This document shows positions 1 to 50,153 of a DNA stretch of 50,153 nt, piece after piece. Both the position numbers and the translations under genes were made by a program. Within the stretch, counting starts at the first letter, position 1, and each line of letters opens with the position of its first letter. The stretch is from a virus, in IMG/VR virus record IMGVR_UViG_3300032242_001101, positions 1-50,153 of that record. One strand, given 5' to 3'. The notes under the pieces were generated by a model. The model did no database searches. It was not told the DNA's origin and saw only the letters and a list, made by a program, of their open reading frames with translations.

Positions 1-1218
1 AAATTAAAATTACTAAGCGAATCAAAAAGTCTGCCTATAGAGTATCATGACATGGTATGGCAACGTAAACAGATTGCAACATTTGAATTAATTAAAAAAT
101 TTACGATTGACCTTAAGTTAGTAGATATATTTTCTAAACTGAAGCAACAGGGTTATCAAATTGCAGTGGCCAGCAACAGCATTAGAGAAACAGTAAAACT
201 CAGCCTGCTCAAAATAGGAGTAATGGAGTATGTTGATTATTTTGTCAGTAATCAAGATGTTACTAATCCTAAACCTTATCCAGAAATGTATTGGAAGTGT
301 ATGACCATGTGTAATACACTACCAAAAAATACATTAATTATAGAAGACAGTCACATAGGCAGACAAGGTGCTCTGGATAGCGGAGCAATATTATTAGCAG
401 TAGAAGATTCGCATGACGTTACATGGGATAAAATTAATAAAAGGTTACAACAAATGAATTCAAGTATGACAACAAACAGTATTCCTTGGAAAGATAGCAG
501 ATTAAATGTCTTGGTACCTATGGCAGGTGCAGGCAGTAGATTTGCTCAACAGGGGTATACATTTCCAAAACCTCTCATTGAAGTTAATGGCAAACCTATG
601 ATACAGGTTGTTGTAGAAAACTTAAACATAGATGCACACTATATTTTTATTGTTCAGCAAGAACATTACGAAAAATACAATTTGAAATATCTGCTTAACC
701 TTATTGCTCCAGGATGTGATATTGTACAAGTAAATGGTATCACAGAAGGTGCCGCTTGCTCTACCCTGTTAGCAAAAGAATACATCAACAATGATGCTCC
801 TTTGGTGATGGCCAATAGTGATCAATATGTAGAATGGAATAGTAATGAATGTATGTACGCATTCACTGCCGACGAAATTGATGGTGGTATATTAACATTT
901 GAAGCCACACATCCTAAGTGGAGTTATGCCCGGGTAGGCGATAATGGTTTTGTAAGTGAAGTTGCTGAAAAAAAAGTTATCAGCAACGAAGCCACTGTTG
1001 GCATTTACTATTGGAAACACGGTAGTGACTATGTCAAATATGCAGAAGATATGATTGCAAAAAACATCCGTGTTAATAACGAGTTCTATGTATGCCCAGT
1101 ATTCAATCAAGCGATCGAAGACGGTAAAAAAATTAAAGTTAAGAAAATTAATCAAATGTGGGGTATTGGAACTCCAGAAGATTTAGACAATTTTTTAAAA
1201 AATTATAAAAAAGATTAA
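1..1218 (+). CDS. HAD phosphatase-nucleotidyltransferase fusion, 5' end outside window
   Basis: The frame is open to the left edge, so this is the C-terminal 405 residues of a longer protein. An ATG at 52 is internal, not a convincing start. The first part is a HAD hydrolase of the beta-phosphoglucomutase type: motif II ASNS, motif III lysine in NPKPYPE and motif IV IIEDS are present, while the DxD nucleophile motif would lie upstream of the window. From about residue 165 a sugar-phosphate nucleotidyltransferase domain begins, with GAGSRF followed by FPKPL. Such a fusion would remove or add a phosphate and then activate a sugar or alcohol phosphate with an NTP. The substrate is unknown. The next two genes suggest a surface-glycan or phosphodiester module. 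The family calls are good; the pathway is inference. Confidence 0.8.
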   Translation, partial: KLKLLSESKSLPIEYHDMVWQRKQIATFELIKKFTIDLKLVDIFSKLKQQGYQIAVASNSIRETVKLSLLKIGVMEYVDYFVSNQDVTNPKPYPEMYWKCMTMCNTLPKNTLIIEDSHIGRQGALDSGAILLAVEDSHDVTWDKINKRLQQMNSSMTTNSIPWKDSRLNVLVPMAGAGSRFAQQGYTFPKPLIEVNGKPMIQVVVENLNIDAHYIFIVQQEHYEKYNLKYLLNLIAPGCDIVQVNGITEGAACSTLLAKEYINNDAPLVMANSDQYVEWNSNECMYAFTADEIDGGILTFEATHPKWSYARVGDNGFVSEVAEKKVISNEATVGIYYWKHGSDYVKYAEDMIAKNIRVNNEFYVCPVFNQAIEDGKKIKVKKINQMWGIGTPEDLDNFLKNYKKD

Positions 1219-1221
1219 TAT

Positions 1222-1869
1222 ATGTCAACTGAAGAATGGTTTAAAAATCACTACATACCTTGGAGAGAATCTAGGATTAATAAAGTTGTTTCTATATTTG
1301 GAAAAGAGTTTTTTAACAATAAAACAATGTTAGAACTAGCGGCAGGATACGGAGATACCGGACATTATTTTTGTAATCTAGGATCAACTGTGACTTTTGC
1401 TGACGGTAATCAAGACCATACCGTAAAGATTAAAGAAACAAATCCCAATTCAACAGTATTGCATGTTGATCAAGATAAAGAATGGGATTTAAAAGAACAA
1501 TTCGATGTCGTCATACATTGGGGTGTATTATATCATTTAGACGACTGGCAAAGAGATTTAAAAACTGCAATAGCACATGGTAAAATAATATTTTTAGAAA
1601 CAGAAGTGTGTGATAGCGATGACCCTACATTTGAAATAAAAACTAACGAAAGTGGATATGATCAGGCTGTCAATGGAATTGGGTCTAGACCGTCTGCCGC
1701 TATGGTAGAAGTTTGCATTAATAAAACTGGTGCAAATTATGTAAGATATGATGATGCTGATCTTAATGCAGACTTTCATAAGTACGATTGGAAAGTCAAT
1801 AATACCAAAGAATGGACACATGGTCAAAGAAGATTTTGGATAATAAGAAATGAAATACATAGCACATAG
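1222..1869 (+). CDS. SAM-dependent class I methyltransferase
   Basis: A 215-aa protein with a Rossmann-type methyltransferase core. Motif I is LELAAGYGDTG near residue 38, an acidic residue ends strand 2 (TFADG), and FDVVIHWGVLYHLDD corresponds to motif IV and the following helix. The gene starts 3 nt after the fusion gene and overlaps the next gene by 20 nt, so the three are probably co-transcribed. The acceptor cannot be read from the sequence. Context with a nucleotidyltransferase and a GDPD-like protein favours a sugar or surface small molecule rather than DNA. Confidence 0.75.
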   Translation: MSTEEWFKNHYIPWRESRINKVVSIFGKEFFNNKTMLELAAGYGDTGHYFCNLGSTVTFADGNQDHTVKIKETNPNSTVLHVDQDKEWDLKEQFDVVIHWGVLYHLDDWQRDLKTAIAHGKIIFLETEVCDSDDPTFEIKTNESGYDQAVNGIGSRPSAAMVEVCINKTGANYVRYDDADLNADFHKYDWKVNNTKEWTHGQRRFWIIRNEIHST

Positions 1870-2299
1870 AGGGCTCACAGACGGCCCTAATTCTAGTTTA
1901 GAAAATTGTCCTGAACAAATATTAAAAGCACTAGAAGAAGGGTTTGATTGTGAAATTGACCTACGAGTAGTTGACGGGAAACTATTCCTAGGGCATGATT
2001 TTCCAGACTGGCTGGTTGACGAAGCATTCATCAATCAACCCGGTCTCTGGATTCATTGTAAAAACTTAGAAGCGTTAGAGTTTTGCCAATACAATATTAA
2101 ATTAAACTACTTTTGGCACCAAGAAGATGACTACACTATTACAAGCAAAGGCTTTATATGGGCATATCCCGGAAAGAAACTTCCTAAACTGGGCGTAATG
2201 GTCATGCCAGAATGGGACGACCCAATGCTGATTAATACCGCAGGAGCAGACTGTTTCGCAATTTGTTCCGACTATGTAGATAAAATTAGGTTGCTATAA
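1850..2299 (+). CDS. Glycerophosphodiester phosphodiesterase-like protein, short form
   Basis: A 149-aa protein beginning with the GDPD signature IAHRG. SSLEN and CEIDLRVVDGKLFLGHD follow, giving the catalytic His-Arg pair, the Glu/Asp metal ligands and the second His. Full GDPDs run 230-300 residues, so this is a shortened TIM-barrel form. In this family the enzyme cleaves glycerophosphodiesters to an alcohol and glycerol-3-phosphate. Here it sits last in a run with the nucleotidyltransferase and methyltransferase genes and could supply or trim a phosphodiester head group. The start overlaps the preceding gene and no strong ribosome site is visible. Confidence 0.7.
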   Translation: MKYIAHRGLTDGPNSSLENCPEQILKALEEGFDCEIDLRVVDGKLFLGHDFPDWLVDEAFINQPGLWIHCKNLEALEFCQYNIKLNYFWHQEDDYTITSKGFIWAYPGKKLPKLGVMVMPEWDDPMLINTAGADCFAICSDYVDKIRLL

Positions 2300-2317
2300 T
2301 CTGGTATTTTTTTACGG

Positions 2318-2324
2318 CTAAATA
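2318..2324 (+). promoter_or_regulatory. T4-late-type promoter element CTAAATA
   Basis: CTAAATA lies 5 nt before the ATG of the tail-tube-fold gene. The T4 late consensus is TATAAATA, read by polymerase carrying gp55. Transcription from this element would begin at about the start codon. Confidence 0.6.
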
Positions 2325-2329
2325 TTACT

Positions 2330-4192
2330 ATGGCTGGAATACTTGAACAATTTTTAGGCGGTGTGCTAGGTGCTAATTCCCTACAGAGTTATTCGCATGC
2401 CTCTCGACTATATCTAGACGACTACTACAAATATGCGCCTAAGTTTGGATTCCTTTACTATGTTAAATTCACTATTAATCCTCCTAGTGATGAAAAGAAA
2501 CAGATCGTAAATAATTTTATCGACAAGAATGGGGCTGTTATTGGCATGCTGGTCAAAACTGCAGATCTTCCTAAATTTAGGATGTCTACAGAAGTATTAA
2601 ACCAGTACAATCGAAGAACCTACATTCAAAACAAAATAGAATATCAGCCAATTGCTATGACACTACATGACGATCATAACAATACTTCTACTAGTTTGTG
2701 GGAAGCATACTATAGATATTATTTTGCAGACGATGTTGACAATACTTATCAAGATCCTAGTCCTCCCGGCAAATACGGAGATACAAAATACAAAGGAGAT
2801 GGTGATAAGACCAGTTCTTATGGTTTAAATAACGGGATAAAAGAATATAAACCATTCTTTAGGTATATAGAATTATTTCAAATAAATCGACAGCAGTGGA
2901 CTGCCTTTAGGTTAATAAATCCTATTATTACAGATTGGAGCCATGATACCCTAAATCAATCTGAAAGCAAACTACTCGAAAATAAAATGACTATTGGTTA
3001 TGAAGCAGTTCAATATGCAAATGGTCGAGTAGGCGATAAAAATTCTCCTGCATTTAACCTAAACAACTATGACAAAGCACCTAGCCCATTAAGTATACTA
3101 GGCAAGGGCAACAACAGCATTGCAGGCCCCGGCGGAATTATTAGTGGTGTGTCTGAATTGCTTGGCGGTGGTGGAACCGGTGGCCCAGAATTTGCATATC
3201 CGTTAGGAGGGTCAGTTGACAGCGGAGTTCCTGGCAAAGATTTGAATATATTCCAAAAACTAAAAGGTGCAAGTAACCTTGTAAAAAATTTAAAAAATGT
3301 CAGTGCCGCAAGCATCGGAGCAGAAGCCTTTAGCATTGCGGGAGGTGCATTAGGCAGTTTAGCATCAGGAAAAGGCATAGGTAATTCATTGGGATCACTA
3401 GCAGGCGGACCTGGCGGGCTTGCCGCAGTGGCTGCTGGTGCTGCCGGTGGCATCGGAAAAATATTCAGCAATTTTAGCAGTGGAAATAGTTCTGTAAATA
3501 AACTAACTGTTGCCAAATCTGGATTAAACAACAGTGCTCCTGTTCAGGCGGCTGTGGCTGGATCGGCGGTAAATGCAGGTGATAGTGTAGCAGAGAATAA
3601 TGCACAGGCACAACAAGAAAAAAATAATCCCCCTCCGGGAGGAATTACTGATCTAGATGTAGCACAAGCCGAAAGTGATGTTAATGATGCCGAAGCAAAA
3701 ATAAGTGATATTCAAGATCAAATAGCAAATAATGAAAAAATAAAAGCACAATTTCAAGAGGCCTACGATGCCGCTAACGAGGGCGGAGATTCTGATGCTC
3801 TGTCTCGTGTGCTGGGAGCATTAAAAGCCGCAGGATATACTGATCCAGCAGAATTGCAAAATAATCTTGCACAGGCTCAGACTAACTTATCAAATGCCAA
3901 AACATCAGCAGAGACACTGAATAAAATACGTTATGATGCTATTAACGAATCAGTTGCAGAGAGTACTGATCCTCCTGAACTAACCAGCGAAGATCCCGAT
4001 CTTGCGTTATCCAACAAGGTATATTTTGCTCAACAGCAACATAATCAAGGCGGAGATGAAGAAGATCTTCAAGATGCACTTGGAGGTTCTGGAGCAGGGG
4101 CTGAAAGTCCTGGAGCAGGAGTTGATGTATATGGATATGGAAATACTGCATCCGGAAGCAGTGATTTAGGCGACACAACAGACTTTGTTTAA
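2330..4192 (+). CDS. Tail-tube-fold structural protein (T4 gp19/gp48/gp54 type)
   Basis: A 620-aa virion protein. Residues 1-250 resemble the tail-tube and tube-cap family, including KTADLPKFRMSTE, NQYNRRTYIQNKIEY and TLHDDHN followed by YRYYF. Residues 260-400 are Gly/Ala/Ser-rich. Residues 440-540 form a probable coiled coil with many Glu, Asp and Ala residues. The tail is acidic and Gly/Ser-rich. T4 gp48 and gp54 are 320-365 aa, so this is an enlarged version with an added C-terminal half. It probably sits at the baseplate-tube junction, but a tail-tube or other gp19-fold role cannot be excluded. A late promoter element lies directly upstream. Confidence 0.65.
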   Translation: MAGILEQFLGGVLGANSLQSYSHASRLYLDDYYKYAPKFGFLYYVKFTINPPSDEKKQIVNNFIDKNGAVIGMLVKTADLPKFRMSTEVLNQYNRRTYIQNKIEYQPIAMTLHDDHNNTSTSLWEAYYRYYFADDVDNTYQDPSPPGKYGDTKYKGDGDKTSSYGLNNGIKEYKPFFRYIELFQINRQQWTAFRLINPIITDWSHDTLNQSESKLLENKMTIGYEAVQYANGRVGDKNSPAFNLNNYDKAPSPLSILGKGNNSIAGPGGIISGVSELLGGGGTGGPEFAYPLGGSVDSGVPGKDLNIFQKLKGASNLVKNLKNVSAASIGAEAFSIAGGALGSLASGKGIGNSLGSLAGGPGGLAAVAAGAAGGIGKIFSNFSSGNSSVNKLTVAKSGLNNSAPVQAAVAGSAVNAGDSVAENNAQAQQEKNNPPPGGITDLDVAQAESDVNDAEAKISDIQDQIANNEKIKAQFQEAYDAANEGGDSDALSRVLGALKAAGYTDPAELQNNLAQAQTNLSNAKTSAETLNKIRYDAINESVAESTDPPELTSEDPDLALSNKVYFAQQQHNQGGDEEDLQDALGGSGAGAESPGAGVDVYGYGNTASGSSDLGDTTDFV

Positions 4193-4193
4193 T

Positions 4194-4565
4194 ATGATGT
4201 ATACTAACATACCACCTAATACTACTGCATCGTCTAGTGATAAAACACTAAACAATTTTAACAATTATTATACTCGTCCAGTACAACTAGATAATAATGT
4301 CCTAATAGCAATGACAGGACTATTGGAAACTAGAGGTTGGTCAAAAGATTCTGCTGAGCAGATATCTATTGCTATTCTTACACAGGCAAAAAAAGATGGA
4401 TATAATGCTATGGCAATTTTAGAAAGCATCAAGGGCTTAGGACAAACTGACCTAAGTGCACTTGTAGCAGAAATACTTAACAACAACAGATACAAGACTA
4501 GCAGTCTTGGAGTCATTCAGACCGTAATTCCTGTTGACAACGTGAAAAGAAATATTCTACCATGA
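4194..4565 (+). CDS. Conserved small phage protein of unknown function
   Basis: About 123 aa. A TTG at 4185 is in frame, but the paired ATGs at 4194 and 4197, just after the previous stop, are better starts. The N-terminus is Thr/Ser/Asn-rich. The rest is helical and hydrophobic (IAMTGLLETRGW, IAILTQAKKDGYNAM), with a conserved-looking AEILNNNRYKTSSLG segment. It resembles uncharacterised proteins in T4-like marine phages that sit among virion genes. The stop overlaps the gp4 start as ATGA. A structural or assembly role is inferred from position only. Confidence 0.6.
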   Translation: MMYTNIPPNTTASSSDKTLNNFNNYYTRPVQLDNNVLIAMTGLLETRGWSKDSAEQISIAILTQAKKDGYNAMAILESIKGLGQTDLSALVAEILNNNRYKTSSLGVIQTVIPVDNVKRNILP

Positions 4566-4999
4566 GAGCCACCGCCAGAGGTACATTTGAACCCAAGTTC
4601 CCTGAAAAATATGTAGGAGGTAGAACGCCAACTTACAGATCAAGTTGGGAATTAACATTTATGATGTTCTGCGATAATAACCCATCAGTACAACAATGGG
4701 CAAGTGAAAGTGTTAAAATTCCATACAAAGACCCGTTAACAGGAAAGAACACAGTTTACGTTCCTGATTTTCTAATTGTGTATGTTGATAAAAACATGCA
4801 GAAACATGCAGAGTTGATCGAAATTAAACCTAAGAATCAGGCCATGATAGAATCTGTAGGAAAGAATCCCTATAATCAGGCTCAGTATGTTAAAAACATG
4901 GCCAAATGGCAAGCGGCACAGATATGGTGTAAGCGTATGGGAATCCGTTTTAGAGTTGTAAGTGAAGAAGATCTATTCCATACTGGTAAAAAACGATAA
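4562..4999 (+). CDS. 4: Head completion protein, T4 gp4 (gp50/gp65) family
   Basis: A 145-aa protein closely matching the gp4 head-completion family. Features are KFPEKYVGG, TYRSSWEL with the first acidic residue, YVPDFLIVY with the catalytic Asp, and LIEIKPK with the E-x-K pair. These give a PD-(D/E)xK (TnsA-like) nuclease core. The family acts after packaging, preparing filled heads for tail joining. The length is normal (T4 gp4 is about 150 aa). Translation is coupled to the preceding gene through an ATGA overlap, and the small terminase follows after 8 nt. Confidence 0.9.
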   Translation: MRATARGTFEPKFPEKYVGGRTPTYRSSWELTFMMFCDNNPSVQQWASESVKIPYKDPLTGKNTVYVPDFLIVYVDKNMQKHAELIEIKPKNQAMIESVGKNPYNQAQYVKNMAKWQAAQIWCKRMGIRFRVVSEEDLFHTGKKR

Positions 5000-5007
5000 G
5001 TAAGAAT

Positions 5008-5487
5008 ATGACAAAAAAACTTGAAGAACTTTTTAATGTTGCCCCTACAGAAGAGCCTATTATTGAGCCAATTGTTGAATCTACTGAACAAACAGTGGTC
5101 AGTCTAGAAGATAAATTAGAGCAGTTTGATAAAATTGCCGCCGCTTTACCTAGGGTTAAAGGACTAGGCGATGTTAGTGATGCAGAGTTAGACAATCTTG
5201 CTAACAAAGCAGAACAAGCATATAACGATTTAATGGACTTAGGAATGAATGTAGAAGCACGTTACGGTGCCCGCATGTTTGAAGTTGCCGCACAAATGAT
5301 GAATGCCGCTATCACTGCCAAATCCAACAAAATAGATAAAAAACTCAAGATGATTGATCTACAGATTAAGAAGTACGGTATTGATAAAAAACAAGGAAAT
5401 CAAGATCCAGAGGCTATAGAAGCAGAAGGATACCTAATTACAGACCGTAATAGCCTCCTTGAGAAACTGAAAAAGATGGATAAATAA
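5008..5487 (+). CDS. 16: Terminase small subunit, T4 gp16 type
   Basis: A 159-aa protein. An acidic N-terminal tail with several proline-glutamate pairs precedes a helical core. LPRVKGLGDVSDAELDNLA and YNDLMDLGMNVEARYG match the small terminase of T4-like cyanophages and pelagiphages. The lysine-rich NKIDKKLKMIDLQIKKYG helix also fits. The subunit forms a ring that recognises concatemeric DNA and stimulates the gp17 ATPase. As in T4, it is near the large subunit, but here two virion genes are inserted between them. Confidence 0.82.
   Translation: MTKKLEELFNVAPTEEPIIEPIVESTEQTVVSLEDKLEQFDKIAAALPRVKGLGDVSDAELDNLANKAEQAYNDLMDLGMNVEARYGARMFEVAAQMMNAAITAKSNKIDKKLKMIDLQIKKYGIDKKQGNQDPEAIEAEGYLITDRNSLLEKLKKMDK
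5480..5486 (+). promoter_or_regulatory. T4-late-type promoter element ATAAATA
   Basis: ATAAATA overlaps the gp16 stop codon and ends 7 nt before the ATG at 5494, with no ribosome-binding site between. Confidence 0.55.
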
Positions 5488-5493
5488 ATTACT

Positions 5494-6111
5494 ATGAAAT
5501 CACTTAAAGAATACCTTACCGAATCCAAGAAAACTTATACCTTTCGAGTAAAGGTAGCCGGTGATGTCACTACAGAGGATGAGACTAAACTACACGGACT
5601 ATTAGATCGATACGGCATAGCCGACTTCAAAAAAACAGGTCAAACTCCAGTACAATCATTTCCTCTAGACTTTCCTAAAATCAGAAATCGTAATGTTAAT
5701 GTATGGGAAGTAACATTAGACTATCCCACAACAGCCAACGAATTAACAGAATACCTAAGTTCAAATTTAGGTAGAACAAACGAAGAACTAGTAGTTCGTT
5801 CTCCTTATGAACCAACAGAAGAATACCAACAGCCTATCGGAGAGTTTAGAGATACTGCTCTACTTAACGATCCTGACTACAAAGAATCTCCTAATGCCAA
5901 TTGGGATGATAGTTGGGGCATCAAATACAACGAAAATCTTATTAAATCTTTAAGTGCTGATTCTAAAAAACGTAGAGCAGACCTTGGAGAACAAATCCCC
6001 AACGCTGTGTCAGATGAAGTTTATAAAAATCCTGGAGTAACTTCAAACGATAATACATCGTACAACACAAAGGCTAACTTAATGCAAGCCCCAGATCCTA
6101 GAAGGAAATAA
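5494..6111 (+). CDS. Putative capsid or core virion protein
   Basis: A 205-aa protein starting MKSLKEYLTES. This N-terminus recurs in proteins of T4-like marine phages, and its LTE tripeptide fits the LxE rule of the T4 gp21 prohead protease. An alpha/beta segment follows (TFRVKVAGDVT, QSFPLDFP, NVWEVTLDYPTTANELTEYL). The C-terminal 90 residues are low in hydrophobics and probably extended. Its place between the terminase subunits supports a head role. Cleavage by a prohead protease is inference, and no function is established. Confidence 0.55.
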   Translation: MKSLKEYLTESKKTYTFRVKVAGDVTTEDETKLHGLLDRYGIADFKKTGQTPVQSFPLDFPKIRNRNVNVWEVTLDYPTTANELTEYLSSNLGRTNEELVVRSPYEPTEEYQQPIGEFRDTALLNDPDYKESPNANWDDSWGIKYNENLIKSLSADSKKRRADLGEQIPNAVSDEVYKNPGVTSNDNTSYNTKANLMQAPDPRRK

Positions 6112-6113
6112 TT

Positions 6114-7664
6114 ATGCAAATGATCAACGTATTACAACGTCTAGCAGAACTAGACGGACAAAATCCTAGAGTTGAAAGACCTAGAATCACTGAAACTCCT
6201 GTACTAGGTGATGGTATCAAACAATTAGACATCAGCATGCCTGAACCAGGTATTGGCGATTTAAGAAAATTATCAGGTATGCTTAAAGAAAGCATCCAAG
6301 AATGTGGTATGCCAGGTATGGGTGCTCCTATGCCTATGCCACATACTCCAGCAAGTTTAAGTATGACAGCAGGCAATGCTAATGAAATTGTTACTATGAT
6401 GCGCGGACTAGCAGATATTGCTAGTGGTGCTTCTCATTCTGGTATGTCAGGTATGGGTGCAGAAATGCCTCATGGTGATGCACTAATGGGAAATGAAATG
6501 CCTGCTCCTATGGACTTGGATCATGACGGTGATATGGACGGTGTTGCAATGGATACAGCCGCAGAACCAGAAATGGGAATGGAAGAGCCTGATATGGGCG
6601 GTGGGGATGAATTAGGTGGTGGTCCAATGGGCGGTGACGAACTTGCTGACCTTGTAAACAAATTGAAGACTGGTCAACCAGTTAAGATTAAAACAGATAT
6701 GCCAGTTAAGGTTAAAACAACTAACCCTGTCAATGGCGGTGCAAAAGATGAAGGAATGATTGGTAAAGGTGTAGGCGGAATTGCAGGAGGTGCTCTTGGA
6801 AGTGCTGCCGGGGGAGCTCTTGGCACAATGGTAGGCGGGCCTGTTGGTGGTGCAATTGGTTCAGCAGTAGGAGATGTTGCAGGAACTTCTATGGGAGCAG
6901 ATGCAGGAGATGATGTAACCGGAGAAGAAGAAAGCATGGCAGAAGATATGCGTGTTTGGGACACAAGTCCTAAAGAACAAACTCGCGATTACAATCCAAA
7001 TGATTTTGCTCAGATGTTTAACAAAATCAAAGATATTGATCAAGCCAAAGCCGCTACAAGAGCAGATAATCCTTTAAAGAGAGAAAGTGTTGAGGCTCAA
7101 CCTACAGATGCTTTAACAGAACTAACAAGTAAATTGTTTGCTGACTATCAAGCATTTGTAAACGAGAGTAAAGGAAAATGTTGCTGTAAAACTAAGGGCG
7201 AATCAAAGTGCCCAGTACATGGCAAAATGGATGAATCTCGAGCCAAAGAAGGAAACGCATTTGGAAAAGCAGTTCGTGATGCCAAGAAAGATGGAATCCA
7301 AAAAGGTGAAAAAATTAAAGTAGGCGGCAAAGAGTATTCTGTTAAAGAAGAAGAAAAGCGCACTATGAGTAAGGCAGCCAAGGGTGTAATGAAATACGGT
7401 AAAGACGGTATGCAAGCATTGGCAAAAGCAGGAAAAGAAGGTAAAAGTTTAGAAAAAGTTAGAGACAAATATAACAAGTATGACGAAGCCTACAATCCAA
7501 ATAACGTAAGTGCACAACATGCCCGTGATATGAAAGCACATCACAGAGCAGAACTTAAAAAGAAAGCAGATGCTGGAGATGAGAATGCTAAAGCAAGACT
7601 AGCACAGGCAAAAAAGAATGACGCCGCTCGTCGTGCAGATTTTGACGCTCGCATGGAACGTTAA
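6114..7664 (+). CDS. Low-complexity virion or scaffold-like protein
   Basis: A 516-aa protein with a strong ribosome site (AGAAGGAAAT). Residues 60-180 are rich in Met, Gly and Pro and acidic. Around residues 220-260 a glycine-zipper segment (GVGGIAGGALGSAAGGALG onward) could insert in membrane or pack tightly. Near 352-362 there is a Cys/His cluster (KCCCKTKGESKCPVH) that could bind metal. The C-terminal third is Lys/Ala-rich and helical. It has no family I can name with confidence. Position between head genes and the terminase suggests a core, scaffold or internal head protein. A hairpin terminator follows. Confidence 0.6.
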   Translation: MQMINVLQRLAELDGQNPRVERPRITETPVLGDGIKQLDISMPEPGIGDLRKLSGMLKESIQECGMPGMGAPMPMPHTPASLSMTAGNANEIVTMMRGLADIASGASHSGMSGMGAEMPHGDALMGNEMPAPMDLDHDGDMDGVAMDTAAEPEMGMEEPDMGGGDELGGGPMGGDELADLVNKLKTGQPVKIKTDMPVKVKTTNPVNGGAKDEGMIGKGVGGIAGGALGSAAGGALGTMVGGPVGGAIGSAVGDVAGTSMGADAGDDVTGEEESMAEDMRVWDTSPKEQTRDYNPNDFAQMFNKIKDIDQAKAATRADNPLKRESVEAQPTDALTELTSKLFADYQAFVNESKGKCCCKTKGESKCPVHGKMDESRAKEGNAFGKAVRDAKKDGIQKGEKIKVGGKEYSVKEEEKRTMSKAAKGVMKYGKDGMQALAKAGKEGKSLEKVRDKYNKYDEAYNPNNVSAQHARDMKAHHRAELKKKADAGDENAKARLAQAKKNDAARRADFDARMER

Positions 7665-7677
7665 TATCACTAACTCC

Positions 7678-7705
7678 AAATAGGCTCTTCGGAGCCTATT
7701 TTTTT
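7678..7705 (+). terminator. Intrinsic terminator with UUCG tetraloop
   Basis: AAATAGGCTC pairs perfectly over 10 bp with GAGCCTATTT around a TTCG loop, followed by a T run. It separates the 516-aa gene from the terminase, which has its own late element immediately downstream. Confidence 0.9.
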
Positions 7706-7707
7706 CA

Positions 7708-7714
7708 GTAAATA
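7708..7714 (+). promoter_or_regulatory. T4-late-type promoter element GTAAATA
   Basis: GTAAATA sits 3 nt after the terminator T run and 5 nt before the terminase ATG at 7720. No ribosome-binding site fits between. Confidence 0.6.
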
Positions 7715-7719
7715 ATAGT

Positions 7720-9312
7720 ATGGCAAAAATATTAGACGGTAATTTAATTAAGAAGGCACACTCTACTCAGAAATTTTCTGAGGAGGATATTGAACATCTA
7801 TTAAAATGCCAGGATCCTAAAATTGGGCCTCATTATTTTTTAGACAACTTTTTTCACATCCAGCATCCAACTAAAGGTAAGTTAAAATATGTAGCATACG
7901 ATTATCAACGTAGGCTAATTGACAGTTATCACGACCACAGATTAAACGTTAACTTACTACCTCGACAAACAGGTAAAACAACAACCGCCGCAGGATATTT
8001 GTTATGGTATGCAATGTTTGTACCAGACAGTACCATACTAGTTGCCGCGCACAAAGGTTCGGGTGCTATGGAAATTATGGGTCGTGTGCGTTACGCTTAC
8101 GAACTATGTCCTGATATCATCCGCTGTGGCGTTACAAGTTATAACAAGCACAGTATTGAATTTGATAACGGTTCTCGTATTGTAGCACAGACAACAACAG
8201 AAACAACCGGTCGTGGTATGTCTTTGTCATTACTATATGCTGACGAGTTTGCGTTCGTTGAACCTAATATTGCGGTTGAGTTTTGGACTTCAATTTCGCC
8301 TACACTGGCCACAGGTGGTAAGGCAATTATTACATCAACTCCTAACTCAGACGAAGATCAGTTCTCATTGATATGGCACGAAGCCAATAAGATGACTGAC
8401 GAACACGGGAACAAAACAACTGTAGGACGTAACGGTTTCTTCCCATTCAGAGCCTATTGGCAAGAACATCCCGACCGCGATCAAACTTGGGCCGACGAGC
8501 AGATGTCTCAATTAGGTGAAGAACGTTTCCGCCGCGAACACGGTTGCGAGTTCTTGATTTTTGATGAAACACTCATCAATTCTATCACTCTTGCGGGTAT
8601 GGAAGCCAGTGAACCTATCATGAAAATGGGGCAGGTACGTTGGTACAAACAGATAGACCCTCGCAATCTTTATCTAATTGCTCTCGACCCTGCCCTAGGA
8701 ACAGGCGGAAACTTCTCTGCTATTGAGATTCTAGAACTTCCTACATTTGAACAAGTAGGAGAGTGGCATCACAATACAACACCTATACAGAGTCAGGTTA
8801 GAATCATGAGGGAGATCTGTAAGTACATCAACAATCAGATACAAAGTGATAACCCACAGAATCCGCAAATTTACTATTCTGTAGAAAATAATACAGTAGG
8901 TGAAGCCGCTCTTGTTGCTATCAACGAAATGGGCGAGGAGAGTATTCCGGGAATGTTCATGAGCGAACCTATTAAAAAAGGTCATGTACGTAGATTCCGC
9001 AGAGGTTTTAACACCACAAATCAAAGCAAAATTGCGGCCTGTGCTAAGTTAAAACAACTTATTGAACAGAAACGTTTGAAGGTACATTCTTCAAGTTTAA
9101 TCACAGAACTTAAAACTTTTATTGCCAAGGGCATTAGTTTTGAAGCCAAAACTAACGAATATGACGACCTTGTTTCTGCTATGTTATTGGTAATACGTAT
9201 GGCAGGAATGATGGGCGATTGGGATCAAAGTGTATATGAAACTATGATCGAGGATCGTGCCCTTGAAGATTACGACTTACCCATGCCCGTTTATATCGGT
9301 AGTTGGCAATAA
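7720..9312 (+). CDS. 17: Terminase large subunit, T4 gp17
   Basis: A 530-aa packaging motor. The ATPase domain has Walker A LPRQTGKT (residues 80-87) and Walker B LLYADEFAFVE (171-181) with the catalytic Glu, then the coupling segment IITSTPN. The C-terminal RNase H-like nuclease keeps its three acidic positions: D323 in ALDPALGTGG, E389 in YYSVEN and D482/D483 in NEYDDLVSA. The enzyme pumps DNA into the prohead and cuts at headful. Length is close to T4 gp17 (610 aa) without its long N-terminal extension. It is preceded by a terminator and its own late element. Confidence 0.95.
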   Translation: MAKILDGNLIKKAHSTQKFSEEDIEHLLKCQDPKIGPHYFLDNFFHIQHPTKGKLKYVAYDYQRRLIDSYHDHRLNVNLLPRQTGKTTTAAGYLLWYAMFVPDSTILVAAHKGSGAMEIMGRVRYAYELCPDIIRCGVTSYNKHSIEFDNGSRIVAQTTTETTGRGMSLSLLYADEFAFVEPNIAVEFWTSISPTLATGGKAIITSTPNSDEDQFSLIWHEANKMTDEHGNKTTVGRNGFFPFRAYWQEHPDRDQTWADEQMSQLGEERFRREHGCEFLIFDETLINSITLAGMEASEPIMKMGQVRWYKQIDPRNLYLIALDPALGTGGNFSAIEILELPTFEQVGEWHHNTTPIQSQVRIMREICKYINNQIQSDNPQNPQIYYSVENNTVGEAALVAINEMGEESIPGMFMSEPIKKGHVRRFRRGFNTTNQSKIAACAKLKQLIEQKRLKVHSSSLITELKTFIAKGISFEAKTNEYDDLVSAMLLVIRMAGMMGDWDQSVYETMIEDRALEDYDLPMPVYIGSWQ

Positions 9313-9315
9313 ATA
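9309..9315 (+). promoter_or_regulatory. T4-late-type promoter element ATAAATA
   Basis: ATAAATA overlaps the terminase stop codon and ends 6 nt before the ATG at 9322. Confidence 0.6.
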
Positions 9316-9321
9316 CACATT

Positions 9322-11583
9322 ATGAATATTATTGAAATTATAGCCCAAGATGTCTTTGACAAAGTCCGTTCCCGTTTCAGCAATTTAGAAATGGGCGACG
9401 GAGAGGGCAACACCACAAACAACCCAAAAGAAGCAAGATTTTTCGACTTTGATTTTGTTATAGAAGGTAATAATTTAGGTAGAGTTAGTGTCAGTATTAA
9501 CGACATCGGCACACTTAAAGTATATTACGGACAAGGTATCACGGAAGGAACTGATGGCATTATTAGAGGACTATGGTACGATTTCCTAAAGGAAATGCGT
9601 ATGTTTGCCATGCGTAGAATGTTGCGTTTTGACACACGAGACATTATGAAAGGCAACCTGAACAAAGACGATTTTCAATATTTGGCTAAGAATGGCCCCA
9701 AGGAAGAAAACATGACAGAATCACAATATTTTGGTAGTTCTAAAACAAGTTATAGAGCACTGGAAAACACAAAACTAATTATCAAACACTCGCAGGCAGT
9801 TAATGAAGAACAGCCAGGAGCAAGAAGCAGACATATTAATGCACTGTTTATTGAAAATGCAGACGGTGAGCGTTTTAAATATCCTTTTAATCACTTATCA
9901 GGTGCCAAAGCAATGCAACGTCATGTAGCCAACGGTGGTCGTCCTTATGATGAAAAAGGCGCGGCAATCATCGACATGAGCGAAAGTATTATTCAATTAA
10001 ACATGTTCAAACGACAGGCCGCTCGCGAAGGATTTGTAAACGAAGGCACACAAGATATTGTAGAACGTGCCATGGCTAAGTTAGCACAACTAAGAAATGA
10101 ATGTACTCACCTAAGTAAACAGACTTATTATGAAAACTGGTCTAACAACTTTAAAGCCAATACTCGTGCTGAGTTAGATGAAGTTACATTAGAAGATTAC
10201 AAAGACAAATTTACAGTTCGTCAATTTGAAGATAACTTGACCAGCATATTTCCATTACTACACGCTATCATGCAAGAAACAAGCGAAGTTGATCTTGCCG
10301 ACGTTATTGAGAGCACAGAAAAATGTGACGAGTGCGGAATGATGGAATGCGAATGTGATCATGTTGAAGAAGCAAGCGATAATGATCCTCCGTTTGATCC
10401 AGATCCACCAAAGAAAAATCCTCCCGCTAAAGCCGGCAAACACGGACAAGGATATTCAACTGTCAAACATCTTGCTAAACAGGGAATGAAGCAAGCAGAA
10501 AAATCTCCTACAGAAAGTTTTGATATGTTTGACGAATGGGCTAATGCTGTTGTTGAAGGTTATTTAGAACCAGATACTATCATGAGTCTAAAAGATTTGT
10601 TAGACACCGGTTTAACATTAGGAGTAGATGGTACAAGTGCCATTGAAGCATTAGAAGCCATCGGAATCAATGATAAAGATTTAGCAGACGCTCTTAAGAG
10701 TTTGGCTAAAATCAACCCAGATGCTGATCCAAAAGAAACTATCGTAGCATGGGTGGCCAATGATGATCCAGAAGCCGCTCAAAGTCTAAGTGATGCACAA
10801 GCCGCTGAACCTGCTCCAGTAGAACCTGCTCCAGTAGAACCTGCTCCCGAAGCACCAGTTGCACCTGCACCAGCACCGGAAATGAATGCAGGACAACCGG
10901 TAGCAGAAAATACAGCAGACTACGACAAAATTCTACAAGCAATTGCGGCATTGTATGGCGAAGATATGTGGGATAACGATGCAATGCAAGATCTAGCAAA
11001 CGACTTAGAGCAAGCAGGCCCAAGTGATCGTGAATTAGATTTTATTATTGCCAAAGGCAAACTACCTAAACGATTAGCAAATATACAATTTACAAACTCT
11101 GATGATGTACAATTTGAGTCAACTACTGAAGATGAGGACTCTATGGACAACGAAGAACCACAACCACACCGTGCAAACATGAGAGAAATTGCTGAAGTAG
11201 TTAAATCATTCTATGACAGAGAAACAGGACGTTTCCCCAAAGGTGAAACTGGAGTTATTGTTCACTGTAAAAAAATGTTCGGCGACCAAGGCGGCCAACT
11301 TGCAGAACGACTTGTTGCTCATCTAAGCCAACGCTCACAGCAACAAATGGCATACGAAGACTTGACTCGTATTATGAAATTAGCAGGAATGAAAGTTACA
11401 GAAAGCAAGCCGAGCGCAGGATTGAGCAAGAAGCAGAAATCCTCAATTGCCAAAAAAGCCAAAGCAGGAAAAGACATTGGAAAGCCTGGTAAAAGTTTTG
11501 ACAAAGTAGCCAAAGCCGCAGGCGGAGGTGAAAAAGGCAAGCGTATTGCGGCCGCCGCAATGTGGAAAAATGCCGCCAGATAA
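9322..11583 (+). CDS. Large virion structural protein with modular C-terminus
   Basis: A 753-aa protein. Residues 1-330 are globular, with a conserved-looking segment FKYPFNHLSGAKAMQRH and IIDMSESIIQLNMFKRQA, known to me only from uncharacterised T4-like phage virion proteins. A small Cys cluster (KCDECGMMECECDH, near 334-347) may bind metal. A Pro/Ala/Glu repeat of the type EPAPVEPAPVEPAP lies near 500. The Lys/Ala C-terminus (DIGKPGKSFDKVAKAAGGG, then AAAMWKNAAR) is a tail I recognise on several marine phage proteins. It may be a head or neck protein. Confidence 0.6.
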   Translation: MNIIEIIAQDVFDKVRSRFSNLEMGDGEGNTTNNPKEARFFDFDFVIEGNNLGRVSVSINDIGTLKVYYGQGITEGTDGIIRGLWYDFLKEMRMFAMRRMLRFDTRDIMKGNLNKDDFQYLAKNGPKEENMTESQYFGSSKTSYRALENTKLIIKHSQAVNEEQPGARSRHINALFIENADGERFKYPFNHLSGAKAMQRHVANGGRPYDEKGAAIIDMSESIIQLNMFKRQAAREGFVNEGTQDIVERAMAKLAQLRNECTHLSKQTYYENWSNNFKANTRAELDEVTLEDYKDKFTVRQFEDNLTSIFPLLHAIMQETSEVDLADVIESTEKCDECGMMECECDHVEEASDNDPPFDPDPPKKNPPAKAGKHGQGYSTVKHLAKQGMKQAEKSPTESFDMFDEWANAVVEGYLEPDTIMSLKDLLDTGLTLGVDGTSAIEALEAIGINDKDLADALKSLAKINPDADPKETIVAWVANDDPEAAQSLSDAQAAEPAPVEPAPVEPAPEAPVAPAPAPEMNAGQPVAENTADYDKILQAIAALYGEDMWDNDAMQDLANDLEQAGPSDRELDFIIAKGKLPKRLANIQFTNSDDVQFESTTEDEDSMDNEEPQPHRANMREIAEVVKSFYDRETGRFPKGETGVIVHCKKMFGDQGGQLAERLVAHLSQRSQQQMAYEDLTRIMKLAGMKVTESKPSAGLSKKQKSSIAKKAKAGKDIGKPGKSFDKVAKAAGGGEKGKRIAAAAMWKNAAR

Positions 11584-11594
11584 TTGGCATAATT

Positions 11595-11624
11595 GTTCTT
11601 GACAATATAAATAAAAGTGCGTAA
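11595..11624 (+). promoter_or_regulatory. Overlapping late (TATAAATA) and possible sigma70 promoter before the SSB gene
   Basis: The full T4 late consensus TATAAATA is at 11606-11613. TTGACA (about 11599-11604) followed by a 17-nt spacer and TAACAT is a weak sigma70 candidate over the same bases. Both run into the hairpin at 11613-11643, about 60 nt before the SSB start, as in a promoter plus stem-loop cassette. Confidence 0.45.
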
Positions 11625-11649
11625 CATAACGTTATGCACTTTTTCTTTT
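11613..11649 (+). terminator. Intrinsic terminator before the SSB gene
   Basis: AAAAGTGCGTAAC pairs with GTTATGCACTTTT (13 bp with one G-U pair, 5-nt loop), followed by a T-rich tail. It divides the structural block from the replication block. Confidence 0.75.
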
Positions 11650-11704
11650 TAGTCAGTTGGCTTTAAAGAAATGGCACATAAAACATTTATTAAGGAAAAA
11701 CATT

Positions 11705-12679
11705 ATGGCAACTTTAGCAGAAATCCGCGCAAAACTTCAAGCATCATCTCAACAAAACACCGGTGGCTCGGCAGGTGGAGACAACGCAATTTACCCCCAT
11801 TGGAATATGCCAGAAGGCACAACGACTACAGTTCGTTTCTTGCCCGACGCTGACCCAAACAACACATTCTTCTGGATCGAGCGAGCAATGATCAAACTTG
11901 ATTTTGCTGGCATTAAGAATGAAGCAAATTCCAAAATCGTCACAGTACAAGTTCCATGTATGGAAATGTGGGGCGAGACATGTCCAATTCTTTCTGAGGT
12001 ACGTCCTTGGTTTAAGGACAAATCTTTGGAAGAGCAAGGTCGCAAATATTGGAAGAAACGTTCATATTTGTTCCAAGGTTTTGTAGTAGACAGCGCATTC
12101 AAAGAAGAAGGCAAAACTCCTGAGAATCCAATCCGTCGATTCATCATCGGCAGTCAAATCTTTAACATTGTTAAGGCCGCATTGTTGGATCCAGACATGG
12201 AAGAAATTCCAACAGACTACTTGCGTGGTACAGATTTCCGTATCACTAAAACAAGCAAGGGTGGTTATGCTGACTATTCTACTTCTAACTGGGCTCGTCG
12301 TGAGCGTGCTCTTAGCGATGAAGAAAATGCCGCAATTAAACAATATGGTGTGTTTAATTTGAAGGATTTCTTGCCCAAGAAGCCAGGTGAAGTTGAACTC
12401 AAGGTTATGATGGAAATGTTTGAAGCCTCTGTAAATGGCGAAGCATATGACGCAGAACGTTGGGGACAGTATTTCAAACCAGCAGGTTTTAATAGCAACA
12501 ATGCCGCATCAAGTGCGCCAAAAGCAGTAGCATCTACTACAACAGATGACGAAGAAATGGACGATACTCCAGCACCAGTGGTCAAAGCCGCTCCTGCTCC
12601 AGTAGCCGAAGATACTAAGTCAGAAGCAGGTAGTCGTGCACAGGACATCTTGAAGATGATCCGTAGTCGTCAACAATAA
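11705..12679 (+). CDS. 32: Single-stranded DNA-binding protein, T4 gp32 type
   Basis: A 324-aa protein starting MATLAEIRAKLQ, with AAGGA 8 nt upstream; the longer frame from 11657 lacks such a site. The OB-fold core contains VQVPCMEMWGETCPILSEV and KYWKKRSYLFQGFV, matching gp32 of T4-like marine phages. The zinc ligand set looks reduced compared with the His-Cys3 set of T4. The C-terminus has the usual acidic flexible tail (TTDDEEMDD), then a basic helix. It coats single-stranded DNA and recruits replication and recombination proteins. It is followed by uvsX, as expected of a replication-recombination block. Confidence 0.88.
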   Translation: MATLAEIRAKLQASSQQNTGGSAGGDNAIYPHWNMPEGTTTTVRFLPDADPNNTFFWIERAMIKLDFAGIKNEANSKIVTVQVPCMEMWGETCPILSEVRPWFKDKSLEEQGRKYWKKRSYLFQGFVVDSAFKEEGKTPENPIRRFIIGSQIFNIVKAALLDPDMEEIPTDYLRGTDFRITKTSKGGYADYSTSNWARRERALSDEENAAIKQYGVFNLKDFLPKKPGEVELKVMMEMFEASVNGEAYDAERWGQYFKPAGFNSNNAASSAPKAVASTTTDDEEMDDTPAPVVKAAPAPVAEDTKSEAGSRAQDILKMIRSRQQ

Positions 12680-12691
12680 TAGGAGATAGTT

Positions 12692-13747
12692 ATGGGAAAA
12701 GCCTTCGATGTTTCGAAGTTTCGTAAATCCTTGACTAAATCTATTGACGGTTTAGGTGTAGGGTTTAACGATCCTACAGACTGGATCTCAACTGGCAATT
12801 ACGCACTAAACTATCTAATCAGTGGGGACTTTTATAAGGGAGTTCCCCTTGGTAAGGTAACTGTGTTTGCCGGAGAGTCCGGTGCAGGTAAATCATATAT
12901 CTGTTCAGGTAATCTTATCCGTCATGCTCAAGAACAAGGCATTTATGTTATCTTAGTTGATACAGAAAATGCGCTAGATGAGCAATGGTTACATGATTTA
13001 GGTGTTTCTACTTCAGAAGATAAATTACTTAAACTCAACATGGCTATGATTGATGATGTCGCAAAGACAATCAATGAGTTCATGAAAGAGTACAAAGGTA
13101 TGCCACAAGAAGAACGTCCAAAAGTCTTGTTTGTCATTGACTCACTTGGTATGTTGTTAACACCAACTGACGTTAATCAATTTGAAGCAGGAGATCTAAA
13201 AGGTGATATGGGTAGAAAGCCTAAAGCACTTACGGCGCTGGTTCGTAATTGTGTTAATATGTTTGGCAGTTACAATGTCGGGTTGGTATGTACTAATCAC
13301 ACATACGCTTCGCAAGATATGTTCGATCCAGACGATAAGATATCTGGTGGACAGGGATTCGTTTATGCATCTTCTATCGTGGTTGCCATGAAGAAGTTGA
13401 AGTTAAAGGAAGATGAGAATGGTAACAAAGTTTCGGATGTTTTAGGTATTCGAAGTGCTTGTAAGGTTATGAAAACTCGTTACAGTAAACCTTTTGAAAC
13501 TGTTCAAGTTCAAATTCCTTACTCAACAGGCATGAAACCTACTTCAGGATTAGTGGACTTATTTGAGAAGAAAAATATCTTGACAAAATCAGGAAATAAG
13601 TTACAATATCTAAGTAAGACTACAGGCGAAGTCATGTCAGAATTCCGTAAAAATTGGACTGAAGATAAACTCAAAGTCATTATGGAAGAATGGGATGAAA
13701 GTCTGTTAGACACAGCAGTAACAATTGAGGAAACAGAGGACGCATAA
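12692..13747 (+). CDS. uvsX: UvsX, RecA-like recombinase
   Basis: A 351-aa protein with RecA/UvsX signatures: Walker A GESGAGKS (61-68), the LVDTENALDEQW segment, Walker B KVLFVIDSLG (144-153) and the mobile-loop region ending SGGQGFVYAS. It forms filaments on gp32-covered DNA and drives strand invasion for recombination-dependent replication. The ribosome site AGGAGA is well placed 12 nt after the SSB stop. The gene overlaps its downstream neighbour by a single base (TAATG), so the block is likely one operon. Confidence 0.93.
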   Translation: MGKAFDVSKFRKSLTKSIDGLGVGFNDPTDWISTGNYALNYLISGDFYKGVPLGKVTVFAGESGAGKSYICSGNLIRHAQEQGIYVILVDTENALDEQWLHDLGVSTSEDKLLKLNMAMIDDVAKTINEFMKEYKGMPQEERPKVLFVIDSLGMLLTPTDVNQFEAGDLKGDMGRKPKALTALVRNCVNMFGSYNVGLVCTNHTYASQDMFDPDDKISGGQGFVYASSIVVAMKKLKLKEDENGNKVSDVLGIRSACKVMKTRYSKPFETVQVQIPYSTGMKPTSGLVDLFEKKNILTKSGNKLQYLSKTTGEVMSEFRKNWTEDKLKVIMEEWDESLLDTAVTIEETEDA

Positions 13748-13998
13748 TGGATGAAGCATTAATTATGGAAATTTGGGATACTTTTAAAGAGTATATCCCA
13801 GAGAAAAATAAAGACATGGCGGCTAATCAATATGTCGATTTTCTATTAGGTAAGGAAGACGTGACTGCTTCGATTCTTGAAAGTCTCATTGGCTACGATT
13901 CCCATCTTGACGAAGCAATTCGTCACGTAGTTGAGGAAGAAAGTGGCTACGAGGATGAAGAAGACGAAGACAATTACGAGGAAGACGAGGACTATTAA
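13747..13998 (+). CDS. Small acidic protein between uvsX and uvsY-like genes
   Basis: An 83-aa protein. Residues 1-62 are probably helical (ALIMEIWDTFKEYIPEKN, VDFLLGKEDVTASILESLIG) and the last 20 residues are almost entirely Glu, Asp and Tyr. Such acidic tails mimic DNA or bind SSB-type and recombination proteins. Both of its junctions are one-base TAATG overlaps, so it is made together with UvsX and the UvsY-like protein. I do not recognise a family. An accessory recombination role is inferred from the context only. Confidence 0.65.
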   Translation: MDEALIMEIWDTFKEYIPEKNKDMAANQYVDFLLGKEDVTASILESLIGYDSHLDEAIRHVVEEESGYEDEEDEDNYEEDEDY

Positions 13999-14453
13999 TG
14001 AATTGGTACTCAAAGGTGAGCAAGGACATTGCTCATCTTCCAGACTGTATCGATTATTATTACGCTCAACTTGACGAAGCAAGGAAAGAGGTCAAAATCT
14101 ACGGTGTTGTAGAAAAAGCCTCTTCCTCTTTGCCAGGTATTGTAGAACAACGATTCAATCAACTTCAAGAAATTGAAGGTATCTTAGAATATCTAAATAT
14201 TGAGCTTCGTAGAATCCGTTCTAAGACTTTTCGCAAATATTTAGAAAACTATCAACGTGCTCTTAGTTCAAGAGACGTGGAAAAATACGTCGAAGGTGAT
14301 GTAGATGTTGTTGACATGGAAAAAATCATCAACGAATTCGCTCTGCTTCGCAATCAGTGGTTAGGCATCATCAAAGGCCTTGACATTAAACAGTGGCAAA
14401 TCGGTAATATTATCAAACTGCGTACAGCAGGTATGGAAGACGTCCAAGTTTAA
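13998..14453 (+). CDS. uvsY: UvsY-like recombination mediator
   Basis: A 151-aa helical protein close in size to T4 UvsY (137 aa). The C-terminal half follows the UvsY pattern: a tyrosine-rich basic stretch (FRKYLENYQRALSSRDVEKY), an acidic spacer, then VDMEKIINEFALLRNQWLGIIKGL and IGNIIKLRTAG. In T4 this corresponds to the region ending in GFAIKHIQDMRAFEAG. UvsY loads UvsX onto gp32-coated DNA. The position between uvsX and uvsW fits (uvsY and uvsW are adjacent in T4). The similarity is remote, so the assignment is moderate. Confidence 0.55.
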   Translation: MNWYSKVSKDIAHLPDCIDYYYAQLDEARKEVKIYGVVEKASSSLPGIVEQRFNQLQEIEGILEYLNIELRRIRSKTFRKYLENYQRALSSRDVEKYVEGDVDVVDMEKIINEFALLRNQWLGIIKGLDIKQWQIGNIIKLRTAGMEDVQV

Positions 14454-14462
14454 GGAATCTCT

Positions 14463-15620
14463 ATGTTTTTAGAAGACATTATCCACGCATCCGTTCATAT
14501 CTCTGTTGTTCATAACCGAGATCTTGTTATGTTCAACAGTTTTTCCAATCAAATTTGGATGGGTAAGGGTCTAACACAAAAACAATTGGACATGAGCCTA
14601 AAATTGTTGAAAAAATACCACGCACCTTTGTCAGCATACATGAAGGGTGATGTCCTACCTTATCTTGCTAATCCAACTTTGAGGCTGGGAGTGAGAAAAA
14701 TCGAACCACAATCTAAAAAAATCACATTTGTTGACGAGGGCACAAAAAAATTCTCGGTTAGTTTTCCATATGATGAAAATTTGGTGGGAAAATTGAGGTC
14801 TTTTAACAATAGGCAGTTCGGTGACTCGGCAACGTGGGACGGTGAAAACAAAATTTGGGCATTTCCTTTGACCGAACGTGCGGCCATGTTCTTGAAAAAT
14901 GAGGTAGTGCCTCAGGGCTTTGAGGCCTGCAATCGTACAAAAGCAATTTTTGACCAAATTGACGAAATTTTGGTAAATTTTGAGGATTTTGTGCCCCAAC
15001 TGAAATACGAGGATGAATTGTTTTATTTTAAAAATACGCATCCTTCAGTGCCTCAACCAGAAAATATGAATTTTCTGGAAATTTTGTATCATGCAAAAAG
15101 GTATGGGATCACCACTTGGGACCCCGGAATCAATGAGGCCTTAGAAAATGGCAATTTTTCCATTTTTACCAAAAAATTCCTAAATTCTGTGACCCCTGTG
15201 GATTTAGAAATTAACGGGGATGAGCATGGAATTGAAATTTTTGATGATTTGATTTCGACACTAACACCTACACTAATTGTTATCCCTCCTGGGGGAGAAA
15301 TTCAACACCTACGTAAATGGTGGGCTTATCTTTCCACCAAAAATTTCACAAAAAATCAGGTTTCTGTAATGTTTAGGACAGATAACAATTCTGATAGAAT
15401 GTTCAATGAATTGGTTAAAGAACAAGGTTTGAACAGTCCTATTACAGAAGACACAAAATTTGTCTTTGTCAGCCATAAACTTCCAAAACCCATTGTAAAA
15501 AGTGGAATAGAGTTTAAACTTGTGATAAATTTAGGGGCTTTGCCAGGGGTTCACTATTCATTACAAAGTTATCTTGCGGATTTCCCCGACCAAGTCAAAT
15601 ACTATAATAAGAAAAAATGA
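14463..15620 (+). CDS. HARP-domain-like protein paired with UvsW
   Basis: A 385-aa protein with ribosome site AAGGAA. Residues 15-60 (NSFSNQIWMGKGLTQKQ, MSLKLLKKY) and 85-175 (ITFVDEGTKKFSVSFPYDE, WDGENKIWAFPLTE) resemble the region that precedes the motor in HARP/SMARCAL1-type helicases. No Walker A or DExH motif is present. The C-terminal part (TLIVIPPGGEIQHLRKW, KFVFVSHKLPKPIV) looks like a helicase lobe without its ATP site. The stop overlaps uvsW by ATGA. It may be a DNA-annealing or targeting partner for UvsW. Confidence 0.5.
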   Translation: MFLEDIIHASVHISVVHNRDLVMFNSFSNQIWMGKGLTQKQLDMSLKLLKKYHAPLSAYMKGDVLPYLANPTLRLGVRKIEPQSKKITFVDEGTKKFSVSFPYDENLVGKLRSFNNRQFGDSATWDGENKIWAFPLTERAAMFLKNEVVPQGFEACNRTKAIFDQIDEILVNFEDFVPQLKYEDELFYFKNTHPSVPQPENMNFLEILYHAKRYGITTWDPGINEALENGNFSIFTKKFLNSVTPVDLEINGDEHGIEIFDDLISTLTPTLIVIPPGGEIQHLRKWWAYLSTKNFTKNQVSVMFRTDNNSDRMFNELVKEQGLNSPITEDTKFVFVSHKLPKPIVKSGIEFKLVINLGALPGVHYSLQSYLADFPDQVKYYNKKK

Positions 15621-17071
15621 GTGTAAATTGTAAAATCATCATCAAGGACGAAGTCAATGTAAAGATAGAAGGTCTTGACTTAGACACTCGTAAATCATTG
15701 GTCAAAAAATTCAAGTATTTTGACCAAAAAGCTCGGTATCTTCCGGCCTACAAGTTAGGACGCTGGGATGGCTGTACCTCATTTTTCGGTCTCGGCGGTA
15801 CCACATACATGAGTATGCTTCCGCAGGTTATTGAAGAATTAATCAGTCAAGGATATGATCCGTTAGTGGAAGATCTACGCAATCCATTGGCCTTAAATTT
15901 CACCAAAATTTCCGAAGATTTTTGGGGTGATCAAACATGGCCAGAAGGACACAGGTTTGCCGGACAACCTATCAGATTGCGAGATGACCAAGTTGAAGTT
16001 GTCAACAAGTTCCTTGAGAATCCTCAGTGTATTCAAGAAATTGCTACCGGATTTGGCAAGACCATTACCACCGCAACTTTGGCAAAAATCTGTGAAAAAT
16101 ACGGTCGAACAATAACCATTGTTCCTAACAAGAGTTTAGTTGAACAAACAGAAGAAGACTTTCAAAACGTACAATTAGACGTAGGTGTTTACTACGGCGA
16201 CAGAAAAGAGTTAGGCAAAACACACACTATTTGTACTTGGCAAAGTCTCAATATTTTAGAGAAAAAATCCCATGATAGTGAGGATGCTCTAGATCTTGCC
16301 ACATTCTTAGATGGCGTTAACTGTATCATGGTTGACGAAGTTCATATGGCTAAGGCCGATGTTCTAAAGAAACTTTTAACCAACTATATGGCAGGTGCAC
16401 CTATACGTTGGGGCTTAACAGGCACAGTGCCAAAAGAAGACATAGATTTTCAAAATATCAAGGCAGGACTAGGTGAAGTTGTTCACACAGTTAAAGCACA
16501 CGAACTACAGGAAAAAGGTGTGTTGAGCAATTGTCATGTAAACATTTTACAAACTGCCGAATGGAAAGAATTCAAATCTTATCCCGAAGAATTAAAATAT
16601 CTTGTTACAGATGAAACAAGAATGAAGTATCTCAGTGGCCTTATAAAAACCATTGCTGAAGGCGGAAATACGCTTGTACTAGTTGACAGAATAGAATCAG
16701 GCCGTATAATATGTAGTAACATAGAAGATTCTGTGTTTATTTCCGGCGAAGTAAAAACTAAAGATAGAAAAGAGGAATATGATGGAGTGGCAACTGCTGA
16801 TAAGAAGATTATTGTGGCGACTTACGGTGTGGCCGCTGTTGGTATTAATATTCCAAGGATATTTAATATGGTTCTTCTTGAGCCCGGAAAGAGCTTTGTC
16901 CGCGTTATACAATCAATTGGCCGCGGCATTAGAAAAGCCGACGACAAGGACTTTGTACAGATCTGGGATGTCACTGCAACGACGAAGTATGCGAAGAAAC
17001 ATCTTACGGAGCGTAAGAAATATTATAAGGAAGCCAAATATCCGTTCGCGGTGGAAAAGGTAAAATATTAA
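15617..17071 (+). CDS. uvsW: UvsW, superfamily 2 DNA/RNA helicase
   Basis: A 484-aa helicase. The N-terminal 110 residues form the UvsW DNA-binding domain (KARYLPAYKLGRWDGCTSFF). The motor has the Q-region RLRDDQ, Walker A IATGFGKT (142-149), motif II VDEVH (239-243), motif III GLTGT and motif VI QSIGRGIRK. UvsW unwinds R-loops and branched DNA and shifts replication from origin-dependent to recombination-dependent mode. T4 UvsW is 502 aa, so length is normal. It lies directly behind the HARP-like protein and overlaps the following gene by TAATG. Confidence 0.92.
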   Translation: MSVNCKIIIKDEVNVKIEGLDLDTRKSLVKKFKYFDQKARYLPAYKLGRWDGCTSFFGLGGTTYMSMLPQVIEELISQGYDPLVEDLRNPLALNFTKISEDFWGDQTWPEGHRFAGQPIRLRDDQVEVVNKFLENPQCIQEIATGFGKTITTATLAKICEKYGRTITIVPNKSLVEQTEEDFQNVQLDVGVYYGDRKELGKTHTICTWQSLNILEKKSHDSEDALDLATFLDGVNCIMVDEVHMAKADVLKKLLTNYMAGAPIRWGLTGTVPKEDIDFQNIKAGLGEVVHTVKAHELQEKGVLSNCHVNILQTAEWKEFKSYPEELKYLVTDETRMKYLSGLIKTIAEGGNTLVLVDRIESGRIICSNIEDSVFISGEVKTKDRKEEYDGVATADKKIIVATYGVAAVGINIPRIFNMVLLEPGKSFVRVIQSIGRGIRKADDKDFVQIWDVTATTKYAKKHLTERKKYYKEAKYPFAVEKVKY

Positions 17072-17574
17072 TGCAAATTTTAACATTAGAAAACAAAACG
17101 TACTACTTAAATGACTTACCAGAGGAGTTAGAGGAAGACATGCGATTCAGCGTGTTTGATAATAGTGATCCAGCCAATCCAGATTATTTTTACATTCCTC
17201 TTATCTTTTTAGAAAGTTTTACAGCGCCTGCGGCTGTACTAAAAATTGGACCATATACAGTTAATATGCCACTTGATTGGTGTACAATTGTTGGAGATCC
17301 TGAAGGCCCTGGTATGGAGATTCTACCATTGACAAGTCTTAATGACAGGGGATTTAGGACATTCTGTTTTAATCCTATTTCAGGTTTTAGGCCTGAGTTT
17401 CATGACATTGACATCATCAATGTTTACCAAGACGTCAAATGGTATTTTCCTAAAATGCGTCCCGGACAACTATTAACCACTCCTTTGCGAGCAGGTGATA
17501 AACCTATGTGTGCTTTCTTTGTTAAAGAAGTCAGTCGCCAAAGTGAATTGGTAGATTATTCTAAGTGTTGGTAA
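17071..17574 (+). CDS. Conserved phage protein downstream of uvsW
   Basis: A 167-aa protein of predicted mostly beta structure with many aromatic and Pro residues (DYFYIPLIFLESFTAPA, WCTIVGDPEGPGMEILPL, VKWYFPKMRPGQLL). It resembles uncharacterised proteins that follow uvsW in T4-like cyanophages. No catalytic motif is visible. It overlaps uvsW by one base and precedes the next gene by 1 nt, so it belongs to the replication operon. Confidence 0.6.
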   Translation: MQILTLENKTYYLNDLPEELEEDMRFSVFDNSDPANPDYFYIPLIFLESFTAPAAVLKIGPYTVNMPLDWCTIVGDPEGPGMEILPLTSLNDRGFRTFCFNPISGFRPEFHDIDIINVYQDVKWYFPKMRPGQLLTTPLRAGDKPMCAFFVKEVSRQSELVDYSKCW

Positions 17575-17575
17575 T

Positions 17576-17896
17576 ATGGGAAATCTTAAACCAGGTGCTA
17601 CCTATGTTTACGAAAGAGACGGCAACACTGTCTACGCCAGAGAATCAGGTGCAGATCCAAGTACAAGATTTGAAGTTGGGTATGAATATGATCCAATAAA
17701 TGGTCATAAGATTGACTACGATAGCAGAACTCCAGATGGTCGTCCATTACACGAGCATCTAAAAGAAGCAGACCTGTGGGGTAAAATACGTAGAGCCGCT
17801 GAAACCAATCCCACTATACGAGATGCCCTGGAACGTGCTAAAATAGCATATTATCTCAGCAAAGAATACGAAGAAAGACATGGCCGCAAAACTTGA
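17576..17896 (+). CDS. Conserved hypothetical phage protein (YVYERDGNTVYAR)
   Basis: A 106-aa protein. The N-terminal half is a beta-hairpin-like repeat (GATYVYERDGNTVYARE) with a charged loop. The C-terminal half is helical (LWGKIRRAAETNPTIRDALERAKIAYYLS). The same layout occurs in uncharacterised T4-like phage proteins. Its start follows the previous stop by 1 nt and its end overlaps the clamp-loader-like gene by 17 nt. Function unknown. Confidence 0.55.
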   Translation: MGNLKPGATYVYERDGNTVYARESGADPSTRFEVGYEYDPINGHKIDYDSRTPDGRPLHEHLKEADLWGKIRRAAETNPTIRDALERAKIAYYLSKEYEERHGRKT

Positions 17897-18347
17897 TATC
17901 AATTCAGAACTAAAAAATATTAACATGAGAAATCATGGCTTCTATGACAGCCTCGAAGATGATGTTAAGAAAGTGTTCAGTCCCTACATCCTGATGCGTT
18001 ATGTATCAAATCCACAAGGTGTTGATCCAGATACATATGAGTTTATCCTTGATCGTGTTAATGACCTTGTGAATAAAGATCATTGGACGCTGAGCAAAGG
18101 ACACAAAGGTATGCTGTGGAAACTGTTTGCCAGTTGCGGAACAGGTATGGATGTTAGATATCAGTATCTTAAATTAGTCAGCAAGTCAACTGCCAATAAC
18201 AAAACAGAAAAATTGCTGTCAGAATTGTATCCTTCAAAGAAAATGGATGATATTAGAGTGTTAGCCAGTCTAATGACTAAAGATGATCTTAACGAGTTAT
18301 TTGACAGTTTAGGGTATGACAAAAAACAACGCAAGGAATATACATGA
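17880..18347 (+). CDS. 62: Probable clamp-loader small subunit, T4 gp62 type
   Basis: A 155-aa protein with the layout of phage clamp-loader A subunits: SPYILMRYVSNPQGVDPDTYEF (similar to the family's L-x-Y/F-P-D segment), a basic LWKLFASCG segment, and a C-terminal LLSELYPSKKMDDIRVLASLMTKDDL that matches the pattern of a K/R-Y followed by a helix before the terminal L-T-D/E. gp62 joins four gp44 ATPases to load the gp45 clamp. gp44 and gp45 are not in this window. T4 gp62 is 187 aa. The match is by pattern, so alternative roles remain open. Confidence 0.5.
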   Translation: MAAKLDINSELKNINMRNHGFYDSLEDDVKKVFSPYILMRYVSNPQGVDPDTYEFILDRVNDLVNKDHWTLSKGHKGMLWKLFASCGTGMDVRYQYLKLVSKSTANNKTEKLLSELYPSKKMDDIRVLASLMTKDDLNELFDSLGYDKKQRKEYT

Positions 18348-18631
18348 AGTTTAGAAAGAAACCTGTAGTTATTGATGCTGTACAGTTTATCTACACAGAC
18401 GAAGGCATTGCCTCTCTTCGAGAGTTTTGTGGTGATGTATTAGGCAATATTTGCAAAGAACGTCATCCTACTGCCCTAGGTGAAGCAGAAATTGGCACAT
18501 TAGAAGACGGTGTTCATTTAACAGTTAAGCATATTGCCACAGAAGGCGATTGGGTTATTAAAGGTGTACAAGGCGAGTTTTATGCCTGTAAACCAGATAT
18601 CTTTGAAGCAACCTACGAATCTGCAGAATGA
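18344..18631 (+). CDS. Phage MKFRKKPVVIDA-type small protein (PGDYG-like)
   Basis: A 95-aa protein starting MKFRKKPVVIDAVQFIY, a very common N-terminus in tailed-phage proteins of unknown function. The usual GD-[YW]-[IV]-x-x-G segment is present as TEGDWVIKGVQGEFYACKP near the C-terminus. It is coupled to its neighbours by ATGA overlaps on both sides. These proteins are widespread in early and replication regions, but no biochemical role is known. Confidence 0.75.
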   Translation: MKFRKKPVVIDAVQFIYTDEGIASLREFCGDVLGNICKERHPTALGEAEIGTLEDGVHLTVKHIATEGDWVIKGVQGEFYACKPDIFEATYESAE

Positions 18632-19323
18632 TCAAATTAGAAGCACAACCTTTTAATTGTGTACATTGCGGCAAGGCCTTTATGAAAGAAAAGACCTTGT
18701 TTGCTCACATGTGCGAACCTAAAAGACGTGCGATGCAGAAAGATGAGAAACGAGTACAAAGCGGTTTCTATGCTTTCAATCAATGGTATAAGATACGTGA
18801 AGGCAGTCAACGACAAAAGACCTATGAGGAATTTTGTAAGAGTGCGTATTACAATGCCTTTGTTAAATTTGGTAGTTTTGTCAACAACGTAACACCTATA
18901 CATCCAGAACGTTTCATTGACTATGTTATCCGCAGTGATGTAAAATTAGATCACTGGTGCCGTGATGAACTGTATGAAAAATACATTGTTGAAATGTTAA
19001 AGACAGAACCGGTTGAGTCGGCAATACAGCGTAGCATCCAACACATGATGGAGTGGGCTGACAATAGTGGTGCCAGTTTTGAACACTATTTCTTGTATGT
19101 AAATCTAAACAGAGCGGTAAATGATTTACGTAATGGTTATATCAGTCCGTGGATTCTTTTATCATGTAAAGGTGGCAAAGAACTGTTGGCTAAGTTTAAT
19201 GATGAACAATTAGAACTTATTAGTGTGGCATTTGATCTATCACATTGGGTAAGAAAATTACGAGATCAACCAGGCGATGCCGCATTGGTTGAAGAAGTTT
19301 GTACAGAAGCAGGAATACAGTAA
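18628..19323 (+). CDS. Zinc-finger-containing phage protein
   Basis: A 231-aa protein. The N-terminus has one finger-like motif, C11-x2-C14-x12-H27-x-C29 (FNCVHCGKAFMKEKTLFAHM), followed by a basic patch (PKRRAMQKDEKR). The rest is alpha-helical with many aromatic residues. The layout is like the zinc-finger proteins of T4-like cyanophage replication regions. Binding to DNA, RNA or polymerase is plausible but unproven. It overlaps the PGDYG-like gene by ATGA and the mini-DnaE gene by one base. Confidence 0.6.
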   Translation: MIKLEAQPFNCVHCGKAFMKEKTLFAHMCEPKRRAMQKDEKRVQSGFYAFNQWYKIREGSQRQKTYEEFCKSAYYNAFVKFGSFVNNVTPIHPERFIDYVIRSDVKLDHWCRDELYEKYIVEMLKTEPVESAIQRSIQHMMEWADNSGASFEHYFLYVNLNRAVNDLRNGYISPWILLSCKGGKELLAKFNDEQLELISVAFDLSHWVRKLRDQPGDAALVEEVCTEAGIQ

Positions 19324-19892
19324 TGCCAGATATTGATATTGATTTCGCTGATAGAAGCAAGGTCCTCAACATAGTTGAACATATCCCTGCGACTATCGAC
19401 GGAATCAAAAAACACAACACAGGAGTTTATTGTACTCCTATTCCATACAATCCTCTAACACACATGGCTTCCATAGATTATAAAGAAGCAGAAGCAAGAG
19501 GTTATTTTAAGATCGATTTTCTTAATGTCAGTATGTACCAAGGCATTAAGAGTGAGGAACATCTAATCGATTTGATGAATAAGGAACCACTATGGGATCT
19601 GCTGGAACAAGACGATTTTTCGAACCTGTTGTTTCATGTAAACGGTCACGGGACTATTTTGAGGACAATGAAGCCAACGAGTATCAGCCAACTTGCCGCG
19701 GTTCTTGCAATGATAAGACCCGCAAAAAGACATTTAATAGGAAAAGACTGGAATATTGTGATGCAAGAAGTTTGGACTAAACCAGATGGTAATGAATACT
19801 TTTTTAAGAAAAGTCACGCAACTGCCTATGCTGTAGCAGTGGTGGTTCAAATGAATTTAATTTGTGAAGGTGTTAGTTACGAGTTTTCTTAA
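19323..19892 (+). CDS. Miniature DnaE-like (C-family polymerase core) protein
   Basis: A 189-aa protein starting at ATG 19323 (AGGAA upstream; TAATG overlap). The in-frame start at 19299 would lie inside the previous gene. Four segments appear in the same order as in bacterial PolIII alpha: PDIDIDF (residues 2-8; DnaE palm D-x-D), YFKIDFL (61-67; third palm Asp), a stretch ending in TMKPTSISQLAAVLAMIRP (115-133; like the LKP-AL-RPGP region), and KKSHATAYAVAVVVQMNLI (162-180; like KSHAAAYA). There is no PHP, beta-clamp-binding or OB domain. A full DnaE is over 1,000 aa. Polymerase activity is doubtful; similar unnamed proteins exist in T4-like cyanophages. Confidence 0.65.
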   Translation: MPDIDIDFADRSKVLNIVEHIPATIDGIKKHNTGVYCTPIPYNPLTHMASIDYKEAEARGYFKIDFLNVSMYQGIKSEEHLIDLMNKEPLWDLLEQDDFSNLLFHVNGHGTILRTMKPTSISQLAAVLAMIRPAKRHLIGKDWNIVMQEVWTKPDGNEYFFKKSHATAYAVAVVVQMNLICEGVSYEFS

Positions 19893-20256
19893 CGCTTCGT
19901 ACCAGTTGAATTGATTTACGTTTAACTCTTTTTTCAGCAATCTCGCTAAGATTAACTATTGGTCCAAATAATACTTCAACATCTTTAGCGTTGAATGTTT
20001 TTATATAGGGTCTAAAAACTATCATTTCTTCTTTGAGAAATATATTAATTGGGATTTTTCTATTGCTTTCCCACCACCAAACATCTCCAAGTTCTAAGAA
20101 TGTCTTGCGCTCTTCTTCAGTACGGATAACACTAAAATCATAGATACTTGCAACATTTTCATCGAGATTTATAACAATGCCGACGTACTCATTGTCTGTG
20201 GTTTTAATACAGGTTATGAATGGGAATTGAGTTTGGAATCCGTCCTTAGGTGTCAT
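19873..20256 (-). CDS. Conserved phage protein, lone minus-strand gene (WWWESNR type)
   Basis: A 127-aa protein transcribed against its neighbours; its end overlaps the 3' end of the mini-DnaE gene by 20 nt. Predicted small beta barrel at the N-terminus (PFITCIKTTDNEYVGIVINLD), a conserved-looking LGDVWWWESNRKIPINIFL core and a basic tail (EKRVKRKSIQLVRSVKK). I recognise this only as an uncharacterised family in T4-like marine phages. Divergent from the structural gene at 20273; the 16-nt gap holds an AT-rich promoter element. Confidence 0.6.
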   Translation of the reverse strand: MTPKDGFQTQFPFITCIKTTDNEYVGIVINLDENVASIYDFSVIRTEEERKTFLELGDVWWWESNRKIPINIFLKEEMIVFRPYIKTFNAKDVEVLFGPIVNLSEIAEKRVKRKSIQLVRSVKKTRN

Positions 20257-20260
20257 TACA

Positions 20261-20267
20261 ATAAATA
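20261..20267 (+). promoter_or_regulatory. T4-late-type promoter element ATAAATA
   Basis: ATAAATA ends 5 nt before the ATG at 20273. The whole divergent intergenic gap is only 16 nt. Confidence 0.6.
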
Positions 20268-20272
20268 TAGGT

Positions 20273-21391
20273 ATGCAAAATTTACCAGTTTATTTATATC
20301 CAAATAAGACCGACGTATTGGTGGATTCGGACAACGGAACAAGAGGAGCCTACAACGCTATGTACCAACGTGAATTAAAAATACAAAAAGGACTGAAAAA
20401 TAAAGTCCAACTCCAGTTTAAAAACTCCGATCAAAAACCCATACGAATTCTTGCCGCAACAACTACCAGTGATTTTGTATCTTCTAACACATTTATTTTG
20501 AGTGTATCCAACACAGCATCCATTGCAGTGGGCATGGCTCCTTCTATTAATTCTACCTTAACCTACTTCCAAGGCGGAACATTTGTATCAGATATAGGCT
20601 CAGGTACAGTTACAATTAATACTCAAAATCCAGTATATAATCCCGAAATTAATGAATTCCTAAGCCCTTTATTACTTGATATTTCAACCGGTACACAGAT
20701 AACTTTTGGTAATAGTTTTACCTTCAATATGTTTGATAGCATCAACAACAATTTGTTAATTTCTAAATCTGTTGATATTTTAGACGACGGAGTTTCAACG
20801 GCTACACGCGGACTTGCATTGTTAACTTTAAATGAAAACGATACAAGAGAACTTGAAACAACATCATATACTTTTGGAATCACACAGGTAGACGAAGAAG
20901 GTGCTAATCTAGCAACCTACTCAAATGTATATTACGGAATTAATGGAACATTACAGTTAACAGCGGACCTATATCCAATGCCACGTGCAACAACTGAAGT
21001 GATAAAATTTGCAAATTATTACAACCGAAATTCATTAAAGTATGATTTTTACTCGCCTAATCTACGTGCATATCCGGAACAAAATCAAGTTACCACTTTG
21101 GCATTATACCTAAATAAATTCAAAGGCACCATACTAGTACAGGCAACAATGGAAAACTTTCCAGGCACGTTTGCTAACTATGCTACTATTGCTACTTTAA
21201 CATACACAACACCTACAACCAAAGTTATCTATCAAAATGCTGTAGGTAGTTGGAGTGATGTTCGTGTGTTATGGACTCCAGACACTGACGGTGCTTCAAA
21301 CTATTATAGCCCACAGATGCCAGGCAATCCTACTCCGGGTAAGGAATATTTTCCATCCGGCAAAATTGACAAAATACAATACAGAAGTTAA
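20273..21391 (+). CDS. Virion structural protein, beta-rich
   Basis: A 372-aa protein with N-terminus MQNLPVYLYPNKTDVLVDS and ELKIQKGLKNKVQLQFKNSDQ, which I recognise from structural proteins of T4-like cyanophages. The rest is beta-rich with many Thr, Asn and Ser residues, as in tail or decoration proteins. Its promoter is a late element, consistent with a virion role, while its downstream neighbours are primase and helicase. Exact place in the particle unknown. Confidence 0.65.
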   Translation: MQNLPVYLYPNKTDVLVDSDNGTRGAYNAMYQRELKIQKGLKNKVQLQFKNSDQKPIRILAATTTSDFVSSNTFILSVSNTASIAVGMAPSINSTLTYFQGGTFVSDIGSGTVTINTQNPVYNPEINEFLSPLLLDISTGTQITFGNSFTFNMFDSINNNLLISKSVDILDDGVSTATRGLALLTLNENDTRELETTSYTFGITQVDEEGANLATYSNVYYGINGTLQLTADLYPMPRATTEVIKFANYYNRNSLKYDFYSPNLRAYPEQNQVTTLALYLNKFKGTILVQATMENFPGTFANYATIATLTYTTPTTKVIYQNAVGSWSDVRVLWTPDTDGASNYYSPQMPGNPTPGKEYFPSGKIDKIQYRS

Positions 21392-21400
21392 ACTTGCTGT

Positions 21401-22402
21401 ATGAATCTCATACAGACAGCAGTTCAGACAGTATTGCCACCTAAACACAAATCTACTCCAAGTGGCTGGATCAGTTTCAATGCTCCCTGCTGTGTTCACA
21501 ATGGAGAAAGTGCGGATACCAAAAGTCGTGCTGGTGTAATTTTCAAAGAAGACGGATTCACTTACCACTGCTTTAATTGCAATTTCAAAGCAGGTTGGAC
21601 TCCTGGAAAACTATTAAGTAAAAACACTAAAAATCTGTTCACATGGTTAGGTATACCAGATAGTGAATTACAAAAACTATCTCTGTACACACTACAGATC
21701 AAAGAAAATCAACCTGTGGCCAAGGTTGAGATAAATTTAACATTAAAAGAAATAGAACTGCCAGAGATGGCAATGAGCCTAGAAGAATGGGCTCGAGAAG
21801 ACTTACCAGATGATGTAAGTCAGCAGTTGATAAAGATATATCAGTACCTACTTGACAGAGGTATGGACATAGATTGGTATAATTGGTCATGGAGTTATAC
21901 GCCTGGCTACAGAGATAGATTGCTAATACCGTTTTATCACGACGGCAAGATAGTAGGCTACACAGGACGTAAGATTACAGACGGCAAACCAAAATATCTT
22001 ACACATTCCCAACCAGGATATGTGTTTAATATTGATCGCCAAACACCAGACAGACAATATGTGATTGTGGTTGAAGGACAGTTTGATGCCATTGCTATAG
22101 ACGGCTGTGCCATCATGCACAACGAACCCAACGAAGCTCAAATTATGAGATTACGATCCTTAGGACGTGAAGTTATTGTAGTACCTGACCGAGACAAACC
22201 AGGTGCTAAGATGATAGAAACCGCAGTTGAACAAGGCTGGTCTGTGAGTATGCCCGAATGGGGAGATGGAGTAAAGGATGTCGCAGATGCTGTGAAAAAA
22301 TTTGGTCGAGTGTATACTTTATTCACAATCTTACACTACAAAGAAACTAACGAAATAAAAAAACAACTACTTAAAAAGAAATTAGAACATGTCGAATTAT
22401 AA
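21401..22402 (+). CDS. 61: DNA primase, T4 gp61 type
   Basis: A 333-aa primase. The N-terminal zinc-binding domain uses C30/C31, H33, C57 and C60 (APCCVHNGES, YHCFNCNFKAGW). The TOPRIM domain has the catalytic Glu in IVVEGQFDA (E225) and the D-x-D in VVPDRDKPG (D263, D265). It makes short RNA primers for the lagging strand and works as a unit with the gp41 helicase, whose gene overlaps this one by 14 nt. Length agrees with T4 gp61 (342 aa). Confidence 0.9.
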   Translation: MNLIQTAVQTVLPPKHKSTPSGWISFNAPCCVHNGESADTKSRAGVIFKEDGFTYHCFNCNFKAGWTPGKLLSKNTKNLFTWLGIPDSELQKLSLYTLQIKENQPVAKVEINLTLKEIELPEMAMSLEEWAREDLPDDVSQQLIKIYQYLLDRGMDIDWYNWSWSYTPGYRDRLLIPFYHDGKIVGYTGRKITDGKPKYLTHSQPGYVFNIDRQTPDRQYVIVVEGQFDAIAIDGCAIMHNEPNEAQIMRLRSLGREVIVVPDRDKPGAKMIETAVEQGWSVSMPEWGDGVKDVADAVKKFGRVYTLFTILHYKETNEIKKQLLKKKLEHVEL

Positions 22403-23816
22403 CGCAGATTTACAGAGACTTTATTTGGAAATGTTTTTGGCAGATGCTGAAACATTTGTGAGGTGCCAAAATATTTTTGATCCTGAGAACTTTGATCGCA
22501 AGTTTCAAGAGCCTGCAAAGTTCATCAATGACTATGTTGATCAGTACAAAGTCATGCCAGAATTAGACATTGTAAATTCTAGTTGTAACACAGATTTTAA
22601 GTCAGCACATGATGTTCCTAAAGAGAACTATAGTTGGCTAATGACTGAGTTTGAGAACTTCAGCAGACACAAAGCCATGGAGCGAGCAATCCTAAAATCT
22701 GCTGATATGCTGGAAAAAGGCGAATATGGTCCGGTAGAAAAACTGATCAAAGATGCGGTGCAAATCAGCCTAAACAAGGACATGGGCACTGATTATTTTG
22801 AAGATCCTCGAGCTCGACTTTTGAAACTAAAAGACAGCAATGGACAGATTAGTACAGGTTGGCCCAGCATTGATAAGAAACTTTATGGTGGATTCAAGCG
22901 TGGTGAACTGGATATTTTCTGTGCAGGATCGGGTGGCGGAAAATCACTATTTTTAGCCAACATTGGCGTGAATTTTGCCATGCAGAACTTGAATGTAATC
23001 TACTTTACATTTGAGTTGGCAGAAGAATTAGTTGGTATGCGTATTGACAGTATGATCACAGGTACTCCTAACAAAGACATCTTCCGAAACTTAGATGATG
23101 TTGAAATGAAGGTTAAGCTCACTGGCAAGAAGGCTGGCGGAATCCAGATAAAATACCTTCCTTCCGGCAAAAATTGCAATGATTTAAGGTCATATTTAAA
23201 AGAATATCAAGTGAAAACAGGCAAAAAAGCCGACATTCTTTTAGTGGACTACTTAGACCTTATGATGCCTCTATCTGTAAAGGTAAGTCCAAGCGATCTT
23301 TTTGTCAAGGACAAATATGTATCAGAAGAACTTCGCAATTTAGCCATGGAAACTGGCTGTATTGTGGTAACTGCTTCACAACTTAACAGAAGTGCTGTTG
23401 AAGAAATTGAGTTCGATCATTCACACATTTCAGGTGGTTTGAGTAAGATTCAAACTGCTGATAATGTGATTGGTATCTTTACATCACGTGCAATGCGTGA
23501 GCGTGGACGCTATCAAATTCAGTTCATGAAAACACGTTCATCCAGCGGTGTAGGTCAAAAAGTTGACTTAGAATTTGATGTAGATACTCTGCGTATCAAA
23601 GACCTCGAAGAGGATGAAGGTAGTTATAGTACCCAGGCCAGTAAGCCCAGTGCCAGCATATTAGATGGCTTGAAAAAGACTTCTACTGTTGTAGATCAAA
23701 GTACTGGAGAAATTAAGAATCCCAACGAAGGTATCAGCATTGGCAAGGTAAAAGCCAATACTAATTCTGCTCAAATTAGGGATATTATTAAGAGTTTGAA
23801 TTCTGAGAAAGATTAG
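22389..23816 (+). CDS. 41: Replicative DNA helicase, T4 gp41 (DnaB family)
   Basis: A 475-aa hexameric helicase. The N-terminal 130 residues form the helical collar. STGWPSIDKKLYGGFKRGEL leads into Walker A AGSGGGKS (179-186), FTFELAEELVGMR is the H1a-like region, ILLVDYLDLM (283-292) is Walker B, and VTASQLNRS is motif H3. It moves 5' to 3' on the lagging strand and activates gp61. Length equals T4 gp41 (475 aa). The C-terminal 60 residues are charged and probably flexible. Confidence 0.93.
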   Translation: MSNYNADLQRLYLEMFLADAETFVRCQNIFDPENFDRKFQEPAKFINDYVDQYKVMPELDIVNSSCNTDFKSAHDVPKENYSWLMTEFENFSRHKAMERAILKSADMLEKGEYGPVEKLIKDAVQISLNKDMGTDYFEDPRARLLKLKDSNGQISTGWPSIDKKLYGGFKRGELDIFCAGSGGGKSLFLANIGVNFAMQNLNVIYFTFELAEELVGMRIDSMITGTPNKDIFRNLDDVEMKVKLTGKKAGGIQIKYLPSGKNCNDLRSYLKEYQVKTGKKADILLVDYLDLMMPLSVKVSPSDLFVKDKYVSEELRNLAMETGCIVVTASQLNRSAVEEIEFDHSHISGGLSKIQTADNVIGIFTSRAMRERGRYQIQFMKTRSSSGVGQKVDLEFDVDTLRIKDLEEDEGSYSTQASKPSASILDGLKKTSTVVDQSTGEIKNPNEGISIGKVKANTNSAQIRDIIKSLNSEKD

Positions 23817-24373
23817 AACCAGTCAGCAATTTTATTGCTGGCTACAAGTTCAATTGCTTTTTCCCACTGCTCGTCATTGTTGTTATTGAATACAGAGTCT
23901 ATAGTAGCGGGTGCATCTAACCACCGATGTTCTAACTTCCAGGGAGGCAGTCCTTTGTATTCGCCTTCTAATTGACCTGCGGCCCATGCACTTACTCCTA
24001 CACAGGCTCTGTAGAGTTTAGGACCTACTCCTCCTGCAATTGCAGTCATAACACTGAGTTCACTCGTAATACCAATCTCAGATGTAACCATTACAGTAGA
24101 AGCAACATGCCAGTCTAAACTGTGTACAACATGAACTCTGTTATGATCAACTGGTCCGCCTACATATATTGGCTCAGGATTTGGGTAACTTATTCCTGTT
24201 GACGACATTACAGCATCAAGTGTAACTTTTGGTGTTGATTTATTCACCATAACGCCCCAAGCACCATCTGACCCGTGCTTGGCTATCAATACAACACTTT
24301 TACTAAAAATAGAATCGAGACCTTTAGGTTGTGCTACTAAGATATGACCCGTTAAATTAAAAGAACCTTTCAT
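23813..24373 (-). CDS. AlgH / UPF0301 family protein
   Basis: A 186-aa protein, taking the start at 24373 (MKGSFNLTGHILVAQP); a longer frame begins at 24400 but would run through the promoter element. Signatures are VLIAKHGSDGAWGVMVNK, IYVGGPVD, and AGQLEGE near the C-terminus, as in bacterial AlgH/YqgE. The cellular family has no settled function (linked to alginate regulation in Pseudomonas). Phage copies occur in T4-like marine phages. It converges on the helicase gene with a 4-nt overlap. Confidence 0.85.
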   Translation of the reverse strand: MKGSFNLTGHILVAQPKGLDSIFSKSVVLIAKHGSDGAWGVMVNKSTPKVTLDAVMSSTGISYPNPEPIYVGGPVDHNRVHVVHSLDWHVASTVMVTSEIGITSELSVMTAIAGGVGPKLYRACVGVSAWAAGQLEGEYKGLPPWKLEHRWLDAPATIDSVFNNNNDEQWEKAIELVASNKIADWF

Positions 24374-24378
24374 TGCGA

Positions 24379-24396
24379 TATTTAACTGAATAAATA
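24379..24396. promoter_or_regulatory. Back-to-back late promoter elements
   Basis: TTAAATA (minus strand, 24385-24379) lies 5 nt before the AlgH-like ATG at 24373, and ATAAATA (plus strand, 24390-24396) lies 6 nt before the ATG at 24403. The two genes diverge from a 29-nt gap with no ribosome-binding site on either side. Confidence 0.6.
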
Positions 24397-24402
24397 CCAA
24401 TT

Positions 24403-25089
24403 ATGAACATATTTGAATTTGTCGCGCCTATAGAAACTCACCAAGAACTTAATCCTAAACTTTGGTTAGGTGAGCACTTACGTCCTGATGTTCATGATGC
24501 CTTACTTAAGATTTCCGCAGAATTTTTTGAGTTTCTTAACATGCCTGTAGAAGTTGAAGACATCATTGTGTCTGGTAGTCAAGCCAATTACAACTACAGT
24601 CCTTACTCAGATCTCGATGTTCATTTTGTTGTAGACTACGGGAAAGTTAAATGTGAAATGGAAGCAGATGAACTGTTTGATACCAAGCGTAAACTTTGGA
24701 AGGCTCAGCACAATATCAAAGTTCACGGAATTCCTGTAGAGTTATATGTTGAAGATAAAATGCAACCTGCGGTCAGCAGTGTGTATTCATTACTATCAAG
24801 ACAGTGGGTTAAGAAGCCAGATCCAAAAGCAGTTTTATGGGATAAATCTCAGGTAGTTGACAATGCTAAAAAATGGACAGAGTTTATAGACTCTGCTGTT
24901 ATGAGCGGTAATTTGGAAATCTGCCGCAGAGTAAAAGAGATGTTGAGCAATTACAGAAAAGAAGGTTTGGCTAAGGGCGGCGAGTTCAGTGTTCCAAATC
25001 TTACATTTAAGAGTCTGCGCAACGCAGGCAAAGTTCAGGAATTAATGGACAAGATTGGCGAATTATTTGACCGTCAACTAAGCATTTAA
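24403..25089 (+). CDS. Pol-beta-superfamily nucleotidyltransferase-like protein
   Basis: A 228-aa protein. The N-terminal half has the nucleotidyltransferase signature: GSQANYNYSPYSDLDVHFVV (G-S followed by D-x-D, residues 58-77), with a third acidic residue in IPVELYVED. The C-terminal half is helical. The fold covers aminoglycoside-type NTases, antitoxin-like MNTs and tRNA-type enzymes, so the acceptor cannot be deduced. It is driven by a late element; the N-terminus MNIFEFVAP resembles those of late phage proteins. A role in virion or host-takeover modification is possible. Confidence 0.7.
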   Translation: MNIFEFVAPIETHQELNPKLWLGEHLRPDVHDALLKISAEFFEFLNMPVEVEDIIVSGSQANYNYSPYSDLDVHFVVDYGKVKCEMEADELFDTKRKLWKAQHNIKVHGIPVELYVEDKMQPAVSSVYSLLSRQWVKKPDPKAVLWDKSQVVDNAKKWTEFIDSAVMSGNLEICRRVKEMLSNYRKEGLAKGGEFSVPNLTFKSLRNAGKVQELMDKIGELFDRQLSI

Positions 25090-25124
25090 GTCAACGACTT
25101 TTTAGGCTACCGCGTTATATATAC

Positions 25125-25144
25125 ATACAGAACTAATTCTGTAT
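25125..25144 (+). promoter_or_regulatory. Perfect inverted repeat upstream of the secreted-protein gene
   Basis: ATACAGAA-CTAA-TTCTGTAT, 8-bp arms with a 4-nt loop, next to a TATATATA stretch and 24 nt before the start codon. It could be an operator or a 5' hairpin. No sigma70 pair with good -35 is evident. Confidence 0.4.
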
Positions 25145-25167
25145 ATTAACCAAAAAGGAAACTTAAC

Positions 25168-25404
25168 ATGAAATTGATCGCAACTTTAATCGCTTCAGCA
25201 TTCGCCGTATCCGCTTTCGCCGCAGAACCTGCTAAGGCTCCTGCTACACCAGCAACTCCTGCTCCTGTCGCAACTGCTCCTGTTGTTACAGCGCCAGCCG
25301 CTCCTGCTAAAACTGAAAAGAAAGCAGAAGTTAAGCCTGTCAAAAGCGAACCTGCCAAAGTCGAGCCTGCCAAGGATACCAAAGCCGAAACTACTAAGAA
25401 GTAA
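25168..25404 (+). CDS. Small secreted Ala/Pro/Lys-rich protein
   Basis: A 78-aa protein with ribosome site AAGGAAAC. Residues 1-19 (MKLIATLIASAFAVSAFAA) are a textbook Sec signal peptide with an A-F-A cleavage site. The mature part consists almost only of Ala, Pro, Thr, Val, Lys and Glu, as in extended periplasmic proteins. I know close look-alikes from small betaproteobacteria such as Polynucleobacter and Limnohabitans, so this may be an acquired host gene. A role in envelope change during infection is possible but unproven. Confidence 0.75.
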   Translation: MKLIATLIASAFAVSAFAAEPAKAPATPATPAPVATAPVVTAPAAPAKTEKKAEVKPVKSEPAKVEPAKDTKAETTKK

Positions 25405-25420
25405 TCCGCTAAGGAAATCT

Positions 25421-25612
25421 ATGATACTCGGAGGGAGCGATCCTTCCGATGTTATCGATGATGAAGATATTGCAACAGGATATCGACGTCGAGATTTAGA
25501 TAAATCAAAAACCTTTAAACCGGCTGATGATTTAAGTGATTATGTATTAGTTAGGTTGGCCGTTGCTCGTGCCAAGGCAATGGAAGTATACCGAACAAAA
25601 TGGCAAACTTAA
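25421..25612 (+). CDS. Small hypothetical protein
   Basis: A 63-aa protein starting at ATG 25421 with AAGGA 7 nt upstream; the longer frame from 25283 only shadows the previous gene. The N-terminal half is acidic (DPSDVIDDEDIATGYRRRD) and the C-terminal half is a short amphipathic helix (YVLVRLAVARAKAMEVY). No family recognised. It shares a transcript with the secreted protein gene and is closed by the hairpin at 25611. Confidence 0.6.
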   Translation: MILGGSDPSDVIDDEDIATGYRRRDLDKSKTFKPADDLSDYVLVRLAVARAKAMEVYRTKWQT

Positions 25613-25640
25613 AGCACACCAAAAGTGTGCTTTTTGTTTT
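25611..25640 (+). terminator. Intrinsic terminator
   Basis: AAAGCACAC pairs with GTGTGCTTT over 9 bp around CAAAA, followed by TTGTTTT. It closes the secreted-protein operon. Confidence 0.85.
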
Positions 25641-25661
25641 AGAGATAGTATAATTACTAAT

Positions 25662-26189
25662 ATGAAAAATACAATACATATTGACATGGACGGTGTTGTC
25701 GCAGATTGGGACAGAGCCGCAACCGAATACCTACAATCAGAATTTCCCCTAGATGTAGCGGGGCGACCAGAAGGTCGTTGGCCACCACACTTATGGGAAG
25801 AATTAAGAGTAGCACCTCACTTTTATTACTCGTTACCTAAGATGCCTAAGGCAGATGAATTAATGGCATTAGCCATGAGATTCCGAGATGAATTAGGCTG
25901 GAATCTTGTGATGTTGACTGCTATCCCTAGAGGCAATGATGTGTTTGAATCCTTCCATGATAAGATTAAATGGATGGACAAATATTATCCAGGTGTCGAA
26001 GTTCACTTTGGTCCATATAGTCAAGACAAACAAGATCATTGCAAAAATGCAAATGATATTTTAGTTGATGACCGATTAGATAATTGTGAGCAATGGCGTA
26101 GTAGAGGAGGCATTGCTGTTAGAGTTACTAAGGACTATGATGCCGCCCTGGCTGAATTAGCGGATGTGTTTAATAAAATGTCTGTATGA
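25662..26189 (+). CDS. 5'(3')-deoxyribonucleotidase-type HAD phosphatase
   Basis: A 175-aa protein, starting MKNTIHIDMDGVVADWD at 25662; the upstream frame from 25563 overlaps the terminator. Motif I is DMDGVVAD, motif II is LTAIPR, the motif III Lys is in FGPYSQDKQDHC and motif IV is DILVDDR, with the WPPHLWEEL cap typical of NT5C-like phage and bacterial enzymes. It would dephosphorylate deoxynucleoside monophosphates, adjusting the dNTP pool. It is the first gene of a three-gene overlapping operon. A different small-molecule phosphate is possible given its SDR and radical-SAM partners. Confidence 0.8.
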   Translation: MKNTIHIDMDGVVADWDRAATEYLQSEFPLDVAGRPEGRWPPHLWEELRVAPHFYYSLPKMPKADELMALAMRFRDELGWNLVMLTAIPRGNDVFESFHDKIKWMDKYYPGVEVHFGPYSQDKQDHCKNANDILVDDRLDNCEQWRSRGGIAVRVTKDYDAALAELADVFNKMSV

Positions 26190-26728
26190 TATTAATAACG
26201 GGTAAGAGTGATTTAGCAACCGCCATTGCTAATAAACTGACAGACTGTATAATTGTAGGTCGTCCAGAATATGATTTTTCAAAAAAAGAAGACTGCGATA
26301 AATTATTAAGAGATTTTCCAAAACCCGATGTGGTAATAAACACGTTTGGAGTTATCACAGATGATTGTTGGACCAGTATTACCGTTAATTATTTGTCTCC
26401 GTTGTATATTACTAGTCAATATTATAATTTACTAAATAAAGGTCATATCATTAATATAAGTAGTGCTAGTAGTTGGTGGCCTACCTATCCCGGAATTGAA
26501 GATGAAAGATTATACTATGGTATTGCCAAACGTAGTCTAAGTGAATTTGGTCAGCAATTTAATCGTGCTAAAGTTGACGACTTAACAGATGTTTGTGTAA
26601 CTACTATAGAACCTGGAAAATTTATTTCAAAAATGAGTAAGAATCAAGGGATAGATATAGATAAAGTTGTTAGCACTATCGAATATGTAATACTGACTCG
26701 AGCACATCATGTATCACTAATAAAATGA
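26186..26728 (+). CDS. Short-chain dehydrogenase/reductase (SDR)
   Basis: A 180-aa short SDR. The start ILITGKSDLATAIA is the nucleotide-binding glycine region (a reduced TGxxxGIG), DVVINTFGVI is the NNAG-type strand, INISSASS supplies the catalytic Ser, and YYGIAKRS is the YxxxK pair. Classical SDRs are about 250 aa, so this lacks much of the C-terminal substrate region. Both ends overlap neighbours by ATGA. It probably oxidises or reduces a sugar or nucleotide-linked compound made with the adjacent enzymes. Confidence 0.75.
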   Translation: MILITGKSDLATAIANKLTDCIIVGRPEYDFSKKEDCDKLLRDFPKPDVVINTFGVITDDCWTSITVNYLSPLYITSQYYNLLNKGHIINISSASSWWPTYPGIEDERLYYGIAKRSLSEFGQQFNRAKVDDLTDVCVTTIEPGKFISKMSKNQGIDIDKVVSTIEYVILTRAHHVSLIK

Positions 26729-27786
26729 ATTACTCATACTCAAGCATCAAAAGTGTTGAAATAGAAATTAGCACATATTGTAATGCGGCATGCCCCCAAT
26801 GTCCGAGAAACAACTACGGTGGCAAAACAATCAATAGCCTTCCTCTTATTAATTGGTCATTAGAGCAACTACAGTCTGTGATTGAAGAACCGTTTATTAA
26901 ACAACTTGATCTAATATATTTTTGTGGGACATATGGCGATCCATTAATGAATAATCAATTAACAGACATGTGTAGTTGGTTGAAGCAGGTAAATCCTAAT
27001 TTAAAAATAGGCATACACACTAATGGCGGTGCTGGTAAAAAAGAAACTTTTATAGAACTGGCAAAAACAACAGATTTTATTGCCTTTGGACTTGACGGAT
27101 TAGAAGATACCAATCATCTATATCGACGTAACACCAAATGGGATATTATTATGTCTAATGCCAACGCATTTATCAATGCAGGCGGATATGCCATATGGGA
27201 TTTTATTGTATTTCAACACAACCAACACCAAGTTGAAGATGCTAGAAAATTAAGTAATCAATTAAACTTCAAAGAATTTAATGTTAAAAAAACTAGTAGA
27301 TTCTTTAATAAAAATCACGAACTAGTAGATTATATAGATGTGTTAGATAATAATGGTAATAAAGAATACAAGTTATATCCGCCTACTAATGAATACCTAA
27401 ATACTGCCTACGAACTTGTAAGGCAAACTGATCTAAACGACTATATAAAAAATACCAAAATTACCTGTTATTTTGCTAAACATAATCAATTGTATATTGG
27501 GGCTGACGGAAATGTAGTACCGTGCGGGTTACTACATGACAGACTATATGGATTAGAAGCAGAACAAAATTCTGACCATACAAAAATTTTACAAATGATG
27601 AACGATGTTGGCGGCAAAAAATATACAAATGTATTTCATACAAGTTTGGAATCAATTGTCGACGGGCCTTGGTTTGATCGACTCAAACATTCGTGGACGC
27701 ACGATCGATTAGAAAGATGTGCAATATATTGCGGAGAATCTATAAGGCTTCTAAAAGATCAAAATACCGATATTACATACAAGTAA
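26725..27786 (+). CDS. Radical SAM/SPASM-type protein
   Basis: A 353-aa protein. The radical SAM cluster motif is CNAACPQC (CX3CX2C, residues 18-25), preceded by EIEISTYC. The barrel continues with IYFCGTYGDPLMN and IGIHTNGG. The C-terminal part has further Cys residues (ITCYFAKHNQLYIGADGNVVPCG, then RCAIYCGES), as in SPASM/twitch domains binding auxiliary iron-sulfur clusters. Such enzymes modify peptides, sugars or alcohols. It is the last gene of the operon with the nucleotidase and SDR. The substrate is unknown. Confidence 0.82.
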   Translation: MNYSYSSIKSVEIEISTYCNAACPQCPRNNYGGKTINSLPLINWSLEQLQSVIEEPFIKQLDLIYFCGTYGDPLMNNQLTDMCSWLKQVNPNLKIGIHTNGGAGKKETFIELAKTTDFIAFGLDGLEDTNHLYRRNTKWDIIMSNANAFINAGGYAIWDFIVFQHNQHQVEDARKLSNQLNFKEFNVKKTSRFFNKNHELVDYIDVLDNNGNKEYKLYPPTNEYLNTAYELVRQTDLNDYIKNTKITCYFAKHNQLYIGADGNVVPCGLLHDRLYGLEAEQNSDHTKILQMMNDVGGKKYTNVFHTSLESIVDGPWFDRLKHSWTHDRLERCAIYCGESIRLLKDQNTDITYK

Positions 27787-27791
27787 CGGTA

Positions 27792-28586
27792 TTAAAAATA
27801 TGAAACATTTAGACGATAAGGGTATATGAACTCATTGTTGTGTTGAGTTTCATTCTTACGTAATTCTATCCTACTGGTCTTACCTAAACAAATACTAGCC
27901 ATTGTACCAGGCATACTTTGATTACCAATAAACAATTCACAACCTGCTAACACTCGAGAAAGGTGTAGCAGGTCTTCAGTGTGATAGTAATCTACTTCGC
28001 ATTTGTAAAGATCTTCAAACCAAGCATGTTCACTTTGGTGTCCCACAAACACACAACGATCAGCAAGTCCCATATCAATCCATTCTTTCCATGCTGGATT
28101 ATACACAGGAGCACCGTCAAGATATTTGTCATTGCGACTAATAACAATAGGACGACCCGGAATACGGATAGGATCACTACACTCTAACCAAGGTTGTTGC
28201 TGAAGTGCTTCGAAGTTTGTTTCCATATCTATACCTTGACTTGCGGCGTATTGATTAGAAAAGTTACGAGGCCAAACACCGTTGGCTTGATGGAAAAGGC
28301 ACTGTTCTTCAAATTCGTTTGTTACTTTCTCACCGTTCCAAACTTGAAAACTGTTAATGTAACTTTGACTGTTCATCAAAGGTTCTAGCATATCATAGTC
28401 TTTCTGCGTCATACGTCCACTATGAATACCTGCGCCAGGCCAACCTAATTTTTCTTGTATCATCTTATCCATGTTATTAAGGCGAAGATAAAAATCTCCC
28501 CCGCCTAACAATTTAACAATACACAGACTTGTGAGCACATCACCTAATGTACCACTATGAGTAAATGATTTAGAAGTAGTGGGCAT
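27792..28586 (-). CDS. Glycosyltransferase family 9-like protein, copy 2
   Basis: A 264-aa protein paralogous to its upstream neighbour. The N-terminus FTHSGTLGDVLTSLCIVKLLGGGDFYLRLNN has the G-T-x-G-D loop of heptosyltransferase-like GT-B enzymes. The C-terminal CELFIGNQSMPGTMASICLGKTSRIEL resembles the donor-binding end of GT9. The length is about 80 residues shorter than cellular GT9 enzymes. It overlaps the upstream copy by 17 nt, so the two are likely made together. Glycosyl transfer is inferred from fold signatures; acceptor candidates include the collagen-like fibre encoded next door. Confidence 0.6.
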   Translation of the reverse strand: MPTTSKSFTHSGTLGDVLTSLCIVKLLGGGDFYLRLNNMDKMIQEKLGWPGAGIHSGRMTQKDYDMLEPLMNSQSYINSFQVWNGEKVTNEFEEQCLFHQANGVWPRNFSNQYAASQGIDMETNFEALQQQPWLECSDPIRIPGRPIVISRNDKYLDGAPVYNPAWKEWIDMGLADRCVFVGHQSEHAWFEDLYKCEVDYYHTEDLLHLSRVLAGCELFIGNQSMPGTMASICLGKTSRIELRKNETQHNNEFIYPYRLNVSYF

Positions 28587-29340
28587 TTGGTCTCACAAAA
28601 TAACATTCGTTTTGGAAAGGTTGTAGATCTTTACGGCATTCGCAAAGGAATGTTTTACCTAGACCAATTGCTAGACTTAGACACATACTTTGGCTACCAA
28701 CAAATTGTTCACAACCTGCAATAACACGAGCACATTCTAACACATCATAAGTTTCATAATGTGGAACTTTTACCTTAAAGAAATCTTCAAACCAAGCGTG
28801 TTCTTTCTTATGTCCAATATAAACTGCAACAGCACCTAGTCCTCTGTTGAATAAGGCTTTCCAGTTATTTGCTTCTGGATCACAACCGTACAGGTGTCTG
28901 TTTACACGATTAATGACAATAGGACGACCTGGAATTTTAATAGGATTTTTTACAGTCAACCAAGGCTGTAACATATAGTAATTAAAATCTTCTTCTGGAT
29001 TAAATCCTAGTGCTCTAGCGTAAGCAAAGGTATAATTGCCTTGTTGTTTTACAATTTCAGGACCGCAATCTTCTAGTGCATAGTCAATTGACTCACCTTT
29101 CCAGATGTTCCAACTCTTAACATAATCCTGGCTCATCATAAAACTTGTTAGACTATGAAATTGACGTTCAGTCATTTCTCCGGCATGATCGCCGGCGTTT
29201 GCATTTGGCCCAAACACTTTTTTGGCCATGTTATCAATGTTGTTTAAGCGAAGATAAAAATCACCACCACCTAATTTTTTAGCGATGTTTAATGAATAAA
29301 TGATGTCACCAAAGGTGCCTGAATGTGAGAATGTTGTCAT
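28570..29340 (-). CDS. Glycosyltransferase family 9-like protein, copy 1
   Basis: A 256-aa paralogue of the next gene: FSHSGTFGDIIYSLNIAKKLGGGDFYLRLNN, PWLTVKNPIKIPGRPIVINR, VYIGHKKEHAWFEDFF and CEQFVGSQSMCLSLAIGLGKTFLCE line up throughout. The GDIIYSL loop and the G-x-Q-S/N-M segment are the GT-B features. A hairpin leader and AGGAAC ribosome site precede the ATG. It follows the fibre gene on the same strand, separated by 56 nt. The two copies may act as a heterodimer or on different residues of one acceptor. Confidence 0.6.
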   Translation of the reverse strand: MTTFSHSGTFGDIIYSLNIAKKLGGGDFYLRLNNIDNMAKKVFGPNANAGDHAGEMTERQFHSLTSFMMSQDYVKSWNIWKGESIDYALEDCGPEIVKQQGNYTFAYARALGFNPEEDFNYYMLQPWLTVKNPIKIPGRPIVINRVNRHLYGCDPEANNWKALFNRGLGAVAVYIGHKKEHAWFEDFFKVKVPHYETYDVLECARVIAGCEQFVGSQSMCLSLAIGLGKTFLCECRKDLQPFQNECYFVRPNAHYF

Positions 29341-29349
29341 AAATGTTCC

Positions 29350-29380
29350 TATACCGTTATAGTAGCATATTTACGGTATA
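29350..29380 (-). promoter_or_regulatory. Leader hairpin with late element before the GT9-like pair
   Basis: TATACCGT and ACGGTATA form 8-bp arms around a 15-nt loop. GTAAATA (29374-29368, minus) lies within the structure, and the ribosome site AGGAAC follows the hairpin directly. It could be a weak terminator for the fibre gene, a late promoter, or both. Confidence 0.4.
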
Positions 29381-29396
29381 AGAACAAGTCTAATGA

Positions 29397-32300
29397 TTAA
29401 TATAGAGCAGAGCCGCTACCTAGATACCACTTGGTGCCATCCCAGTATGCTGGTTTGTTATATCCAGTTCCTGTTAAGAATATTGTTGCACCAGTCGGTG
29501 TTCCAGTGTATGATTTAGCAGTTGCTGATGTCATGCTTTGTGGTACCGTCCATATTCCAACAAATGCACTTCCGCCAATACCCACACCACCACTTACTAT
29601 CAGTGCACCTGTGCTTGTGCTCAATGAACTTTGAGTACTTAAGAATGTAACATTTTGGCTAGTCTGTGTTGTAATATCGCCAGTAAGTCCTACCCTCCAT
29701 GATGTTGCAGATAAGTTTGTAGCAGTAGTTGGTTGGATTGTATCTACATTAATAGTCCAGTCTGTACCTGTTTTTGCAATTAGATATCCTGACATGAAAC
29801 GGTAATCATTTAGATTTTTAGTAGTTTCAATCAGTTTAATTCTATCGCCGTAACCAAATCCGTCTCCAACAGCGGCAACACTATCAGTTATAGTAAATCT
29901 GTGTTGTCCTAACGAGTATGTTATAGACGATGTAGAAGTTGTATAACTGTAGCCTGCACCATCAAGACCAGTTGGACCATACGGCCCTTGTAAACCAGAT
30001 GGTGTCATGTTCCATGACGATCTGCTAGATCCGGTATTTTGCGGAACTATTAATCCATTGAATGTTACCGATATTGTAGTTGTATTAATGGCAGTAATAT
30101 AACCGTAGATTGTGTCACCGGATTGTGCAGTTCCTCCTACAGCATTCATGTACACATAGGTATTAACACTATAAGATAATATATTGTTAAGGAAAGTAGT
30201 TGTACTCAAGAATGTCCAAGTCTGGCTTCCCGTAGATAGTGTTTTTGTATCTGTGCTGGCCATGTATAAGCCGCCGCCTTGGAGACCAGTAGCACCCTGT
30301 GGTCCACCTGTACCAGTGCTTCCTGTTGCACCAGGTAGTCCTTGTGTTCCTGCTACCACAAAACTCCATCCGCTATATACAACACCTGATTGAGCATTAC
30401 CCCCTGACGAAGTAGTATCGACTGATACAGTAACTGAAGGAGTTGCTGTATTAATATTTGTGATATTGCCTTCTAAGAAAGACGATGTAATACCACTTGA
30501 TGTTACAACAGCACGTACACGACCTACAGTAATATACGCACCTAATTGGTCTACAGTAAATGTTCTACTACCAGTTGCAAATGTGTTTGCCGTGTTACTG
30601 GTCATAAAATAACCAAGCCCACTAGCACCTGTGGTACCTGTAGTACCAACTCCAGTTACACCTGTGGCTCCCTGAGAACCGGTAGCACCCGTAGCACCAA
30701 TTGCGCCAGTAGCACCTGTAGCACCGCCACCTGCCGCTCCAGTAGATCCTTGAGGTCCAGTAGCACCTGTTGTCCCTGTTAGACCAGTTGCACCTGTAGC
30801 ACCTTGTGCCGCTGATAAACCAGAAGGCCCAGTGGCACCTGTGCCTCCTTGGAATCCTGTGGCTCCAGTTGATCCATATGGTCCAGTAGCGCCTGTAGCA
30901 CCACTAGCACCTGTAATTGATTGGCCTTGTGGTCCAGTAGCACCTGTAGCACCTGTTGCTCCGATAGGACCTGTTGCGCCTGTAGTACCTACACCTGTAG
31001 CACCTGTAGCACCTGTTGCGCCAGTTCCGCCAATACCTGTAGCACCTGTAGCACCAGGATTGCCTTGTGCACCAAATCCAGTTGCACCAGTTGCACCTGC
31101 AGGTCCTGTTGCACCTAATGATCCAGTAGCGCCAGTTCCGCCTGGGTTACCTTGAGATCCCTGAGGGCCAGTAGCACCAAGTGATCCTGTAGAACCTATA
31201 GGGCCAGTAGCACCTGTAGAACCAATACCAGTAGCACCTGTAGCACCTATCGGTCCTGGAACATTACTTACACCTGTAGCACCAGTAGGTCCAGTAGCAC
31301 CGGTGGCTCCTTGATTTCCTGTAGAGCCAATTTGTCCGGTAGCACCAGTTGCTCCAGTAGCACCTGTTGCTCCTGATCCAGTAGCACCAGTTGAACCTGT
31401 TAATCCAATATTACCTTGAGGACCAGTAGCACCTGTTGATCCAGTAGCACCCGATCCAGTGGCACCAGTAGCACCTGCATAACCAGTTGATCCAGTTCCA
31501 CCTTGTGCGGCCGCTGTTCCCGGAATACCCTGTGGTCCTGTAGCACCTGTTGAACCATATATACCTGTGGCACCAGTTAAACCAGTTGCTCCAGTTGCTC
31601 CAGTAGTTCCGATATCTCCTTGAGGACCTGTTATACCACGGGGACCTGTAGCACCTGATGCACCTTGGCCAGTAGCACCTTGAGGTCCTGTAGCACCTGT
31701 AGCACCAGTAGCGCCGGTTGCACCCGTTGCTCCAGATCCTGTGGCACCAGTTGATCCAAATTGTCCTGTAGCACCAGTAGCACCGTACTGACCAGTGGCA
31801 CCAGTAGCACCAAACGGACCAGTAGCACCTGTTCCACCAAACTGCCCGTCAGCACCAGTAGCACCAATTGGGCCTTGCAACCCAGTAGCACCTCTAGGTC
31901 CGACCAATCCAGTAGCACCAGTTGATCCGTCATTACCCGTGGCACCCGAAGCACCTGTTGCACCAATTCCTGTTGCGCCAGTAGCACCTGCACCTGTTGC
32001 ACCTTGTGGTCCTGTTGCACCAGTAGAACCTGTTGCGCCAGTAGCACCAATATTACCGGTAGCACCTGTAGCACCTAATACAGCACCTGCATCGATAACT
32101 GTGCCATTGTTTAGATAAATGTAAAGTTCTGTTCCTACAACTGTTGCGGTAGTAACATAAAGACCTGTTGCACCAGTAGAACCTGACGAACCTGTGTAAC
32201 CCGTTGCGCCAGTTCCACCGCTACCAGTAGCACCAGTTAAACCTGTTGCGCCTTGTGCACCTGTCGCTCCTTGGAATCCTGTGGCACCTGTTGTACCTTG

Positions 32301-34268
32301 TAAGCCAAAGTCAGAAATGTTAACATTACCGTACATAGAAGCGTCATTAGCAGATTGATAATACAATCTACTCGGTGCATCCAATGGAATATTCCATATG
32401 ATTAAACCTGTGTCAGTTCCATTATTTTGAACACCACTGTTATAAGGATTACTTGCGCCTAGTGTTGCCGTAGTCTTAAAATAGAATGCGTGATTTGTTG
32501 CGCTGATTGAGAATGAGTAAGCAAAGCCTCTTAAAAGATTTAAGTCTGGATTATTCTTTCCAGCAATCACGTAATACTGAGATAGATAGTTTGTTACTGT
32601 ATAAGCAACACCACCTTTAAGACCAGTAGCACCTGTTGTACCTGTAAGACCGGTTGATCCTGTACCGCCTTGATATGCGGCTACACCTGAAAGACCTGTA
32701 GCACCCTGAGGCCCGGTAGCGCCTGTAGCACCAGTTCCGCCTGCTTGTCCACGAGGACCTGTAGAACCTGTAGAACCTGATCCTGTTGCGCCTTTTTCAC
32801 CTTCTATACCAGTAGCACCTGTGGCACCAAAAGATCCAGAAACACCAGTAGCACCAGTTTGCCCAGTAGCACCTGTGCTACCTGTTGATCCTATAGGACC
32901 TGTTGATCCCGTAGTACCTTGATTACCTGTTGCACCTTGAGCACCTTGTTGTCCTGTAGCACCTGTTGCACCAGTTGACCCACTTGCGCCAACACCTGTA
33001 GCACCTGTTGCGCCTTGTCCGGTAGCACCTGTTGCACCAACTGGCCCATTTAGTGTCATTGCCCAACTTGAATAAGATCCTAAACTGTTAGATTGGAATA
33101 TATCAACAGTTAAAGTCTGCCCAAACCAACTTACAATAGTGGCGTACAACTTTATGTTAGTACCAACAGCATTTATTATAAGAGTATTTCCGGGGATGTA
33201 TGCTGTACCGGCCGATGTAATGTCTGTAGTGAAAACAACTGTACTCACAGCGGCAGTTACAGTAGTAGTGGACATGATTGTAGGAAACCCTGCTCCCTGT
33301 ATACCAGTAGCACCAGTAGAACCTATTGAACCGCCGCCTACAGTCAATACTCCCGATGTAGTAATTGCTAATCCAGAACCAATAATAATACCACCTAGTG
33401 TAGTAGTGGTTGCTGGTTGAAGTGTAACAGTTCCAGTGGTAGATATTTTTAATCCACTGCCAATTTTTACAACACCTAGTGTAGCAGTAGTAGCAGTAAC
33501 TACGCTGTTAACCTGAGCAATTGTTCCTGTATCTATACTAACAGTTCCACTAGAAACATGTAAACCATAACCTATTTGTACAATACCTTCTGTGGTTGTA
33601 CTAGCAATTGGAATGTTTCTTAAATCACTAAAATTACCACTGATACCTACAGGACTGATTGACTGTACTGTGGCATTTAGTTTGCGATAATCTAAATCTT
33701 GTAGTTCAAAACTATCACCAGTTAAACTTGTTACTTCAACACCAAATGTGCCTGTACTATCAAAAGTCATTACCCCTTGATTGGAAAAATTAGGCAGTCT
33801 AAAAGCATTACTGATAACAGGGTAGTCTGTCCATGTAACAGAACTGGCTGTGCTGTCCACTTTGATATAGACACGCATTTTGTAAAGAACATCTGGAATG
33901 CCAATGGGGAAATTTCTCAGGCTAACACTCATGGTGCTAGTAGAAACAGGATTGATAAACCAAGCAGATCCCTGTGTGTAGTCTAAGATTTGACTAGTTT
34001 TGCTTTGTGCTGTAGCAAGGTGTTCTGAATAGTTGTTTAGTATTAGATTAGATAATTCAGCACCGTTTAAGTTGTTGATTGTACCTGTGCTGAGTGTAAT
34101 TTGATTGTTTTGTAAATCGCCGATAAGACCGGCAGCCTCAGTAAGGCTTTCTTGGATAGCATTGAAGTTATCACGGAAGCCTTGGCTGGGATTGTCTTGC
34201 CCTTTACGTGGAAACGTCGGGTCGATTTCGCTAATGTAGAAGGAAAGAGTATTGGTACTGTTTGTCAT
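29397..34268 (-). CDS. Collagen-like tail fibre, 1,623 aa
   Basis: Residues 1-60 ([20 protein letters not shown]) match the particle-anchoring N-terminus of T4-like marine phage fibres. Three tandem beta repeats of the type TLGxxxIGSGLxxTTxG lie at 222-310. Gly-x-y stretches, mostly GAT, occupy about 408-552, 656-703, 732-1217, 1307-1332 and 1425-1438. Between and after them are four related beta modules (327-407, 1218-1306, 1333-1424, 1439-1535) and two unrelated inserts. The end ([28 protein letters not shown]) is a common fibre tip. It should form a long trimeric rod. The promoter element CTAAATA is 26 nt upstream. Confidence 0.85.
30618..33047. repeat. Collagen Gly-Ala-Thr coding repeat region
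   Basis: The DNA shows 9-bp periodicity (minus strand GGTGCTACT-type units) over the two longest collagen stretches, interrupted near 32076-32612 by non-collagen inserts. Codons vary synonymously between neighbouring units, so exact long direct repeats are rare. Confidence 0.85.
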
Positions 34269-34294
34269 CGGGTTGAAAACTCACTATATTCCTT

Positions 34295-34301
34295 TATTTA
34301 G
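34295..34301 (-). promoter_or_regulatory. T4-late-type promoter element CTAAATA
   Basis: CTAAATA on the minus strand, 26 nt before the fibre ATG at 34268, with AAGGAAT directly after it. Spacing allows a short untranslated leader, unlike most other late elements here. Confidence 0.5.
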
Positions 34302-34315
34302 TGATTTTTACAAAC

Positions 34316-34702
34316 TCAGTTTCCGGGCATTGGGTCCTGTACGTACCAGGGGCTTTGTGCTCTGTATTCGTAGTCGGGATTTTGAAGTGTGTTAATTGCT
34401 CGGCTCAATAGTTGATTTTTGGCGGATTCACCTAGTGCGGCTTCAAACCAAGCAGTTCCTTGGTCTTTGGTTAGAGAAGAGAATTCTGTAAATGTTTCAG
34501 GAGTAGTATCAGCATCTAATATGACTTCAACAATTCCGTCTAGAGCAACACCGCGTTTGTATTGATTCATAACACGAAGTCTATAATCAATAGAACAAAC
34601 AACATCGTTATATGTGTGTCCATTAAGAGTCACAGATCTGATTACGTTCATCGATCTTAAAAGCCATGCTACAGTATATCCTTCAGGTATAGTTACACTC
34701 AT
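34316..34702 (-). CDS. Conserved protein upstream of the fibre gene
   Basis: A 128-aa protein with GGAG ribosome site. It starts MSVTIPEGYTVAWLLRSMN; the rest is beta/alpha mixed (TYNDVVCSIDYRLRVMNQY, TKDQGTAWFEAALGES). I recognise no family. The position before the fibre gene, with a late element 18 nt upstream (CTAAATA at 34727-34721), suggests a fibre-associated structural or assembly role. This is inference from context. Confidence 0.55.
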   Translation of the reverse strand: MSVTIPEGYTVAWLLRSMNVIRSVTLNGHTYNDVVCSIDYRLRVMNQYKRGVALDGIVEVILDADTTPETFTEFSSLTKDQGTAWFEAALGESAKNQLLSRAINTLQNPDYEYRAQSPWYVQDPMPGN

Positions 34703-34715
34703 GTTAATTCTCCTA

Positions 34716-35054
34716 TCAGGTATTTAGCCCTTGATCAGGCCAGTCTCTGTAAAGTGCATGTTGAATATTACCAGAAACAAATTGATTGAAACTTTGATGT
34801 TTTTCTTCTAATTCGCCTTCTAACGGTGCTACTCGTTTAAATGCTTCATCCATTTGCGCCATGCTAGTAAACTCCATCATAATATGCCACTCGGGAATGT
34901 CCATACTTCGAAAACCCATTTTACAACGAGTGATGCGATAGTTTTCCATTTTGCCCTCGGACTTGAGGTGATCTAAAAACTTCTTCATATTAGAGACCCA
35001 TTCTAGATCACTGATATCGCCTTCTTTGTCTGCCCAAATATGATATATATCCAT
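34716..35054 (-). CDS. Small protein with predicted dimeric alpha-beta-barrel-like fold
   Basis: A 112-aa protein. The pattern strand-helix-strand-strand-helix (MDIYHIWADKEG, VSNMKKFLDHLKSEGKM, WHIMMEFTSMAQMDEAFKRV) with many Met and Trp residues resembles NIPSNAP/ABM-type small dimers. Cellular relatives bind or modify small molecules. It begins 1 nt after the amidinotransferase stop, so the two are probably co-expressed. The fold call is weak. Confidence 0.45.
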   Translation of the reverse strand: MDIYHIWADKEGDISDLEWVSNMKKFLDHLKSEGKMENYRITRCKMGFRSMDIPEWHIMMEFTSMAQMDEAFKRVAPLEGELEEKHQSFNQFVSGNIQHALYRDWPDQGLNT

Positions 35055-35055
35055 G

Positions 35056-36459
35056 TTAGGCCTTGTTCTCTTTTGACGGAGCGTATCCAGGTTTGGGATT
35101 TTTTAGTTGCTCAAGCCCGAACCGTCTGCGCATTTCGTCATTGTAGTCTGATACTCTAGGTTTACTACTGTTTACTGCTTGTCGAAGCATACTCTGTTTA
35201 ATCTGCTCTTCTGTGGGAATGTCTAAGAAAGGTTTTTGCAATTCAGTCTCATCACAAATAGGAGTAGCATTAGGTCCCATGGTGATCAATGTTTTAAAAT
35301 CCTTATCTGGTAGTTCTGTTTTCTTTATTCCAATACCGTAACCGCCACGCTCTGGGAAGTAATCTTGTAATCCGCCACGACGTCTAATGTCCACTGTGTT
35401 GCAGTGCATGCCGCCATCCCAAAATGTTCTTGCTCTAAATGGAGTCACGTGTGCTGTGATGCCTCTGCGAGCAAACTCTTCAAACAGACTGTCATGCCCT
35501 CCTATGCAGAGAATGTTGTTTGGATCCAGTACTAATATGTTAACTTCAAAGAATGTTTCTGTAAAATTACCCACCCAATCCATGCAGTACTTGTTCACGT
35601 AGTCATTGAATGTAGGTGCTACATCACCGGGCAACATCCATTTGCCCACAGCAGAATGAACCGTGTTGGCCTTGAACATCTTCCACTGCTTTTCCGAGCT
35701 CTTGAAAAATTCTTCTCTGGTCTTACCTGCATGGACCACAGCATAGGTAGGATCTGCCACGTTGATGCGATCCCATCCTGGATAGAATAAATCGTAGTCT
35801 TTGAAATACTTTGTGGTTAGTAGTAGACCAGGACGAAGCGGTGCAAAACAACCGTCATAGTGTCCACCATTTGTGGTGTAGTGAAGTCTGTAGTTGCGTT
35901 CAAACTCCGGAGGATATGTTCGTGACCATTTTTGCCAATCATTGAACAAAAAATGGTTCTTCATCTTTTGATCCCATTCGCCCGTTAGATACTGATGAGT
36001 CATGCCTCGGTCAAACATTAGATCTCTTCCCAGTCGTACAGTGCTGGGTCCACTGACCCAAGGGCGAGTCTTGAAAGTTACATCAGGGTCTTTGCGATAC
36101 TCTGCTAGAATGGGCTCCCAGCAGAGTTTTTCATAGGCAAATGGTGAAGCAGAATAAAGTGTGTTGCCAATTACACACTGAGTATCACGGATAGCAATTG
36201 GTGGTTTATAAAGACGACCGCCTGCTCCTGTGTAAAGTTCTTTTCGATTTTTGTCAATAAATGGTCGACGAACAATTACACCCCAGTCTTCTAAGAACTT
36301 GTGTGTACGATCTAGATCTTCTTTGGTTATGTCAGTGAGGAAATAAAAAGCATCGCGTACATCGGGTGGTAGGTCATCATAAAAATGCTTGGGCCAAACA
36401 TCGCCTAACCAAACTTCTTCTAAGGGGTCCCAACCGTTGTGGGAATTTATCACTGGCAT
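35056..36459 (-). CDS. Amidinotransferase-superfamily protein (glycine amidinotransferase-like)
   Basis: A 467-aa protein with a ribosome site AAAGGA. WDPLEEVWLGD opens the beta-alpha propeller of the guanidino-modifying superfamily. TNGGHYDGCFAPLRPG provides the Asp/His region, and DGGMHCNTVDIRRRGG holds the catalytic Cys. In AGAT-type enzymes the Cys takes the amidino group from arginine and passes it to an amine; deiminases use the same fold. Which activity applies cannot be read here. The gene follows two Ate1/GNAT-like genes and lies upstream of the fibre, so it is in the late minus operon. Confidence 0.75.
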   Translation of the reverse strand: MPVINSHNGWDPLEEVWLGDVWPKHFYDDLPPDVRDAFYFLTDITKEDLDRTHKFLEDWGVIVRRPFIDKNRKELYTGAGGRLYKPPIAIRDTQCVIGNTLYSASPFAYEKLCWEPILAEYRKDPDVTFKTRPWVSGPSTVRLGRDLMFDRGMTHQYLTGEWDQKMKNHFLFNDWQKWSRTYPPEFERNYRLHYTTNGGHYDGCFAPLRPGLLLTTKYFKDYDLFYPGWDRINVADPTYAVVHAGKTREEFFKSSEKQWKMFKANTVHSAVGKWMLPGDVAPTFNDYVNKYCMDWVGNFTETFFEVNILVLDPNNILCIGGHDSLFEEFARRGITAHVTPFRARTFWDGGMHCNTVDIRRRGGLQDYFPERGGYGIGIKKTELPDKDFKTLITMGPNATPICDETELQKPFLDIPTEEQIKQSMLRQAVNSSKPRVSDYNDEMRRRFGLEQLKNPKPGYAPSKENKA

Positions 36460-36469
36460 TCTAGATCCT

Positions 36470-36898
36470 TTAAGTTATGGGTCCGAGCATTTCAAACCCG
36501 TCTATTTCTTGTTTATATTCTTCTGCACCACCCAGATACAGATATTGATAGCCCCGAGCCTTGTAAAGAGCACATTCATGCTTGAGAGTCTTTATGCCCA
36601 AGCGCAGTGTGGGATCAACATAGTCCCAAGCAAACTGTAGGCACTCCGCATTTTTAAGATCGTACTTTCTAACCAGACTGAATGCTACCAGTTCTCTATT
36701 GTGATAGTAGCCTAACACATCTGTATCCTGGGCGCGATACTGACTGTCAAATATAGGCATCACACTGGAGAATTTTTTATATCGGCAGTACTTGTAGTAG
36801 ATCTCATTCAATTGATCTATGTCCGGGTAGTGAAGATAGTTCCAGTTGTCAAACAGCCCGTAGTTGGTCTTACTGAGATCTATTCTAGCATATTTCAC
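36470..36898 (-). CDS. GNAT-fold protein with Ate1/Bpt-like C-terminus
   Basis: A 142-aa protein starting at GTG in a GTGA overlap with the upstream stop. VLGYYHNRELVAFSLVRKYD, CLQFAWDYVDPTLRLGIKTL and CALYKARGYQYLYLGG follow the order of arginyl/leucyl-tRNA-protein transferase C-domains (F-Y-D-P, then a helix, then a YYYLGYY-like strand). True Ate1 and Bpt are longer and have an N-terminal Cys cluster that is missing here. It could transfer an amino acid from tRNA, or be a GNAT of another kind. Together with the amidinotransferase it suggests arginine-linked chemistry. Confidence 0.45.
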   Translation of the reverse strand: MKYARIDLSKTNYGLFDNWNYLHYPDIDQLNEIYYKYCRYKKFSSVMPIFDSQYRAQDTDVLGYYHNRELVAFSLVRKYDLKNAECLQFAWDYVDPTLRLGIKTLKHECALYKARGYQYLYLGGAEEYKQEIDGFEMLGPIT

Positions 36899-37434
36899 AA
36901 CAGATCGTCTCCGTGGCTCTGAGTTTGATTTAGAACACGGCCAGCCAGTTGTTCTCTATAGCCCACAACCTGCTCATAGTAGTCCCGGGGCCAGCGATCG
37001 TAGTAGTCTGTTCGTTGAAGCATCTTGGTAGCACGAGCCAGTTTATCGTATCGCTGTACCATGATCAGGGCCAGGAGTTCGTTGTTAAAGATTACACCAT
37101 TCACAGACTCGGGAGTGTCCGGGTGATCTTCTAGGGCTATCAAATTCAAGGGTGCTAGAAAATCATAATTGGCTCGATCCACGGACTCAGCAAGATACCG
37201 GGAATCGATAGCACGAGAGTCATAGGCTAGAATGGACACGTCATATTGATCATTCCAAGTTTTTGCTAGGTCCAGCAGATCGTGATCAATGTCCCAAGTG
37301 CCGCTCATAACTCGCCAGCGGGCCATGTGAGCATAAGGACATGGAGCCCATCCTCCCAGCAGTTCATTGTCTACTGAAAGGCTTCTTTGTATCCAAGAGT
37401 GTATATAGCGGTTAACTGATTCTAAATCGATCAT
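36895..37434 (-). CDS. Unknown protein, first gene of the amidinotransferase operon
   Basis: A 179-aa protein with a GNAT-like middle (NGVIFNNELLALIMVQRYDKLARATKML). This resembles the NRELVAFSLVRKYDLKN segment of the next gene, so the two may be distant paralogues. The remainder is rich in Trp, Tyr and Asp. A TTAAATA element ends 7 nt before the ATG and there is no ribosome site between them, so the mRNA would be nearly leaderless. Function unknown. Confidence 0.5.
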   Translation of the reverse strand: MIDLESVNRYIHSWIQRSLSVDNELLGGWAPCPYAHMARWRVMSGTWDIDHDLLDLAKTWNDQYDVSILAYDSRAIDSRYLAESVDRANYDFLAPLNLIALEDHPDTPESVNGVIFNNELLALIMVQRYDKLARATKMLQRTDYYDRWPRDYYEQVVGYREQLAGRVLNQTQSHGDDLL

Positions 37435-37441
37435 ATATACC

Positions 37442-37447
37442 TATTTA
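37442..37447 (-). promoter_or_regulatory. T4-late-type promoter element TAAATA
   Basis: TTAAATA on the minus strand, 7 nt upstream of the ATG at 37434. Confidence 0.55.
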
Positions 37448-37478
37448 ACTGCAAATTCTTCGGATAAAAAGAATTCTG

Positions 37479-38204
37479 TTAATTAGGTGTCCAGTTTACT
37501 ATAAATGGCCTATGAGTAGTAACCACGGGCGATTCTAGCACGTCTTTGAGATCGTAGTTGTTGAATGAAGCCAGGGTAACAATGGTTTGATCTGTAGTGC
37601 CCGTATTGGATAACTTGAAGTAGTAGTTGCCCGTGGAAAACACCACACTGCCTTGGCTCATTGACCAAGAGCCCAATTCTCGAGCATTGTCGGGCGATAG
37701 TTCCATTTTACTACCCTGCTGGCAGTTGAACATCTGTACTCGATCTTGTGGACGATAGTTAGCACGTATTAGAGCAGAAGTATCCGTTATACCACAGAGT
37801 TCAGGATCAATAGGATCATAAGTAGTGATCACGCAGTCCTGATTGTCGGGTCTAGAAATAAACAGAGTCCAAGCACAGACATCCTCGATGTGATCTCCTG
37901 CTTGATCGCCACTACAGGGCATGAATACTCGATCCAACATGATAGGGCTAGAAGTTCCCGCGGGCAAGTAGATGTTGCGATTCCAGCCCGAGTTGGTTCT
38001 GGGGATCATGCGTAGCCACTTGTAGTAGAACTTGGGATTGCCCTGGAAGGCTATGGGCTGACTGGTATCAAATGGAGTAGTTCCATAGTTGTTGAGCTCC
38101 GCTCCTCTGCAGATTGTGCTCATAGGAGGATATCCGGGCCAAGTATAAGGACTGTTTATGTCCAAGCCAAAAAATCTAGAATTTGTTGCTGTAGTGTCTG
38201 ACAT
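37479..38204 (-). CDS. Probable virion protein, paralogue B
   Basis: A 241-aa beta-rich protein. FYYKWLRMIPRTNSGWNRNIYLPAGTS, CAWTLFISRPDNQDC and YYFKLSNTGTTDQTIVTLAS recur in the adjacent gene as KWYLKWLRCP, AWTLFISRPDNENV and WFNLVNTGSTTATVVTIS. No catalytic motif is seen. Two copies with late elements, next to fibre genes, point to tail-tip, receptor-binding or head-decoration proteins. ATAAATA ends 7 nt upstream of the ATG. Confidence 0.6.
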   Translation of the reverse strand: MSDTTATNSRFFGLDINSPYTWPGYPPMSTICRGAELNNYGTTPFDTSQPIAFQGNPKFYYKWLRMIPRTNSGWNRNIYLPAGTSSPIMLDRVFMPCSGDQAGDHIEDVCAWTLFISRPDNQDCVITTYDPIDPELCGITDTSALIRANYRPQDRVQMFNCQQGSKMELSPDNARELGSWSMSQGSVVFSTGNYYFKLSNTGTTDQTIVTLASFNNYDLKDVLESPVVTTHRPFIVNWTPN

Positions 38205-38211
38205 ATACTAC

Positions 38212-38218
38212 TATTTAT
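38212..38218 (-). promoter_or_regulatory. T4-late-type promoter element ATAAATA
   Basis: ATAAATA overlaps the stop codon of the upstream paralogue and ends 7 nt before the ATG at 38204. Confidence 0.6.
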
Positions 38219-38937
38219 TGAAATACGAAGCCCCACATACCTCTAGGCTGTGTCTGCGGAGCGTGTAACAGCAGATCCAGTGCAGAAGGATCCGAACTGC
38301 TGATTGTGACCACTGTGGCAGTAGTAGATCCTGTGTTTACCAGATTGAACCAATTGGCTCCAGTGGGATAGACGCAACTGTTCGAACTAAGTGGAAATGA
38401 CTCATCTAGCACAGCCTGCTCAGTATCAAAGGTAGGAAACTGAGTAGTTCGGCAAGATCCTATGCGCATGGTCTTGTCATAGCGAATCATGCCTGTACTA
38501 GACACAATTTGAGTATCTGTAGTGGTTGTCCAAGCACAAACACTTACATTCTCATTATCGGGCCTACTAATAAACAAAGTCCAAGCGGCGGGCAATACCT
38601 CCCCAGTGACAAAGTTCTGCTGAACATCACAGTAGGGCAGAGTACTAGTCCCAGGTGGTAAAAAGTAGATACGACCCCAAGAATTAGTCAGCGGACAGCG
38701 CAACCACTTCAAGTACCATTTGGCCTGTATGATAACTCCAATAGGATCCACAACGTCACTGACCAGTGTACCAGTAGAATGAGCCAAATTTGGACGACTG
38801 AACTGCCCGGGCAAATAAGCATTTGGTTCGGGCCAAGGAGTAGTACCAGTTAGACTCAATGACAGAAAATGAGTGCTGGTATTATGAATATCAGCAATTG
38901 TAGTGGTACTAATCGAGTCTGTGGTGATCAGGGGCAT
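38215..38937 (-). CDS. Probable virion protein, paralogue A
   Basis: A 240-aa protein starting at ATG 38937 (MPLITTDSIST). A GTG 15 nt upstream is in frame, but it precedes the TAAATA element, so the ATG is the better start. It shares the KWLR, P-x-GTS, AWTLFISRPDN and NTGSTT blocks with paralogue B, in the same order. Pro, Thr and Ser are frequent and the structure is predicted all-beta. Likely a tail or decoration protein; no database family is recognised. Confidence 0.6.
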   Translation of the reverse strand: MPLITTDSISTTTIADIHNTSTHFLSLSLTGTTPWPEPNAYLPGQFSRPNLAHSTGTLVSDVVDPIGVIIQAKWYLKWLRCPLTNSWGRIYFLPPGTSTLPYCDVQQNFVTGEVLPAAWTLFISRPDNENVSVCAWTTTTDTQIVSSTGMIRYDKTMRIGSCRTTQFPTFDTEQAVLDESFPLSSNSCVYPTGANWFNLVNTGSTTATVVTISSSDPSALDLLLHAPQTQPRGMWGFVFQ

Positions 38938-38941
38938 GTGA

Positions 38942-38947
38942 GTATTT
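38942..38947 (-). promoter_or_regulatory. T4-late-type promoter element TAAATA
   Basis: GTAAATA on the minus strand, 5 nt upstream of the ATG at 38937. It is the last late element on the minus strand before the early block. Confidence 0.55.
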
Positions 38948-38997
38948 ACCACCGCTGAAAGCGGAGGGGCGCTAAAAAATTTTTTATCCCAATAACC

Positions 38998-39042
38998 GTA
39001 ATGATAATGTAATCACCGTAATCAAGTGTAATTGTATGTAAC
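38998..39042. repeat. Helically phased GTAAY repeats
   Basis: GTAAT begins at 38998, 39009, 39018 and 39028 and GTAAC at 39038, so spacing is 11, 9, 10 and 10 bp. A sixth GTAAC begins at 39052. An A/T tract (AAAAAATTTTTTAT) lies just upstream. This is the switch point between the minus late block and the lone plus-strand gene, and could be an operator, iteron array or bent DNA. Confidence 0.5.
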
Positions 39043-39086
39043 AACTATAGCGTAACTCTAGAGTGAGTCTATATACTTGTACACAT

Positions 39087-39413
39087 ATGATAAACACAAA
39101 ACTCAAGAATATCTTACTTAATGCTACAGTAACATCAATCGTGCTACTGGAAACTGCCTGTGGTGGAGGTGATCATGCCAATACTGCAAACACTGTGAAT
39201 ACCAAAGTCTACGGCTGTGACAGCAGTATAGTGTCTATAATGGCTACTATGAGTACTCCAAACTTACTGGGATTGGGACAACCTGATACTACCACATACT
39301 CAACTACGGGACAGAATCACGTGATGATCTACGATTTTCACCTACAGCGGGAACGCATTACATTTGAGTGGAACGTCAACTACTGTAGAGAAACTGTAGA
39401 AACGGGTCTGTAG
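39087..39413 (+). CDS. Putative small secreted or lipoprotein-like protein
   Basis: A 108-aa protein, the only plus-strand gene in the right arm. Start ATG 39087 gives MINTKLKNILLNATVTSIVLLETACGGG: a basic start, a hydrophobic stretch and a Cys followed by Gly residues, as at lipoprotein N-termini. The lipobox is imperfect (E at -3). Two further Cys (YGC, YCRET) could form a disulfide. A GTG at 39063 is an alternative start. Neither has a good ribosome site. An envelope role such as superinfection exclusion is possible but speculative. Confidence 0.45.
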   Translation: MINTKLKNILLNATVTSIVLLETACGGGDHANTANTVNTKVYGCDSSIVSIMATMSTPNLLGLGQPDTTTYSTTGQNHVMIYDFHLQRERITFEWNVNYCRETVETGL

Positions 39414-39622
39414 CAGACGAAAAAAATTTTTGTAATTTTTTCAGCGGCAGCCGGTTTTACCAAGACCGGGGTTTTGCTAGAGTAAAAAAATTGGCTCGCA
39501 ATTTTTGCAAGGTGGGGAGAAGTAAACCCCTGGTGATCTAATCTAACTGGCATGCCCAAAATGCTTGCGCAGTTGTGGGAGCGGAAAGCACCTCCTGGTG
39601 CCCCCACCACCACCCCACCACC
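39414..39622. other. Non-coding gap between convergent genes
   Basis: 209 bp without a convincing gene. It holds an A/T tract, a short CCGGT/ACCGG stem (plus strand) that may end the 39087 gene, and GCACC-AGGA-GGTGC followed by TTT on the minus strand (39601-39588), a weak terminator for the AAA+ operon. A minus-strand frame at 39380-39613 has implausible composition. Confidence 0.4.
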
Positions 39623-39856
39623 TCAGAGGTCGAGCTCGCCTTCGAGGATCAGTTCTTCGACCGCTTCATTGAATAGACTTTCCCACAGTCGGACATCACT
39701 TGCAACACGAGTGTCCTTCTTACGGTGTACGGCTGTGCCCTGCTTGTAGACTAGCCACAAGTGTTCTTCGCAGTATGCTCTACCCTTTAGTGCTGTATTA
39801 CAGCATGTGGGCTGTAAGCCTGTGCTGTTTCCTATGTATTGGCACCCTGTAGTCAT
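39623..39856 (-). CDS. GcrA-like zinc-binding mini-protein
   Basis: A 77-aa protein. CQYIGNSTGLQPTCCNTALKGRAYCEEHLWLVYK matches the C-x(12)-C-C-x(9)-C-x2-H layout of the C-terminal zinc segment of GcrA-type regulators (C-x-W-P-I-G ... F-C-G ... YC-x-x-H). The N-terminal GcrA DNA-binding helices are absent. The tail is acidic (FNEAVEELILEGELDL). It may bind host sigma70 or DNA, since GcrA acts through sigma70. Last gene of the AAA+ operon, with an ATGA overlap. Confidence 0.5.
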   Translation of the reverse strand: MTTGCQYIGNSTGLQPTCCNTALKGRAYCEEHLWLVYKQGTAVHRKKDTRVASDVRLWESLFNEAVEELILEGELDL

Positions 39857-40095
39857 TGTGTGTCCTGTGTGCGTTGTAGTTCTTGTTGTATTAGTTCTGC
39901 TTCACGTAGTATTTCACGTGCCTTGTCCAGTAGTGCTTGATCAAGCTCTGCCTGTTGCTCACGGCCCTCCATGTGCCCCAGTAGATCACTTGCCCAGAAC
40001 AGTCCAAGTAGGGAAGCAAACTGCCAAGTGTCCCAGGAGTATCCTAGCCCTGATGCTAGGACACCCAGGGTAGCGTATAGTGCTACCCTTACCAT
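39853..40095 (-). CDS. Small membrane-anchored coiled-coil protein
   Basis: An 80-aa protein. Residues 4-38 (VALYATLGVLASGLGYSWD, FASLLGLFWASDLLG) can form one or two membrane helices. Residues 43-80 are a charged helix rich in Glu, Gln and Leu, likely a coiled coil. Ribosome site GGAGAG; start overlaps the AAA+ stop by TAATG. It could tether its neighbour ATPase to the membrane. Family unknown. Confidence 0.55.
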   Translation of the reverse strand: MVRVALYATLGVLASGLGYSWDTWQFASLLGLFWASDLLGHMEGREQQAELDQALLDKAREILREAELIQQELQRTQDTQ

Positions 40096-40964
40096 TACGC
40101 TCTCCGCATACAGGTAGTACGAGCCATTGACTGCCAGTTGTTGGGGAAACTCTTGCGCAGGTCTGCAATCTTCAGGACCATACGCAGGCTCAGTTCTCTG
40201 AGTTTGTCCTGGTTAGTGGTAATGAACTCAACAACCTCATCCTTCTGGATTTCACCAAAGTCGTAACGGTCCAACATGCCCTGCTCTACGATCTGCTTGA
40301 TGCGGAGTAGTTTCTCTCTGTTGGTATCCATCTGCAGATCAATGTAGTGGCAACGTGACTCTAGTGCATCCAAGTGATCACGCAACTTCTTTGAGCGGAC
40401 ATGCTCAAACTTGATGTTGGTAATAAAGATAGCCGCACCTTTGAACTCAAAGCGATCTGGAATGCCTTCTGATCGTAACAAACGTGAGTCCGTGTTCCAA
40501 CTAATGAAACGGCGCTCGGATGAGTCTAAGGCACCCTTGAGGATGTTCAGGCTCAAGTCCTCCATAAGGATACTGTCACAGTCGTCAAACACCACTACGT
40601 GTTTGGCATCTGAGTGCTCGTAGAGTTTACTGTAGAGTCCGATACTGGACATCGCGCCCTTAACAACCTCATACTTGGGCTTACGCTCAGCCAGCGTGTC
40701 AAACAGGCCGTCTTTCTGTAGTACTGCCTCTACACCGAAACTCTTACCAACTCCGGGTGGGCCACTGACAATCATAGCACGGACATCGCCTGCTTTGACC
40801 GCTTTGGTCATCTCTGTTAAGATCTCAAAACGCTCGCCCAAACGCTCCAGGATCTGCTCGTCAGTTTCCTGTGCCACTTCCTTCTCGCGACGCTTGATAG
40901 CCTCTGTATCGAACTCCAATACTGTAGTTACGGGAGCTGCCTTTTTTGCGGATGCTTTAGCCAT
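40095..40964 (-). CDS. AAA+ ATPase
   Basis: A 289-aa protein starting MAKASAKKAAPV at 40964, with GAAAGG well placed; an ATG 15 nt upstream is less likely. Walker A IVSGPPGVGKS, Walker B HVVVFDDCDSIL and sensor-1 AIFITNIKF are clear, with an arginine-containing EHVRSKKLRDHLDAL after it. The lysine/alanine-rich N-terminus may bind nucleic acid. Similar single-domain AAA+ proteins are known in T4-like cyanophages and pelagiphages, function unresolved. It heads a three-gene early operon behind a sigma70 promoter. Confidence 0.8.
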   Translation of the reverse strand: MAKASAKKAAPVTTVLEFDTEAIKRREKEVAQETDEQILERLGERFEILTEMTKAVKAGDVRAMIVSGPPGVGKSFGVEAVLQKDGLFDTLAERKPKYEVVKGAMSSIGLYSKLYEHSDAKHVVVFDDCDSILMEDLSLNILKGALDSSERRFISWNTDSRLLRSEGIPDRFEFKGAAIFITNIKFEHVRSKKLRDHLDALESRCHYIDLQMDTNREKLLRIKQIVEQGMLDRYDFGEIQKDEVVEFITTNQDKLRELSLRMVLKIADLRKSFPNNWQSMARTTCMRRA

Positions 40965-40999
40965 TTTTTTGCCTTTCATGTGTGTATTTAAGAACTTGT

Positions 41000-41028
41000 A
41001 TTATAGCAGGGGATTGCTCCCCTGTCTA
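41000..41028 (-). promoter_or_regulatory. Sigma70 promoter TAGACA-17-TATAAT
   Basis: Drives the AAA+ operon. The spacer holds a GGGGAGC...GCTCCCC-like palindrome (41009-41022). Confidence 0.75.
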
Positions 41029-41035
41029 CCTCTAA

Positions 41036-41389
41036 TTAATCCATTCTGCTACCGGAGTAGACTTTGTCCAAGCCCAACTTGTCTTTGAGCACTTGGGCAT
41101 ATGCCTCAGCGCCTGCTTCCAGGATTGAGATGCTCTGTGTAGGGAAGCCACTGGGGTTCCACAAGCAAAGAGCACCGGAGTAATCTTTGCGGAAGCCGTT
41201 AGTGGCCAACCACTTGCCCAACTTTGAGTTAGAACGTACACCGTATACGTTAACCCAAGCAAAACCGCAGGCGTCACGGTCACCATGCTTTTCAAAAAAG
41301 TCTCTGGCTGCCGCACGGGCTTCGAGTTGGGCTTCTTGGCAAGCGGATTGTACTTCTTGCTCTGTGATCTGTGTTGCGATTGCTGTCAT
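41036..41389 (-). CDS. Conserved early phage protein (CGFAWVNVYG type)
   Basis: A 117-aa protein. A helical N-terminus rich in Ala and Gln (EVQSACQEAQLEARAAARDFF) precedes DACGFAWVNVYG, SKLGKWLATNGFRKDYSGALCLWNPSG and a C-terminal GAEAYAQVLKDKLGLD helix. I know close relatives in T4-like marine phages, none characterised. Its start has AAGGAGCAC and its own perfect sigma70 promoter. It is a single-gene cassette. Confidence 0.7.
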   Translation of the reverse strand: MTAIATQITEQEVQSACQEAQLEARAAARDFFEKHGDRDACGFAWVNVYGVRSNSKLGKWLATNGFRKDYSGALCLWNPSGFPTQSISILEAGAEAYAQVLKDKLGLDKVYSGSRMD

Positions 41390-41419
41390 AGTGTGCTCCT
41401 TTTGTGTTAGTGTAAGTGT

Positions 41420-41448
41420 ATTATACTGTCTTACTTGCGGGTTGTCAA
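41420..41448 (-). promoter_or_regulatory. Perfect sigma70 promoter TTGACA-17-TATAAT
   Basis: Drives the gene at 41389. The -35 box encodes Leu-Thr near the end of the upstream membrane protein gene. Confidence 0.9.
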
Positions 41449-41616
41449 GCCATTTACACCTGCGGCAAATAAGCCACAGCCTGCGATTGTAATAGCCAAC
41501 AGGGTGAACAATTGGTTGTCCGGTGCGGTGTCAATTGTGCCTGACACTCCGTAGACTAGGAAGAACCCTGTAGCGGCTACGACTGCGTCGCAGAATGCGT
41601 ATAGTTTATCTGACAT
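41431..41616 (-). CDS. Small two-helix membrane protein
   Basis: A 61-aa protein. Two hydrophobic segments (residues 5-24 and 36-55) flank a short polar loop, so both termini probably face the same side. The C-terminal LTTRK is encoded over the -35 box of the next promoter. Ribosome site AAGGAGCA; start overlaps the upstream stop by one base (TAATG). Possible roles include altering the host inner membrane. Confidence 0.6.
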   Translation of the reverse strand: MSDKLYAFCDAVVAATGFFLVYGVSGTIDTAPDNQLFTLLAITIAGCGLFAAGVNGLTTRK

Positions 41617-41903
41617 TATACTTGCTCCTTTTGTGTTAGTGTATCTGTATTATACAATTCTTTTAGTTCTTTGTCAACTATATCATTCCAAGTCTTCCTG
41701 GTCTGCTGTTGTATCTGCGCCACATAGGCACTCCGCTTGGTTTTTGGCAATTCCATCAATACACTGACCAGCATGGTCTCTAGATAGCCTGCGGTGTAGG
41801 CATAGCCTTCGTAGAGTTTCTTTTGATGACGAACCATCTCGGAAACCTTGTAACAGGTGTCCTGATACTCTGCTTGAAACTTCTGTTGTGTGTTTAAGCC
41901 CAT
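41616..41903 (-). CDS. Early helical protein with promoter inside its 3' end
   Basis: A 95-aa, largely helical protein (QQKFQAEYQDTCYKVSEMVRH, TKRSAYVAQIQQQTRKTW). It overlaps the upstream gene by 10 nt and has AAAGGAG before its ATG. Its last 20 codons contain a complete perfect sigma70 promoter for the next gene, so the residues VDKELKELYNTDTLT are constrained by promoter sequence. Family not recognised. Confidence 0.55.
   Translation of the reverse strand: MGLNTQQKFQAEYQDTCYKVSEMVRHQKKLYEGYAYTAGYLETMLVSVLMELPKTKRSAYVAQIQQQTRKTWNDIVDKELKELYNTDTLTQKEQV
41649..41677 (-). promoter_or_regulatory. Perfect sigma70 promoter inside a coding region
   Basis: TTGACA-17-TATAAT lies wholly within the 95-aa gene (41616-41903) and drives the membrane-protein gene at 41616. 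Confidence 0.85.
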
Positions 41904-42208
41904 GTCAACTCCTTTGCTTTGAATCTGATTGCGCCTTCGAACTCCAATTGGTCCTGCTCGAACTCTGTAAGGAACTTGTCGTTAACCAAGTTCCAACCAA
42001 TGATGCTTTCGCGGAAATAATCATTGTTGCATTCAATCTTGTCACGCAGGGCCATTACAGCCATTGTGGCTTCTGCCTCGTCCTTTACCTTGATCACCAT
42101 GTAGTCTGAACCGCCCTTGGCTTTCCAGTACTGGGGGCACTCGCCTTCTCCGTCCCAATCGTGGGCACCGTAGTTTTCGTATATTTGGCTTTGGATGTGT
42201 AGTTTCAT
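41894..42208 (-). CDS. Conserved early phage protein (YENYGAHDWDGEGE type)
   Basis: A 104-aa protein. IQSQIYENYGAHDWDGEGECPQYWKAKGG is a motif I recognise from many uncharacterised proteins of large phages. VIKVKDEAEATMAVMALRDKIE follows, a beta-alpha unit. No catalytic set is clear. Own promoter, leader ACATACATAGACACTAAGGAGCA (shared with other cassettes in pieces), ribosome site AAGGAGCA. Confidence 0.7.
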   Translation of the reverse strand: MKLHIQSQIYENYGAHDWDGEGECPQYWKAKGGSDYMVIKVKDEAEATMAVMALRDKIECNNDYFRESIIGWNLVNDKFLTEFEQDQLEFEGAIRFKAKELTWA

Positions 42209-42233
42209 ATCTGCTCCTTAGTGTCTATGTATG

Positions 42234-42262
42234 TATTATAACCTCTATCTCCAAAAGGGTCA
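42234..42262 (-). promoter_or_regulatory. Sigma70 promoter TTGACC-17-TATAAT
   Basis: Drives the gene at 42208. The -35 box lies inside the terminator hairpin of the upstream gene. Confidence 0.85.
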
Positions 42263-42275
42263 ACCAAAGACCCTT
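42253..42275 (-). terminator. Terminator hairpin containing the next -35 box
   Basis: AAAGGGTC pairs with GACCCTTT over 8 bp around a 7-nt loop; TTTGG follows on the minus strand. It ends the 48-aa gene, and its 3' arm supplies TTGACC of the next promoter. Confidence 0.75.
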
Positions 42276-42290
42276 TCAGGCATAGGGCTA

Positions 42291-42437
42291 TTAGCAATCT
42301 GGATCGAAGTCGTGCCACTCTTGTGCTTCGTCGGGCTGACCGTCATCTTCGTATTCGTACTCTTCTGGGTCACAGCCTGTTACTGTATAAGCAAAGTCCT
42401 CGCCAGCATCTAAGTCCCAATCGTAAGTGTCATTCAT
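42291..42437 (-). CDS. Small very acidic protein (DNA-mimic-like composition)
   Basis: A 48-aa protein from ATG 42437 (MNDTYDWDLDAGED), preceded by AAGGAGCAC; a longer frame through the leader is not credible. About 20 of 48 residues are Asp or Glu with several Tyr and Trp residues, the kind of composition seen in DNA-mimic inhibitors. It contains two Cys. Function unknown; interaction with a host DNA-binding protein is a guess. Single-gene cassette between a perfect promoter and a terminator. Confidence 0.6.
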   Translation of the reverse strand: MNDTYDWDLDAGEDFAYTVTGCDPEEYEYEDDGQPDEAQEWHDFDPDC

Positions 42438-42464
42438 AGTGTGCTCCTTAGTGTTCATGTATGT

Positions 42465-42493
42465 ATTATAACCCCAAATCAAAGTCCTGTCAA
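42465..42493 (-). promoter_or_regulatory. Perfect sigma70 promoter TTGACA-17-TATAAT
   Basis: Drives the 48-aa acidic protein gene at 42437. Confidence 0.9.
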
Positions 42494-42502
42494 CCATTAT
42501 TT

Positions 42503-42551
42503 TGTTGTATTTTTACAACAGAAGTTGGGGGCTTACGAGCACACCGCCCCC
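42503..42551 (-). terminator. Two hairpins after the 90-aa gene
   Basis: On the minus strand GGGGGC-13 nt-GCCCCC is followed by TGTTGTA-AAAA-TACAACA (7-bp perfect arms). No clear T run follows the first, so termination is probable rather than certain. Confidence 0.45.
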
Positions 42552-42590
42552 GTAGTGCTGGAATCTGGATGGTGAGGCCCACCCGCGCTC

Positions 42591-42863
42591 TTATTTGACG
42601 TTTAATACCTTATTGCCTTTGATGCGAGCGTATTCGATCAAAGTCTTCTTTTTGGCTTCTGCTTCGTCTTTGTTTAGGCCTGTGAAGATGTTATTCACTA
42701 GGCATACGCGATGTTGGAAGAGGCTTTGATATATCCCAGTCTGTACACCTTCTTTGGTATACTTTACGACACCGTCTGCTACAACCTCTACAGGTGTGCG
42801 GTCATCGTTGCGGGCTGTGAAGAATACTCCGTCTTGAGTAGTGATTTCTGCGACTGTGTACAT
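42591..42863 (-). CDS. Early protein, tandem paralogue 2 (ends KVLNVK)
   Basis: A 90-aa protein from ATG 42863 (MYTVAEITTQDG; AAGGATG upstream). The C-terminal DEAEAKKKTLIEYARIKGNKVLNVK matches SQADSKAKVLIEFYKSFGRKVLNVK of the upstream gene, so the pair arose by duplication. The middle (VCLVNNIFTGLNK) also lines up with VIFRNLSKS. A small alpha/beta fold is likely. Function unknown. Confidence 0.65.
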   Translation of the reverse strand: MYTVAEITTQDGVFFTARNDDRTPVEVVADGVVKYTKEGVQTGIYQSLFQHRVCLVNNIFTGLNKDEAEAKKKTLIEYARIKGNKVLNVK

Positions 42864-42908
42864 GGTACATCCTTTCTTTAGGTTCCTAAGCAATTTCTTA
42901 GTGTTAAT

Positions 42909-42937
42909 AGTATAGCACCGATCTAGGTAAATGTCAA
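42909..42937 (-). promoter_or_regulatory. Sigma70 promoter TTGACA-17-TATACT
   Basis: Drives the gene at 42863. The upstream stop codon TGA is part of the -35 box (GGT-TGA-CA). Confidence 0.85.
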
Positions 42938-43209
42938 CCAATTTTAACATTAAGAACCTTGCGTCCAAAACTCTTGTAGAACTCAATTAAGACCTTGGCC
43001 TTAGAATCTGCTTGAGATTTGGATAGATTCCTAAATATTACTCGCTTACCAGCGAACATGCCGGGAGTTCTTAGGGCTTGATATACAGGGCTTTGACTAT
43101 CCGAATTATGAGCATCTCTAATGATTTGCTCTTCGGTGCGTTCGTGTGTACGGGGGGAGATGTAGATAGAACCATCTACCATTTCATAAAGTTCGACAAT
43201 ATGTGTCAT
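42934..43209 (-). CDS. Early protein, tandem paralogue 1
   Basis: A 91-aa protein from ATG 43209 (MTHIVELYEMVDGSIYI; GAGAGGAAA upstream). It is homologous to the downstream gene, sharing the extended C-terminal K-x-LIE-x-G-K-VLNVK end. It finishes with Gly encoded by GGT followed by TGA, which form the -35 box of the next promoter. Function unknown. Confidence 0.65.
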   Translation of the reverse strand: MTHIVELYEMVDGSIYISPRTHERTEEQIIRDAHNSDSQSPVYQALRTPGMFAGKRVIFRNLSKSQADSKAKVLIEFYKSFGRKVLNVKIG

Positions 43210-43254
43210 TTTGTTTCCTCTCAAAGGTTGCATTAGCATCTCTAATGTAATTCT

Positions 43255-43284
43255 ATTATACTCTCAAAAAAAGAAACCTGTCAA
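43255..43284 (-). promoter_or_regulatory. Sigma70 promoter TTGACA-18-TATAAT
   Basis: Drives the gene at 43209. The upstream stop TGA lies in the -35 box. Confidence 0.85.
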
Positions 43285-43481
43285 CCTCTAAGGACATTAA
43301 AGATGGAGTTTTGTAAATCTGCCACTTCGTCGCTGGGCACATAGAAGTCTGTGCGTGGATCCCAGTACTCGCCTGCCTTTGGATCGTAGTACAGAACACG
43401 ACCGTTGGGATAGTGGAATGGACCCTCTAGGCCCTTACGGCTAGTGAACTCCTGATTGTGCTTGAAAACAGTGTATGCCAT
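43281..43481 (-). CDS. Small early protein, 66 aa
   Basis: Starts at ATG 43481 (MAYTVFKHNQEFTSRKG) with AAGGAGCAA. Aromatic and Pro-rich (FHYPNGRVLYYDPKAGEYWDPR), probably a compact beta fold. The last residues LRG end in GGT-TGA, shared with the next -35 box. No family recognised. Confidence 0.6.
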   Translation of the reverse strand: MAYTVFKHNQEFTSRKGLEGPFHYPNGRVLYYDPKAGEYWDPRTDFYVPSDEVADLQNSIFNVLRG

Positions 43482-43500
43482 ATCGTTGCTCCTTGTCTGT

Positions 43501-43529
43501 ATTATAACACCGATCCAATGTCCTGTCAA
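43501..43529 (-). promoter_or_regulatory. Perfect sigma70 promoter TTGACA-17-TATAAT
   Basis: Drives the gene at 43481; begins 9 nt after the upstream stop codon. Confidence 0.9.
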
Positions 43530-43538
43530 CCTGTAGGG

Positions 43539-44171
43539 TTATTTGTATGGATTTTGGCAAACTGACGGATCCTTTGAAGAATCTAAACACAATTGATATC
43601 TAAATGAATATTGTCCTATCGCTTGTCTTTGTGCCTCTGTTGTGTTATTATTGATAATGAGTCTTTGTTGTTTAATCCATTGATTATTTTGAGACATATT
43701 GCTCAGAATACGATTTACTTTGTCTTTATCATTTTGTGATTGGGCTTCGACTAATTGAGCGGCAAATACTACATTGTATGACTGTGTAGTCTTTATTTCA
43801 GCCATTGCGTTTTCAATTATAGATTGTGTTGCCCGACGGTCGTTTTCTACCTGTGCGTTAATCTGTTGACGCTTTGCTTCTAATGCTTCTTGACGTTGAC
43901 GTTCTTCCGCCTCAGCCCGTTGTTTAAATTCAAACTCTTCTCGTTCTTTTTCATATTTCGCATTTATTTCTTGTTGCTTCTTTGCCTCATATGTATCATA
44001 AACATAGGCACACACACTTACAACAATTCCAATAACTACCACAAATTTAAAAAGACTTTTAAACGCAGACCATAATACTGATAAGATACGGTGAAGCAAT
44101 CCTGGTGATAAGCGATCGATAACTAATGCTACCAAAATAATCAACAAGATTAATAAGATTGCGTGTAACAT
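43539..44171 (-). CDS. Membrane-anchored coiled-coil protein
   Basis: A 210-aa protein from ATG 44171 (AAGGAGCAG upstream). Two membrane helices are predicted (about 4-21 and 43-60), then a long charged coiled coil (62-120, rich in Glu, Lys, Gln and Arg). An Asn/Gln-rich region and a Cys pair (QLCLDSSKDPSVCQ) close it. The base composition is more AT-rich than its neighbours, suggesting separate acquisition. An envelope-spanning or spanin-like role is possible but lacks supporting partner genes. Confidence 0.6.
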   Translation of the reverse strand: MLHAILLILLIILVALVIDRLSPGLLHRILSVLWSAFKSLFKFVVVIGIVVSVCAYVYDTYEAKKQQEINAKYEKEREEFEFKQRAEAEERQRQEALEAKRQQINAQVENDRRATQSIIENAMAEIKTTQSYNVVFAAQLVEAQSQNDKDKVNRILSNMSQNNQWIKQQRLIINNNTTEAQRQAIGQYSFRYQLCLDSSKDPSVCQNPYK

Positions 44172-44198
44172 GGTCTGCTCCTTAGTGTCTATGTATGT

Positions 44199-44227
44199 AT
44201 TATAACGCCAAATAATATCCCAGTCAA
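44199..44227 (-). promoter_or_regulatory. Sigma70 promoter TTGACT-17-TATAAT
   Basis: Drives the coiled-coil membrane protein gene; the leader ACATACATAGACACTAAGG is shared with the 42208 gene. Confidence 0.8.
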
Positions 44228-44279
44228 CCGGCGGGTCTTTGGAGTGCCGGGGTGTGGCAGATCTGCAACACAAGAGAAA

Positions 44280-44304
44280 GCCCCCAATCACCAGGACTGG
44301 GGGC
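44280..44304 (-). terminator. Intrinsic terminator
   Basis: On the minus strand GCCCCCA-11 nt-TGGGGGC is followed by TTTCTCTT. A second stem (CCTGGG/CCCAGG, 44314-44333) lies just before it. Both follow the 44348 gene. Confidence 0.65.
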
Positions 44305-44347
44305 GGAGGGTTGCCTGGGACACTACCCCCAGGACTTCGGAGCGATC

Positions 44348-44623
44348 TTAAACGAGACCTAGCGCCATTGCTTTGTAGCCTGCGGCAACGATCTCACGTG
44401 AAGGTGTGCCCATCACGTATTCTGTCACGTGTGCGTGGTTACCAGCAACACGGTTCTTACGGTATACAGCAAAACCTGACTGACGAACACGGCTTACCTC
44501 AGCACTGATGTTCTTGATACCAAAACGCTTCTCTGCTTGAGCAGGAGTAATACGCTCGCCTGCTTGGAGTGCTTGGAACAGTTTGTAGGTTTTGGTTTCT
44601 TTGTTGATTTTCTTGAATGTCAT
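44348..44623 (-). CDS. Winged-helix DNA-binding protein
   Basis: A 91-aa protein. LFQALQAGERITPAQAEKRFGIKNISAEVSRVRQ is a helix-turn-helix, and SGFAVYRKNRVAGNHAHVTEYVMG forms the wing. The same layout occurs in small proteins of T4-like cyanophages and in helix-turn-helix families that control early genes. It likely binds DNA and could regulate this promoter array. Single-gene cassette with promoter and terminator. Confidence 0.7.
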   Translation of the reverse strand: MTFKKINKETKTYKLFQALQAGERITPAQAEKRFGIKNISAEVSRVRQSGFAVYRKNRVAGNHAHVTEYVMGTPSREIVAAGYKAMALGLV

Positions 44624-44665
44624 TTTAGTTTCCTTATTAAAGACTGAATCTAATCAGTTGTGTTA

Positions 44666-44694
44666 ACTATACAGGATTCAGCCTTTACTGTCAA
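44666..44694 (-). promoter_or_regulatory. Sigma70 promoter TTGACA-17-TATAGT
   Basis: Drives the winged-helix gene at 44623. Confidence 0.8.
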
Positions 44695-44698
44695 ACTC

Positions 44699-44929
44699 TT
44701 ATTTTGCCATATTGCGAGCTTTTTCTCCAAACTCTTTGGTTGTGTAGAAGTCAATCAATCGGCGTTGGATCATGGTGACTAGATCACCTGCATCATCATC
44801 AATGAAGAATCGCACTGGGCATCTGCTCCATGTTGCTTGTGCCTGGAACTGTGCGAACCACTTGCGGTGATCTTTATTAGAAGGATTGAAGGCCACATAA
44901 GGACGGCCAGCCTGTACCAATTTGCTCAT
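44699..44929 (-). CDS. Small early protein, 76 aa
   Basis: Start ATG 44929 (MSKLVQAGRPYVAF) overlaps the upstream stop by ATGA; the ribosome site is weak, so coupling is likely. KDHRKWFAQFQAQATWSRCPVRFFIDDDAGDLVTMIQRRL is an alpha/beta stretch rich in aromatic residues. No family recognised. Confidence 0.6.
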   Translation of the reverse strand: MSKLVQAGRPYVAFNPSNKDHRKWFAQFQAQATWSRCPVRFFIDDDAGDLVTMIQRRLIDFYTTKEFGEKARNMAK

Positions 44930-45111
44930 TTCTTCACCGTGACGTTTGCTTTGAACACACCTGCGAGTACCACCGCGGCACACCATGTGTCAAAGTTCAA
45001 AGGGATATTCAGTAGGGGGAATAGAGTGTTCAAACTCCAGATAACAGCGATTGGGCCGATAACGATTGCGAATACAAACAGCGCCAATCCTATGAATAGT
45101 TTTTCTATCAT
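44926..45111 (-). CDS. Small two-helix membrane protein
   Basis: A 61-aa protein with membrane segments at about 5-27 and 40-55 (LFIGLALFVFAIVIGPIAVI, TWCAAVVLAGVF). AAGGAGCAG precedes the ATG. The leader keeps the cassette motif ACACTAAGGAGCA but the expected promoter is missing; a GC-rich hairpin is found instead, so it probably relies on readthrough from 45601. Confidence 0.6.
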   Translation of the reverse strand: MIEKLFIGLALFVFAIVIGPIAVIWSLNTLFPLLNIPLNFDTWCAAVVLAGVFKANVTVKK

Positions 45112-45137
45112 GCCTGCTCCTTAGTGTAGTGTAGATT

Positions 45138-45168
45138 GGGGACCCCTTACACCGGGGTCGAGGTCCCC
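45138..45168 (-). other. Two mutually exclusive GC-rich hairpins
   Basis: GGGGACC (45138-45144) can pair with GGTCCCC (45162-45168), or GACCCC (45141-45146) with GGGGTC (45154-45159). The two structures share bases, so only one can form. No T run follows. It sits between the 45176 stop and the 45111 start. Confidence 0.5.
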
Positions 45169-45175
45169 GCGTTGC

Positions 45176-45601
45176 TTAGAATGGTGCGTCTTCCATGTCG
45201 CCGAACACATCCTTGCTCATCTGTGCCACAGACACTTCTTTGGTAGTCTTCTGTGCGACTGCGTCCTGCGCAAGAGCCTTAGGTGTCTTTGGCTTAGGAG
45301 CCTTCTTGGTCTCCTTCTTAGGGGCATCCTTGTTGCCTGCCTTAGGAGCTCGCTTCTCTACAGCCTCAAGGAGTGCTGTCTGTACGGCTTGATTGGTAAC
45401 GCCGTTCTGTGTGGCAAAGTCAATGCTGAGCAAGTATGCGATAGCATCTTCTTTGGTCATAGGGTTCTTCAACTCAATGATGTCAATGTTCTTGTGACCG
45501 TTCTTAATAAGAACCTTTTGGCGGAAAGCATCGTTACAGAAACGAACTTTGAACTCGCCGTTGAGTGATGAAACGCCTGCGTGTGTAAATGTCTTAATCA
45601 T
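45176..45601 (-). CDS. Early protein with Lys/Ala/Pro-rich linker
   Basis: A 141-aa protein. The first 85 residues are folded (GVSSLNGEFKVRFCNDAFRQKVLIKNGH, IDIIELKNPMTKEDAIAYLL). A Lys/Pro/Ala stretch (KKETKKAPKPKTPK) follows, and the acidic end FGDMEDAPF may be a binding peptide. Relatives occur in T4-like marine phages without a known role. Confidence 0.6.
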   Translation of the reverse strand: MIKTFTHAGVSSLNGEFKVRFCNDAFRQKVLIKNGHKNIDIIELKNPMTKEDAIAYLLSIDFATQNGVTNQAVQTALLEAVEKRAPKAGNKDAPKKETKKAPKPKTPKALAQDAVAQKTTKEVSVAQMSKDVFGDMEDAPF

Positions 45602-45651
45602 AAAAAACTCCTGTGTGTGTTAAAAATGTATGCTCTTCCGAACATGTTTCT

Positions 45652-45680
45652 ATTGTACAGCCATTTTGGTTGGCTGTCAA
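45652..45680 (-). promoter_or_regulatory. Sigma70 promoter TTGACA-17-TACAAT
   Basis: Drives the gene at 45601. The -35 side overlaps an imperfect palindrome (CAGCC-ATTTTGGTT-GGCTG). Confidence 0.8.
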
Positions 45681-45687
45681 CCATATT

Positions 45688-45969
45688 TTAAGAATTAATT
45701 GTGCCAAAAGGGCTTGCGTCCTCCTCTGGGAATGCCTCTTCCCATTCACAGTTAACAGATTCAATCCATTCCAAAACTGCCTCTACAGAACAGCCCACAA
45801 TCTTAGCGATTGTCTTTGGGTTGTGCCCTTCGATGTACAGTTGTTCGATGTCGTATGCTAGATCTTTCATTGCGCCCATTTCGTTCTCCAATTTAGTGAT
45901 TTCAATCTCATCCCTAACCCCTCGGCTAGGGCTTTCCCTTAGTGCTTGTAGTCGAGCACGAATGCTCAT
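45688..45969 (-). CDS. Helix-turn-helix protein
   Basis: A 93-aa protein. An N-terminal basic helix (MSIRARLQALRESPSRG) precedes a helix-turn-helix: YIEGHNPKTIAKIVGCSVEAVLEWIE, resembling sigma-like or transposase-type recognition helices. The end is acidic. ATGA overlap with the upstream gene and AAAGGAG before the ATG. Likely a small DNA-binding regulator. Confidence 0.6.
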   Translation of the reverse strand: MSIRARLQALRESPSRGVRDEIEITKLENEMGAMKDLAYDIEQLYIEGHNPKTIAKIVGCSVEAVLEWIESVNCEWEEAFPEEDASPFGTINS

Positions 45970-46436
45970 GCTGTCTCCTTTGCTGATTCTAATGCTTCTG
46001 TCAATGCTGTGAGCTTACGGCTCAATGGATGGTTGCTGTAGATGTTACCGCAGTACCAAACACCGTCTTTCATAATGTAGTACCACTCGCCACAGCAGTT
46101 TTCTACCTGCTCGAGGAACTCAGCGAATGTGTGTGCTACCTTAAACTCTGTGCCAGTCTCTTTGCGATCGCGACCGTAAAAGGTACACATATCGCTGAAC
46201 TGTGCTTCATAGTCCTCTTTGCTCATGTCAGAGCCGTGATAGCCAAATGGATGCTCAACACCGATCTCTTTGTCCAAGGAGCTCATGTCTCCCATTGCTA
46301 CAAGATGATTGGCTTTGGCTGAATCGTAGTGCTCTTGTAGAATAGCACCGTTGTGCTCAAGATAGCCGTCCCAGTGGCAGTAAATGCTTTTGACCTTGTC
46401 CCCGTGCATGACTCCGATACGTGATCTTGTTCCCAT
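45966..46436 (-). CDS. Conserved phage protein MGTRSRIGV
   Basis: A 156-aa protein. MGTRSRIGVMHGDKVKSIYCHWDGYLEHNG is a signature I know from many phages and some plasmids. FGYHGSDMSKEDYEAQFSD and GEWYYIMKDGVWYCGNI complete the family pattern. The function is unknown, although proteins of this family are often early-expressed. It heads a two-gene unit behind a perfect promoter. Confidence 0.8.
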   Translation of the reverse strand: MGTRSRIGVMHGDKVKSIYCHWDGYLEHNGAILQEHYDSAKANHLVAMGDMSSLDKEIGVEHPFGYHGSDMSKEDYEAQFSDMCTFYGRDRKETGTEFKVAHTFAEFLEQVENCCGEWYYIMKDGVWYCGNIYSNHPLSRKLTALTEALESAKETA

Positions 46437-46464
46437 AGTGTGCTCCTAGTGTGTGTAAGTGTTA

Positions 46465-46493
46465 ATTATAACGTCAATTCAACGGCCTGTCAA
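46465..46493 (-). promoter_or_regulatory. Perfect sigma70 promoter TTGACA-17-TATAAT
   Basis: Drives the gene at 46436. The stop codon of the upstream gene (46492-46490) lies in the -35 box. Confidence 0.9.
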
Positions 46494-46753
46494 CCGAATT
46501 CGTAGAACTTAACAGATGGATCCAATGCTTGCAATTGGACTGCCGCATCACGCAGGGCCTTGTAGCGAGCCTGCACTTGTGAGCGAGGCAGTTCACCATC
46601 GCAGGTCAAGTTCTCTGGGCTAAGGTCGCTGTCTATCATGCCAGCAATCTTCTGCCTATCTTCGGCACTTTGTAGGCTCAATTGCTTGCCTCCGAAGATA
46701 GCGTTCCAGCGATTTTTTTGATCTACATACCCGGTTAAGATTGATACTTTCAT
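46490..46753 (-). CDS. Small early protein, 87 aa
   Basis: Mostly helical after a beta start (MKVSILTGYVDQKNRWNAIF, SQVQARYKALRDAAVQLQAL). It ends FYEFG with GGT-TGA shared with the next -35 box. AAGGAGCAC precedes the ATG. No family recognised. Confidence 0.6.
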   Translation of the reverse strand: MKVSILTGYVDQKNRWNAIFGGKQLSLQSAEDRQKIAGMIDSDLSPENLTCDGELPRSQVQARYKALRDAAVQLQALDPSVKFYEFG

Positions 46754-46781
46754 CTGTGCTCCTTAGTGTGTGTAAGTCTTA

Positions 46782-46810
46782 ATTATACAGCCGTTTCAAT
46801 AACCCGTCAA
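46782..46810 (-). promoter_or_regulatory. Sigma70 promoter TTGACG-17-TATAAT
   Basis: Drives the gene at 46753. The -35 box encodes Leu-Thr near the end of the 57-aa gene upstream. Confidence 0.8.
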
Positions 46811-46969
46811 CTCGAAAGTGCTTTTAGGATTCTTCTGTTGCAAATATGCCACAGTAGATCGAGCGACTGCTTCCGTAGTCTGCTCCCCGTAGTAATAGAT
46901 CGCTTTGACTTCGTTGTTAAGAGTCTGCTTAACGACCCATTTGATAATGCTACCGTCTTCTGCTCGCAT
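46796..46969 (-). CDS. Small early protein, 57 aa
   Basis: Start ATG 46969 (MRAEDGSIIKWVVKQ) with AGGGAGCAC; a longer frame through the leader is rejected. Predicted beta-beta-alpha unit (EVKAIYYYGEQTTEAVARSTVAYL). The last residues ELTGY are read across the next promoter's -35 box. Confidence 0.55.
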   Translation of the reverse strand: MRAEDGSIIKWVVKQTLNNEVKAIYYYGEQTTEAVARSTVAYLQQKNPKSTFELTGY

Positions 46970-46990
46970 AGTGTGCTCCCTTAAAACTGT

Positions 46991-47019
46991 ATTATACAAT
47001 CATTTTGTCAATTGGTCAA
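46991..47019 (-). promoter_or_regulatory. Sigma70 promoter TTGACC-17-TATAAT
   Basis: Drives the 57-aa gene at 46969; starts 17 nt after the upstream stop codon. Confidence 0.8.
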
Positions 47020-47036
47020 CCATCCATTGTATAGCA

Positions 47037-47606
47037 TCACTCATCTTGGGCCTCCTCTTCTTCGTAGTTGGCAATTGTTTCTGAGATCCCAAACATACGG
47101 TCCAAATCCTTAGGAAGCAAGGCTTCTACTGCTCCTGATGTCATATCGCCGATCTCGTAATAGTCATCAAGGCCGTCTTGGTATGTGCCACAGAATGCCA
47201 TACCGGACTCATAGTAGTGAGCGCAGACCTCAAAGCCCAAGTCCTCTAACCTGCCGTAGGCCTGCACAGGTGGAGCCCAGGCACTATCGAAACTTGTAGT
47301 CAACACACCGTCCTTGATTTCCGCGTATTCATCTTGGACATCCCACTTGGTGCCCCATTCGTTCACGCAGAAGTCATACCATGTGGCATAGCCATACTTC
47401 TCACGGTTGGCTTTTTCTCTTGCTACCAAATCGATCTGCTCAGGACTGTCGTCTGCGCCTGCACGGCCTGCTACGATCTGCAGGTCCTCTGGCACTGGAT
47501 GGAATTCGTTTAGGAACTCTCCCTTCACAAGAGCCTCTCGGGCTCGGACCAGCATCTCGGGGTCATTGTGTTTCAATGTGATTGCGTTGTTGCACCAATT
47601 AGGCAT
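47037..47606 (-). CDS. YubB/Api92-like ferredoxin-fold phage protein
   Basis: A 189-aa protein starting MPNWCNNAITLKHNDPEML, the signature of the phage and plasmid YubB/Api92 ferredoxin-like family. WGTKWDVQDEYAEI and LTTSFDSAWAPPVQAY are also typical. The C-terminal 30 residues are acidic. These proteins are common in early regions of phages and on conjugative plasmids and have no settled role. Last gene of a four-gene operon starting at 48153; overlaps the upstream 52-aa gene. Confidence 0.8.
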   Translation of the reverse strand: MPNWCNNAITLKHNDPEMLVRAREALVKGEFLNEFHPVPEDLQIVAGRAGADDSPEQIDLVAREKANREKYGYATWYDFCVNEWGTKWDVQDEYAEIKDGVLTTSFDSAWAPPVQAYGRLEDLGFEVCAHYYESGMAFCGTYQDGLDDYYEIGDMTSGAVEALLPKDLDRMFGISETIANYEEEEAQDE

Positions 47607-47757
47607 TTGTGTTCTCCTCGATCTTTAGGTTGGATAAAACTGCTTCAAGCACATCATAGGCCATCTGGAAACGATCGCCTGGGATGTTGTAGATAATGTT
47701 AATAGCGTCCTCAAGAAGGGCCAAGCCCTTCTTGATCTTGTAGTCCTGTTCAGTCAC
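47599..47757 (-). CDS. 52-aa protein with GTG start
   Basis: The frame runs from GTG 47757 (GAGGAG ribosome site 7 nt upstream) to TAA at 47599, filling an otherwise empty gap. It overlaps both neighbours by 8 nt. The protein is mostly helical (YKIKKGLALLEDAINIIYNI, FQMAYDVLEAVLSNLKIEEN) and contains no Cys. Overlap, ribosome site and composition support a real gene. Function unknown. Confidence 0.6.
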   Translation of the reverse strand: MTEQDYKIKKGLALLEDAINIIYNIPGDRFQMAYDVLEAVLSNLKIEENTNA

Positions 47758-47962
47758 TGTAGGTCTCCTCTCCGAGTTCAGTTAATTCATCGTCTACCAC
47801 TGAGATGTTGGTGATCATAAACTTGACATCACCATCGCTGATCCCACAGAACGCATCTCGGAATGATTGGTGTTCAGCAAGAAAGTCATAGATCTCCTGC
47901 TTGGTAGTGCCCTCAGGCACTTCGAGCTCTTGCCTGAGAGTAGTTGTAACATAAGCCTTCAT
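47750..47962 (-). CDS. Small early protein, 70 aa
   Basis: Start ATG 47962 (MKAYVTTTLRQELEVPEG) with a near-perfect AAGGAGGTG site. Beta-helix-beta layout: KQEIYDFLAEHQSFRDAF then VKFMITNISVVDDEL. An acidic C-terminus. ATGA overlap with the gene upstream. Family not recognised. Confidence 0.65.
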   Translation of the reverse strand: MKAYVTTTLRQELEVPEGTTKQEIYDFLAEHQSFRDAFCGISDGDVKFMITNISVVDDELTELGEETYSD

Positions 47963-48153
47963 ACAAACACCTCCTTGTTTAAAATGTTGTCTTCTACAAG
48001 TCTGTGGCAACGATTCATTGTATACATCATTACCAAGTAAGCATTGGCCCTGTGTGTGCGAGGCATAGTTTGGATTAGTGCTTGTATCTCTTCCAGTGTA
48101 GGCTCGCCCCATAAGCCACTGTATGGGATAGGGTTGTTTACTACATTATACAT
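47959..48153 (-). CDS. Small early protein, 64 aa
   Basis: First gene of the four-gene operon. It begins MYNVVNNPIPYSGLWGEPTLEEIQ and continues as a helical stretch with basic residues and two Cys/Met clusters (AYLVMMYTMNRCHRLVEDNIL). AAGGAGCGC precedes the ATG and the promoter is a perfect consensus. Function unknown. Confidence 0.6.
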   Translation of the reverse strand: MYNVVNNPIPYSGLWGEPTLEEIQALIQTMPRTHRANAYLVMMYTMNRCHRLVEDNILNKEVFV

Positions 48154-48183
48154 ATTGCGCTCCTTTTGTGTTAGTGTAAGTGT

Positions 48184-48212
48184 ATTATACTCTCAATTTA
48201 CGCAGGTGTCAA
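48184..48212 (-). promoter_or_regulatory. Perfect sigma70 promoter TTGACA-17-TATAAT
   Basis: Drives the operon from 48153. Its -35 box encodes Leu-Thr within the end of the 56-aa gene. Confidence 0.9.
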
Positions 48213-48368
48213 CAGTTTTTCAAAGTCTGCCATTACGATGTAGTAATCGCGCAACTCTGTGAGGCTGAACTCATCTGTGTGCTCTCTAATATACAGCAGT
48301 GTCTCTAGCATAGGCATCTGTAGTTGCTGGCTAATTGCTGTAACTGTCTCAAGTGCTTCTGTTATCAT
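48198..48368 (-). CDS. Small early protein, 56 aa
   Basis: The frame runs from ATG 48368 (AAAGGAGCAC upstream) to TAA at 48198. The protein is helical: MITEALETVTAISQQLQ, LETLLYIREHTDEFSLTELR, then DYYIVMADFEKLLTPA. Its own promoter, ribosome site and lack of rare features support it. The C-terminus is coded over the next -35 box. Function unknown. Confidence 0.65.
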   Translation of the reverse strand: MITEALETVTAISQQLQMPMLETLLYIREHTDEFSLTELRDYYIVMADFEKLLTPA

Positions 48369-48395
48369 AGTGTGCTCCTTTGTTGCTATGTGTTT

Positions 48396-48424
48396 ATTAT
48401 ACTGCTAAAGGTAAAACCGGTCAA
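48396..48424 (-). promoter_or_regulatory. Sigma70 promoter TTGACC-17-TATAAT
   Basis: Drives the 56-aa gene at 48368. The upstream stop TGA (48423-48421) is in the -35 box. Confidence 0.85.
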
Positions 48425-48636
48425 CCAAAATAGTTGTATAACCCTACAAGGCATATGGCTATTCCTACGGCATTTGTGACCATCTGTGGCTTATTTGCAA
48501 CACGAATACTCCACACCATATACAAGGCACCCCCACAGAATCCTGCGAGAATGTTCCAGGGATACATGTTCAAAGACATTAATGTGTACATTACCATAAA
48601 GCAGGCAGTGCCTGCCCACTGTAGTCGATCGTTCAT
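48421..48636 (-). CDS. Small membrane protein
   Basis: A 71-aa protein with two or three hydrophobic segments (WAGTACFMVMYTLMSL, WNILAGFCGGALYMVW, VTNAVGIAICLVGLYNYF), the size of an antiporter fragment or a PnuC-like half. It ends YFG with GGT-TGA over the next -35 box. ATGA overlap with the upstream gene. Possible inner-membrane role; family not certain. Confidence 0.6.
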   Translation of the reverse strand: MNDRLQWAGTACFMVMYTLMSLNMYPWNILAGFCGGALYMVWSIRVANKPQMVTNAVGIAICLVGLYNYFG

Positions 48637-49010
48637 GCTTCAATGCCTTCTCTATCAATTGTAAAACTCAAGTCCTGGAAACGTTTGTACATGCGGTAGA
48701 CTTCTCGCTTGGCTGTAATCAGCGCGATGTCAATCATGTCCTCTGCGACACCGTCTGTTAGTACTTCCTTAGCGTCCTCATAGAGGCACCCTCCCAAGTA
48801 CTCTGTGGCCAGTTCATGTCCGTCCACTAGTACACGGACTCGCAACATAAACCAATCTATTAGGCCACTGTCAATCTCCTGGCACATCTTGTCTAAGTCT
48901 GTGACGCAGTCGTCGAACTGATCTCTGGGGTTAAGGTCCTCCCAGGTCTTGTCTACGATCACAAAGAACCCATCGCGCTCGAAACTGGCAAGTTCATCAT
49001 AATGTCTCAT
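48633..49010 (-). CDS. Conserved early phage protein (LGGCLYEDA type)
   Basis: A 125-aa protein with GGAGAT ribosome site. DWFMLRVRVLVDGHELATEYLGGCLYEDAKEVLTDG is a segment shared with uncharacterised proteins of T4-like marine phages. The rest is helical and acidic. It starts 2 nt after the GIY-YIG-like gene stop, so it is in that operon. Function unknown. Confidence 0.65.
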   Translation of the reverse strand: MRHYDELASFERDGFFVIVDKTWEDLNPRDQFDDCVTDLDKMCQEIDSGLIDWFMLRVRVLVDGHELATEYLGGCLYEDAKEVLTDGVAEDMIDIALITAKREVYRMYKRFQDLSFTIDREGIEA

Positions 49011-49011
49011 A

Positions 49012-49350
49012 TCAATCTCCTCTTGTGTCTGTGTTAAGTACTGGTCTTACCTGTCTGCGTATCTCTACTTCTCTCTTGTGCGCATCGGCTTTGCCTCTCA
49101 CAATCTCGTGTATCTTAATGCCGATCTCTTCCTTGCTGGCCAACTTGCGCAACTCTGCGCAGAGCAACCAGTTCTTAGATTCTGTCTTAGCACGGTAGAA
49201 GTGTTTTGCGGCACGTGCCTTTACACTTTTGAGTACAGTGCTTTCGGTCTTTGCGGTAACGCCGATGTAGTTGAGACCATTTACTTCGAGTTCGTAAATG
49301 ATGTGATTACGATCGGTGCGCTTCTTGCGTGTTGTAGTATTTGTGTTCAT
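49012..49350 (-). CDS. GIY-YIG-like nuclease-domain protein
   Basis: A 112-aa protein. IIYELEVNGLNYIGVTAKTE is the GIY-YIG strand pair, followed by the R-x3-H-like SVKARAAKHFYRAK, NWLLCAELRKL, and the catalytic Glu region HKREVEIRRQVRPVLN. It contains only this domain, without the DNA-binding extension of homing endonucleases. Such solo domains are frequent in cyanophages. The role could be homing, host-DNA attack or exclusion. The promoter places transcription start at about the ATG. Confidence 0.6.
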   Translation of the reverse strand: MNTNTTTRKKRTDRNHIIYELEVNGLNYIGVTAKTESTVLKSVKARAAKHFYRAKTESKNWLLCAELRKLASKEEIGIKIHEIVRGKADAHKREVEIRRQVRPVLNTDTRGD

Positions 49351-49356
49351 GTGTTT

Positions 49357-49385
49357 ATTATACTATCGGTTTTACCACTTGTCAA
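49357..49385 (-). promoter_or_regulatory. Perfect sigma70 promoter with leaderless geometry
   Basis: TTGACA-17-TATAAT with only 6 nt (AAACAC) between the -10 box and the ATG at 49350, so no room for a leader or ribosome site. Confidence 0.85.
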
Positions 49386-49386
49386 G

Positions 49387-49413
49387 AAAGACCCTACAAG
49401 CCGTAGGGTCTTT
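49387..49413 (-). terminator. Intrinsic terminator abutting the next -35 box
   Basis: AAAGACCCTAC pairs with GTAGGGTCTTT over 11 bp around a 5-nt loop. On the minus strand it runs into CTTGACA of the next promoter. It is symmetric and could act on both strands. Confidence 0.85.
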
Positions 49414-49419
49414 GTGTTG

Positions 49420-49587
49420 TTATTCTGTTACCATGCTGTCCATAAAACTCTCAAAGTAATCGCCACGCTCCATTGCGTGTATTAGCATCTCGCCGTTGCC
49501 AATGCTAGTGCGTTCCATAATGTACTCTGCATAAGCATCGTCTAGTTCGTATGTGTTCATTGCGTCTTCAAATTCTTGTAGTGTCAT
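49420..49587 (-). CDS. Small early protein, 55 aa
   Basis: The frame runs from ATG 49587 (AAAAAGGAGCAG upstream) to TAA at 49420. It is helical and acidic with many Met (MTLQEFEDAMNTYELDDAYA, EYIMERTSIGNGEMLIHAME). Promoter upstream and terminator downstream make it a complete single-gene cassette. Function unknown. Confidence 0.65.
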   Translation of the reverse strand: MTLQEFEDAMNTYELDDAYAEYIMERTSIGNGEMLIHAMERGDYFESFMDSMVTE

Positions 49588-49614
49588 ATCTGCTCCTTTT
49601 TAGTGTATGTGTGT

Positions 49615-49643
49615 ATTATAACATAAAATAATAACCCGCACAA
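49615..49643 (-). promoter_or_regulatory. Sigma70 promoter TTGTGC-17-TATAAT
   Basis: Drives the 55-aa gene. The -35 box is in the loop and 3' arm of the preceding terminator. Confidence 0.7.
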
Positions 49644-49656
49644 CCAGCGGGCTATT
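49630..49656 (-). terminator. Terminator hairpin overlapping a promoter
   Basis: AATAGCCCGC pairs with GCGGGTTATT (10 bp with one G-U) around a 7-nt loop, followed by a T-rich tail on the minus strand. It ends the 49-aa gene. Confidence 0.75.
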
Positions 49657-49667
49657 ATGTGTTGCTA

Positions 49668-49817
49668 TTACGCCACTTGCATTTCCTCTATGCTATAAGT
49701 GTCAAATGCGTACAACAACTCCTCGTAAAAAAACGCTTCTGCCTCTGCAACTGTAGCAAAAACTGTATCTATAACTTCCCACTCGTTCCCGTCGTTTAGT
49801 ACTTGTAGTATATACAT
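49668..49817 (-). CDS. Small early protein, 49 aa
   Basis: Start ATG 49817 (MYILQVLNDGNEWEVID) with GAGGAAA; the longer frame through the promoter is rejected. Predicted beta-beta-alpha unit (TVFATVAEAEAFFYEELLYAF). Acidic. No family recognised. Complete cassette with promoter and terminator. Confidence 0.6.
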   Translation of the reverse strand: MYILQVLNDGNEWEVIDTVFATVAEAEAFFYEELLYAFDTYSIEEMQVA

Positions 49818-49853
49818 AGTTTTTCCTCTTTGCTTTTTGTTTAACATGTGTGT

Positions 49854-49882
49854 ATTATAGCACAAAATAAAGACCCGCACAA
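49854..49882 (-). promoter_or_regulatory. Sigma70 promoter TTGTGC-17-TATAAT
   Basis: Drives the 49-aa gene. The -35 box lies in the preceding terminator hairpin, as at 49615. Confidence 0.7.
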
Positions 49883-49895
49883 ACGGCGGGCCTTT
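49869..49895 (-). terminator. Terminator hairpin overlapping a promoter
   Basis: AAAGGCCCGC pairs with GCGGGTCTTT (10 bp, one G-U) around a 7-nt loop, then a T-rich tail on the minus strand. It ends the gene at the right edge. Confidence 0.75.
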
Positions 49896-49904
49896 GTGTT
49901 GTTT

Positions 49905-50153
49905 TTATATGCAACAAAAGTTGTCTGCTGTAATTAAACGCTTGCGTTCAATGTACTGTAGTACTGCAATGTAATATTCCCGTACTAAAGTGTCTTGTTG
50001 CATTATAGCGTCGTGTAGTGCTTGCACGTTGTGCGTTTTATGGAATTGTGCTAATGCGTTTACATTGTATGCAACATCGTCCGCGTACATGGACAAATTG
50101 CTAGCGTTAGCGTCCGGGTTAGTGGCAAAGCATTTAATATAACTAATTGTAGT
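49905..50153 (-). CDS. Early phage protein, 5' end outside window
   Basis: The frame stays open to the right edge, giving at least 82 residues. The ATG at 50090 has no ribosome site, and the upstream residues (SYIKCFATNPDANASNLS) look protein-like, so the true start is probably outside. The rest is helical: NVNALAQFHKTHNVQALHDAI and YYIAVLQYIERKRLI. Similar sequences occur in T4-like phages without known function. It ends in CCI. Confidence 0.6.
   Translation of the reverse strand, partial: TTISYIKCFATNPDANASNLSMYADDVAYNVNALAQFHKTHNVQALHDAIMQQDTLVREYYIAVLQYIERKRLITADNFCCI

Follow-up and report, generated by a model that had tools for sequence, protein, structure and literature searches.

The 189-aa protein encoded on the plus strand at positions 19323-19892 of the window (the whole analysed stretch, 50,153 nucleotides of IMG/VR record IMGVR_UViG_3300032242_001101) is firmly homologous to the alpha subunit of DNA polymerase III (DnaE), and it probably forms, in a T4-related jumbo phage, the C-terminal part of a minimal C-family (Pol III alpha) polymerase encoded by two genes, an enzyme that most likely carries out short synthesis beside a family B replicase. 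The finding is already known in kind, both from the protein family phrog_11778 and from the work of Iyer et al. (2021), where group 2.2 jumbo phages, including Atu_ph07, were described as having a family B polymerase together with a split minimal Pol III alpha, composed of an N-terminal protein that binds NTP and a C-terminal one that binds Mg2+ and template, the two genes lying far apart (PMC7824862). Reconstitution of the enzyme from both proteins was called likely by these authors, as a prediction, and the split pair was considered a possible model of the ancestral, pre-fusion polymerase III (PMC7824862). The function of the pair was published as a prediction in 2021, and no report of an experimental test of it was found. 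What is added here is the exact cut point, a residue map, co-occurrence counts, the gene neighbourhood and three tightly linked genes.

The program translation of the gene reads MPDIDIDF...KIDFL...MKPTSISQLAAVLAMIRP...KKSHATAYA. Its ATG at 19323 overlaps the preceding gene by one base, and the N-termini of homologs lie at DIDID or a few residues ahead of it, so that this start is plausible. The protein matches phrog_11778, annotated as 'DNA polymerase', with an E-value of 3e-65, phrog_405 (full-length phage DnaE) with 2e-9 and TIGR00594 with 2.4e-5; the Pfam finger domain is reached only at E 0.11, and at E 0.01 or better by 14 of 77 homologs. Matches in cellular genomes were genuine actinobacterial DnaE proteins, with 30-35% identity over residues 52-134 (tblastn), and host-genome copies were rejected, the genome scan having given genuine bacterial DnaE and one contig that resembles a phage and had been binned in an archaeal MAG. 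Sixty-three phage records were matched by tblastn, nearly all of them jumbo phages of the RaK2/PBECO4/GAP32/PA5oct/Atu_ph07 kind and every one below 60% identity, and at least 591 stretches of IMG/VR match as well. The members from named phages are 33-53% identical to the protein, which, judging by about 50% identity and the same neighbourhood, is the ortholog of the Atu_ph07 protein. The dN/dS of the gene, about 0.04-0.12 in three computable pairs (dS being saturated in one), points to purifying selection.

That the core motifs of DnaE stand in their DnaE order, as the original prediction held, is borne out by the translation and by profile-profile comparison. Against a DnaE core profile, whose numbering begins at E. 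coli 270, the 77 homologs gave three collinear hhalign segments in DnaE order, pairing residues 1-12 with E. coli DnaE 396-410 (4.5e-6), 50-135 with 540-642 (2.7e-8) and 157-173 with 752-768 (0.0023), these E-values being those of single comparisons. The score of 64.3 compares with 15.8 +/- 2.7 for column-shuffled controls (maximum 23.6, n=60) and with 20.4 for the reversed control, so DnaE profiles do match and the no-match outcome, which the prediction had named as speaking against it, did not occur. Among the motifs as originally worded, PDIDIDF, KIDFL and KSHATAYA are present; where 'LKP' was given the actual letters are MKP, and the stretch given as 'AL-x-RP' reads LAMIRP. The three palm aspartates are covered as proposed, D3, D5 and D65 aligning with D401, D403 and D555 of E. 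coli.

In a conservation alignment of 77 diverse homologs, with identity down to 36%, twelve columns are invariant (D3, D5, D7, H31, K63, D65, W91, P118, I131, R132, P133 and H165), and K163 and Y169 are conserved in at least 90%. D401, D403 and D555 are named active-site residues of DnaE, and H760 is its proposed steric gate, called invariant across all Pol III alpha proteins (PMC8485763). The retention of H165, the counterpart of H760, argues for a site which may still handle dNTPs. The earlier suggestion of a catalytically altered protein does not agree with this picture, the three aspartates and the equivalents of K553, R639 and H760 being invariant.

The AlphaFold2 model of the C unit, built from the 77-row alignment (pLDDT 92.9, pTM 0.82), was superposed by VIA-align with residues 1-187 on Taq DnaE 461-841 (Z 9.5, rmsd 3.8 over 185 residues), with residues 1-187 on PolC 971-1299 (Z 9.3) and with residues 1-186 on E. 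coli DnaE 401-781 (Z 9.1). The top 16 matches were all DnaE/PolC (Z 6.1-9.5, 171-187 residues, rmsd 3.3-4.4), the best unrelated chain reaching Z 3.6. The Foldseek TM-scores against DnaE/PolC were low (0.35-0.46) because of the large deletions, and VIA-align is therefore the result to use. The structure prediction and superposition that had been proposed as a check thus give a predicted fold matching DnaE/PolC over the whole length, and the second outcome named as speaking against the prediction, a fold with the three Asp residues apart, received no support. With a collinear match in both sequence and fold, and with the catalytic residues retained, the protein belongs to the C-family superfamily, and its description as a pared-down relative stands.

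On E. coli DnaE the protein covers roughly residues 400 to 781, a region shortened as had been noticed, to 189 aa versus about 370 in E. coli over the same motifs. According to the hhalign segments, about 92 residues are lost in the thumb region (E. coli 411-539) and about 88 in the mid fingers (643-751, including R709-K715), and there is no counterpart at all to what follows E. coli 781 or so. The palm-fingers match spans the 189 aa end to end and leaves no room for further Pol III alpha domains, and the C-unit ORFs of homologs measure at most 232 aa from stop to stop. Being short and carrying the second half of the palm and the fingers, with the catalytic DxD and the third Asp, the protein is a C unit of phrog_11778. 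Compared with bacterial DnaE (E. coli; Taq, 3e0d; mycobacterial, 5lew), the palm/fingers fold, the catalytic aspartates, K553, R639, K758 and H760 are shared, whereas PHP, thumb, mid-fingers R709-K715, HhH, clamp motif, OB and tau-binding domain are missing. Relative to PolC (G. kaustophilus, 3f2c) the fold is aligned along residues 1-187 and the same domains are missing; PolC additionally carries an integral exonuclease domain (PMC3919608). Canonical DnaE/PolC membership was accordingly rejected, as PHP, the first half of the palm, thumb, mid fingers and C-terminal parts are absent. Group 3.2 jumbo phages (phage G, c-st) likewise have a C-family polymerase (PMC7824862), but theirs is a full-length, PHP-containing Pol III alpha which defines the replication of the group, whereas the relatives of the C unit have a family B polymerase.

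In DnaE, which is one chain, the GRGS motif stands upstream of PDxDxD, and the 189-aa protein is without it; in the split system the first half of the palm is another gene. Such a separate gene was found by whole-genome search in 10/10 named phages, with PF07733 above cut-off and covered from about position 16 to 125, and PF07733 was matched by all 64 aligned members of this N unit, which is phrog_11127. The C unit alone is not a self-contained enzyme. The N unit has apparently been noted before, as a 'truncated' Pol III alpha of 172 aa (CBB_328; PMC5259590) and as Pol III alpha gp316 (PMC6102473). GRGS is present in 101/101 N units, whose C-terminal end lies 33-39 residues beyond it, at ...EFLN/K, the E. 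coli counterpart being GRGSGAGS...FERFLNPERVSMPDFDVDF. An AF2 model of the N unit (pLDDT 91.2) was aligned by VIA-align to DnaE/PolC with Z 7.6-12.3, the next unrelated match having Z 2.6; residues from about 78-85 to 179 correspond to E. coli 279-395, or to 306-415 of 5lew (Z 12.3). The N unit thus ends at about E. coli 395 and the C unit begins at about 400, so that 279-395 and 401-781 together make up the palm and fingers core, apart from a gap of about five residues. The first 77 residues or so of the N unit (L380:5770-6306 and homologs) gave no match in the structure search. The adjacent upstream gene was rejected as the site of the missing palm half, its 231-aa CCHC protein (phrog_11058) having no GRGS, and N-C fusion proteins were absent from the retrieved N and C loci. 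The proposal of a stand-alone fold reused for another purpose does not fit an N-terminal palm half kept as a separate gene in related genomes; in fact, to regard the protein as an accessory or a reused fold overlooks both the partner gene and the earlier published report of the pair. Other phage 'DNA polymerase' families outside the window, phrog_13169, phrog_11165 and phrog_12219, also match the N or C unit; the 463 aa of phrog_13169 end shortly beyond the GRGS region, and this family, too, might be a Pol III alpha that is split.

The N unit occurs in 11/18 long C-unit contigs and in all six of those of at least 350 kb, and the C unit in 6/8 long N-unit contigs; long contigs with one unit only exist, among them a 359-kb N-unit contig without C, and may be fragments. 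Over 22 pairs the N and C distances are correlated (r 0.72, Mantel p 0.0005), as is expected from vertical descent (co-inheritance) alone. A T4-type family B polymerase was found in 10/10 named phages and 11/18 long contigs, in keeping with the earlier remark on the T4-like setting. Neither the N unit nor a family B polymerase was found in the window, a 50-kb fragment, and for this particular phage both are presumed from its relatives; a 270-kb relative (L024, G001), whose C unit is 73% identical, carries the two of them. The system agrees with that of Iyer et al. (2021) in family, palm division, family B background and phage group (Atu_ph07, Rak2-like), the identity of the C unit resting on description and phage group, as no accession for the pair was found in their text. 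In contrast to the distant genes reported there, and usual elsewhere, the XacN1-like contigs L289-L291 have the N and C genes within about 5 kb.

The location in a replication operon, as originally claimed, was confirmed, and more precisely it is a replication/recombination operon with uvsW, gp61 and gp41 (Table 1). In a survey of 230 C-unit loci, some contigs being counted twice, the order was fixed as uvsW, phrog_11279, phrog_11758, phrog_11058, C unit and, on the opposite strand, phrog_11637, followed by a structural-type gene, gp61 primase and gp41 helicase. A gp44-type clamp loader or AAA ATPase is encoded a few genes away from the N unit, and the placements of both units would suit a role in replication or recombination. 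The products of phrog_11058, which has a putative zinc site (C11-C14-H27-C29, with invariant CCHC), phrog_11758 and phrog_11637 are candidate accessory subunits, their genes adjoining the C unit in 98-99% of relatives.

Table 1. Coordinates in the window of the C-unit gene, its motifs and its conserved neighbours
Feature	Position	Strand	Basis
C unit (binding metal and template) of the split minimal Pol III alpha, 189 aa	19323..19892	+	phrog_11778, hhalign, AF2, VIA-align
PDIDIDF palm strand: D3 = D401, D5 = D403, D7 = D405 (E. coli)	19326..19346	+	hhalign on PDFDVDF at 400
H31, invariant, probably matching E. coli H511 in KHAGG (510; aligned by eye)	19413..19415	+	
KIDFL palm strand: K63 = K553, third catalytic aspartate D65 = D555	19509..19523	+	hhalign 2.7e-8 segment
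KPTSISQLAAVLAMIRP at the base of the fingers; R132 = R639 (E. coli)	19671..19721	+	hhalign; P118, I131, R132, P133 invariant
KKSHATAY, O-helix motif: K163 = K758, H165 = steric-gate H760, Y169 = Y764	19806..19829	+	
phrog_11058 protein, 231 aa	18628..19323	+	one-base overlap with C unit; upstream in 211/215 loci with room
phrog_11758 protein	17880..18347	+	2.3e-21; 200/204 loci
phrog_11637 protein, convergent with C unit	19873..20256	-	5.4e-35; 188/189 loci, always minus strand
DNA primase (T4 gp61 type)	21401..22402	+	phrog_47 7e-41; 154/163 loci
DnaB-like replicative helicase (T4 gp41 type)	22389..23816	+	phrog_19 5e-73; 133/146 loci
UvsW-type recombination helicase	15617..17071	+	phrog_16 2e-74; 146/170 loci

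In the mechanism proposed, the three metal-binding aspartates and the K553 equivalent would come from the C unit, which makes up the palm's second half and also provides the base of the fingers and the O-helix with the equivalents of R639, K758 and the steric gate H760; the other gene, usually distant, would contribute the palm's first half and, within it, the NTP-binding motif GRGSS. We infer that both proteins meet at the palm junction (E. coli 395/400) in a heterodimer, whose restored nucleotidyl transferase site, of the Pol-beta-like kind, would add dNTPs by two-metal catalysis. Such an enzyme should be poorly processive alone, because it is without thumb, PHP, HhH, OB and clamp-binding parts. 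Its most likely task would be short synthesis (gap filling, recombination or repair, lagging-strand) beside the family B replicase, and it is perhaps held by products of the UvsW-gp61-gp41 operon. A bolder version sees in the pair a functional C-family polymerase that has two subunits and no thumb and is smaller than any other of its kind; it would share the replisome or recombination complex of the family B replicase and obtain the missing DNA-holding parts from phrog_11058, phrog_11758 and phrog_11637. This version is put forward tentatively and is itself doubtful.

Templated synthesis is not assured, since the thumb, much of the fingers and the DNA-holding C-terminal domains are absent. The pair could in principle have given up templated polymerisation and be a split nucleotidyl transferase, acting by untemplated addition or modifying DNA ends, RNA or protein during recombination-dependent replication. 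The loss of thumb, middle fingers, HhH and OB, with the metal site, GRGSS and the sugar-contacting His kept, is consistent with such an activity, as is the family B polymerase of the same phages; nevertheless, the conserved steric gate H760 and fingers base suggest selection of dNTPs opposite DNA, and the linked genes could provide other DNA-binding surfaces, which makes this explanation rather unlikely. Host replication uses DnaE, and a small protein with an incomplete palm might be pictured as a non-catalytic regulator or decoy, a mimic of DnaE whose target would be a replication factor of host or phage. That is very improbable, given that the C unit has lost the PHP, tau- and clamp-binding parts which host partners bind, that the invariant catalytic Asp, Lys and steric gate are not needed for a decoy and that a matching N half is retained with GRGSS intact. 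Finally, decay by frameshift or degradation of a phage or host dnaE that was formerly complete would account for the large internal deletions and is practically untenable, already contradicted by an intact and conserved ORF, hundreds of homologs, low dN/dS, an invariant active site, a fixed gene order and a cut point that all N units share.

If the two-gene polymerase is active, the replicative polymerase family of bacteria would have in it a catalytic core of very small size, and two unrelated polymerase families would be at work in one phage. Moreover, the cut point and the residue map make the model of an ancestral, pre-fusion Pol III directly testable with two small proteins.

Some further genes of the window deserve mention. 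A 385-aa protein (14463-15620, +) has no PHROG or Pfam match, and at that position RaK2-like phages carry a gene for a DNA polymerase exonuclease subunit. Directly after the gp41 helicase, on the opposite strand, lies an AlgH-like (DUF179) protein (23813-24382, -), and near the helicase a stand-alone Pol-beta-type nucleotidyltransferase (24403-25089, +; PF01909, 2e-5). A fusion of a HAD-like phosphatase and a sugar-nucleotide-type nucleotidyl transferase is encoded at 52-1218 (+), and a radical SAM protein with a SPASM domain at 26725-27786 (+; PF04055, 6e-11; PF13186, 6.6e-5), adjoining NT5C-like and short-chain dehydrogenase-like genes.
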